From Acetobacteraceae bacterium AT-5844 (GTDB taxonomy: Bacteria > Pseudomonadota > Alphaproteobacteria > Acetobacterales > Acetobacteraceae): a stretch of DNA of 33,694 nucleotides. Both the position numbers and the translations under genes were made by a program. The stretch covers positions 1 to 33,694 of the forward strand of contig JH600062.1 of the NCBI GenBank assembly GCA_000245075.1, written 5' to 3'. Positions 1-33,694 of this stretch are shown piece after piece; position 1 is the stretch's first letter; each line of letters opens with the position of its first letter. The notes beneath the pieces are model-generated. The model saw only the letters and a list, made by a program, of their open reading frames with translations, was not told the DNA's origin and searched no databases.

Positions 1-2
1 GG

Positions 3-851
3 AGCGGCGCGCGGGTGGTGCTGGACGTGCATGAGCACTACCCCTCCCGCCTCGATGGCCGCCTGCCACGCGCGCTGCGCCCCCTGGGCCGCGCGGCGCT
101 GCGCCTCGCCTGCCGCCTCTCCGCCCGCCATGCGGATGCGGTGGTGGTCGCGAAGGATGGGCTGGACCAGGATTTCGCCGCGCCCGGTCGCACCATTCCC
201 GTGCGGAACTATGCCTCGCCGGCCTCCGTGACGCCCCGCACGCATGAGGATGGACCGCTGACGCTGGTGCATCTCGGCGCACTCGGCCGCGCGCGAGGCT
301 CGATGGAGATGCTGGAGGCCCTGGCGCACTGCCCGCCCGAGACGCGGCTGCGGCTCATCGGCCGTATCACGGATGGTAGTGGCGAGGACTTCACCGCCCA
401 TGCGGCACGGCGCGGTGTCGCGGGCCAGGTGGAGCAGCTGGGCTGGATGCCCCATGCCGAGGCCCTGGCGCAGGCCGCGCGGGCGGATATCGGCCTGGTG
501 CTGTTCCAGCCGGGGGTGGAGAACCACCGCCTCGCCCTGCCGCACAAGCTGTTCGACTGTATGCAGGCCGGCCTGCCCATCATCGCCCCCGCCTTCGCCG
601 AGGAAGTGGCGGCGGTGGTGCGAGAGGCGGGCTGTGGCCTGCTGGTGGAAACCGATGACCCCACCGCCATCGCCGCCGCCATCGAGCGGCTGCGGGACCC
701 GGCGCTGCGGGCACAGATGGGGGGGAGAGGGCGACAGGCTGCGCTCGGATGCTTCGGCTGGGGGGCCGAAGCTGCGCGGCTTGTCGCCCTGTATGGGCGG
801 CTGGCGCCCCTGCCCGCCACCACATCCACCCCCATGCGCGAAGCGGCGTGA
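3..851 (+). CDS. Glycosyltransferase family 4 (GT4-like), 5' end outside window
   Basis: The frame is open from the window edge, so the N-terminus is missing; the first GTG at 15 is internal because the D-x-H-E motif (VLDVHEHYPS) normally lies well inside GT4 enzymes. The visible part has the acceptor-domain tail, a donor domain with LVHLGALGRARGS, and the nucleotide-sugar binding segment around ENHRLALPHKLFDCMQAG, followed by GLPIIAP. These enzymes move a sugar from a nucleotide donor to a growing glycan on the cytoplasmic face of the inner membrane. The next genes make modified UDP-sugars, which supports a role in O-antigen, capsule or exopolysaccharide assembly. Sugar and linkage cannot be told from the sequence. 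Confidence 0.85.
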   Translation, partial: SGARVVLDVHEHYPSRLDGRLPRALRPLGRAALRLACRLSARHADAVVVAKDGLDQDFAAPGRTIPVRNYASPASVTPRTHEDGPLTLVHLGALGRARGSMEMLEALAHCPPETRLRLIGRITDGSGEDFTAHAARRGVAGQVEQLGWMPHAEALAQAARADIGLVLFQPGVENHRLALPHKLFDCMQAGLPIIAPAFAEEVAAVVREAGCGLLVETDDPTAIAAAIERLRDPALRAQMGGRGRQAALGCFGWGAEAARLVALYGRLAPLPATTSTPMREAA

Positions 852-922
852 AGCGGCCTCCGGCAGCTGATGCTTCACCAGGTGCTTCACCCTGGGGGCC
901 ACTGCGCCTATACGCGGCCCCC

Positions 923-2836
923 ATGGCCCCCCAACGCATCCTGATGAATCTCGGCATCGACGCGCTGCTGGCTGGCGTGGCGCTGCCGGCAACGGTCTGG
1001 CTCGCCTCCCCCGGCACATGGCCGCCGCCGATGTGGTGGGTGGGCGCCGTGCCCGGCGCCGTGGCCTCGCTGGTGGCGGCGGCGCTGCCGTTGCGGCTGC
1101 CGCAGCAATATCTGCGCTTCGCCGCGCTGCGGGACCTGCACCGCGTGCTCGGCGCGGGCATTGGCGGGGCCGCCATCTTCTCCGTGGCCTCACATCTGCT
1201 GGGCACCTGGGTCTCGCCCAACCCGGCCTTTCCGCTGCTGCATGCGGGCGTGCTCTCCGCCGCCCTGATGGTACCGCGCGTCATCGGCCGCATGACGCAG
1301 GAACACCGCGTGGGCCGCGTGACCGATGCGCCGGCCCAGCCGGTGCTGCTGCTGGGCACGGGGGATGCGGCGGACCTGTTCATCCGCGCGCTCATCCAGC
1401 AGCGGGCGCCGGGCTTCCAGGTGATGGGCATTCTCGCCCCGCGCTCCCGCGCCGCCGGGCGGCGCATCCATGGCTATCCCATCCTCGGCGCCATTGAGGA
1501 TGTGGGCGCGCTGCTGGACCGGCTCCGCGCCGAGGAACGCCTGCCCGCCGCGCTCGTCCTCGCTGACCCCGACCTGCATGGCGAGGCGCTGGAAGAAGTG
1601 CTGGATGCGGCGGACCGCCACGGCGTGCCCGTCTCCCGCGCCCCGCGCCTGACGCGGCTGGACCCCGCCAAGCGCGGGGATACCGTCAGCACCCGCCGCT
1701 ACGACCTGCGCCCCGTGGCCATTGAGGAATTGCTGGACCGCCCGCAGGTGCCGCTGGACCGCGAGGGCATGGCGCGGCTGGTGCAGGGGCGGCGCGTGCT
1801 TGTCACCGGCGCCGGCGGCACCATTGGCGGCGAGCTGGCGCGGCAGGTGGCGGCCCTCGGCCCCTCCCAGCTCACCCTGCTCGATCATGGCGAGTTTGCC
1901 CTCTATTCCATCGACCTGGAGCTGGCGGAGAACCATCCGGGTGTGCCGCGCCGCGCGGTGCTGGCCGATGTGCGGGATGCCGCGCGCATCAAGACGCTGA
2001 TGGACGATGTGCAGCCGGAGCTGGTGTTCCACGCCGCCGCGCTGAAGCATGTGCCGATGGTGGAAAACGACCCGCTGGAGGGGTTGCTCACCAACTCCCA
2101 GGGCACCCGCGTCATCGCCGATGCCGCCCGCGCCGTCGGCTGCCGCGCCATGGTTTTTATCAGCACCGACAAGGCGGTGAACCCGACCAGCGTCATGGGC
2201 GCTTCCAAGCGACTCGCAGAAATGTATTGCCAGGCGCTGGACATGCAGGCGCGGCATGAGCACCAGGGCATGCGCTGCATCACCGTGCGCTTCGGCAATG
2301 TGCTGGGCTCCACCGGCTCCGTCGTGCCGCTCTTCCGGCGCCAGCTGGAGCGCGGCGGCCCACTGACGGTGACGCACCCGGATATGCGCCGCTACTTCAT
2401 GACGGTGCGGGAGGCCGTGGGCCTCGTGCTGCAGGCCAGCGTCGTCGGCGCCGAGGACCGTGCTGACCAGCCGCCCGAACTGGCCGATGGCGGCATTTTC
2501 GTTCTGGACATGGGCAAGCCGGTCAAGATCGTGGACATGGCGCGGCGGATGGTGCGCCTCGCCGGGCTGCGGCCGGATGAGGATATCGAAATCCGCTTCA
2601 CCGGCCTGCGTCCTGGCGAAAAGCTGTTCGAGGAACTGTTCCACGGGCAGGAGCCGCCGCGGCCCACGCAATTCCCCGGCCTGCTCGTCGCCACGCCCCG
2701 CACCGCCGACGCAGCGCAGATGGGCGCGGCCATCGACCAGATCGCATCCAGCGCCCGCGCGGGGGACACCGCCGGCGCGCTGGCGCAACTCGCCCGGCTG
2801 GTGCCGGAATTCGACCACAACACCGGAACCGGCTGA
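923..2836 (+). CDS. Membrane-bound nucleoside-diphosphate-sugar epimerase/dehydratase (FlaA1/WbpM/CapD family)
   Basis: About 637 residues, the usual size for the long membrane form. It has N-terminal hydrophobic segments, a first Rossmann-like domain (PVLLLGTGDAADLF), and a catalytic short-chain dehydrogenase domain with G296-A-G-G-T-I-G302. The active site reads S414-T-D-K, then M425-G-A-S-K429: Met replaces the usual Tyr of YxxxK, as is known for WbpM/FlaA1-type 4,6-dehydratases. The likely reaction is 4,6-dehydration of UDP-GlcNAc at the inner membrane. The start is uncertain: ATG 923 fits the first hydrophobic segment, but a GTG at 848 overlaps the preceding stop as GTGA and could be translationally coupled; the frame is open back to 749. 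The dehydrogenase gene starts 2 bases after its stop. Confidence 0.9.
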   Translation: MAPQRILMNLGIDALLAGVALPATVWLASPGTWPPPMWWVGAVPGAVASLVAAALPLRLPQQYLRFAALRDLHRVLGAGIGGAAIFSVASHLLGTWVSPNPAFPLLHAGVLSAALMVPRVIGRMTQEHRVGRVTDAPAQPVLLLGTGDAADLFIRALIQQRAPGFQVMGILAPRSRAAGRRIHGYPILGAIEDVGALLDRLRAEERLPAALVLADPDLHGEALEEVLDAADRHGVPVSRAPRLTRLDPAKRGDTVSTRRYDLRPVAIEELLDRPQVPLDREGMARLVQGRRVLVTGAGGTIGGELARQVAALGPSQLTLLDHGEFALYSIDLELAENHPGVPRRAVLADVRDAARIKTLMDDVQPELVFHAAALKHVPMVENDPLEGLLTNSQGTRVIADAARAVGCRAMVFISTDKAVNPTSVMGASKRLAEMYCQALDMQARHEHQGMRCITVRFGNVLGSTGSVVPLFRRQLERGGPLTVTHPDMRRYFMTVREAVGLVLQASVVGAEDRADQPPELADGGIFVLDMGKPVKIVDMARRMVRLAGLRPDEDIEIRFTGLRPGEKLFEELFHGQEPPRPTQFPGLLVATPRTADAAQMGAAIDQIASSARAGDTAGALAQLARLVPEFDHNTGTG

Positions 2837-2838
2837 CC

Positions 2839-4224
2839 ATGACCACGGCCCTGCGGCTGATTCAACGCATCAAGGGCCGTGAGGCGCGCATCGGGGTCGT
2901 CGGGCTGGGCTATGCCGGGCTGCCGCTTGCGTTGCGCTTCGCTGAATGCGGCTTCGCCGTCTCGGGCTTCGATGTCGATGGCGAGAAGGTCACCGCCATC
3001 AATGCGGGGCAGAGCCCCATCCACGGGATCGCGGATGGCCGGGTCGCCGCCGCCCGCATCGAGGCGCATGAGGAGTTCGCGGCGGCGCATGAGTGCGATG
3101 CCATCCTGATCTGCGTCCCCACCCCTGTCGGCCCGCACAAGGAGCCGATCCTGGAGCCCGTGCGGCAGACCCTGGCTTCCCTGGCGCCGCATCTGCGGCC
3201 AGGTCAGGCCATCGCGCTGGAGAGCACCACCTACCCCGGCACCACGGAGGAATTCGTCCTGCCCGCGCTGGCCAAGGCGGGGCTGCGGGTCGGCAAGGAC
3301 GCCTTCGCCCTCTACAGCCCGGAACGGGAAGACCCCGGCAATCCGGACGGCACCTTCGGCAAGGTTCCGAAACTGGTGGCGGGTGCGACGCCGGAGTGCC
3401 TGGAGGTCGGGCTGGCGCTTTATGGCGCCGCCACGCCGCATCTCGTGCCGATGTCGTCCCTCGCCGCGGCCGAGCTGACAAAACTTTACGAAAACGTCTT
3501 CCGCGCGGTGAATATCGGCCTCGTCAACGAGCTGAAGCGCATCAGCCACGCGCTCGACATTGATGTGCATGAGGTCATCGACGCGGCCCAGACCAAGCCC
3601 TTCGGCTTCATGCCCTTCCGCCCGGGCCCCGGCCTCGGCGGGCACTGCATCCCTGTCGATCCCTACTACCTCGCCTGGAAGGCGCGGGAACTCGGGGTCC
3701 CCAGCGATTTCGTGGAGCTGGCGGGGCGGGTGAACGATGCCATGCCGCGCTACGTCATCGGCCGGTTGCGGGATGCGCTGGATGTCCGCGGCGTGGCGCT
3801 GCGTGGTGCGCGCGTGCTGCTGCTGGGCCTCGCCTACAAGCCCGGCGTGCCGGATACGCGGGAAAGCCCCGCCATTGAGATCTTCCGCCTGCTGGAGGAA
3901 CGGCAGGCGCGGGTCGCCTATCACGACCCGCTGGTGCCGCGCTTCCCCGCCACACGCCGCCTGCACGGCCAGGCGCCGGATCTGGAAAGCCAGCCCCTGA
4001 CTCCCGCCTTGCTGGAAGCGCAGGACGCGGTGCTGATCGTCACGCCCCAGCCCGGCATCGACTTCGCCATGGTGCGCGAGCATGCGCCGCTGGTGGTGGA
4101 TACGCGCGGCGTCTATCGCGATGCCGCGGTGCGGGTCAGCGGAGCGGATGCGTTGCAACTTGAAATGCGGGGTGATTTCCCATCCGCCGCCATCCCGGCC
4201 TATCACCGCGTCATTCAGGCCTGA
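2839..4224 (+). CDS. Nucleotide sugar dehydrogenase (UDP-N-acetylhexosamine/UDP-glucose 6-dehydrogenase family)
   Basis: Oxidises C6 of a UDP-hexose to the uronic acid with two NAD+. The 461 residues contain the NAD-binding motif G22-L-G-Y-A-G-L-P29 and the active-site segment GPGLGGHCIPVDPYY with the catalytic cysteine at C270. The C-terminal UDP-binding domain includes LLLGLAYKPGVPDTRESPA. The ALESTTYPGTTEE segment resembles WbpA/TviB-type enzymes that act on UDP-GlcNAc more than simple UDP-glucose dehydrogenases, but the substrate is inferred. It starts 2 bases after the dehydratase gene and is followed 49 bases later by the aminotransferase, so the three are probably one operon. Confidence 0.92.
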   Translation: MTTALRLIQRIKGREARIGVVGLGYAGLPLALRFAECGFAVSGFDVDGEKVTAINAGQSPIHGIADGRVAAARIEAHEEFAAAHECDAILICVPTPVGPHKEPILEPVRQTLASLAPHLRPGQAIALESTTYPGTTEEFVLPALAKAGLRVGKDAFALYSPEREDPGNPDGTFGKVPKLVAGATPECLEVGLALYGAATPHLVPMSSLAAAELTKLYENVFRAVNIGLVNELKRISHALDIDVHEVIDAAQTKPFGFMPFRPGPGLGGHCIPVDPYYLAWKARELGVPSDFVELAGRVNDAMPRYVIGRLRDALDVRGVALRGARVLLLGLAYKPGVPDTRESPAIEIFRLLEERQARVAYHDPLVPRFPATRRLHGQAPDLESQPLTPALLEAQDAVLIVTPQPGIDFAMVREHAPLVVDTRGVYRDAAVRVSGADALQLEMRGDFPSAAIPAYHRVIQA

Positions 4225-4273
4225 CCATCTTCCCCGGTCGGCCCCCCGAGAGACTGACCGGAGCAATCCGAAT

Positions 4274-5434
4274 ATGACCACCGAGACCACCGCGCGTCCG
4301 ATTTCGCTCTTCGACATGAAGGCGCAGCAGGCGCTGATCCGCGCGGAGATGAACACCCGCATCGCCAAAGTGCTGGATAGCGGCGCCTTCGTGAACGGCC
4401 CCGAGGTCCGCGAGGTCGAAGAGAAGCTCGCCGCCTTTGCCGGCGCGAAGCACGCCGTGGGCGTCTCCTCCGGCACCGATGCGCTGCAGATCGCCATGAT
4501 GGCCGAGAAGATCGGCCCGGGCGACGCCGTGTTCCTGCCGGCCTTCACCTACACCGCGACGGCCGAGGTGCCGCTGGTGCTCGGCGCCACGCCGGTCTTC
4601 GTGGATGTGGCGGAAGATGGCTTCAATATCGACATCGCCGACCTGAAGCGCCGCATCGCGCTGGTGAAGGAGCAGGGCAAGCTGCGCCCCCGCGCCGTCG
4701 TCGGCGTCGATCTCTACGGCCTGCCAGCCGACTGGCCCGCGATCCTGGAGATCTGCAAGGCGGAAGGCATGTTCGCGCTGGATGACGCCGCCCAGGCCTT
4801 TGGCGGCGCGCTGGATGGCAAGCGCCTCGGCAGCTGGGCGACCGCGACGGCGCTGAGCTTCTACCCGACCAAAACCCTGGGCTGCTACGGCGATGGCGGC
4901 GCCATCCTGACCGATGACGCGGATCTGGCGGAGCTCTACCGCAGCCTGCGCACCCATGGCGAAGGCAAGACCCGCTACGAGGTGGAGCGCACCGGCATGA
5001 ACGGCCGCCTGGACACCCTCCAGGCCGCCATCCTGCTCTGCAAGCTGCCCTTGCTGGAACAGGAGCTGGCCTCCCGCGCCCGGATCGCCGGCTGGTATGC
5101 GGAGCGCCTGGGCGGCCATGTGGTCGTGCCAAAGGAGCGCCCGGGCGCCCAGTCCGCCTGGGGCCTCTACACCGTCATCTTGCCGGATTCCGCGACGCGC
5201 GACCGCGTGCAGGCGGCGATGAAGGAGCGTGGCGTGCCCAGCGCCATCTACTACCCGAAGCCACTGCACCATCAGCCGGCCTATGCGGGCGCCCACGCCT
5301 CCGGCCTGCCGAACGGGCCGGCGCTCTCCGTCAGCGAGGATCTGTGCACCCGCGTGCTGTCCCTGCCGATGCATCCGTACCTGGATGAAGGCCAGGTGGC
5401 GACGGTTGCGGATGCGCTGATCGCTGGTCTCTGA
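4274..5434 (+). CDS. DegT/DnrJ/EryC1/StrS family PLP-dependent sugar aminotransferase (WbpE-like)
   Basis: Transfers an amino group, usually from glutamate, to a keto-sugar nucleotide. The 386-residue protein has the family landmarks: GVSSGTDALQIAM near the phosphate-binding region, DDAAQAFG, and SFYPTKTLGCYGDGG with the PLP lysine at K200. The ATG at 4274 was chosen because GGAG lies at 4260-4263 and the family starts close to ISLFDMKAQ; the frame is open back to 4082 but that part overlaps the preceding gene. Beside a WbpA-like dehydrogenase it could aminate a 3-keto uronic acid as WbpE does, but the WbpB oxidase and WbpD acetyltransferase of that pathway are not in the window. The full repeat element follows 13 bases after the stop. 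Confidence 0.92.
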   Translation: MTTETTARPISLFDMKAQQALIRAEMNTRIAKVLDSGAFVNGPEVREVEEKLAAFAGAKHAVGVSSGTDALQIAMMAEKIGPGDAVFLPAFTYTATAEVPLVLGATPVFVDVAEDGFNIDIADLKRRIALVKEQGKLRPRAVVGVDLYGLPADWPAILEICKAEGMFALDDAAQAFGGALDGKRLGSWATATALSFYPTKTLGCYGDGGAILTDDADLAELYRSLRTHGEGKTRYEVERTGMNGRLDTLQAAILLCKLPLLEQELASRARIAGWYAERLGGHVVVPKERPGAQSAWGLYTVILPDSATRDRVQAAMKERGVPSAIYYPKPLHHQPAYAGAHASGLPNGPALSVSEDLCTRVLSLPMHPYLDEGQVATVADALIAGL

Positions 5435-5447
5435 TTGATCGGCATGG

Positions 5448-5710
5448 CCAGGGGGCGCTGCCCCCTGGACCCCCCACTGGGGTGACAGTGTCACCCAGAA
5501 CCCGCCATCTGTTTTGGACAGTGTGGCACGGTTGTTCCGCCGAGGGTCCTGGACCCTCGGCGACTGATGTCTCAGCCTGCGTGGCTTTTATAAAATCCTT
5601 TGAAAGTGCTGACTTCCAGCGCTCCGTTTCAGGCTCAAACACAGCCCTAATTCGAAGCGGGGTCCGGGGTGGACTTTCCACCCCGGCGGGGGCGCGGGGG
5701 CAGAGCCCCC
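5448..5710 (+). repeat. Dispersed five-hairpin 3'-UTR element, copy 1
   Basis: Begins 13 bases after the aminotransferase stop, between convergent genes. Hairpins in order: (i) CCAGGGGGC/GCCCCCTGG, 5448-5468; (ii) CTGGGGTGACA with a near-perfect partner, 5477-5498, one unpaired G; (iii) GCCGAGGGTCC/GGACCCTCGGC, 5539-5561; (iv) CCGGGGTGGA/TCCACCCCGG with loop CTT, 5664-5686; (v) GGGGGC/GCCCCC with loop AGA, 5696-5710. Between iii and iv is an A+T-richer core with TTTTATAAAATCCTTTGAAA. The same order recurs in copies 2 and 3. No coding frame is shared in a protein-like way. It may act as a terminator or RNA-stability element, or be a MITE-like sequence. Confidence 0.9.
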
Positions 5711-5724
5711 GCAGGCGCAAGGCA

Positions 5725-5901
5725 TCATTCGCCCAGCAATAAGCTCCCGCCCCAGGACAAGCCGAAGACCACTATAACGGCTACGATGGTTGCCAGGCCG
5801 GGTGCGCGGGCGGCCCTCTCCAGCAGCAATGCTGCCAGCCCTGCCAGGAGCGAGAACAGGAGAAACGCTACCAGCAGGCCGTTGAGGGCCACTTGCGTCA
5901 T
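5725..5901 (-). CDS. Small two-helix membrane protein, function unknown
   Basis: A 58-residue protein starting MTQVALNGLLVAF. It consists almost wholly of two hydrophobic segments (about residues 6-25 and 36-55) joined by a short loop with ERAARAPG. The ATG at 5901 overlaps the stop of the upstream small gene as ATGA, so the pair is probably translationally coupled; the frame is open to 5988 but that extension has no membrane-protein character. I do not recognise the family. It ends 15 bases from repeat copy 1. Size and topology fit a small inner-membrane accessory protein, but no function can be given. Confidence 0.6.
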   Translation of the reverse strand: MTQVALNGLLVAFLLFSLLAGLAALLLERAARAPGLATIVAVIVVFGLSWGGSLLLGE

Positions 5902-6137
5902 TCCCTGTCGCGCCGCCGGCGCCGCCGGATCGTGGCGCGCTCCAGGGGGGAGAGCGGCGCATACATTGCGCGGGCATCCCGCAGCCATGCTGTCCGGCTG
6001 CCCGGCGCGCCCGTTTCATAACCGAGGCGCGCGGGCTCCGCAGTCTGCGCCGCGGCATCCTTGGCCACGGGTGGGAACGCGGCCAGCCAGCCCATCAATG
6101 CCAAGGGCCAGAGTCGATTTGGCGGGGTGTCCGTCAT
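5898..6137 (-). CDS. Small protein with N-terminal hydrophobic segment and Arg-rich tail, function unknown
   Basis: The 79-residue product starts MTDTPPNRLWPLALMGWLAAF, which looks like a signal peptide or membrane anchor ending near AAAQT, and finishes with a run of six arginines before DRE. The ATG at 6137 is preceded by AGGAGGT, a strong ribosome binding site at slightly short spacing (4 bases); the frame is open up to 6197. It overlaps the downstream 58-residue membrane gene by 4 bases and is divergent from hrcA. I do not recognise the family. The hydrophobic segment followed by LRDARAMYAPLSPLERATI suggests a soluble or peripheral region of about 45 residues. Confidence 0.6.
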   Translation of the reverse strand: MTDTPPNRLWPLALMGWLAAFPPVAKDAAAQTAEPARLGYETGAPGSRTAWLRDARAMYAPLSPLERATIRRRRRRDRE

Positions 6138-6277
6138 GCGACCTCCTGACTGTTCCTCTGCCATACGGCCTTTCACACCACCTTCTTGAAACGGCATGAT
6201 GGCGCTGATGTGACAAGAATTTGCTCGCCTCTCTTCACACGCCGCACAAAGCTGTGAGTGAAGGGCCGTGCTGGCGC

Positions 6278-6315
6278 TTGACGCCAGGTGGTACGATCCC
6301 TAGCGTTTTACTAGG
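6278..6315 (+). promoter_or_regulatory. Probable hrcA promoter with overlapping inverted repeat
   Basis: TTGACG (6278-6283), a 17-base spacer and TAGCGT (6301-6306) form a plausible sigma-70-type promoter. The same bases can be read as CTTG-N17 followed by CCCTAG, loosely like an alphaproteobacterial heat-shock promoter. An inverted repeat CCTAG-N7-CTAGG (6299-6315) covers the -10 region and could be an operator. It is not a CIRCE element (TTAGCACTC-N9-GAGTGCTAA). Transcription start not determined. Confidence 0.45.
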
Positions 6316-6336
6316 TTTTCAAGGGGACCGCTTGAG

Positions 6337-7440
6337 TTGGGCGCACCGCCATTCTCCCGCGCTGGCTATCCGCGAGGTGCCCTGCCCAGGGATCTTGGAG
6401 GCACTCCCTTGCTTCCTGGCCTCGATAACCGCGGCGCGGCGATCCTGCGCCAGGTCGTCGAGCTTTATGTCGAGACAGGTGAGCCTGTCGGCTCCCGCAC
6501 GCTGTCCCGCCGCCTGCCGCTGACGCTTTCCCCGGCCACCATCCGCAACGCCATGGCCGATCTGGAAGAGGCCGGGCTGCTTTATGCGCCGCATACCTCC
6601 GCCGGCCGCCTGCCGACCGAGCAGGGGCTGCGCCTGTTCGTCGATGGCCTTCTGGAATTCGGGGACCTGACGGAGCAGGAACGCGAGGCGATCGCACTGC
6701 GCTGCGCCACCTCCGGCCGCAGCTACGAGGAAACGCTCTCCGAAGCAGGGCAGATGCTCTCCGGCCTCGCGGGGGCCGCCGGGCTGGTGGTGGCGCCCAA
6801 GACCGAGGCGCCGATCAAGCATATCGAGTTCGTCGCCCTCTCCCCTGGCCGCGCGCTGGTGGTGCTGGTGAACGCCCATGGGCAGGTGGAGAACCGCGTC
6901 ATCGAGGTGCCGGCGGGGCTGCCGCCCAGCGCCTTCACCCAGGCCTCCAACTTCCTCAACGCCCGCCTCTCCGGCCGCACGCTGGAGGAGACGCGCTCCC
7001 TGGTGGCGGAGGAAATCCAGGCCAACCGAAGTGCGCTGGACCAGTTGACGCAGCAGATGGTGGAGGCGGGCCTCGCCACGCGGGCGGGCGGCGGCGGCGG
7101 GTCACTGATCCTGCGGGGCCAGGCCAAGCTGCTGGAGAATCTGGACGAGCTGGCCCGCGTCCATGAAATCCAGCACCTGTTCGAGCGGCTGGAAGCGCAG
7201 GAAACCATGCTGCGCCTGCTGGAACTGGCCCAGCGTGGCCAGGGCGTGCAGATCTTCATCGGCGCCGAGAGCGGGCTGTTCGACACCACTGGCCTTTCCA
7301 TGATCGTGGCTCCCTTCCGCAACGGGGAGGAGCACATCGTCGGCGCCATCGGCGTCATCGGGCCCACCCGCATCAATTACGGGCGGGTCATTCCGGTGGT
7401 GGACTACACGGCGCAGGTCATCGGCCGCCTGCTGGGCTAG
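6337..7440 (+). CDS. hrcA: Heat-inducible transcriptional repressor HrcA
   Basis: HrcA binds CIRCE operators and represses chaperone operons (groESL, sometimes dnaK) at normal temperature. The 367 residues show the winged-helix N-terminus with VETGEPVGSRTLSRRLPLTLSPATIRN, followed by MADLEEAGLLYAPHTSAGRLPTEQG, which is diagnostic, and a C-terminal GAF-like dimerisation region ending with GPTRINYGRVIPVVDYTAQVIGRLL. The start is probably TTG at 6337: AAGGGGA lies at 6320-6326 and no ATG occurs before the DNA-binding domain. The N-terminus is therefore about 30 residues longer than usual. grpE, a common neighbour, is absent here: the next gene is a convergent transporter. Confidence 0.95.
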   Translation: MGAPPFSRAGYPRGALPRDLGGTPLLPGLDNRGAAILRQVVELYVETGEPVGSRTLSRRLPLTLSPATIRNAMADLEEAGLLYAPHTSAGRLPTEQGLRLFVDGLLEFGDLTEQEREAIALRCATSGRSYEETLSEAGQMLSGLAGAAGLVVAPKTEAPIKHIEFVALSPGRALVVLVNAHGQVENRVIEVPAGLPPSAFTQASNFLNARLSGRTLEETRSLVAEEIQANRSALDQLTQQMVEAGLATRAGGGGGSLILRGQAKLLENLDELARVHEIQHLFERLEAQETMLRLLELAQRGQGVQIFIGAESGLFDTTGLSMIVAPFRNGEEHIVGAIGVIGPTRINYGRVIPVVDYTAQVIGRLLG

Positions 7441-7499
7441 GCATTCGGGCACTTACGGCCAGAGGCAGCGCCACGCATTGGCCATGGGCTGGAGGCTGT

Positions 7500-9485
7500 T
7501 CACCCCATGCGCTCGGCGGCCAGCAAATAGGCGAGATGGCGCTCGTACTGAGCCAGTACGTCGGAAATCAGTTCGTCACGCCGGTAGCCCATGACGTCGT
7601 AGTCCTGCCCACCTTCACGCAGGAAAACCTCGGCGCGGAAATAGCGGTCCCGCCCCGTGGGCTGCGTGCCGTGCTCGATGTAAGCGAAGCTGGGCAGGGC
7701 ATAGCCGCGGGCACGGATGGCGTAGCGGAACTCGGCGGGCGTGCCTGCCATGGCCAGCAGACGAACACGCCCCTCCTCCTGCTGTATTTCCGCCTGTACC
7801 CCACGGTTCCGCAGTTCCGTGCACACCGCTTCCAGGGCCGGAATGGCGGTGTCGGACAAATAGTCCAGCACCTCTCTCTGCGTGGGGTGATGGAGGATGG
7901 CGTGTAGCTGACGCTGCCAGCTGACAGCCGTGGCGGCGCTGGCAGGCTGCGCCTGAAGGATGGATTCGCGCAGCGCTTCCCGCCGCAATGCCTTCAACAT
8001 GCCGTAGCAGATCAACAGCATGACAATCGCAAAGGGCAGAGCACTGGCGATGGTGGCCGTCTGTAAGCTTTGCAGGCCTCCGGCGAAGAGCAACACGGCG
8101 GCCACGACCCCGGACAGGACCGCCCAGAAAATCCGGCGCCATACTGGAGCACTCTCAACCCCGCCCGCCGTGATGGTGTCGATGACGAGAGCGGCCGAGT
8201 CGGCGGAGGTGATGAAGAACGTCACCACCAGCAGTGTCGCCAGCGCCGCGGTGAAAGTCGCCGCGGGAAACTGTTCCAGAAAGACGAAGAAGGCCAGAGG
8301 GACACTGGTGGCCACGGTCTCGGATACTGCCGTGGTTATTCCCGAGGTCTGGAGCCAGATGCCGGTATTCCCGAACACCGTCATCCACAGGAAGGTGAAG
8401 CCTGTGGGTACGAGCAGCACGCCGAGCACGAACTCACGGATGGTGCGGCCTCGCGAGATGCGCGCGATGAACATGCCCACGAAGGGAGACCAGGAAATCC
8501 ACCACGCCCAATAGAACAGGGTCCAACTCGCAATCCAGTCATTGGGCTCGTAGGCGTAGAGCATAAAAGTACGTTCGAAGAACTGGTCGATATACCCACC
8601 GGTATTCTGCACGAGGGCACGTAGCAGGAACGTCGTCGGCCCCAATACGACGACGAACAACAGCAGCAATGCAGCAAGGCCCATATTGAGCTCGCTGAGC
8701 CGACGAATACCAGCATCGAGCCCGGCTACGGCGGACATGGTCGCCATGCCTGTGATGGCTGCGATCAGCGCCACCTGAACTATCAGCGAATTCGGCACGC
8801 CCATCAAATGCGTCAGCCCCGCATTGATTTGCAGCACGCCGAGGCCGAGGGAAGTAGCAACGCCAAAGACGGTACCAAGCACCGCGAAGATATCGATGGC
8901 ATGGCCGATCGGGCCATGTATCCGATTACCGATCAGCGGATAAAACGCGGATCGGATCGTCAACGGCAAGCCATGGCGGAAGCCGAAATAGGCAAGCGAC
9001 AGACCAATGACGGCATAGATCGCCCATGCATGTATGCCCCAGTGAAAGAAGGTAAGGCGCATGGCCGTCCGGGCCGCTTCCAATGTCCCGCCCTCACCGG
9101 TGGGTGGGGTGGTGAAGTGCATGATCGGCTCCGCCACGCCAAAGAAAACGAGCCCGATCCCCATGCCTGCGCTGAAGAGCATGGCAAACCAGGACGAGTA
9201 GCTGAAGTCGGGCTCCGAATGGTTTGGCCCGAGCCGGACGGCGCCGTGGCGGCTGAAAGCCAGAAACACGACAAAGAACAGGAAAGCCGCCACTGAAAGC
9301 AGATAGAACCACCCCAGGCGGCTCAGGACCCAATCCTGGACCGCGTTGAAGAAGCGGCCGACCGCTTGCGGGGCCACCGCACCGCACAAGACAATCACGG
9401 CGATCAAGCAAGCCGATATGATGAAGACTGGTCCAAGGGAGGGTGACGGAGCTCCGTTCGGTGCGGTCTGACTATTGTGGGACAT
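7500..9485 (-). CDS. BCCT family choline/betaine-type transporter (BetT-like)
   Basis: A 661-residue inner-membrane secondary transporter for quaternary ammonium compounds such as choline, betaine or carnitine. The core has about 12 membrane helices, the glycine-rich substrate/ion motif GMGIGLVFFGVAEP at 108-120 and the family signature around 321-347 (WTLFYWAWWISWSPFVGMF, then IARISRGRT). A cytoplasmic C-terminal domain of about 140 residues, from roughly 520, is characteristic of the long BetT type, where it senses osmotic state. The M-G-I-G sequence is typical of H+-coupled choline carriers, so choline is the likeliest substrate. No betA/betB/betI genes are nearby. It is divergent from the GST gene across a 305-base gap and convergent with hrcA. 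Confidence 0.93.
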   Translation of the reverse strand: MSHNSQTAPNGAPSPSLGPVFIISACLIAVIVLCGAVAPQAVGRFFNAVQDWVLSRLGWFYLLSVAAFLFFVVFLAFSRHGAVRLGPNHSEPDFSYSSWFAMLFSAGMGIGLVFFGVAEPIMHFTTPPTGEGGTLEAARTAMRLTFFHWGIHAWAIYAVIGLSLAYFGFRHGLPLTIRSAFYPLIGNRIHGPIGHAIDIFAVLGTVFGVATSLGLGVLQINAGLTHLMGVPNSLIVQVALIAAITGMATMSAVAGLDAGIRRLSELNMGLAALLLLFVVVLGPTTFLLRALVQNTGGYIDQFFERTFMLYAYEPNDWIASWTLFYWAWWISWSPFVGMFIARISRGRTIREFVLGVLLVPTGFTFLWMTVFGNTGIWLQTSGITTAVSETVATSVPLAFFVFLEQFPAATFTAALATLLVVTFFITSADSAALVIDTITAGGVESAPVWRRIFWAVLSGVVAAVLLFAGGLQSLQTATIASALPFAIVMLLICYGMLKALRREALRESILQAQPASAATAVSWQRQLHAILHHPTQREVLDYLSDTAIPALEAVCTELRNRGVQAEIQQEEGRVRLLAMAGTPAEFRYAIRARGYALPSFAYIEHGTQPTGRDRYFRAEVFLREGGQDYDVMGYRRDELISDVLAQYERHLAYLLAAERMG

Positions 9486-9555
9486 GACGCCCTCCGGGTT
9501 CTGCCTTCCGCTTCAGCAAGCGACCCAGGCCCTGACGAGCCAAGCTGTCGCCTTC

Positions 9556-9569
9556 ACATGCCAGCATGT
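9556..9569. promoter_or_regulatory. Palindrome in the BCCT/GST divergent gap
   Basis: ACATGC-CA-GCATGT is a perfect 6-base inverted repeat 70 bases upstream of the transporter start. The position suits a regulator operator. No known consensus (including BetI) was recognised. The remaining gap (9486-9790) holds the two promoter regions, which I could not place with confidence, and no gene. Confidence 0.3.
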
Positions 9570-9790
9570 CCAAGGATATAACGAGGCAACGCCTTAGCTG
9601 GTCCCCGGTTGGCAGGAGGCTGACGAATTTCGCAAGCGGCCAACGCCGTTGGAAGCACGCGGAGCGCGATCGCCCAGACGGACCGGCCAAAGGCAGGAGC
9701 CTGGAGCATGATCCAGGCGCCGCTTTCGCGCCTTCCCTCCCCCCGGCGCTTCGTCCAGACTTCCGGCGCAGTCCCGGAACTGGAAAACCG

Positions 9791-10423
9791 ATGTCCCTGA
9801 CGATCTACGGCGTGCTCCGCTCCCGCGCCTCCCGCCCTATCTGGCTGGCCAAGGAACTGGGCCTGACCTACCAGCACGTCCCCGTCATCCAGGCCTATCG
9901 CCTGGCGGACCCGCTGGCCCTGGATGCGCCGTTCAACACGGTCTCGCCCGCCTTCCGGGAGATCAACCCCAACGGGCTGATCCCCTCCATCGAGGATGAC
10001 GGGCTGGTTCTGCACGAGAGCCTGGCCATCACCCTGTATCTGGCGCGCAAGCATGGCGGCCCCCTGGCCCCGAAGGACCTCGCCGAAGACGCCCAGGCCA
10101 TGATGTGGAGCCTGTGGGCCGCGACCTCGGTGGAGGAGCAGGCCCTCTCCATGCGCGCGGGGCCGGAAGCGATCGAGCGCGCCTTCCCGGGGCTGGACAA
10201 GCAGTTCGGCGTGCTGGCCTCCGCCCTGATGGCCGGCGGCGGCTGGCTGGTGGGCGGGCGCTTCACCGTGGCCGACCTGAACGTGGCGGAATGCGTGCGC
10301 TACGCCCAGTCCGCCCCCGCCCTGTTCGAGAAACATCCGAAAGTGAAGGCGTGGCTGGCCGCCTGCCATGCCCGCCCGGCTTTCCAGGCGATGTGGGCGG
10401 AGCGAGAGGCGGAGCCGGCCTGA
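9791..10423 (+). CDS. Glutathione S-transferase family protein
   Basis: A 210-residue protein with a thioredoxin-like N-terminal domain ([24 protein letters not shown]) and an all-helical C-terminal domain. The segment [27 protein letters not shown] contains the cis-proline (IPSI) and the E-S pair that binds the gamma-glutamyl part of glutathione. R-S-R-A-S-R follows strand 1; Ser11 or Ser15 may stand in for the catalytic Ser/Cys. Start ATG 9791 is just before the first beta-strand; the frame is open to 9566 but that part is not GST-like. Likely roles are conjugation or reduction of electrophiles; the substrate is unknown. Repeat copy 2 starts 25 bases after the stop. Confidence 0.9.
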
Positions 10424-10448
10424 ATTCTTCTTCCTCTGCCTCGGCCAA

Positions 10449-10710
10449 AGGGGGCTCTGCCCCCTCTGGACACCCCCGCTGGGGTGACAGTGTCACCCCA
10501 GACCCCGCCATCAGTTTTTTTCGATGCTAGGGCCGGTTCCACCGAGGGTCTGAGACCCTCGGCGACTGACGCCTCAGCCTGCATGGCGTTTTATAATTCC
10601 TTGAAATCGCCGCCGACTGGCGTGCCGCTTTGGCTTTGAGGTTCCAAAAACTCGAAGCGGGGTCCGGGGTGGACTTTCCACCCCGGCGGGGGCCTGGGGG
10701 CGGCGCCCCC
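10449..10710 (+). repeat. Dispersed five-hairpin 3'-UTR element, copy 2
   Basis: Same order as copy 1: (i) AGGGGGC/GCCCCCT, 10449-10465; (ii) CTGGGGTGACA/TGTCACCCCAG, perfect 11 bp with one-base loop, 10479-10501, then CAGTTTTTTT; (iii) CCGAGGGTCT/AGACCCTCGG, 10542-10562; (iv) CCGGGGTGGA/TCCACCCCGG, 10664-10686, identical to copies 1 and 3; (v) GGGGGC/GCCCCC, 10696-10710. The core keeps GGCGTTTTATAATTCCTTGAAA. It lies between the GST gene and the COG0523 gene, both plus strand, so it may insulate them. Confidence 0.9.
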
Positions 10711-10771
10711 CGCCTTCAAATCCTCCCGCACAGGGCATTCCTGCCCCGACACCCCGTGACCTTCCGGGGAA

Positions 10772-10789
10772 GGCGTATCATATAACGCC
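10772..10789. promoter_or_regulatory. Inverted repeat upstream of the COG0523 gene, candidate operator
   Basis: GGCGT-ATCATATA-ACGCC, with an A+T-rich centre in an otherwise G+C-rich region, 45 bases upstream of the start codon at 10835. The ATATAA centre could also be a -10 box. COG0523 genes are often controlled by Zur, whose sites are A+T-centred palindromes, but the match here is too weak to name the regulator. Confidence 0.3.
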
Positions 10790-10834
10790 CCAACCGATTG
10801 ACCGCCCTCAGTACCGGCAGGAAGATTTCTCCCC

Positions 10835-11821
10835 ATGAGCGACACCGATACCACCGTCCCCGTCACCGTGCTGACCGGCTATCTCGGCGCCGGTAAGACC
10901 ACGCTGCTGAACCGCATCCTCAGCGAGGAGCACGGCAAGAAATACGCCGTGGTCATCAATGAGTTCGGTGAGCTCGGCGTGGACAACGACCTCGTCATCG
11001 ATGCGGACGAGGAAGTGTTTGAGATGAACAATGGCTGCATCTGCTGCACCGTGCGGGGCGATCTCGTCCGCATCCTGAGCAGTCTGATGAAGCGTCGGCA
11101 GAAGTTCGACGGCATCATCGTCGAGACCACGGGCCTGGCCGACCCCGCCCCGGTGGCCCAGACCTTCTACATGGACGAGGATGTGAAGCGCGCCACGCGG
11201 CTTGATGCCATCGTCACGCTGGTGGATGCCAAGAACCTCGCCGCCCGGCTGGATGACAGCAAGGAAGCCGCGAGCCAGATCGCCTTCGCCGACATCGTCG
11301 TGCTGAACAAGATGGATCTGGTGACGGAGGAAGAGGCCGCCGAGGTCGAGCGCCGCATCCGCGCCATCAACCCCTATGCCGAAATCCGCCGCGCCACCAA
11401 GTCCGAGGTGCCGATCGAGGCCGTGATGGGCCGCGAGGCCTTCAAGCTGGAGCGCATCCTGGAGCGGGAGCCGGAATTCCTCTCCGGCGAGGACAACCAC
11501 TCCCACAACGAGGACATCATGAGCCTGTCCTTCGAGGTGGATCAGCCGCTGGATGAGGGCAAGTTCAACCAGTGGATCGGTGAGCTGCTGCAGGTGAAGG
11601 GGCAGGACCTGCTGCGCACCAAGGGCGTGCTGGCCTTCGAGGGACAGGATGACCGCTTCGCCTTCCAGGCCGTGCACATGATCGCGGATGGTGACTATAT
11701 CGGCCCCTGGCCGGAGGGCGCGGCCCGCAAGTCCAAGATCGTCTTCATCGGCCGTGACCTGAACCGCCCGCGCCTGCGCCGTGGCTTCGAAGGCTGCATC
11801 GCCGCGCCGGTGGCCGAATGA
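10835..11821 (+). CDS. COG0523/CobW-family GTPase, probable zinc metallochaperone
   Basis: G3E-family GTPase of 328 residues. It has Walker A G-Y-L-G-A-G-K-T-T near residues 15-23, the family metal-binding motif C68-I-C70-C71 in NNGCICCTVRGDL, ETTGLADPAP and the guanine-specificity motif NKMDL. A CobW C-terminal domain runs from about residue 230. A His/acid cluster (DNHSHNED) lies just before it and could bind metal. Family members deliver zinc, cobalt or other metals to client proteins; here no cobalamin genes are nearby, so zinc is the better guess. The stop overlaps the start of the WD40 gene as ATGA, so the products are made together. Confidence 0.92.
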   Translation: MSDTDTTVPVTVLTGYLGAGKTTLLNRILSEEHGKKYAVVINEFGELGVDNDLVIDADEEVFEMNNGCICCTVRGDLVRILSSLMKRRQKFDGIIVETTGLADPAPVAQTFYMDEDVKRATRLDAIVTLVDAKNLAARLDDSKEAASQIAFADIVVLNKMDLVTEEEAAEVERRIRAINPYAEIRRATKSEVPIEAVMGREAFKLERILEREPEFLSGEDNHSHNEDIMSLSFEVDQPLDEGKFNQWIGELLQVKGQDLLRTKGVLAFEGQDDRFAFQAVHMIADGDYIGPWPEGAARKSKIVFIGRDLNRPRLRRGFEGCIAAPVAE

Positions 11822-12855
11822 GCGAGACCGTCAACGACGCCGATTTCCTGCTGAGCTCCCGCGGCAAGGGCGAGGATCTCGGCGCCTGGGTAGTCGGCGC
11901 CACCTTCTCCCGCGATGGCAAGGCGGCCGCCTTTGCCCTGGGCGACGGCACGCTGCGCCTGGCCTCCACCGCCGAGCTGGCCGGTGAGTGGAAGCGCGTG
12001 GAAGCGCATGACGGCGCCTGCCTCTCCATGGTGGCGGATGTCGCGAGCGGCTTCCTCACGGGTGGCGATGACGGCCAGCTGCTGCGCACGGCGAATGACG
12101 GCAGCACCGAGGTCATTGCCAATCTCGGCACCATGAAGTGGGTGGACCATGTGGCCGCCCACCCGGATGGGCTGCGCGCCGCCTCCGTCGGCAAGAAGCT
12201 GCACCTCTTCGGCAAGGCCGGGAAGCTGCGGGAGATGGAGCACCCCTCTTCCGTCGGCGGCATCGCCTTCGACACCAAGGGCAAGCGGGTGGCGGCCGGC
12301 CACTACAATGGCGCCAGCCTGTGGTTCGTGAACAGCAAGGATGGCTCGCCCAAGGTCCTGCCCTGGAAGGGCAGCCACCAGGGCGTGTGGTTCAGCCCGG
12401 ACGGCACCCATGTCGTCACCACCATGCAGGAGAATTCGCTGCATGGCTGGCGGCTCTCGGACGGGCAGGACATGCGCATGTCCGGCTACCAGGCGAAGAT
12501 CAAATCCATCTCCTTCACCGCGAAGGGCCGCTGGCTCGCCACCGCGGGCGCGGATTGCATCGTGCTCTGGCCGTTCTTCGCTGGCGGCCCGATGGGCAAG
12601 CCGCCGATGGAGCTGGCCGGTGGCGACGGCATCCTTTGCACGCAGGTGGCCTGCCACCCGCAGCATGAGGTCGTGGCCGCCGGCTTCGATGACGGCCTGG
12701 TGCTGATGGCGGAAATCGCTTCCGGCAAGGTGGTGCCCGTGGCGGCCCCCGGGCGCGGCGCCATCTCCAGCCTGGCCTGGAACCCCGCCGGCACCCAGCT
12801 CGCCTTCGGGACAGAGACGGGCTTTGCCGGGCTGGTCGATCTGTCCAAGCGGTGA
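11818..12855 (+). CDS. WD40-repeat beta-propeller protein coupled to the COG0523 GTPase
   Basis: A 345-residue cytoplasmic protein with no signal peptide. About seven WD40-like blades can be seen, with recurring motifs such as GATFSRDGKAAAFALGDGTLRL, VAAHPDGLRAASVG, VWFSPDGTHVVTTMQ, SISFTAKGRWLATAGADCIVLW and SLAWNPAGTQLAFGTETG. WD40 propellers are protein-interaction scaffolds. The ATG at 11818 overlaps the GTPase stop by 4 bases. The tight coupling suggests it works with the GTPase, as client, partner or metal-loading platform, but no direct evidence is visible. A strong hairpin follows at 12875-12909. Confidence 0.85.
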   Translation: MSETVNDADFLLSSRGKGEDLGAWVVGATFSRDGKAAAFALGDGTLRLASTAELAGEWKRVEAHDGACLSMVADVASGFLTGGDDGQLLRTANDGSTEVIANLGTMKWVDHVAAHPDGLRAASVGKKLHLFGKAGKLREMEHPSSVGGIAFDTKGKRVAAGHYNGASLWFVNSKDGSPKVLPWKGSHQGVWFSPDGTHVVTTMQENSLHGWRLSDGQDMRMSGYQAKIKSISFTAKGRWLATAGADCIVLWPFFAGGPMGKPPMELAGGDGILCTQVACHPQHEVVAAGFDDGLVLMAEIASGKVVPVAAPGRGAISSLAWNPAGTQLAFGTETGFAGLVDLSKR

Positions 12856-12874
12856 GACACTGAGCGGGAACTTC

Positions 12875-12909
12875 GCCGGGGAGGTGCCACCGTTGGCGGC
12901 CTCCCCGGC
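12875..12909 (+). terminator. Strong hairpin after the GTPase-WD40 pair
   Basis: Outer stem GCCGGGGAGG/CCTCCCCGGC (10 bp) with an inner GCC/GGC stem. It sits 20 bases after the WD40 stop and 22 bases before the next start. There is no T-run, so it may be a weak terminator or an RNA 3'-end stabiliser. Confidence 0.5.
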
Positions 12910-12930
12910 TCCTCTGCCAAGGATTCCCGC

Positions 12931-13755
12931 ATGAACATCCCGGTCGAAAAAACTCCGCGGCTCACCATTCCCAAGCTCGGTCTGGGCACCTGGCAGCTGC
13001 GGGACGCGGAAGGGCAGAAATCGGTCGAGAACGCCCTCCGCCTCGGCTACCGGCACATCGACACCGCCGCCCGCTACGGCAACGAGGCCGAGGTGGGCAA
13101 CGCCATCCAGGCCAGCGGCGTGGCGCGCGGCGATATCTTCCTGACCAGCAAGGTGTGGTGGGAAAACCTGGAGCCGGAGCCGCTCTACCGCAGCCTGGAG
13201 AATTCCCTCTCCCTGCTGAAGACCGACTACCTCGACCTCTTCCTCATCCATTGGCCAACGCCGGCCATGGACCTGGAAGGCGCCATCAAGGTGCTGAAGG
13301 CGGCCAAGGACGCCGGGCAGATCCGCGCCTGGGGTGTCTCCAACTTCCCCGTCAAGCTGATGAAACAGGTGGAAGACCTCGGCGAGACACCGGCCGCGCT
13401 GCAGGTGGAATACCACGCGCTGCTCTCCCAGGCCGCGCTGCTGGAATGGTGCCGCCCCCGGCAGATCGTGCTGGAAGCCTACTCCCCCCTGGCCCAGGGC
13501 AAGCTGCAGGATAACGAGACCCTGGCGAAGATCGGCGAGAAATACGGCGCCTCCGCCTCCCAGGTCGCGCTGGCCTGGCTGCTGCGGCAACCGGGCGTGG
13601 TGCCCATCCCCAAGGCCAGCAGCACACGCACCCAGCAGGCGAACCTCGACGCCATTCCCCTGGCGGCGAAACTGACCGCCGAGGATGTGGCCGCAATCGA
13701 CGCGCTGCCGAAAGACCAGCGGATGGTGAAGCCGGATTTCGCGCCGGAATGGTGA
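12931..13755 (+). CDS. Aldo/keto reductase (2,5-diketo-D-gluconate reductase-like)
   Basis: NADPH-dependent carbonyl reductase with a TIM-barrel fold. The 274 residues carry the full catalytic tetrad: D44 and Y49 in HIDTAARYGNE, K74 in LTSKVW and H107 in LFLIHWPT. The cofactor-binding IPKASS motif is near the C-terminus. It resembles AKR5-type enzymes (DkgA/DkgB), which reduce 2,5-diketogluconate, methylglyoxal and other aldehydes. The start at 12931 fits because KLGLGTWQLRD follows at the usual distance. It is separated from the WD40 gene by a hairpin and probably has its own promoter; repeat copy 3 starts 9 bases after the stop. Confidence 0.92.
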   Translation: MNIPVEKTPRLTIPKLGLGTWQLRDAEGQKSVENALRLGYRHIDTAARYGNEAEVGNAIQASGVARGDIFLTSKVWWENLEPEPLYRSLENSLSLLKTDYLDLFLIHWPTPAMDLEGAIKVLKAAKDAGQIRAWGVSNFPVKLMKQVEDLGETPAALQVEYHALLSQAALLEWCRPRQIVLEAYSPLAQGKLQDNETLAKIGEKYGASASQVALAWLLRQPGVVPIPKASSTRTQQANLDAIPLAAKLTAEDVAAIDALPKDQRMVKPDFAPEW

Positions 13756-13764
13756 TGTGAGACA

Positions 13765-14018
13765 CCAGGGGCTCCGCCCCTGGACCCCGCTGGGGGGATA
13801 GTATCCCCCAGACCCCGCCATCAGTTTTTTGAGGCTGGTTGGTTCCGCCGAGGGTCTGAGACCCTCGGCGACTGAGGGCTCAGCCTGCGTGGCCTTTTAT
13901 AAATTCTTTGAAACCGCTGGCGTCCCGCGCCCCGCTTCCTGTCAGGCGAAGAACCAAACTCGAAGCGGGGTCCGGGGTGGACTTTCCACCCCGGCGGGGG
14001 CGCGGGGGCAGAGCCCCC
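13765..14018 (+). repeat. Dispersed five-hairpin 3'-UTR element, copy 3
   Basis: Same order: (i) CCAGGGGC/GCCCCTGG, 13765-13783, one base pair shorter than copy 1 on both arms; (ii) CTGGGGGGATA paired with TATCCCCCAG, 13790-13811, where two base pairs differ from copy 2 and both are compensated; (iii) GCCGAGGGTCT/AGACCCTCGGC, 13847-13869; (iv) 13972-13994, identical stem; (v) GGGGGC/GCCCCC, 14004-14018. Core GGCCTTTTATAAATTCTTTGAAA. GGACCCCGC (13782-13790) is also complementary to GCGGGGTCC (13965-13973), so the ends can pair. It lies between convergent genes (aldo/keto reductase and adenine deaminase). Confidence 0.9.
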
Positions 14019-14034
14019 GGCAAGAGCACCGCTC

Positions 14035-15831
14035 TCAGGCCGCTTCCCGCGCCTCCACCAGCGACGCCGGGATGGTCTCCCCCGTCCCGCCATCCGCCAC
14101 GCCGACATCCGTGACATGTGGCCCGGCATTGCAGGCGAGGGACGCGCCAACAATGGCCTTGAAGATCAGGTAGGGCGGCTTCCAGTCCGCGATACCTTCG
14201 GAGGCGGCCTTCACGGCAGCGAATTGCGCGGCGACCTCGCCGATCGGCGCATCGGAGAGCAGGCCGCAAATCGGCAGCGGCAGCAGGGCCGTCACCGCGC
14301 CGCCCTGGGCGACGGACATGCCGCCACCGCATTCGATCAGGGCGTTGGCGGCAGCGGCGAGGTCAGCCGGGTTCCGGCCGAAGACGACAAGGTTGTGGGA
14401 ATCATGGGCCACGGTGGTGGCCAGAGCCCCGCGCCAGCGGCTCCAGCCTTGCAGCACGCCGAGAACGGGCTTTGCCGGGAACAGGCCGTGGCGGTGGATG
14501 ACGGCCATGAAGATGCCGTCCTCCGGCAGGGCCGCCACACCGTCCTTCACCGGCACCTCGGCCTCGCCCCATTCGGTGAAGCGGGGGTTCACCACGGTGC
14601 GCAGCCGGGCGGTGCCGGTGGTGACCCCGGGGGTGAGGATGCGGAAATCCTCCGGCGAGAGCGGGGCCAGCTTCATGGTGTCGCGCAGGGGGCCGGCATC
14701 GGGCTCGGGGGGAAGCTCCACCAGCAGCCGGCCATTAGCGGCGACATGGCGGCCGGAGGCGAAGACATGCTTCACGTCCAGGCTTTCCAGCCCGTCCAGC
14801 AGGATCAGGTCCGCGCGGCGGCCGGGGGCGACGAGGCCGAGATCGGGGCGCTGGAAGCGATAGGCGGCGTTCAGCGTGGCGGCGCGCAGCACCTGCATCG
14901 GCGGCATGCCGTAGCGAACGAGGCGTTGCAGCAGGTCGATCATGCCGCCCTTGGCAGCGAGGTCGTCGGGGAAGGTGTCGTCGGTGCAGAGGGTAAGCGT
15001 CTGCGGATATTGCGGCAGGGTGGCGAGGGCCTGGACGCATTCCGGCAGCAGGTGGTCGTGGCTGCCGCGCAGCTCGACCGTGAAGCCGGCGCGGAGCTTT
15101 TCGAGCAGGTTGTCGCCGGAGACGATCTCGTGGTCCGAGCCGATGCCGGCACTCGCGAAAGCCTGGAGGTCCGGGCCGGTCAGGCTGCGGGCATGGCCGC
15201 AAACCAGCTTCTCCGCATCCAGCCCGGCGCCGACGATGCCGGCCATGCGCGGGCTGCGCTCGATGACGCCGCGCATGTCCATCACCTCGGCCACGCCGAC
15301 GATCTCTGGCCAGGAGAGCATTTCCTCCAGTTCGGCGGGGCCGAAATCGGCGCCGGCACGCTCCAGCCCAGGGGCGGAGGGAACGCAGGAGGGGGCCATC
15401 ACCAGGGCGCGCAGCGGCAGGCCGCGCATCGCCTCCAGCGCCCAGCGCACGCCGGGCAGGCCGGAGACGTTGCCGACCTCATGCGGGTCCCAGCAGATGG
15501 TGGTGGTGCCGTGGGGCACCACGGCCTCCGCATAGCGGCGCGGCGTGATCATCGAGCTCTCGACATGCATATGCGTGTCGATCAGCCCGGGGGCGGCGAT
15601 GAGGCCGGTGGCATCCAGCGTGGTGGCCGCATCCGCCCGGCTGCCGGGGGCGTGCACGCTGGCGATGAGGGGGCCCACCAGGCCGATATCGGCCGGGCGC
15701 AGCTCGCCGGTGGCCATGTCCGCCACCGTGGCGCCGGTGATCAGCGTATCGAAGGGGGCCTGCGCACGGGCGGCGCGGACTGCGCGGTCGCGCCGCGCCC
15801 TTTCATGCAGGTCGTGCGGTTCGCGGGTCAT
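14035..15831 (-). CDS. ade: Adenine deaminase
   Basis: Hydrolyses adenine to hypoxanthine and ammonia in purine salvage and breakdown. The 598-residue protein is an amidohydrolase with metal-binding D85-T-H-M-H89 (followed by VESSMITP), the DPHEVGNVSG motif near 115-124, GHARSLTG and SDHEIVSGDN, all in the order typical of bacterial Ade. The C-terminal domain has VAHDSHNLVVFG and GGGMSVAQGG. Start: ATG 15831 (MTREPHDLHERARRD); the frame stays open into the tRNA-Ala gene up to 15963, but that extension is tRNA sequence. It is transcribed away from the tRNA, after its terminator. With PuuE at 31852 it points to purine catabolism. Confidence 0.95.
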   Translation of the reverse strand: MTREPHDLHERARRDRAVRAARAQAPFDTLITGATVADMATGELRPADIGLVGPLIASVHAPGSRADAATTLDATGLIAAPGLIDTHMHVESSMITPRRYAEAVVPHGTTTICWDPHEVGNVSGLPGVRWALEAMRGLPLRALVMAPSCVPSAPGLERAGADFGPAELEEMLSWPEIVGVAEVMDMRGVIERSPRMAGIVGAGLDAEKLVCGHARSLTGPDLQAFASAGIGSDHEIVSGDNLLEKLRAGFTVELRGSHDHLLPECVQALATLPQYPQTLTLCTDDTFPDDLAAKGGMIDLLQRLVRYGMPPMQVLRAATLNAAYRFQRPDLGLVAPGRRADLILLDGLESLDVKHVFASGRHVAANGRLLVELPPEPDAGPLRDTMKLAPLSPEDFRILTPGVTTGTARLRTVVNPRFTEWGEAEVPVKDGVAALPEDGIFMAVIHRHGLFPAKPVLGVLQGWSRWRGALATTVAHDSHNLVVFGRNPADLAAAANALIECGGGMSVAQGGAVTALLPLPICGLLSDAPIGEVAAQFAAVKAASEGIADWKPPYLIFKAIVGASLACNAGPHVTDVGVADGGTGETIPASLVEAREAA

Positions 15832-15880
15832 GGTCGCGGCCTTTCTGGCAGGACAGAAAGCAAACGGGGGGCAGAAAGCA

Positions 15881-15912
15881 AAACAGGGCGCCCCGTGCGG
15901 AGCGCCCTGTTT
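15881..15912 (-). terminator. Terminator of tRNA-Ala
   Basis: An 11-bp stem AAACAGGGCGC/GCGCCCTGTTT, read on the minus strand just after the tRNA 3' end and followed by TTTTGCTTT. The direct repeat CAGAAAGCAAA (15854-15864 and 15872-15882) lies between it and the ade start. Confidence 0.8.
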
Positions 15913-15918
15913 GAAAAC

Positions 15919-15994
<76 letters not shown>

Positions 15995-16026
15995 GTAGTG
16001 TGTCCCGCCCTTCAGCGAGGTGGCGC

Positions 16027-16055
16027 GGTATAACTGCGCGCCGGAGGGCATGCAA
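16027..16055 (-). promoter_or_regulatory. tRNA-Ala promoter
   Basis: On the minus strand, TTGCAT (16050-16055), a 17-base spacer and TATACC (16027-16032). The predicted start is around 16020, about 25 bases before the mature tRNA 5' end at 15994. Spacing and hexamers fit a sigma-70-type promoter well. Confidence 0.7.
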
Positions 16056-16184
16056 GCCCCCTGTCACGATTATTTCGCAGCCGCGTTGCATTGGGCTTGC
16101 CAGCCCCCTTCCCCCCCCTCCTGGGGCCCGGTAGCCTGCCCTCCGAGACCAAGCTGGTTGAGACCAAGACTGGGGAGCGAAGTG

Positions 16185-16922
16185 ATGCGGAAGATTTACC
16201 CCGACGCGCGCGCGGCGCTGGACGGCGTGCTGAAGGACGGCATGTTGATCCATTCCGGCGGCTTCGGCCTGTGCGGCATCCCAACCGCGCTGATCGAGGC
16301 GATCCGGGATTCCGGGGTGAAGGACCTCACCGTCGTCTCCAACAATGCCGGGATCGACGATGCCGGGCTGGGCCTGCTGCTGAAGACCCGCCAGATCAAG
16401 AAGATGATTTCTTCCTATGTCGGCGAGAACAAGACCTTCGCCGAGCAGTTCCTGGCCGGTGAGCTGGAGATCGAGTTCAACCCGCAGGGTACGCTGGCCG
16501 AGCGCATCCGCGCCGGCGGCGCGGGCATTCCCGCCTTCTTCACCAAGACCGGCTACGGCACCGCCGTGGCGGAGGGTAAGGAAACCCGCGAGTTCGACGG
16601 CGAGCACTATGTGATGGAGCGCGGCATCTTCGCCGACCTCGCCATCATCCATGCCTGGAAGGCGGATACCGAGGGCAACCTCGTCTTCCGCAAGACCGCC
16701 CGCAACTTCAACCCGATGATGGCCACCGCCGCGAAGGTGACCGTGGTGCAGGTGGAGGAGCTGGTGGAGCCGGGGCAGATCGACCCCGACCACATCCACA
16801 CCCCGGGCATTTATGTGAAGCGCATCGTCAAGCTGCCCGCGAGCTATGAGAAGCGGATCGAGCAGCGCACCGTCCGCAAGCGGGTGACGGATGGGAACCC
16901 CGCCAACAGCAACGTCGCGTAG
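16185..16922 (+). CDS. scoA: 3-oxoacid CoA-transferase subunit A
   Basis: Alpha subunit of a heteromeric family I CoA-transferase, which moves CoA from succinyl-CoA to acetoacetate or another 3-oxoacid. The 245 residues have the Gly-rich HSGGFGLCGIP at 23-33, VVSNNAGIDDAGLG, and ISSYVGENKTF, typical of the succinyl-CoA:3-ketoacid type (SCOT). Start ATG 16185 has GGGGAGCG at 16172-16178; an upstream extension to 16020 is not family-like. The beta subunit follows after 116 bases, unusually far for subunits of one enzyme, with a strong hairpin in the gap. Role: ketone-body or beta-hydroxybutyrate use (polyhydroxybutyrate turnover). Confidence 0.93.
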   Translation: MRKIYPDARAALDGVLKDGMLIHSGGFGLCGIPTALIEAIRDSGVKDLTVVSNNAGIDDAGLGLLLKTRQIKKMISSYVGENKTFAEQFLAGELEIEFNPQGTLAERIRAGGAGIPAFFTKTGYGTAVAEGKETREFDGEHYVMERGIFADLAIIHAWKADTEGNLVFRKTARNFNPMMATAAKVTVVQVEELVEPGQIDPDHIHTPGIYVKRIVKLPASYEKRIEQRTVRKRVTDGNPANSNVA

Positions 16923-16960
16923 AGTACGCTCCCTGCCTTCGGCGGCAGGGAATCGTACTC
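16922..16960 (+). other. Strong hairpin between the two CoA-transferase subunit genes
   Basis: Outer stem GAGTACG/CGTACTC encloses a second stem CCCTGCC/GGCAGGG. It begins at the last base of the scoA stop codon. It has no long T-run (CCGTATTCTTTG follows), so partial termination, RNA processing or 3'-end protection are all possible. A small palindrome CGTGA-T-TCACG follows at about 16980-16990, before the scoB ribosome binding site GAGGGAGA. Confidence 0.7.
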
Positions 16961-17038
16961 CCGTATTCTTTGTTTGATCGCGTGATTCACGTCTGCGCCT
17001 GCCGGCCTGCGACGATCACGCTCTGAGGGAGAACGCAC

Positions 17039-17689
17039 ATGGCCTGGACCCGCGACGAAATGGCCGCCCGCGCCGCGCGCGAGTTGGAAGACGGCTTCTA
17101 CGTCAATCTCGGCATCGGCATCCCGACGCTGGTGGCGAACCACATTCCGGACGGCGTTTCCGTCCAGCTTCAGTCCGAGAACGGCATGCTCGGCATGGGC
17201 CCCTTCCCCTATGAGGGGGACGAGGACCCGGACCTGATCAATGCCGGCAAGCAGACCGTCACGGCGCTGCCCACCACCAGCTTCTTCTCCTCGGCCGACA
17301 GCTTCGCCATGATCCGCGGCGGGCATATCGACCTGTCCATCCTCGGCGCGCTGCAGGTGGCGGAGAATGGCGACCTCGCCAACTGGATGATCCCAGGCAA
17401 GATGGTGAAGGGCATGGGCGGGGCCATGGACCTCGTCGCCGGCGTGAAGAAGGTGGTGGTGCTCATGGAGCACACCGCCGGCGGCAAGCCCAAGCTGCTG
17501 AAGGAATGCACCCTGCCGCTGACCGGCAAGGGTGTGGTGGACATGGTGGTGACGGAACTGGCCGTCTTCACCATCGACCGTGCGCTTGGCCGCATGACCC
17601 TGGTGGAACTGGCCCCGGGCGTGACGGAAGAGGAAGTGCGGGAGAAGACCGAAGCGGCCTACGAGACGGCCCTGGCCGTTCAGGCCTGA
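17039..17689 (+). CDS. scoB: 3-oxoacid CoA-transferase subunit B
   Basis: Beta subunit carrying the catalytic glutamate that forms the enzyme-CoA thioester: E47 in [13 protein letters not shown]. The 216 residues also show [16 protein letters not shown] near the N-terminus, [15 protein letters not shown], and [18 protein letters not shown]. Length is normal for the family. Start ATG 17039 is preceded by GAGGGAGA at good spacing. It pairs with the subunit at 16185-16922. A hairpin identical to module iii of the dispersed element starts 28 bases after its stop. Confidence 0.94.
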
Positions 17690-17716
17690 AGAACCGCTGG
17701 GGTCCGCGAGGGTTAC

Positions 17717-17739
17717 GCCGAGGGTCCTGGACCCTCGGC
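17717..17739 (+). repeat. Isolated module iii of the dispersed hairpin element
   Basis: GCCGAGGGTCC/GGACCCTCGGC with a one-base loop T, identical to module iii of copy 1 and followed by the same CGACTG, 28 bases after the scoB stop. The other modules are missing; a normal terminator for the opposite gene follows. It is a fragment, or the minimal functional unit. Confidence 0.8.
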
Positions 17740-17837
17740 GACTGCACGTTCAGCCCGTGCTACCTTCAGATTCATTAAGGCTTCGTTATCCAGCCCTACC
17801 GTTCGGCCTGAAGCTCCACTCTGAAACGAACGGAAAA

Positions 17838-17874
17838 AAGAAGGGGCCCGGGGAAATTCTTCCCCAGCCTTCTT
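17838..17874 (-). terminator. Terminator for the beta-propeller gene
   Basis: Nested stems AAGAAGG/CCTTCTT and GGGGAA/TTCCCC (17850-17865), continuing on the minus strand into a T-run (AAAAAAG on the plus strand, 17834-17840). It lies 19 bases after the minus-strand stop at 17893. Confidence 0.8.
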
Positions 17875-17892
17875 CATTCAGGCCGACCAGTC

Positions 17893-19059
17893 TTACCGCC
17901 GCGGGGCCGCGGCAGTGCCGAGCGCGGCCGGGCCGCCATTCACTGGCAAGGTCTGGCCGGTGGCCCGCAGCGTATTGCCATCGACCTGGTAAATGCCGAT
18001 CTGCCGGTCCGCCATGTTGCCGATCAGCAGCGTGCGGCCATCACGGGAGAAGGCCATGCCCTGCACCCAGTCTCCCGCCGGTGCCTCGGCCACCACGCGC
18101 AGGCGGCCACCCTCCACCTTCAGCAGCTTCACCATCGCCCGTCCCCGCAGCGGGTCCGCCGGCGCCCGGCTGGAGCCGTTATGCACCACCGTGACGGCGT
18201 GAACCCCATCGGGGCTGGCCATCACCCCTTCGGGCGTCGGGCCGACGGTGATGGTGTCGATGGTGCGGAACGGCTCACGCGACAGGTCGATCAGGCTGAC
18301 GGTATCCATGTCACCCGTGTTGTTGGCGCTGCGCCCGACATTGCCGACCACCGCCCAGCCGGCCGGAGAGGCCGAGATGGAATAAGGCCGCACGCCGACC
18401 GTCAGGTCGCGGTCCAGCTTGGTTACCGTCTCACCCTCGATCTGCAGCACGGAGACGATGCTGTCATTGTCCCGTGTGACCAGGGCGTGCCGCCCATCGG
18501 CGGTGAAGACCACGCCGGAGACACCGGTGGTCGCGGCACCGATCGGCACGGTGCCGGCGACGCTGACCTGATTGCCGGCGATGCGGAGTACAGAGACGGT
18601 GCCGCCATTGCGGTTGGCCACCAGTGCCAGGGTGCCGGCCGGATTGATGGCGATGCCGGACGGCCCGGCGCCGACCTCCAGCGTCGCCAGCACGCGTGGC
18701 GGCGATGCCTTCAGGTCTACCACCGAGACACGGTTGTCGGGCACGGTCTTGCCGGGGTCGGAGGGGTCGAGCTTCTCGGCTGAACTGGCCAGGGCCAGGC
18801 TCTCATCGGGTGTCACGGCGATCGAGTTAGGCGGGCCGATCACCGAGTGCGGCGCCTGTACCTCGCCCACCAGCCGGGGCTCGCCATTGGTGAAGCTGAT
18901 CACCGCCAGCGTATCCGGCTGCGGGTTGCGGACCACGGTGTTCACGCCGTTGACCAGGGCGCGCTTGTTGTCGTTGCCGGAGACGATGATCTCAGCCGAG
19001 GCCTGCGCCGCGAGGGCCAGCGCAAGCACTGCCCCAGCCAGGAGGACTGCTCTTTGCAT
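17893..19059 (-). CDS. Secreted YncE-like beta-propeller protein
   Basis: A 388-residue protein with a clear signal peptide (MQRAVLLAGAVLALALAAQ, then ASA, cleavage near A-S-A/E), hence periplasmic. It has repeated beta-propeller blades with YVTN/lactonase-like motifs such as SIAVTPDESLALASSAEK, GIAINPAGTLALVANRNGGTVSVL, VVFTADGRHALVTRDNDSIVSVL and GMAFSRDGRTLLIGN. Family members include YncE and 6-phosphogluconolactonase-like folds; the enzymatic or binding role is unknown here. ATG 19059 is chosen because the signal peptide starts there; the frame is open to 19212. It is a single-gene unit: a terminator follows and pnp is divergent. Confidence 0.85.
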   Translation of the reverse strand: MQRAVLLAGAVLALALAAQASAEIIVSGNDNKRALVNGVNTVVRNPQPDTLAVISFTNGEPRLVGEVQAPHSVIGPPNSIAVTPDESLALASSAEKLDPSDPGKTVPDNRVSVVDLKASPPRVLATLEVGAGPSGIAINPAGTLALVANRNGGTVSVLRIAGNQVSVAGTVPIGAATTGVSGVVFTADGRHALVTRDNDSIVSVLQIEGETVTKLDRDLTVGVRPYSISASPAGWAVVGNVGRSANNTGDMDTVSLIDLSREPFRTIDTITVGPTPEGVMASPDGVHAVTVVHNGSSRAPADPLRGRAMVKLLKVEGGRLRVVAEAPAGDWVQGMAFSRDGRTLLIGNMADRQIGIYQVDGNTLRATGQTLPVNGGPAALGTAAAPRR

Positions 19060-19222
19060 CGCGTTCTTCCCTGATGATGTCCTAGAAGAGGGATCTCCGT
19101 CCCTGCCGCAGTCTCTTCTTGGCTCATCCCGCCGGGCAAGTGTCGTCTTCGTAACGACCGTCCCGCGACGCGGCGCCCAGGCCCCGCCGTTCCGGCATTC
19201 CACGCCCTGCAACCGGCAGGGG

Positions 19223-19274
19223 GGTCCGGCAGGGGGCTTCCATCCCGGCAGGCCCCAGGGGGCGGGGCCCCTGG
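19223..19274 (+). repeat. Degenerate copy of modules iv-v of the dispersed element
   Basis: GGTCCGGCAGGGGGCTTCC followed by ATCCCGGC aligns with the GGTCCGGGGTGGACTTTCC/ACCCCGGC of the full copies. It is followed by CCAGGGG/CCCCTGG (19255-19274), similar to module i or v. Stem iv has lost pairing, so it looks like a decayed fragment in the pnp upstream region. Confidence 0.5.
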
Positions 19275-19631
19275 CCTGTCTGGGACCTCACGGACATTTT
19301 CCGGTGGTATCCAAGCCTTCCCCGGTCCATAAGGCGCGCGGTTTACCCGCGTTTCGCGGGTAGGCTGGACCCGCGAGCGTAGGCGGGGCCGCAGCCAATC
19401 TGTCGTAGCGCGACTTCTGGTCGTGGCGGCGTTTCCGGCCACATGGTGCGTTCCGCGGTTGCCCCGCGGCCATCCATGCCGCCCGAAACGCCGGTCCTTG
19501 CAGCCCCCATGGTGGGGCGGGCCGGGCGGCAGGGCTGGGTTCCGCATCGCTCATTGAAGTGGTCGTCCCGTGCTGGGGCGGCCGGGCGCAGGCCGGCGCG
19601 AGAGATGGCGCGGCCGATGCAAGGAACTTTC
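19275..19631 (+). other. Long pnp leader region with an 8-bp stem-loop
   Basis: 357 bases without a convincing gene. TACCCGCG-TTT-CGCGGGTA (19344-19362) is a perfect stem. The pnp frame is open back to 19443 but the extension is not PNPase-like. In enterobacteria pnp is autoregulated through a leader hairpin cut by RNase III; this stem might play a similar part, but that is a guess. rpsO, the usual upstream neighbour, is not here. Confidence 0.45.
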
Positions 19632-21836
19632 ATGTTCGACAATTATTTCCGCAAGGACATCAACTGGGGCGGCAAGACCCTGACGCTGGAGACGGGCAAG
19701 ATCGCCCGCCAGGCTGACGGCGCCGTCATGGCCCGCCTGGGCGACACCATCGTGCTCTGCACCGTGGTCGGCGCCCGCAGCGTGAAGCCGGGCCAGGACT
19801 TCTTCCCGCTGACGGTGAACTACCAGGAGAAGGCCTACGCGGCCGGCAAGATCCCGGGCGGCTTCTTCAAGCGCGAGGGCCGTCCCTCCGAGGCCGAGAC
19901 CCTGATCTCCCGCCTGATTGACCGCCCCATCCGCCCGCTGTTCCCGGAAGGGTTCCGCAACGAGGTGCAGGTCATCGCGACCGTGCTGTCGCACGACATG
20001 GAGAACAGCCCGGACATCGTCTCCCTGGTGGGCTGCTCCGCCGCGCTGACGCTCTCCGGCATTCCGTTCTTCGGCCCGGTGGGCGGCGCGCGCGTCGGCT
20101 ATATCGATGGCCAGTACGTGCTGAACCCGACGCTGGAGCAGATCAAGCAGTCCAAGCTGGACCTGGTCGTCGCCGGCACCGAGGAAGGCGTGCTGATGGT
20201 CGAGTCCGAGGCGCATGAGCTGACCGAGGAAGTGATGCTCGGCGCCGTGACCTTCGGCCATGCCGCGTTCCAGCCGGTCATCCAGGGCATCATCGAGCTG
20301 GCCGAGAAGGCCGCGAAGGAGCCGTGGGATCTGCCGGAGGAATCCGCCGAGACCGTGGCGCTGAAGAAGAAGCTGGCCGAACTCGGCGCCGCTTCCATCG
20401 GCGAGGCCTATAAGGAAACCCGCAAGCTCATCCGCCACAGCAAGGTGAGCGAGGCCAAGAAGGCGATCCTGGCTCAGCTGAGCGAGGAAGAGGCCGAGGC
20501 CGCCAAGGGCCTGCTGAAGGACCTGGAAGCGGATGTGGTCCGCAACGCCATCCTGGACACCGGCATCCGCATCGATGGCCGCGACACCAAGACGGTCCGC
20601 CCGATTGTGGCCGAGGTGCATGTGCTGCCCCGCGCCCATGGTTCCGCCCTGTTCACCCGCGGCGAGACACAGGCTCTCTGCGTGGCGACGCTGGGCACCG
20701 GGCAGGATGAGCAGATCATCGACCAGCTCGCGGGCGAGTACCGCGAGAACTTCATGCTGCACTACAACTTCCCGCCCTTCTCCGTGAACGAGACGGGCCG
20801 GATGGGCAGCCCGGGCCGCCGCGAGATCGGCCACGGCAAGCTGGCATGGCGCGCCATCCGCCCGCTGCTGCCGGAGAAGGAGAAGTTCCCGTACACCATG
20901 CGTGTGGTGTCCGAGATCACGGAGTCCAACGGCTCCTCCTCCATGGCCACCGTCTGCGGCACCTCCCTGTCGCTGATGGACGCTGGCGCGCCGCTGAAGC
21001 GCCCCTGCGCCGGTATCGCCATGGGCCTGATCAAGGAAGACCGTGGCTTCGCCGTGCTGTCCGACATCCTGGGTGACGAAGACCACCTGGGCGACATGGA
21101 CTTCAAGGTGGCCGGCTCCGAGGAAGGCATCACCGCGCTGCAGATGGACATCAAGATCACGTCCATCACGCCGGAGATCATGAAGATCGCGCTGGAGCAG
21201 GCCAAGCAGGGCCGCCTGCACATCCTGGGCGAGATGGCCAAGGGCCTCTCCGGCGCCCGCACGGATGTCGCCGGCAATGCGCCGAAGATCACCGTGATCA
21301 ACGTGCCGAAGGACAAGATCCGCGAAGTCATCGGCACCGGCGGCAAGGTGATCCGCGACATCGTGGAGACCACCGGCACCAAGATCGACATCGAGGATGA
21401 CGGCACGATCAAGATCGCGTCCACCAGCCCCGAGGCGACCCAGGCGGCGATCGACCGCATCAAGGGCATCACGGCCGAGGCGGAAGTGGGTTCGATCTAC
21501 AACGGCACCGTGGTGAAGACCGCCGATTTCGGCGCCTTCGTGAACTTCCTCGGCGCCAAGGACGGCCTGGTCCACATCTCCGAGCTGGCGAATGAGCGCG
21601 TCAACAAGACCGCCGATATCGTCAATGTCGGCGATAAGGTGAAGGTCAAGGTCATCGGCTTCGACGACCGCGGCAAGGTGAAGCTCTCCATGCGCGTGGT
21701 CGATCAGGCCACCGGCGCCGACATCACCGAGCAGGTCGGCGCCCGCCGCCCGCGCGCGGAAGGCGAGGAAGGTGGCGAGCGTGAGCCGCGCGGTGAGCGC
21801 CGCGAGCGTCGCGAGCGCCGCCCGCACCGCGACTGA
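19632..21836 (+). CDS. pnp: Polyribonucleotide nucleotidyltransferase (PNPase)
   Basis: Phosphorolytic 3'-5' exoribonuclease of the RNA degradosome. The 734 residues have the usual order: first RNase PH domain (from [14 protein letters not shown]), an all-helical linker, second RNase PH domain with [19 protein letters not shown] and [16 protein letters not shown] (catalytic/metal acids), a KH domain with IGTGGK near 566-571, and an S1 domain at about 619-690 ([19 protein letters not shown]). A basic-acidic Arg/Glu tail ends the protein. Start ATG 19632 has AAGGAA five bases upstream. Two hairpins follow the stop. Gene context is atypical: upstream is a divergent secreted protein in place of rpsO. 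Confidence 0.97.
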
Positions 21837-21844
21837 GCATGAAA

Positions 21845-21887
21845 CCGGGGCGGGATTCTCCGCCCCGGCTTCGCGCGTAACGCGCGA
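21845..21887 (+). terminator. Tandem hairpins after pnp
   Basis: CCGGGGCGG/CCGCCCCGG (21845-21868), then TCGCGCG/CGCGCGA (21871-21887). Strong stems without a T-run. The next 187 bases up to the nitronate-monooxygenase-like gene hold no recognisable gene. Confidence 0.6.
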
Positions 21888-22074
21888 CGAAGAGGCTCAA
21901 ATCCTTCGAAAAAGCGCCGTAGTGGCAGGAAAGGTGGAGCGGGAGTTGAATCCCTGTCCTGCCTGCGCCACATGGCGGAACTTCCGGACATCGATGCCGC
22001 TTCCCTTCGACATCGATGTAACCGGCGTGATATTACAAATCAGTGATCATTAACCACAGGAACGGCAAACGGCT

Positions 22075-23475
22075 TTGAAAGCGATCAACGCGATCCGGAT
22101 GGGTGGGGTGGATGTGCTGCCGCTGGTTGAAGGCGGCAAGGGTGTCGCCGTGTCGACCGGGGCTTCCTGTGGTGAGTGGGCTGGCGCGGGTGGCGTCGGC
22201 ACCTTCTCCGGCGTGAATGCGGACAGCTACGACGCCGATGGCAACGTCATTCGCCAGACCTATAAGGGCCGTACCCGCGTGGCGCGCCATGAGGAACTGG
22301 TCGCCTACGGTATTTCCGGTGGCATCACCCAGGCGCGCGAGGCCTATGAGCGCGCCGGGGGCCGTGGCCGCGTGCATATGAACGTGCTGTGGGAGATGGG
22401 CGGCGCCGAGCGCATCCTGCGCGGCGTGCTGGAAGGCGCCAAGGGGCTGATCAACGGCATCACCTGCGGCGCGGGCATGCCCTACAAGCTCGCCGAGATT
22501 TCCCGCGAGTTCAACGTCTTCTACTACCCCATCGTCTCCTCCGCCCGCGCCTTCAGCGCGCTGTGGAAGCGCAGCTACTCCAAGGTGTCGGAGTTGCTGG
22601 GCGGCGTGGTGTATGAAGATCCGTGGCTGGCCGGTGGCCATAATGGCCTCTCCAACTCGGAAGACCCCAACAAGCCGGAAGCGCCCTATGAGCGCGTGCG
22701 CAAGCTGCGTGAGCAGATGCGCCAGTTCGGCCTGGGCGATGTGCCGATCATCATGGCCGGCGGTGTCTGGTGGCTGGAGGAGTGGGAGGATTGGATCGAC
22801 AATCCCGAGCTCGGCCCCATCGCCTTCCAGTTCGGCACCCGCCCGCTGGTGACGAAGGAAAGCCCCATCAGCGACGCCTGGAAGCAGAAGCTGCTTTCCC
22901 TGAAGGCGGGCGATGTGCTGCTGCAGCCCTTCTCGCCGACGGGCTTCTACTCTTCCGCCGTGCGCAACGACTTCCTGCGGGACCTCGAGGCCCGCAACGA
23001 GCGCCAGGTGGCCATCAGCCCCGAGCCCGTGGGCGAGCACACCGCCGAATATGGCGTGGGCCCGCGCAAGCGGCTGGTCTGGCTGGCGCCAGGCGACCTG
23101 GAGCGGGTGCATGGCTGGGAAGCCCAGGGCTTCACCGAGGCGCTGCGCACGCCGGATTCCACCCTGGTCTTCGTCACGCCCGAGAATGCGCGTGAGATCC
23201 TGAAGGACCAGACGGATTGCATGGGCTGCCTGTCCCACTGCCGCTTCTCCAACTGGACGCAGCATGGGCCGGACTACACCAACGGCAAGAAGGCGGACCC
23301 GCGCAGCTTCTGCATCCAGAAGACGCTGCAGGATATCGCGCATGATGGCTCGATCGAGCACAATCTGATGTTCGCCGGCCACAACGCCTATCGCTTCGGC
23401 TCCGACCCGTTCTACTCCAACGGCTTCATCCCCACGGTGAAGCAGCTGGTCGAGCGGATCATGACGGGCCGCTAA
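22075..23475 (+). CDS. Nitronate monooxygenase-like FMN protein (COG2070) with C-terminal cysteine motif
   Basis: A 466-residue TIM-barrel flavoprotein of the nitronate monooxygenase / 2-nitropropane dioxygenase family. Barrel motifs include NGITCGAGMPYKL, GGVVYEDPWLAGGHNG, VPIIMAGGVWW and GPIAFQFGTRPLVT (phosphate-binding end). It is about 100-130 residues longer than classical enzymes: the extension carries C382-M-G-C385-L-S-H-C389 and C413, which could bind a metal or iron-sulfur cluster. Start TTG 22075, preceded by AGGAA, gives MKAINAIRMGGVDVLPLVEGG, which looks like the natural N-terminus. Natural substrate unknown. A clear terminator follows at 23505. Confidence 0.85.
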   Translation: MKAINAIRMGGVDVLPLVEGGKGVAVSTGASCGEWAGAGGVGTFSGVNADSYDADGNVIRQTYKGRTRVARHEELVAYGISGGITQAREAYERAGGRGRVHMNVLWEMGGAERILRGVLEGAKGLINGITCGAGMPYKLAEISREFNVFYYPIVSSARAFSALWKRSYSKVSELLGGVVYEDPWLAGGHNGLSNSEDPNKPEAPYERVRKLREQMRQFGLGDVPIIMAGGVWWLEEWEDWIDNPELGPIAFQFGTRPLVTKESPISDAWKQKLLSLKAGDVLLQPFSPTGFYSSAVRNDFLRDLEARNERQVAISPEPVGEHTAEYGVGPRKRLVWLAPGDLERVHGWEAQGFTEALRTPDSTLVFVTPENAREILKDQTDCMGCLSHCRFSNWTQHGPDYTNGKKADPRSFCIQKTLQDIAHDGSIEHNLMFAGHNAYRFGSDPFYSNGFIPTVKQLVERIMTGR

Positions 23476-23504
23476 CGACTTCCCATTTCAGGCCAAAGCG
23501 TGAC

Positions 23505-23538
23505 AAAACCGCATCCGGTGCGCCGGGTGTGGTTTTTT
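23505..23538 (+). terminator. Rho-independent terminator
   Basis: AAAACCGCATCCGG-TGCG-CCGGGTGTGGTTTT pairs along 14 positions (two G-U), then continues T's to 23538. It ends the nitronate-monooxygenase-like gene and shows that the upstream extension of the DoxX frame (from 23500) is not translated. Confidence 0.88.
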
Positions 23539-23565
23539 CGTGCCCGGCCTATGGGAAACATCCTG

Positions 23566-23970
23566 ATGATCCAATCGATCCTGAACAACCAGGCCGTGCT
23601 GGTTGCCGCCCGCGTGCTGCTGACCTTTCCCTTCTGGGGCAGCGGGCTGGCCAAGCTGATCAACTTCCAGGGCGGTGTGGCGGAAATGGCCATGTTCGGC
23701 CTCAACCCGCCCGTGGCCTTCAACATCGCCACCATCATCACCCAGCTTGTGGGCTCTGCCCTGATCATCACCAACCGCGCGGCCTGGCTCGGGGCAGGCG
23801 CGCTCGGCATCTTCACGGCGCTGACCATTCCCCTGGTCCATCGGTTCTGGGCGCTGGAAGGGGAGCGCGCCATTGTCGCCTTTCATACCGCCACCGAGCA
23901 TGTCGGCATGATCGGCGCGCTGATCCTCGCGGCCATTCTCGCGGAGCGGACACGGAGCGCTTTCCGCTGA
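23566..23970 (+). CDS. DoxX family membrane protein
   Basis: A 134-residue inner-membrane protein with four predicted helices and the typical DoxX features: RVLLTFPFWGSGLAKLINFQGG near the N-terminus, then hydrophobic segments around PPVAFNIATIITQLVGSAL and GALGIFTALTIPL, and a C-terminal HVGMIGALILAAIL. DoxX proteins are linked to redox or respiratory functions, but most are uncharacterised. Start ATG 23566 has GGGAAA at 23553-23557; ATG 23551 is an alternative. The preceding terminator and the one at 23980 make it a single-gene unit, with a promoter that must lie within about 30-60 bases. Confidence 0.85.
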   Translation: MIQSILNNQAVLVAARVLLTFPFWGSGLAKLINFQGGVAEMAMFGLNPPVAFNIATIITQLVGSALIITNRAAWLGAGALGIFTALTIPLVHRFWALEGERAIVAFHTATEHVGMIGALILAAILAERTRSAFR

Positions 23971-23979
23971 AGGGTTTGC

Positions 23980-24016
23980 GCCGCCGAGGGAAACGAACTC
24001 TCCCCGGCGGCCTTTT
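23980..24016 (+). terminator. Terminator after doxX
   Basis: GCCGCCG/CGGCGGC extended by AGGG/CCCC pairing, followed by CTTTTCC. It starts 9 bases after the DoxX stop. Confidence 0.75.
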
Positions 24017-24115
24017 CCTCTCGACGGGGGTGGGTGCGCCCAAGGCGGCCCCTGCCTACATTCGAAAGGTCGGTCTTGCCGCAAGGCAAAAGGACCCGCG
24101 CCGGGAGAGAGTGCC

Positions 24116-24511
24116 ATGCCAGAACCGACCGAGCACCGGCTGCCCGCGGGGGAGACGCCGTTCCGCCTGGGAGTCCGGGGGCTGTGCCCGCGCTGTGGCC
24201 GAGGGCATCTGTTCGAAGGCTTTCTCTCCCTGAAGAAGCAGTGCGAGGTCTGCGGCCTGGACTACAGCTTCGCGGACCCCGCGGACGGCCCGGCCTTCTT
24301 TGTCATGTCGATCGTGGCCGTGCCTGTCACGATCTTTGCCGCCTGGTTGGAGCTGCGGCACGAGCCCCCCTTCTGGATGCATCTGCTGACGACCTTTCCG
24401 CTGCTCATCGTCAGCTCCCTGGCATTGCTTCGGCCGTTCAAGGGGTGGCTGGTCTGCTCGCAATACATCAACAAGGCGGCGGAAAGCCGCTTTGGCCCGC
24501 CGCGGAGCTGA
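24116..24511 (+). CDS. DUF983 family zinc-ribbon membrane protein
   Basis: 131 residues. An N-terminal four-cysteine knuckle (C24-P-R-C27 and C43-E-V-C46, in LCPRCGRGHLFEGFL and CEVCGLDYSFADPADGPAFF) is followed by two membrane helices (FVMSIVAVPVTIFAAWLEL and WMHLLTTFPLLIVSSLALL). The sequence order is diagnostic for DUF983, a conserved alphaproteobacterial family often found near cytochrome oxidase assembly genes but without established function. The ATG at 24116 has GGGAGAGAG upstream. The DUF3891 gene follows after 10 bases, probably in one operon. Confidence 0.9.
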   Translation: MPEPTEHRLPAGETPFRLGVRGLCPRCGRGHLFEGFLSLKKQCEVCGLDYSFADPADGPAFFVMSIVAVPVTIFAAWLELRHEPPFWMHLLTTFPLLIVSSLALLRPFKGWLVCSQYINKAAESRFGPPRS

Positions 24512-24521
24512 GCGCACCATC

Positions 24522-25274
24522 ATGATGTTCCGCGATCATCCCGCCCCTGCCCTTGCGATCAGCCAGCCCGGCCACGCCTGGATTGCCGGGCAGATCCTGC
24601 GCCACTGGAACCGGCCGCTGGACCGGGCGCTGCTGCTGGCGGCGGACCAGCACGACATCGCCTGGCTGGATTGGGAATGCCACCCCAGCTTCGACAGCCA
24701 GACCGGCCGCCCGCACAGCTTCCGCGCCCTGGGCCCCGCCACCCACGCACCCATGTGGCGCCAGGGCATTGCGCGGGCGCTGGCCGCCTGGGGCATGCGG
24801 GTGGCGCTGCTGGTCTCCCGCCATGGCGCTTTTCTCTACACGCGCTTCGCCGACCCCGCGCGGATGAGCCCTGCCGACACCGCCGCCATCGAGGCGTTCA
24901 TGCAGGAGCAACGCCCCCTGCAACGCCAATGGGCGGAAGCGCTGGGGCTGGATGACGCCACGCTGGAGCATGACACCGGCATGATCGCCATGGCTGATGC
25001 GCTGTCCCTGGCACTGTGTGGTGATCTCAGGACGCCGCTGGACATCAAGGCGCCGGATGGACAGGGCGGGCAGATCAGCCTGCGGCTGGCCGCATTGCCG
25101 GAAGAGGGGCGGTTCAGCCTCTCGCCCTGGCCGCTGGGCGTGGCATCCCTCCTGCTGGAAGCGGAGGCCATGCCACTCCCTGCCGCCGGCCGCTTCCCCG
25201 ATGAGGCCGCCATGCACGCGTGGCACCGGACTACGCCCCGGGTGGCATTCCAGGTGGAGCTGGTGCCGGGGTAG
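24522..25274 (+). CDS. DUF3891 family protein
   Basis: 250 residues, soluble, no signal peptide. The conserved start is AISQPGHAWIAGQILRHW, followed by AADQHDIAWLDWE and, further on, LVSRHGAFLY; the His/Asp pattern looks like a degenerate or divergent HD-type metal site. DUF3891 has no established function. ATG 24522 (or 24525) is likely; the frame is open to 24492, which would overlap the DUF983 gene. It ends 16 bases before a strong bidirectional terminator shared with the convergent CBS gene. Confidence 0.8.
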   Translation: MMFRDHPAPALAISQPGHAWIAGQILRHWNRPLDRALLLAADQHDIAWLDWECHPSFDSQTGRPHSFRALGPATHAPMWRQGIARALAAWGMRVALLVSRHGAFLYTRFADPARMSPADTAAIEAFMQEQRPLQRQWAEALGLDDATLEHDTGMIAMADALSLALCGDLRTPLDIKAPDGQGGQISLRLAALPEEGRFSLSPWPLGVASLLLEAEAMPLPAAGRFPDEAAMHAWHRTTPRVAFQVELVPG

Positions 25275-25290
25275 TCGCTCCGACAAAAAT

Positions 25291-25316
25291 GCGCGGGGGA
25301 ATTGCTTCCCCCGCGC
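25291..25316. terminator. Bidirectional terminator between convergent genes
   Basis: GCGCGGGGGAA/TTCCCCCGCGC (11 bp, loop TTGC), with CTTTCGCTTTT on the right and GACAAAAAT on the left. It can end the DUF3891 gene (+) and the CBS-BON gene (-). Confidence 0.85.
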
Positions 25317-25344
25317 CTTTCGCTTTTCCTGAGCGGGATACGTG

Positions 25345-26031
25345 TCAGTCGAGCACGAAGGGCGGCTTCGGCACCAGGTCCAGCTTCACATCCTTCACGC
25401 CCGGCACGCTCTCGGCCAGCACGCGCAGGGCGCGCTCCACATCCGGGGAGCGGCTGAAGCCGTGGAATGTGACGACGCCGCCAGTGACATCCACGAAGAC
25501 GAGATAGGAATCCGCCCAGGCCTGCTTGCGCATCTCACGGCGCACATTGCGGCGGATCTCCTGGTCGGAGATGGACACATCGGCCTTGGCGGCCGGGGCC
25601 AGCACGGCGCGCATCAGGTCGGCGCGGGAGAGGACGCCGGCCAGCCTGCCATCCTTCACCACCGGCAGACGGCGGATGCGGCGCTTCTCCAACAGGGCCG
25701 CGGCATGCGCGACCGTGTCCTCCTCCGACACCACCTCCAGCTTGGTGGACATGACGTCCCGCGCACGCTGGCCGTGGATCTGCGCGTAGTCATGCGCCTG
25801 CCTCGGTGCCGCACCGAAGAGGCGCGAGAGCCAGGACTTCGGTGCCTCGTCCTCGGCGGCCAGGCGGCGCATCAGGTCCCCTTCCGTCACCAGGCCAATC
25901 AGGCTGCCATCGGCTTCGACGACCGGCACGCCCGAGATGCCGCGATCGGCGAACAGGGTGGCCAGGGCCGGCACCGGAGTGTCAGGGCTGACCGTCATCA
26001 CATCGCGGGTCATGATGTCGCGGACGAGCAT
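25345..26031 (-). CDS. CBS-domain pair plus BON domain protein
   Basis: 228 residues, cytoplasmic. CBS 1 (residues 1-60; MLVRDIMTRDVMTVSPDTPV, GISGVPVVEADGSLIGLVTEGDLMRRL) and CBS 2 (about 92-145; RARDVMSTKLEVVSEEDTV, IRRLPVVKDGRLAGVLSRADLMRAV) should bind adenine nucleotides. A BON domain follows (about 155-225; YLVFVDVTGGVVTFHGFSRS), usually a phospholipid- or protein-binding module. ATG 26031 has AAGGAG at 26043-26048. The gene starts 58 bases after the P-type ATPase stop, so it probably shares its transcript and could sense energy state for the pump. Confidence 0.9.
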   Translation of the reverse strand: MLVRDIMTRDVMTVSPDTPVPALATLFADRGISGVPVVEADGSLIGLVTEGDLMRRLAAEDEAPKSWLSRLFGAAPRQAHDYAQIHGQRARDVMSTKLEVVSEEDTVAHAAALLEKRRIRRLPVVKDGRLAGVLSRADLMRAVLAPAAKADVSISDQEIRRNVRREMRKQAWADSYLVFVDVTGGVVTFHGFSRSPDVERALRVLAESVPGVKDVKLDLVPKPPFVLD

Positions 26032-26089
26032 GTGAGCGTTCTCCTTATTACGGCGCCGCATGGCGCCGGGGGTGGAATGGCGGGCCGGC

Positions 26090-28813
26090 TCAGGCTCTAT
26101 CCCCGAACAGGCCAAAGCGGCTCAAAACCAGCTTCTCCCCTTCCAGAATGGCGAGCAGAGCCACCCCGGCGAGCACGCAGAACAGGCTTTCCGCCAGCGG
26201 CGCCGGCGCCGTGCCGAAAAGCCTCTGCATCAATGGGAGATAGGTAAAGGCGAGTTGCAGAACGACCACCACGGCGACGGCACCGATCACAACCGGCGTG
26301 CCCAGCAGGCCCCGCACCGTCAGCGAGGTGCCGTGGAGGTAGCGGAGGTTGAACAGGTAGAAGATTTCCATGGCGACGATGGTGTTCACCACCAGCGTGC
26401 GGGCGGTGGCCTCGCTCAGGCCGCTGCCCAGCGCATGGAAGAAGATCGCCAGGGACCCTGCCACGAACAGCAACGAGACGAAGCCGACCCGCCACAGCAT
26501 GAAGGGGGAGAGCAGCGGTGCCTGGGGCGGGCGCGGCGGCCGGCGCATGACGTTCTGCTCCGCCGGCTCGAAGGCCAGGGCCAGGCCGAGGGTGACGGCG
26601 GTGACCATGTTGATCCACAGGATCTGCACCGCCGTCATCGGCATGGTGAAGCCGACGAGGATGGCGGCGATGACGGCCAGCACCTCGCCACCGCTGGTGG
26701 GCAGTGTCCAGGCGATGACCTTGCGGATGTTGTCGTAGACGGTGCGGCCTTCCCGCACGGCGGCGACGATGGAGGCGAAGTTGTCGTCCATCAGCACCAT
26801 CTGGGCCGCCTCCTTGGCGGCTTCGGTGCCCTTGCGGCCCATGGCGATGCCGATATCGGCCTGCTTCACGGCGGGGGCGTCGTTCACGCCGTCGCCCGTC
26901 ATGGCCACCACCTGGCCGCGCGCCTGCAAGGCCCGGACGATGCGCAGCTTGTGCTCGGGGCTGGTGCGGGCAAAGACGCTGGCGCGCTCCACGGCATCGG
27001 TGAAAGCGTCGTCGCGCAGCGCGTCCAGCGCCGCGCCGGTCATCACCACCGGGCTCCGCGAGAGGCCGATCTGGCGGGCGATGGCGGCGGCGGTCTCGGC
27101 ATGGTCGCCGGTGATCATCTTCACCGCGATGCCGGCGGTGTGGCAGTGCCGGATGGCCGCCACCGCTTCCTCGCGCGGCGGGTCGATGAAGCTGACGAGG
27201 CCGAGCAGCACCAGCCCCTCGGCCAGCATGGTGTCATCCAGCGTGGCGGAGGGATCAGCGGGGCGGAAGGCGAAGGCCAGCACGCGTTCCCCTTGCGCCG
27301 CGGCCTGGGCGATCCAGCCTTCCCAGAAGGCGCGGTCGAGCGGGGCCTCGCCCCCAGCGATGCTTTGGCGCGCGCAGCGTTCCAGCAACACCTCCGGCGC
27401 GCCTTTGACGAAGAGCCGCCCAGCGCCCTCCGGCGCCTCGCAGAGCGTGGCCATGTAGCGGTTGCGGGGGTCAAAGGGGATTTCCGCCCGGCGCGGCCAG
27501 GAGGCGCGCAGATGCGCGGGGTCCAGCCCCGCCTTCATGCCCAGAGTGATCAGGGCGCCTTCCATCGGGTCCCCGTCCACCACCCAATGGCCCTTGCTGT
27601 GGCGGAGCTGGGCATCGTTGCACAGCATGGCGGCGCGTAGCAGCGGTGCGGCGGCGGCAATGGCAGCAGCATCGTCCTCCCCCCCTGCCGCCGTCAGCCG
27701 GCCTTCGGGAGCGTAGCCGGCACCGCTCGCCGCGATATTCACGCCGCAGGTGCCGAGCTGGCGGACGGTCATCTCGTTGCGGGTCAGCGTGCCGGTCTTG
27801 TCGGAGCAGATGGTGGTGACGGCGCCCAGCGTTTCCACGGCGGGCAGGCGGCGGATGACGGCATGGCGCGCCGCCATGCGGCGGACGCCGATGGCGAGGG
27901 TGATGGAAATCACCGCCGGCAACCCTTCCGGAATGGCGCCGACCGCCAGAGCGACGACGGCGATCAGCGCCTCCGCCCAGCCATAGCCGCGCACAAGGAC
28001 CGCGAAGGCAAACAGCGCCGCGCCGCAAAACAGCGCATACCAGGTGAAGAGGCGGCCGAAATGGTTGATCTTGCGCAGCAGCGGCGTGGTCAGCGTCTGC
28101 ACCTCGCTCACCAGCGTGCTGATGCGGCCGATTTCGGTCCGCGCCCCGGTGGCGACGACGATGCCGAGGCCGCTGCCCGCCGCCACCAGCGTGCCGGAAT
28201 AGGCCATGCTGTGCCGGTCTCCCAGCGCGGCATCCTCGGCCACCGGATCGTCATCCTTGTTGGTGGCGACGGATTCACCGGTCAGTACCGCTTCATCCAT
28301 CCGCAGCGCATTGGCGCGCAGAAGGCGGAGATCGGCCGGCACACGGTCTCCCGCTTCGAGCAGCACGATGTCCCCGGGAACCAGTTCCTCCACCGGGAGG
28401 CTGACGCGCTGCCCGGCGCGGAGCGTGCTGGCGCGGGGGGCGATCATCGCGCGGATCGCGTTCAGCGCCTGCTCTGCCTTGCCCTCCTGCACGAAGCCGA
28501 CCGCGGCGTTGATGAGCACCACGCCGAGGATAACGCCGGAATCGACCCAGTGGCCCAGGGCCGCCGCGGCGCAGGCACTGGCCAGCAGGAAGTAGATCAG
28601 CGCGTTGTTGAACTGGGAGAGGAACCGCCACAGGGGGCTGCGGCCCGGCGTCGCCGGCAGGGCGTTGGGCCCATATTGCCGGGCGCGCCCTCGCGCTTCC
28701 TCCGGCGTCAGGCCCTCGGTCGAGGTTTCGAGGACCAGGAGCGCCTCTGAGGCGGTTTGGCTGTGCCAGCTCTCGCGCGGACCGCCCCCAGTGGTCAGAG
28801 CGTGCCCAGACAT
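26090..28813 (-). CDS. P2-type cation-transporting ATPase
   Basis: A 907-residue pump with all P-type landmarks: TGES (178-181, actuator), PEGLP (295-299, M4), D338-K-T-G-T-L-T (phosphorylated Asp), and TGDGVNDAPAVKQADIGIAMG. The N-terminal cation-ATPase domain is present (EGLTPEEARGRARQYGPNALP). M6 reads N735-M-V-T-A739, where Ca2+ pumps have N-x-x-T-D, so the second Ca2+ ligand is missing and the transported ion is unclear; CtpF/PMA1-like bacterial pumps share this. ATG 28813 has AAGGGTGG at good spacing, favouring it over ATG 28831. The CBS-BON gene follows. A small inverted repeat lies 20 bases upstream. Confidence 0.93.
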   Translation of the reverse strand: MSGHALTTGGGPRESWHSQTASEALLVLETSTEGLTPEEARGRARQYGPNALPATPGRSPLWRFLSQFNNALIYFLLASACAAAALGHWVDSGVILGVVLINAAVGFVQEGKAEQALNAIRAMIAPRASTLRAGQRVSLPVEELVPGDIVLLEAGDRVPADLRLLRANALRMDEAVLTGESVATNKDDDPVAEDAALGDRHSMAYSGTLVAAGSGLGIVVATGARTEIGRISTLVSEVQTLTTPLLRKINHFGRLFTWYALFCGAALFAFAVLVRGYGWAEALIAVVALAVGAIPEGLPAVISITLAIGVRRMAARHAVIRRLPAVETLGAVTTICSDKTGTLTRNEMTVRQLGTCGVNIAASGAGYAPEGRLTAAGGEDDAAAIAAAAPLLRAAMLCNDAQLRHSKGHWVVDGDPMEGALITLGMKAGLDPAHLRASWPRRAEIPFDPRNRYMATLCEAPEGAGRLFVKGAPEVLLERCARQSIAGGEAPLDRAFWEGWIAQAAAQGERVLAFAFRPADPSATLDDTMLAEGLVLLGLVSFIDPPREEAVAAIRHCHTAGIAVKMITGDHAETAAAIARQIGLSRSPVVMTGAALDALRDDAFTDAVERASVFARTSPEHKLRIVRALQARGQVVAMTGDGVNDAPAVKQADIGIAMGRKGTEAAKEAAQMVLMDDNFASIVAAVREGRTVYDNIRKVIAWTLPTSGGEVLAVIAAILVGFTMPMTAVQILWINMVTAVTLGLALAFEPAEQNVMRRPPRPPQAPLLSPFMLWRVGFVSLLFVAGSLAIFFHALGSGLSEATARTLVVNTIVAMEIFYLFNLRYLHGTSLTVRGLLGTPVVIGAVAVVVVLQLAFTYLPLMQRLFGTAPAPLAESLFCVLAGVALLAILEGEKLVLSRFGLFGDRA

Positions 28814-28833
28814 GCCGTTGCCACCCTTCATGT

Positions 28834-28849
28834 CGCTGTACCGACAGCG
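28834..28849 (-). promoter_or_regulatory. Inverted repeat just upstream of the ATPase gene
   Basis: CGCTGT-ACCG-ACAGCG, perfect 6-bp arms, about 20 bases before the ATG at 28813. It could be an operator or a leader hairpin controlling translation. A weak promoter (TTGTGG, 18 bases, ACGTAT on the minus strand, roughly 28851-28880) may lie just upstream. Confidence 0.35.
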
Positions 28850-29258
28850 GAATACGTTACAGGAAATTCACCTACCCACAAGATAAGGAACGGCGGGGAA
28901 GCTGGCCGGCCCACGACAGGTGACGTGCGGCGAATGCCCTCGCCTGCCACGGCAGTTCGCCCCATCTGCAACTCCCTCTTCCTGCCACTGCCGGAGCCTG
29001 GCCGACCCTGGCGGTAGAACGGCTTCGCATTTCAGCAGGCTGCATGAAGGCTGCCATGATCTGGCTCAAATCCGTGCCAGAAGGTGGCGTTCAAGCTCTG
29101 CAGGAGGGGCTTCGGGGGGAGGGTCACGTTGCAGTTAGGGCGGCACGGCCCACAGCTACCGGCGCAGGTCGCGAAGCACAGGCAGGCGCAGGAAGGGGCG
29201 GAGGGAGGTCGCCCGGTCCGGACGCCTCGCCTCGATGAGCCTCGGGAGTATGGTGCCC
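28850..29258. other. Gene-free stretch between the ATPase and TAXI genes
   Basis: About 410 bases with only short, unconvincing frames on both strands (up to 102 codons, rich in Cys/Arg/Ser, no family resemblance). The right side probably holds the ATPase promoter. A small hairpin CTGCCC/GGGCAG (29259-29275) straddles the TAXI gene's stop codon. No RNA gene or mobile element was recognised. Confidence 0.5.
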
Positions 29259-29264
29259 CTGCCC

Positions 29265-30260
29265 TCAGCGGGCAGAAGCAGAGCCGGGGTTGAAGCGTGT
29301 CCAACCCGGTACCAGCGCCGCCAGATTCACGTCCTTCCACTTCGGGTGCCGCGGCGGCTGCAGGAAGGCGGGGAAGCGGGCGTGGAGGGCCTCCACGAAG
29401 CGGGAGACCTTGCGGTACCGCTCGCTTCCCGGCTGCCAGGCATAGACGGCCATGACGGCACCCACCGCGATGGTCTCGATGGTCGCCTCGGGCGGGATGA
29501 GGTTTGGATAGTCGGTCGCAGCCAGGGGTGAAGGAAGATAGGTCTCGATCAACGCCTCGGTGATGGGGATGGGCAGGAAGTGCAGCCCGGTGCCGGGCGG
29601 GAGGTTGCTGAACAGCCGGGCGGGCTTGCCTGCCACGAAGACGAGGGCCGCGATCTCCCCCGCCCGGAGCCGCGTCAGCGCCACATCCTGTGTCTCCTGC
29701 TGCACCTCCGGCTTGATGCCCAGCATGTCGAACACCAGGGACGCGGTCATCGCCGTGCCGCTGCCGGCGAGATCGATGTTGACGAACTTTCCCGTCAGAT
29801 CCTGCAACGAACGGATGTCTTCACGCGCGAGGACGTGGATTTCCTCGTCATAGAGCTTGGCGATGTACTGGATCATGCTGTCGATGCCGGGCACCAGCCT
29901 CTGATTGCGTGCAAAGGTCAGGGCGTCGGATTGCACGATGCCGATATCGACGCCGCGCAGCAGCATGATGTCGAGGATGTTCTGGACCGACCCCTTGCCG
30001 ATCATGGGCAGCACGCGCAGGGCGTCTCCGTCATCGAGCACGGAGGCGAGGTCGGCGGCGATACGGATATAGGTGCCTTCCACCCCACCGGCGATCACCC
30101 CTACCGTGCCGCCATTGGCGCGCGCCACCATGCTGTTGATCACGGCGACGTTCTGCGCGCCAGCCGGCCGGGGCGACGCCGCGGCGACGGCCGCGGTGAG
30201 CGCCGCAGTAGTGAGCAGCATGCCGCGCCGTGTCAGGGCAGGCGGGGTGGTATCGGTCAT
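29265..30260 (-). CDS. Orphan TAXI-family TRAP-type solute-binding protein
   Basis: 331 residues. A twin-arginine-like signal (T-R-R-G-M-L-L, then a hydrophobic run ending A-G-A/QN) predicts export to the periplasm. The mature part is of the TAXI type: GGVEGTYIRIAADLASVL, DIGIVQSDALTFA, INIDLAGSGT-like VNIDLAGSGTAMTA, DVALTRLRAGEIAALVFVAGKP and a C-terminal AVYAWQPGSERYRKVSRFVEAL. Such proteins normally feed a DctM-type permease, but none is here. Its ATG overlaps the stop of the upstream membrane-anchored gene (ATGA, 30257-30260), so the two are coupled. A sensing or accessory role is as likely as transport. Ligand unknown. Confidence 0.88.
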   Translation of the reverse strand: MTDTTPPALTRRGMLLTTAALTAAVAAASPRPAGAQNVAVINSMVARANGGTVGVIAGGVEGTYIRIAADLASVLDDGDALRVLPMIGKGSVQNILDIMLLRGVDIGIVQSDALTFARNQRLVPGIDSMIQYIAKLYDEEIHVLAREDIRSLQDLTGKFVNIDLAGSGTAMTASLVFDMLGIKPEVQQETQDVALTRLRAGEIAALVFVAGKPARLFSNLPPGTGLHFLPIPITEALIETYLPSPLAATDYPNLIPPEATIETIAVGAVMAVYAWQPGSERYRKVSRFVEALHARFPAFLQPPRHPKWKDVNLAALVPGWTRFNPGSASAR

Positions 30261-31675
30261 GGTTTGGCCTCCAGGGCTCTGATGCGGTGGTCCACCGATG
30301 CGCCGCGCGCCTCCGCGCGGCGGTACCAGGCCAGGGCGGCGGCCGGATCTGGCTGCAGTCCCCGTGCATTGAGGAAGGGCAAGGTGCGCGGGTCATAAGT
30401 CTCCGCCAGCCGCAGGGCAGCATTGGCGCTGCCTGCGGCTTCCGCCCGCTCCAGAAGGCGCCGCGCGCCGGAAATGTCGCCCAGGGCCAGAAGCTCATCG
30501 CCCCGCTGTAGCAGGCGGGTGACCAGGACCGGGTCGGCCATGGCAGCAGGAGGTGAGGTCGTGGGGAGAAATACCGGGGACAGCGAGGCCTGTGGCAGCG
30601 GCGCTGGAATCCCGGGTGCGGTGTCGGGTGGCGGCGCAAGCTCGGCAGGAGTAGCGGTGAGGAGTGCACCAGCCTCTGGCGGAGGAGCCAGGCTTCCCGA
30701 AGCCGGGTCCAGCGGGCTTGCTATGGAGGGCGGCGGCAGAGGCTGGAGGTAAACCGTGGCCGCCGCCGGTTCCGCAGCCAGTGGCTCTGCGGGAATGACG
30801 GCCTGATGGGAAGCAGTGAGGAAAAACGCTGCCTCTCCCTCCAGGATCGGGAATGCCGTCTCCGCCCATGACGGGATCACAAAATGAAGCGCTGGCGGGA
30901 GCAGCGCGGCCGCCGGCGCCTCCAGGGGAAGCTGGGCAGCCGGCGCCGTGGCCATGGGAATGTTCACGGCAGGCAGGTTGGCCGCCAGAACGGAGCGGCT
31001 TCCCCCTGCTGGAGCGCCGGGCTCAGAGTTGAGAGCTGGAGGCGCAGCGGAGGCGGGGGTGATGCTGGCCCTCTCCGCCACTGGCGGGCTGATCTGCCAG
31101 GGGCGCGACCAGGAGAGCGCGCCGAGCACGAACCCTACCGCCAGCGCGCCCGCCAGCAGGGCCTGACTCCGGAAAGGGGAACGAGACACGACATGCGAAG
31201 CCAATACCGTCGCCACGGACGCAGTCGGCCCGGATGAAGGCGACTGCGAGAGCATAAGCCGGAGCGCTTCCGCCCAGCCGGACTGAGGGGGAATGCTGAT
31301 AGGTTCTTCAAAGGCGAAGGCTTCCCGAAGAATGAGGGGAAGCTGCGGAACATCCTCCTGCCGCAGCAGGCGGTGCACCACGGGCAAATAGCCAGGGTAG
31401 GCCGCCTCAAAGCCGGCACGGGATAGTTCCACGTGAAACGCTTCAGAGAGGCCAGGCGTCCAGTGGCCCGACAGCTCAAATAGAGCCACCCCGCCCTCAG
31501 GGCGGATCATGACAATGGGGAGACGAAGCTCACCAAAACAGCAATGGCTGAGAAGTATCCATCCGCGCTGTAAATGTTCCGACACCCGGTCGGAAACATC
31601 GTCGGAATATTTTACATCTCTCCTGCTGACGATTTTTCTGATACCGGCTTGCACGAGATCCTCCGGAACGTCCAT
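30257..31675 (-). CDS. Membrane-anchored protein with cytoplasmic N-domain, Pro/Ala linker and Sel1/TPR-like C-domain
   Basis: 472 residues, partner of the TAXI protein. Residues 1-165 form a soluble region (for example RPEGGVALFELSGHWTPGLS and AGFEAAYPGYLPVVHRLLR, faintly like a nuclease-related NERD fold, not certain). A single helix lies at about 169-189 with Arg on the N-side, so the C-terminal part should be periplasmic. A Pro/Ala-rich linker (190-385) leads to Sel1/TPR-like repeats (RGDELLALGDISGARRLLER, SANAALRLAETYDP, DPAAALAWYRRAEARG). The periplasmic repeats could bind the TAXI protein. The start region has unusually A+T-rich codons; ATG 31675 has a weak site (AACGGG), and ATG 31510 is an alternative start. 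Confidence 0.75.
   Translation of the reverse strand: MDVPEDLVQAGIRKIVSRRDVKYSDDVSDRVSEHLQRGWILLSHCCFGELRLPIVMIRPEGGVALFELSGHWTPGLSEAFHVELSRAGFEAAYPGYLPVVHRLLRQEDVPQLPLILREAFAFEEPISIPPQSGWAEALRLMLSQSPSSGPTASVATVLASHVVSRSPFRSQALLAGALAVGFVLGALSWSRPWQISPPVAERASITPASAAPPALNSEPGAPAGGSRSVLAANLPAVNIPMATAPAAQLPLEAPAAALLPPALHFVIPSWAETAFPILEGEAAFFLTASHQAVIPAEPLAAEPAAATVYLQPLPPPSIASPLDPASGSLAPPPEAGALLTATPAELAPPPDTAPGIPAPLPQASLSPVFLPTTSPPAAMADPVLVTRLLQRGDELLALGDISGARRLLERAEAAGSANAALRLAETYDPRTLPFLNARGLQPDPAAALAWYRRAEARGASVDHRIRALEAKP
31569..31616 (-). promoter_or_regulatory. Two mutually exclusive hairpins near the start of the anchor gene
   Basis: The left arm TGTAAATGTTCCGAC (31569-31583) can pair with GTCGGAAACA (31589-31598) or, over a longer stretch, with GTCGGAATATTTTACA (31601-31616). 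Both competitors lie about 60-105 bases inside the gene as called, in locally A+T-rich sequence. This layout resembles an attenuator or a leader if the true start is 31510. Confidence 0.35.
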
Positions 31676-31851
31676 CCCGTTACGTGCGAAGCGATGCTAT
31701 ACTTGAATGTCATTCCGTTTCCAGAATCTTCTTTCGGAATTCGCGCTTCCGGCTGCGGAAAAACGGGAGGAAAGGTGACCCCCCCCTGCTTTAACGCCGC
31801 CATTTGCTCCAGGCCCCTGGGCAGTACATCGGCCCTTTCCCAGGCCAGGAT

Positions 31852-32775
31852 TCAACGGGGCGGATGCACCTTCCGCCAATGCAGCGCGATCTGCTCCCGC
31901 GTCGTCACCCAGACATCGGGACAGGACTTCACATGGTCCATGAAGCGCGCCAGCGCGGCCGCACGCGCGGGCCGCCCAACCAGGCGGCAATGCAGGCCGA
32001 TACTCATCATCTTTGGTGAAGTTTGCCCTTCAGCACGCAGGAAATCGAAAGCATCGCGCAGATGCTGTTCGAACCCGTCATTGCTGCTGAAGCCGGGCGG
32101 CACCGCATATTTCATGTCGTTGTTGTCGAGCGTGTAGGGAATGATCAGCAACGGCTTGCCCGCGACGGTGACGTAGTAGGGCAGGTCGTCGTCATAGGCG
32201 TCGCTGTCGTAGAGGAAGCCGCCATGCTCGGCGACGAGGCGGCGTGTCTGCTCGCTGATACGCCCCGTGTACCAGCCGACCGGCGGCTTGCCGACGGTGC
32301 GGGTGATGGTCTCCACGCATTGCGCGATGTGCTGGCGCTCCGTGGCCTCATCGACATTCTGGTAGTTGATCCAGCGCCAGCCATGGCTCGCCACCTCATG
32401 CCCGGCCTCGGCAAAGGCACGGCCGATGGCAGGGTTCAGTTCCAACGCCCGGCCGACGCCATAGACGGTCAGCTTGAAGTCGCGCTCGGCGAACAGGCGC
32501 AGCACACGCCACACGCCCGCACGCGCGCCATAGTCGAACTGGCTTTCCTTGCCGATGTCCCGCATGCCGAGCACGGGATTCCCGCCCGGCGTCTCGTTCA
32601 GATAGATCTCGCTGCCGGCATCACCGTTCAGAACAGTGTTCTCGCCGCCCTCCTCGTAATTCAGCACGAAGGAGACGGCGAGCTTCGCGCCGCCCGGCCA
32701 TTGCGGGTCCGGCGGGTTGGCGCCGTAGCCAACGAAGTCACGGGGATAGCAGCTGTCGGGGGCGAGGATCGTCAT
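31852..32775 (-). CDS. puuE: Allantoinase PuuE (polysaccharide-deacetylase-like fold)
   Basis: Opens the hydantoin ring of allantoin to allantoate in purine breakdown. The 307 residues match the PuuE type, a NodB-like barrel unrelated to classical amidohydrolase allantoinases: YPRDFVGYGANPPDPQWPGG at the N-terminus, SFVLNYEEGGE, GHEVASHGWRWINYQ, GWYTGRIS, and a C-terminal VWVTTREQIALHW. Length is as expected. Start ATG 32775. It stands alone, divergent from the aldolase gene; uricase and transthyretin-like partners are not in the window. The 176 bases downstream (31676-31851) hold no gene. Confidence 0.93.
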   Translation of the reverse strand: MTILAPDSCYPRDFVGYGANPPDPQWPGGAKLAVSFVLNYEEGGENTVLNGDAGSEIYLNETPGGNPVLGMRDIGKESQFDYGARAGVWRVLRLFAERDFKLTVYGVGRALELNPAIGRAFAEAGHEVASHGWRWINYQNVDEATERQHIAQCVETITRTVGKPPVGWYTGRISEQTRRLVAEHGGFLYDSDAYDDDLPYYVTVAGKPLLIIPYTLDNNDMKYAVPPGFSSNDGFEQHLRDAFDFLRAEGQTSPKMMSIGLHCRLVGRPARAAALARFMDHVKSCPDVWVTTREQIALHWRKVHPPR

Positions 32776-32893
32776 GGGGCGAAGCTTGCTGGGAGCAAGC
32801 CGCGAGCGTCAACAACGCCGTTGCGCCCCTTCACCTCTCACGCGCCGCAGCGCACAATCCCGGCACAGCATGGCAGAGAGGAAACAGGCCGGC

Positions 32894-33655
32894 ATGCGTG
32901 AGAACAAGATCCGTACACTCTGGGCACAGGACAAGGCCGTGGTGAATGGCTGGCTTGCCATTCCCAGCGTCTTTTCCGCCGAGGTGATGGCGCATGCGGG
33001 GTGGGATTCGCTGACCATCGACATGCAGCATGGCGCTGTCGATTACGGCGCAGCCCTCACCATGCTGACGGCCATTTCCACCACCGACACGGTGCCCGTT
33101 GTGCGCGTGCCCTGGCTCGATGCCGGCATCATCATGAAGATGCTTGATGCCGGCGCCTACGGCATCATCTGCCCGATGATCAACAGCCGCGCGGATGCGG
33201 AGCTCTTCGTCTCCTCCCTGCGCTACCCGCCGCGTGGCCAGCGCAGTTTCGGCCCCATCCGCGCCTCGCTCTACGCAGGCGCCGGCTACGCCACGCAGGC
33301 GAACGACACGGTGGTGGGCCTGGCGATGTTCGAGACAAAGCAGGCGCTCGACAATCTGGACGACATCCTCTCCGTCGAAGGACTCGATGCCGTTTATATC
33401 GGCCCGGCGGATCTCTCCCTCGCCCTTGGCTGCACCCCGCAATTCGACCAGACCGAGAAGCCGGTGGTGGAAGCCATCGAGCTGATCCTGCGCAAGGCGC
33501 GGGAGCATGGCGTGGTGCCCTGCATCCACAACGGCAGCGCGGCCTATGCGCGGCAGATGGTGGAAAAGGGCTTCCGCTTCGTCACCGTCGCATCGGACGC
33601 GCGCCTCATGGCCGCCGCCGCGGGCAAGGCCATCAGCGAAACGCGCGGCGCGTAG
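32894..33655 (+). CDS. HpcH/HpaI family class II aldolase
   Basis: Metal-dependent pyruvate aldolase of 253 residues that cleaves 4-hydroxy-2-keto acids to pyruvate and an aldehyde. Catalytic and metal residues can be seen: H46 in TIDMQHGAVD, R71 in VVRVPWLD (pyruvate binding), E147 in LAMFETKQALDN and D173 in YIGPADLS. Start ATG 32894 has GAGAGGA at 32876-32882; the frame is open to 32774 and ATG 32870 is an alternative without a ribosome binding site. No hydroxyphenylacetate or other catabolic genes are beside it, so the physiological substrate is unknown. A hairpin follows at 33670. Confidence 0.93.
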   Translation: MRENKIRTLWAQDKAVVNGWLAIPSVFSAEVMAHAGWDSLTIDMQHGAVDYGAALTMLTAISTTDTVPVVRVPWLDAGIIMKMLDAGAYGIICPMINSRADAELFVSSLRYPPRGQRSFGPIRASLYAGAGYATQANDTVVGLAMFETKQALDNLDDILSVEGLDAVYIGPADLSLALGCTPQFDQTEKPVVEAIELILRKAREHGVVPCIHNGSAAYARQMVEKGFRFVTVASDARLMAAAAGKAISETRGA

Positions 33656-33669
33656 GATGGAAGGAAGGC

Positions 33670-33687
33670 TGGGGAAAGAATTCCCCA
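33670..33687 (+). terminator. Probable terminator hairpin after the aldolase gene
   Basis: TGGGGAA/TTCCCCA with loop AGAA, 14 bases after the stop. The window ends 7 bases later, so any T-run cannot be seen. Confidence 0.5.
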
Positions 33688-33694
33688 TCAAACG

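Follow-up and report, generated by a model that had tools for sequence, protein, structure and literature searches.

What is a long, hairpin-rich sequence doing at several places in one stretch of DNA, each time just behind the stop codon of a different gene? The question is raised by a window of 33,694 nucleotides (contig JH600062.1, positions 1 to 33,694) from Acetobacteraceae bacterium AT-5844, genome G000 in what follows. That gene ends can carry small palindromic repeats is known, and their role is still debated. The preliminary description of the window reported three full copies with a common hairpin order and spacing, beginning 13, 25 and 9 nt past the nearest stop codon, behind unrelated genes and twice between convergent ones; we confirm each of these points (last stop bases, as called gene ends, at 5434, 10423 and 13755). 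Copy 1 (place #2; 5448-5710, plus strand, core hairpin 5538-5562) lies between a DegT-type aminotransferase gene and a small minus-strand ORF (5725-5988), which is absent from our own gene calls and whose relatives adjoin the same aminotransferase in genomes G009 and G001. Copy 2 (place #10; 10449-10710, plus, core hairpin about 10540-10564) separates a GST gene from a cobW-like gene on the same strand (10835-11821), and copy 3 (place #1; 13765-14018, plus, core hairpin 13846-13870) separates an aldo/keto reductase gene from a minus-strand adenine-deaminase-like gene (14035-15831). Copy 3 is 81% identical to copies 1 and 2 (E 9.6e-62 and 7.6e-61) and is predicted to fold at -150.6 kcal/mol vs -114.6 for shuffled sequences, with 0 of 200 shuffles as low. 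Additionally, a degraded fourth copy (17700-17831, plus), which starts 10 nt past the stop (17689) of a plus-strand CoA-transferase gene, retains the core hairpin (17716-17740) and one right-end hairpin and has lost its left end. At the right edge of the window (33663-33694, minus) a further element, of another type (C, below), enters with its first 32 bases; it continues beyond the edge, with its core at G000:C153:33738-33863 (minus).

We show that the three copies belong to a family of composite intergenic repeats that is limited to one genus. The element, about 245-275 bp long, consists of two inverted, hairpin-rich end units of about 60 nt flanking a conserved core of ~130 nt; in copy 3 the left unit (13765-13826, plus) carries an outer and an inner hairpin, and the right unit (13954-14019, minus), an imperfect inverse of the left, an inner and an outer one. 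Three subfamilies (A, to which the three full copies belong, B and C) have the core in common and differ in their ends. Core matches number 88 in G000 at E<1e-5 (our R1 model was trained on the A and B copies of this genome), and across sister genomes of the one genus copy number runs from 0 to at least 150 (up to 150 candidates were scored in each genome), with different subfamilies expanded in different species (C accounts for 76 of 80 full matches in G001). In agreement with the earlier statement that no named family has this layout, a search of the window against Rfam 15 gave only tRNA at the gathering score, one A and one C copy gave only implausible matches below threshold, and no report of this repeat family was found in the literature searches made. 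A phage origin was rejected, one A copy having no match in a phage collection.

To judge from the alignments, the main hairpin of the core has been maintained through compensatory change: 97.9% of cells are paired, 6 of 11 pairs show double changes, and 126 cells are doubly changed vs 41.9 in shuffles, none of 500 shuffles reaching as high. RNAalifold retained the core hairpin alone in the A+B alignment, and the core together with two outer hairpins in the C alignment. Folds of single copies favour a long-range pairing of the element's two ends, the pairs of which are mostly conserved and hardly co-vary among 20 C copies.

Members of the family sit at gene 3' ends, and chiefly in the gaps that separate convergent genes. 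Among loci fetched round elements in G000 (like most of our counts, these come from loci chosen because they bear an element, with genes from our own caller, which misses small ones), elements occupy 53/67 of the convergent, 28/188 of the tandem and 3/59 of the divergent gene pairs (convergent vs divergent, p 1.6e-18). The corresponding occupancies are 33/48, 38/215 and 9/47 in G001, and 7/54, 13/229 and 0/55 in G009. Where an element end faces a stop, the median gap is 10 nt, and where it faces a start, 92 nt; 99 of 123 stop-facing ends vs 5 of 33 start-facing ends lie within 40 nt of the codon, so that the association with gene 3' ends first noticed in the window extends to the family, which is tied to these ends rather than to promoters. 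No sigma-70-like promoter was found at the elements in scans of 15 kb of the window and of two further loci, L101 and L104.

The single orientation seen in the window does not extend beyond it. There, each of the three full copies, and the degraded fourth as well, is in the sense of the plus-strand gene it follows, and this had suggested a strand-specific 3'-UTR module acting in the mRNA of the upstream gene. Genome-wide, however, the 28 copies in tandem gaps of G000 comprise 12 sense and 16 antisense, and over three genomes the figures are 38 vs 41 (p 0.82); moreover, the two ends of the element are alike, and at 2 of the 7 sites common to G000 and G001 the relative orientation is opposite. 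We therefore argue against such a module, which the orientation counts largely refute and which we regard as very improbable. Random orientation together with random position had been named beforehand as grounds for abandoning the idea; orientation did prove random, and position clearly did not. Integron attC-like cassettes, which the layout of the window might also suggest, are set aside on account of the same random orientation.

Considering position and symmetry together, we prefer to see the element as a two-sided gene-end boundary with slow turnover, a reading to which we give about an even chance. Each end unit would supply the adjoining gene with a transcript-end hairpin, and a single element could thus close both genes of a convergent pair; with two ends that are alike, orientation would be irrelevant. 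The convergent bias in three genomes and the tight packing against stops speak for this, as does the end unit on its own: relatives of the left unit of copy 3 occur alone in other genomes and on plasmids, and on each of two P. cervicalis plasmids the best place is a lone A end unit of ~60 nt, flanked by a pair of annotated convergent genes. Of 17 lone-unit loci examined in genome G004, 7 are convergent, 8 tandem and 1 divergent gaps, and 1 falls inside a called gene. (Spread by plasmids was set aside, given just these two P. cervicalis plasmids with 4 places, the best of which carry the end unit alone.) Further support comes from B and C ends, where hairpins are followed by outward T-rich tails: of the two loci scanned, L104 shows this on either side of its B copy, and L101 on one side of its C copy. 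Against it, the A copies of the window contain no canonical hairpin-plus-T-run terminator (15 kb scanned: 9 sites, 8.3 expected), and the whole-locus scans were near expectation (L101, 2 found vs 3.1 expected; L104, 6 vs 3.6). The family resembles intrinsic bidirectional terminators in placing hairpins right after both stops of convergent genes. It differs from them in that its two hairpin units stand apart, inverted about a conserved core, in being a dispersed repeat and in that no T run follows the hairpin in the A copies of the window. Single hairpins are present in element-free convergent gaps of the same genome, and 38 convergent gaps on C49 and C54 have no element; convergent genes therefore do not need it.

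Termination alone, moreover, leaves unexplained both the conserved core and the chromosomal distribution. Along the chromosome, copies cluster round parS, in the origin-proximal part: in G009, 23 matches lie in the 400 kb round parS vs 0 in the 400 kb opposite, the concentration is found also in G007, and 23 of 38 lone units in G004 lie within 400 kb of parS (p 1.6e-7). In addition, gene order between G000 and G009 is broken at 9 of 17 element-bearing pairs vs 7 of 97 others; between G001 and G009, however, breaks are not enriched at elements (1/15 with, 1/29 without). At syntenic sites of G000 and G001 the element is present in G001 only at 14, in both at 7 and in G000 only at 0, and for G000 and G009 in both at 3, in G000 only at 3 and in G009 only at 1. 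The junction of copy 1 exists in three states: an A element in G000, a C element in G001 and, in G009, a plain hairpin in a gap of 45 nt. Within the boundary reading, the element would be a tolerated site of inversion, because it touches gene ends only, at which repeated copies could recombine. Selection on its hairpin, or gene conversion between copies, might preserve the core as a putative folding or binding site, and turnover would proceed slowly, by gain, loss, flipping and replacement of one subfamily by another rather than by bursts. The covariation of the core bears on this with two reservations, that it would look identical for a DNA palindrome and that related copies are not independent.

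The main rival is a MITE-like origin, in which a non-autonomous repeat with inverted ends, formerly moved by a transposase, is confined by purifying selection to gene 3' ends, where it would do little harm; its hairpins would serve movement, and any effect on transcript ends would be a by-product. We consider this possible, if somewhat doubtful. The ~60-nt inverted ends, the uneven copy number within one genus, the syntenic sites filled in one species only and the expansion of different subfamilies in each species all fit, and to this extent they speak for the earlier suggestion of a selectively inserted MITE. Against it, traces of the machinery were not found: the Y1 (IS200/RAYT) transposase (PF01797), the one family searched for, is present in 0 of 6 genomes (5 of 14 control genomes were positive), and on this ground mobilization by a REPtron was rejected as well; no inverted end pair encloses a transposase in the sequence sampled from G000 and G001; and no target duplication was clear by eye at occupied and empty site pairs between species, where divergence is high. 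Nor were near-identical copies seen, the best pairwise identity being 0.916 in G000 (within subfamilies) and 0.898 in a G001 sample, which argues against a recent burst, and a hairpin apparently kept by compensatory change sits poorly with a purely selfish repeat. Bacterial MITEs such as ERIC, NEMIS and RUP (as outlined in PMC3733652) share with the family strong folding, an intergenic location, terminal inverted repeats and a length of 70-300 bp, and on length and inverted ends the element agrees with the definition of a MITE as a 70-300 bp non-coding sequence with terminal inverted repeats. Unlike them, the family is packed against stops on both sides, with random orientation and strongly biased position, and joins different ends to one core in three subfamilies.

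It is also conceivable, by analogy and with low probability in our view, that the element is a BIME-like DNA site that organises the chromosome: with a topoisomerase or nucleoid protein bound at its core, it would take up supercoils arising between convergent genes of the origin domain. For REP/BIME sequences of E. coli, PMC1525189 reports binding of gyrase and IHF and a position between convergent genes. The convergent position, the parS concentration in G009, G007 and the lone units of G004, and a core that is conserved and indifferent to orientation are in keeping with such a site; on the other hand, G001 copies occur also at sites matching C49 of G000, and since the core-less lone units of G004 show the parS bias too, that bias need not stem from the core. 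Like REP/BIME sequences, the family comprises dispersed palindromic repeats outside genes, with composite hairpin units, at gene ends and often between convergent genes. REPs as characterized in PMC1525189 and PMC3733652 are 20-40 bp long with a GTAG or CGTC tag, the GTAG type being tied to RAYT transposases, and PMC3733652 gives CGTC repeats as missing in Acetobacteraceae. The present family departs from REPs in its length of about 245-275 bp, in its conserved core of ~130 nt and in the absence of a Y1 transposase from the six genomes searched; nor was either tag seen by eye next to the outer hairpins, whether in the alignments of B and C or at A ends.

Finally, returning to the two-sided boundary, we suggest that the elements probably mark transcript ends and that they may ease chromosome rearrangement. 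A bolder proposal, which we think improbable, is that of a dispersed origin-domain module at convergent junctions: its core hairpin would change in step in all copies of a species, along with a trans-acting partner, and the module would insulate convergent genes near the origin and offer paired, gene-safe inversion sites that shape rearrangement of the origin region between species. The combination of stop-to-stop packing, ends so symmetric that orientation does not matter, a core that is conserved, parS concentration in more than one species and coincidence with synteny breaks in one species pair is not known to have been described and was not met in the literature searches made, and the parS concentration of copies and their coincidence with G000/G009 synteny breaks are new. 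Orthologous junctions that carry an A element, a C element or none are natural controls, so that the role of such repeats, be it in termination, in supercoiling or as selfish sequences, is testable in a genus with cultured species.

The three elements are present in the window at 5448-5710 (copy 1), 10449-10710 (copy 2) and 13765-14018 (copy 3), and the gene calls bear out the upstream genes (aminotransferase, GST and aldo/keto reductase) and the distances from their stop codons (13, 25 and 9 bases) of the preliminary description. The convergent setting it gave for two of the three copies likewise holds, the partner of copy 1 being a small minus-strand ORF (5725-5988), relatives of which adjoin the same aminotransferase in two other genomes of the genus, G009 and G001. 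With copy 3 as query, the two other window copies were recovered (E 9.6e-62 and 7.6e-61) together with many further places in the AT-5844 assembly (G000; 5,190,553 bases, 157 contigs), in which the window is bases 1-33694 of contig C153. The window also holds a minus-strand tRNA gene (15922-15994) and, upstream of a gene starting near 19632, a lone stretch (19208-19273) that matches the right end unit at 65%.

In oriented alignment, A-type elements run from an outer to an inner hairpin and then into the core, which consists of a hairpin GCCGAGGGTC..GACCCTCGGC, GACTG...CAGCC and an A+T-rich stretch; at the right end, an inner and then an outer hairpin form an inverted copy of the left end. For the core, a covariance model trained on 17 A and 7 B copies (24 in all) gave at least 106 G000 matches at E<=0.01 (best 150 of 3094 first-look candidates scored), of which the 88 with E<1e-5 form our working set; the 18 left out are a diverged element (C153:46750, on the window's contig), one weak C12 match and 16 matches of 25 nt, in which the palindromic hairpin was hit again on the other strand of copies that the set contains anyway. 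Sorting was automatic, after which four C copies were moved out of A by eye, and it yields three subfamilies that share the core: 19 copies are A, 36 are B and 31 are C, with 2 left unsorted. The B ends are GGGGGAATGAATTCCCCC and CTGGAGGGAGAATTCCTTCTCCCTCCAG, and the C ends GGCTGGGGAAAGAATTCCCCAGACCCC plus its near inverse. Since diverged elements in convergent gaps at C153:46697 and C153:61035 were missed at E<1e-5, the true G000 number lies above 88. Within one end of 5 of the 88 elements (C127:3464, C153:33738, C44:22954, C91:14692 and C115:31849) lies a second perfect palindrome, ATCAAACGTATACGTTTGAT, which looks like an insertion into the end hairpin; 32 bases of the second of these elements fall inside the window (33663-33694), and a variant occurs in a G001 element. 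Contig ends and assembly gaps (stretches of 20 N) frequently lie within elements (e.g. loci L074, L080 and L087; contig ends C153:97567, C155:1 and C108:1), as expected if the hairpins are hard to sequence.

The position of these elements relative to genes is strongly biased. A called gene lies on both sides of 85 of the 88 places, in 54 convergent, 28 tandem and 3 divergent settings; in the fetched G000 loci, chosen for holding elements, the occupied gene pairs are 53/67 convergent, 28/188 tandem and 3/59 divergent. Of the 14 convergent gaps left empty, 11 are shorter than 60 bp, and a degraded end is present in one of the remaining three. Over longer stretches, the model finds 4/11 convergent pairs occupied in C153 bases 1-87354 (plus the diverged variants at 46697 and 61035), 2/6 on C150, 0/2 on C155 and 0/38 on C49 (200 kb) and C54 (100 kb), the last two having one match each just outside the stretches used. 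In 380 kb of G001 contigs chosen for hits, 80 full elements (about one per 4.7 kb; dense contigs C54, C97, C89, C66 and C73) occupy 33/48 convergent, 38/215 tandem and 9/47 divergent pairs, and in the 400 kb round the G009 parS-like sites the counts are 7/54, 13/229 and 0/55 (convergent vs rest, p 0.026). For 78 full G000 elements the median distance is 10 nt to a facing stop (99/123 within 40 nt) and 92 nt to a facing start (5/33); the G001 medians are 23 nt (67/102) and 156.5 nt (3/54).

The preliminary description had the elements always in the upstream gene's orientation. Sense/antisense counts in tandem gaps are 12/16 in G000, 5/8 in G009 (after joining split hits) and 21/17 in G001, together 38 to 41 (p 0.82), and this balance, which fits the symmetric element ends, removes a strand-specific reading. 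End units also occur alone. In G004, a further genome of the genus, no core match was found at E<=1e-5 and there are at least 42 lone-unit matches (40 of 66 candidates scored); of the 17 loci examined, 7 lie in convergent, 8 in tandem and 1 in divergent gaps, and the last is within a called gene. A plasmid search with copy 3 gave 4 places on two P. cervicalis plasmids, the best on each being an A end unit of about 60 nt flanked by annotated genes in convergent arrangement (M20 aminoacylase and PHB depolymerase on one plasmid, peroxidase-related enzyme and ArsR regulator on the other).

The family also has a place on the chromosome. Pairs of parS-like sites, found with a parS consensus and taken here as an origin marker, occur in G009 (705 kb), G007 (749 kb), G004 (3.022 Mb) and G000 (C153:44407-44468); since the last is 10.7 kb right of the window, the window is probably near the replication origin. 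On a 3.565-Mb G009 contig, all 14 core matches fall between 0.168 and 1.07 Mb; in G007 the 16 matches leave a 2.1-Mb arc empty (p 6e-5, simulation on a closed circle); and of 38 lone units on the 3.777-Mb G004 contig (40 matches, two pairs merged), 23 are no more than 400 kb from parS (p 1.6e-7). When two equal 400-kb G009 samples were searched with profiles, the one round parS had 23 hits (20 elements) and the opposite one had none. G000 genes, a set mostly drawn from round elements, have 149 reciprocal-best matches to these samples, 139 of them near parS and 10 far. The limit to the parS region is not absolute, since part of C155, an element-bearing contig, maps to the far sample, and G001 also has elements where the corresponding parts of C49 have none.

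Gene order was compared over adjacent G000 pairs with both genes mapped to G009, 67 of 84 element-bearing pairs being unmappable. Broken pairs number 9/17 with an element vs 7/97 without (p 2.6e-5; 9/20 and 7/102 with profile-based detection), the remainder being 3 near and 5 adjacent with an element, and 2 and 88 without. The G000/G001 figures are 5/16 and 2/80; G001/G009 pairs show no break enrichment at elements (1/15 vs 1/29). The copy 3 neighbours correspond to G009 genes 221 (left) and 245 (right), and at both 3' sides there a weak match to A remains (31.2 and 23.4 bits). Three A copies (ranked places 6, 9 and 43) have the same site and relative orientation in G009. Syntenic G000/G009 sites are occupied in both genomes at 3, in G000 only at 3 and in G009 only at 1; for G000/G001, fragments included, the numbers are 7 in both, 14 in G001 only and 0 in G000 only. 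Among the 7 shared sites, read by eye, orientation is the same at 4, flipped at 2 and ambiguous at 1, and subfamily differs at 2. The copy 1 junction has an A element in G000 and a C element in G001, in the same relative orientation; in G009 the gap there measures 45 nt and holds a plain hairpin. The two most similar copies are 0.916 identical within the subfamilies of G000 and 0.898 identical in the sampled G001 sequence. A search of six genomes for the Y1-transposase family PF01797 gave no match, and in the sampled G000 and G001 sequence none of the inverted end pairs surrounds a transposase; the one G001 pair with a called gene inside holds what is presumably an aldolase-like enzyme. Across 100 family genomes (99 genera), core matches (E<=1e-5, strict filters) occur only in G000 and, weakly, in one genome of another genus, and the exact hairpin pattern in a named genome collection was found in two stretches, both of P. 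ludipueritiae.

Further, the core hairpin appears constrained. Seven genomes of the genus supply 165 matches, and in the best 150 of these 97.9% of cells are paired vs 92.4% in shuffles, 6 of 11 pairs show double changes, and doubly changed cells number 126 vs 41.9 (0/500 shuffles as high), a signal abolished by sliding the partner strand; it would be equally expected from a DNA palindrome, and the copies are related, hence not independent. The hairpin is mostly CCGAGGG/CCCTCGG in aligned G000 A copies and CCGGAGG/CCTCCGG in most G009 A copies printed, as expected if copies of one species change in concert. A terminator model accounts least well for the parS bias and for a hairpin common within species and changed between them; the window's A copies have no canonical T run, and in the two loci scanned the B and C ends form hairpins that point outward and carry T-rich tails. 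An origin as a MITE would be in keeping with a gene-end role and may be the source of the family. Because of their position, the lone units and the outward B and C hairpins with T-rich tails, we suggest that the element ends act as hairpins at the ends of the two genes they abut, with the core as a conserved site for a putative partner.
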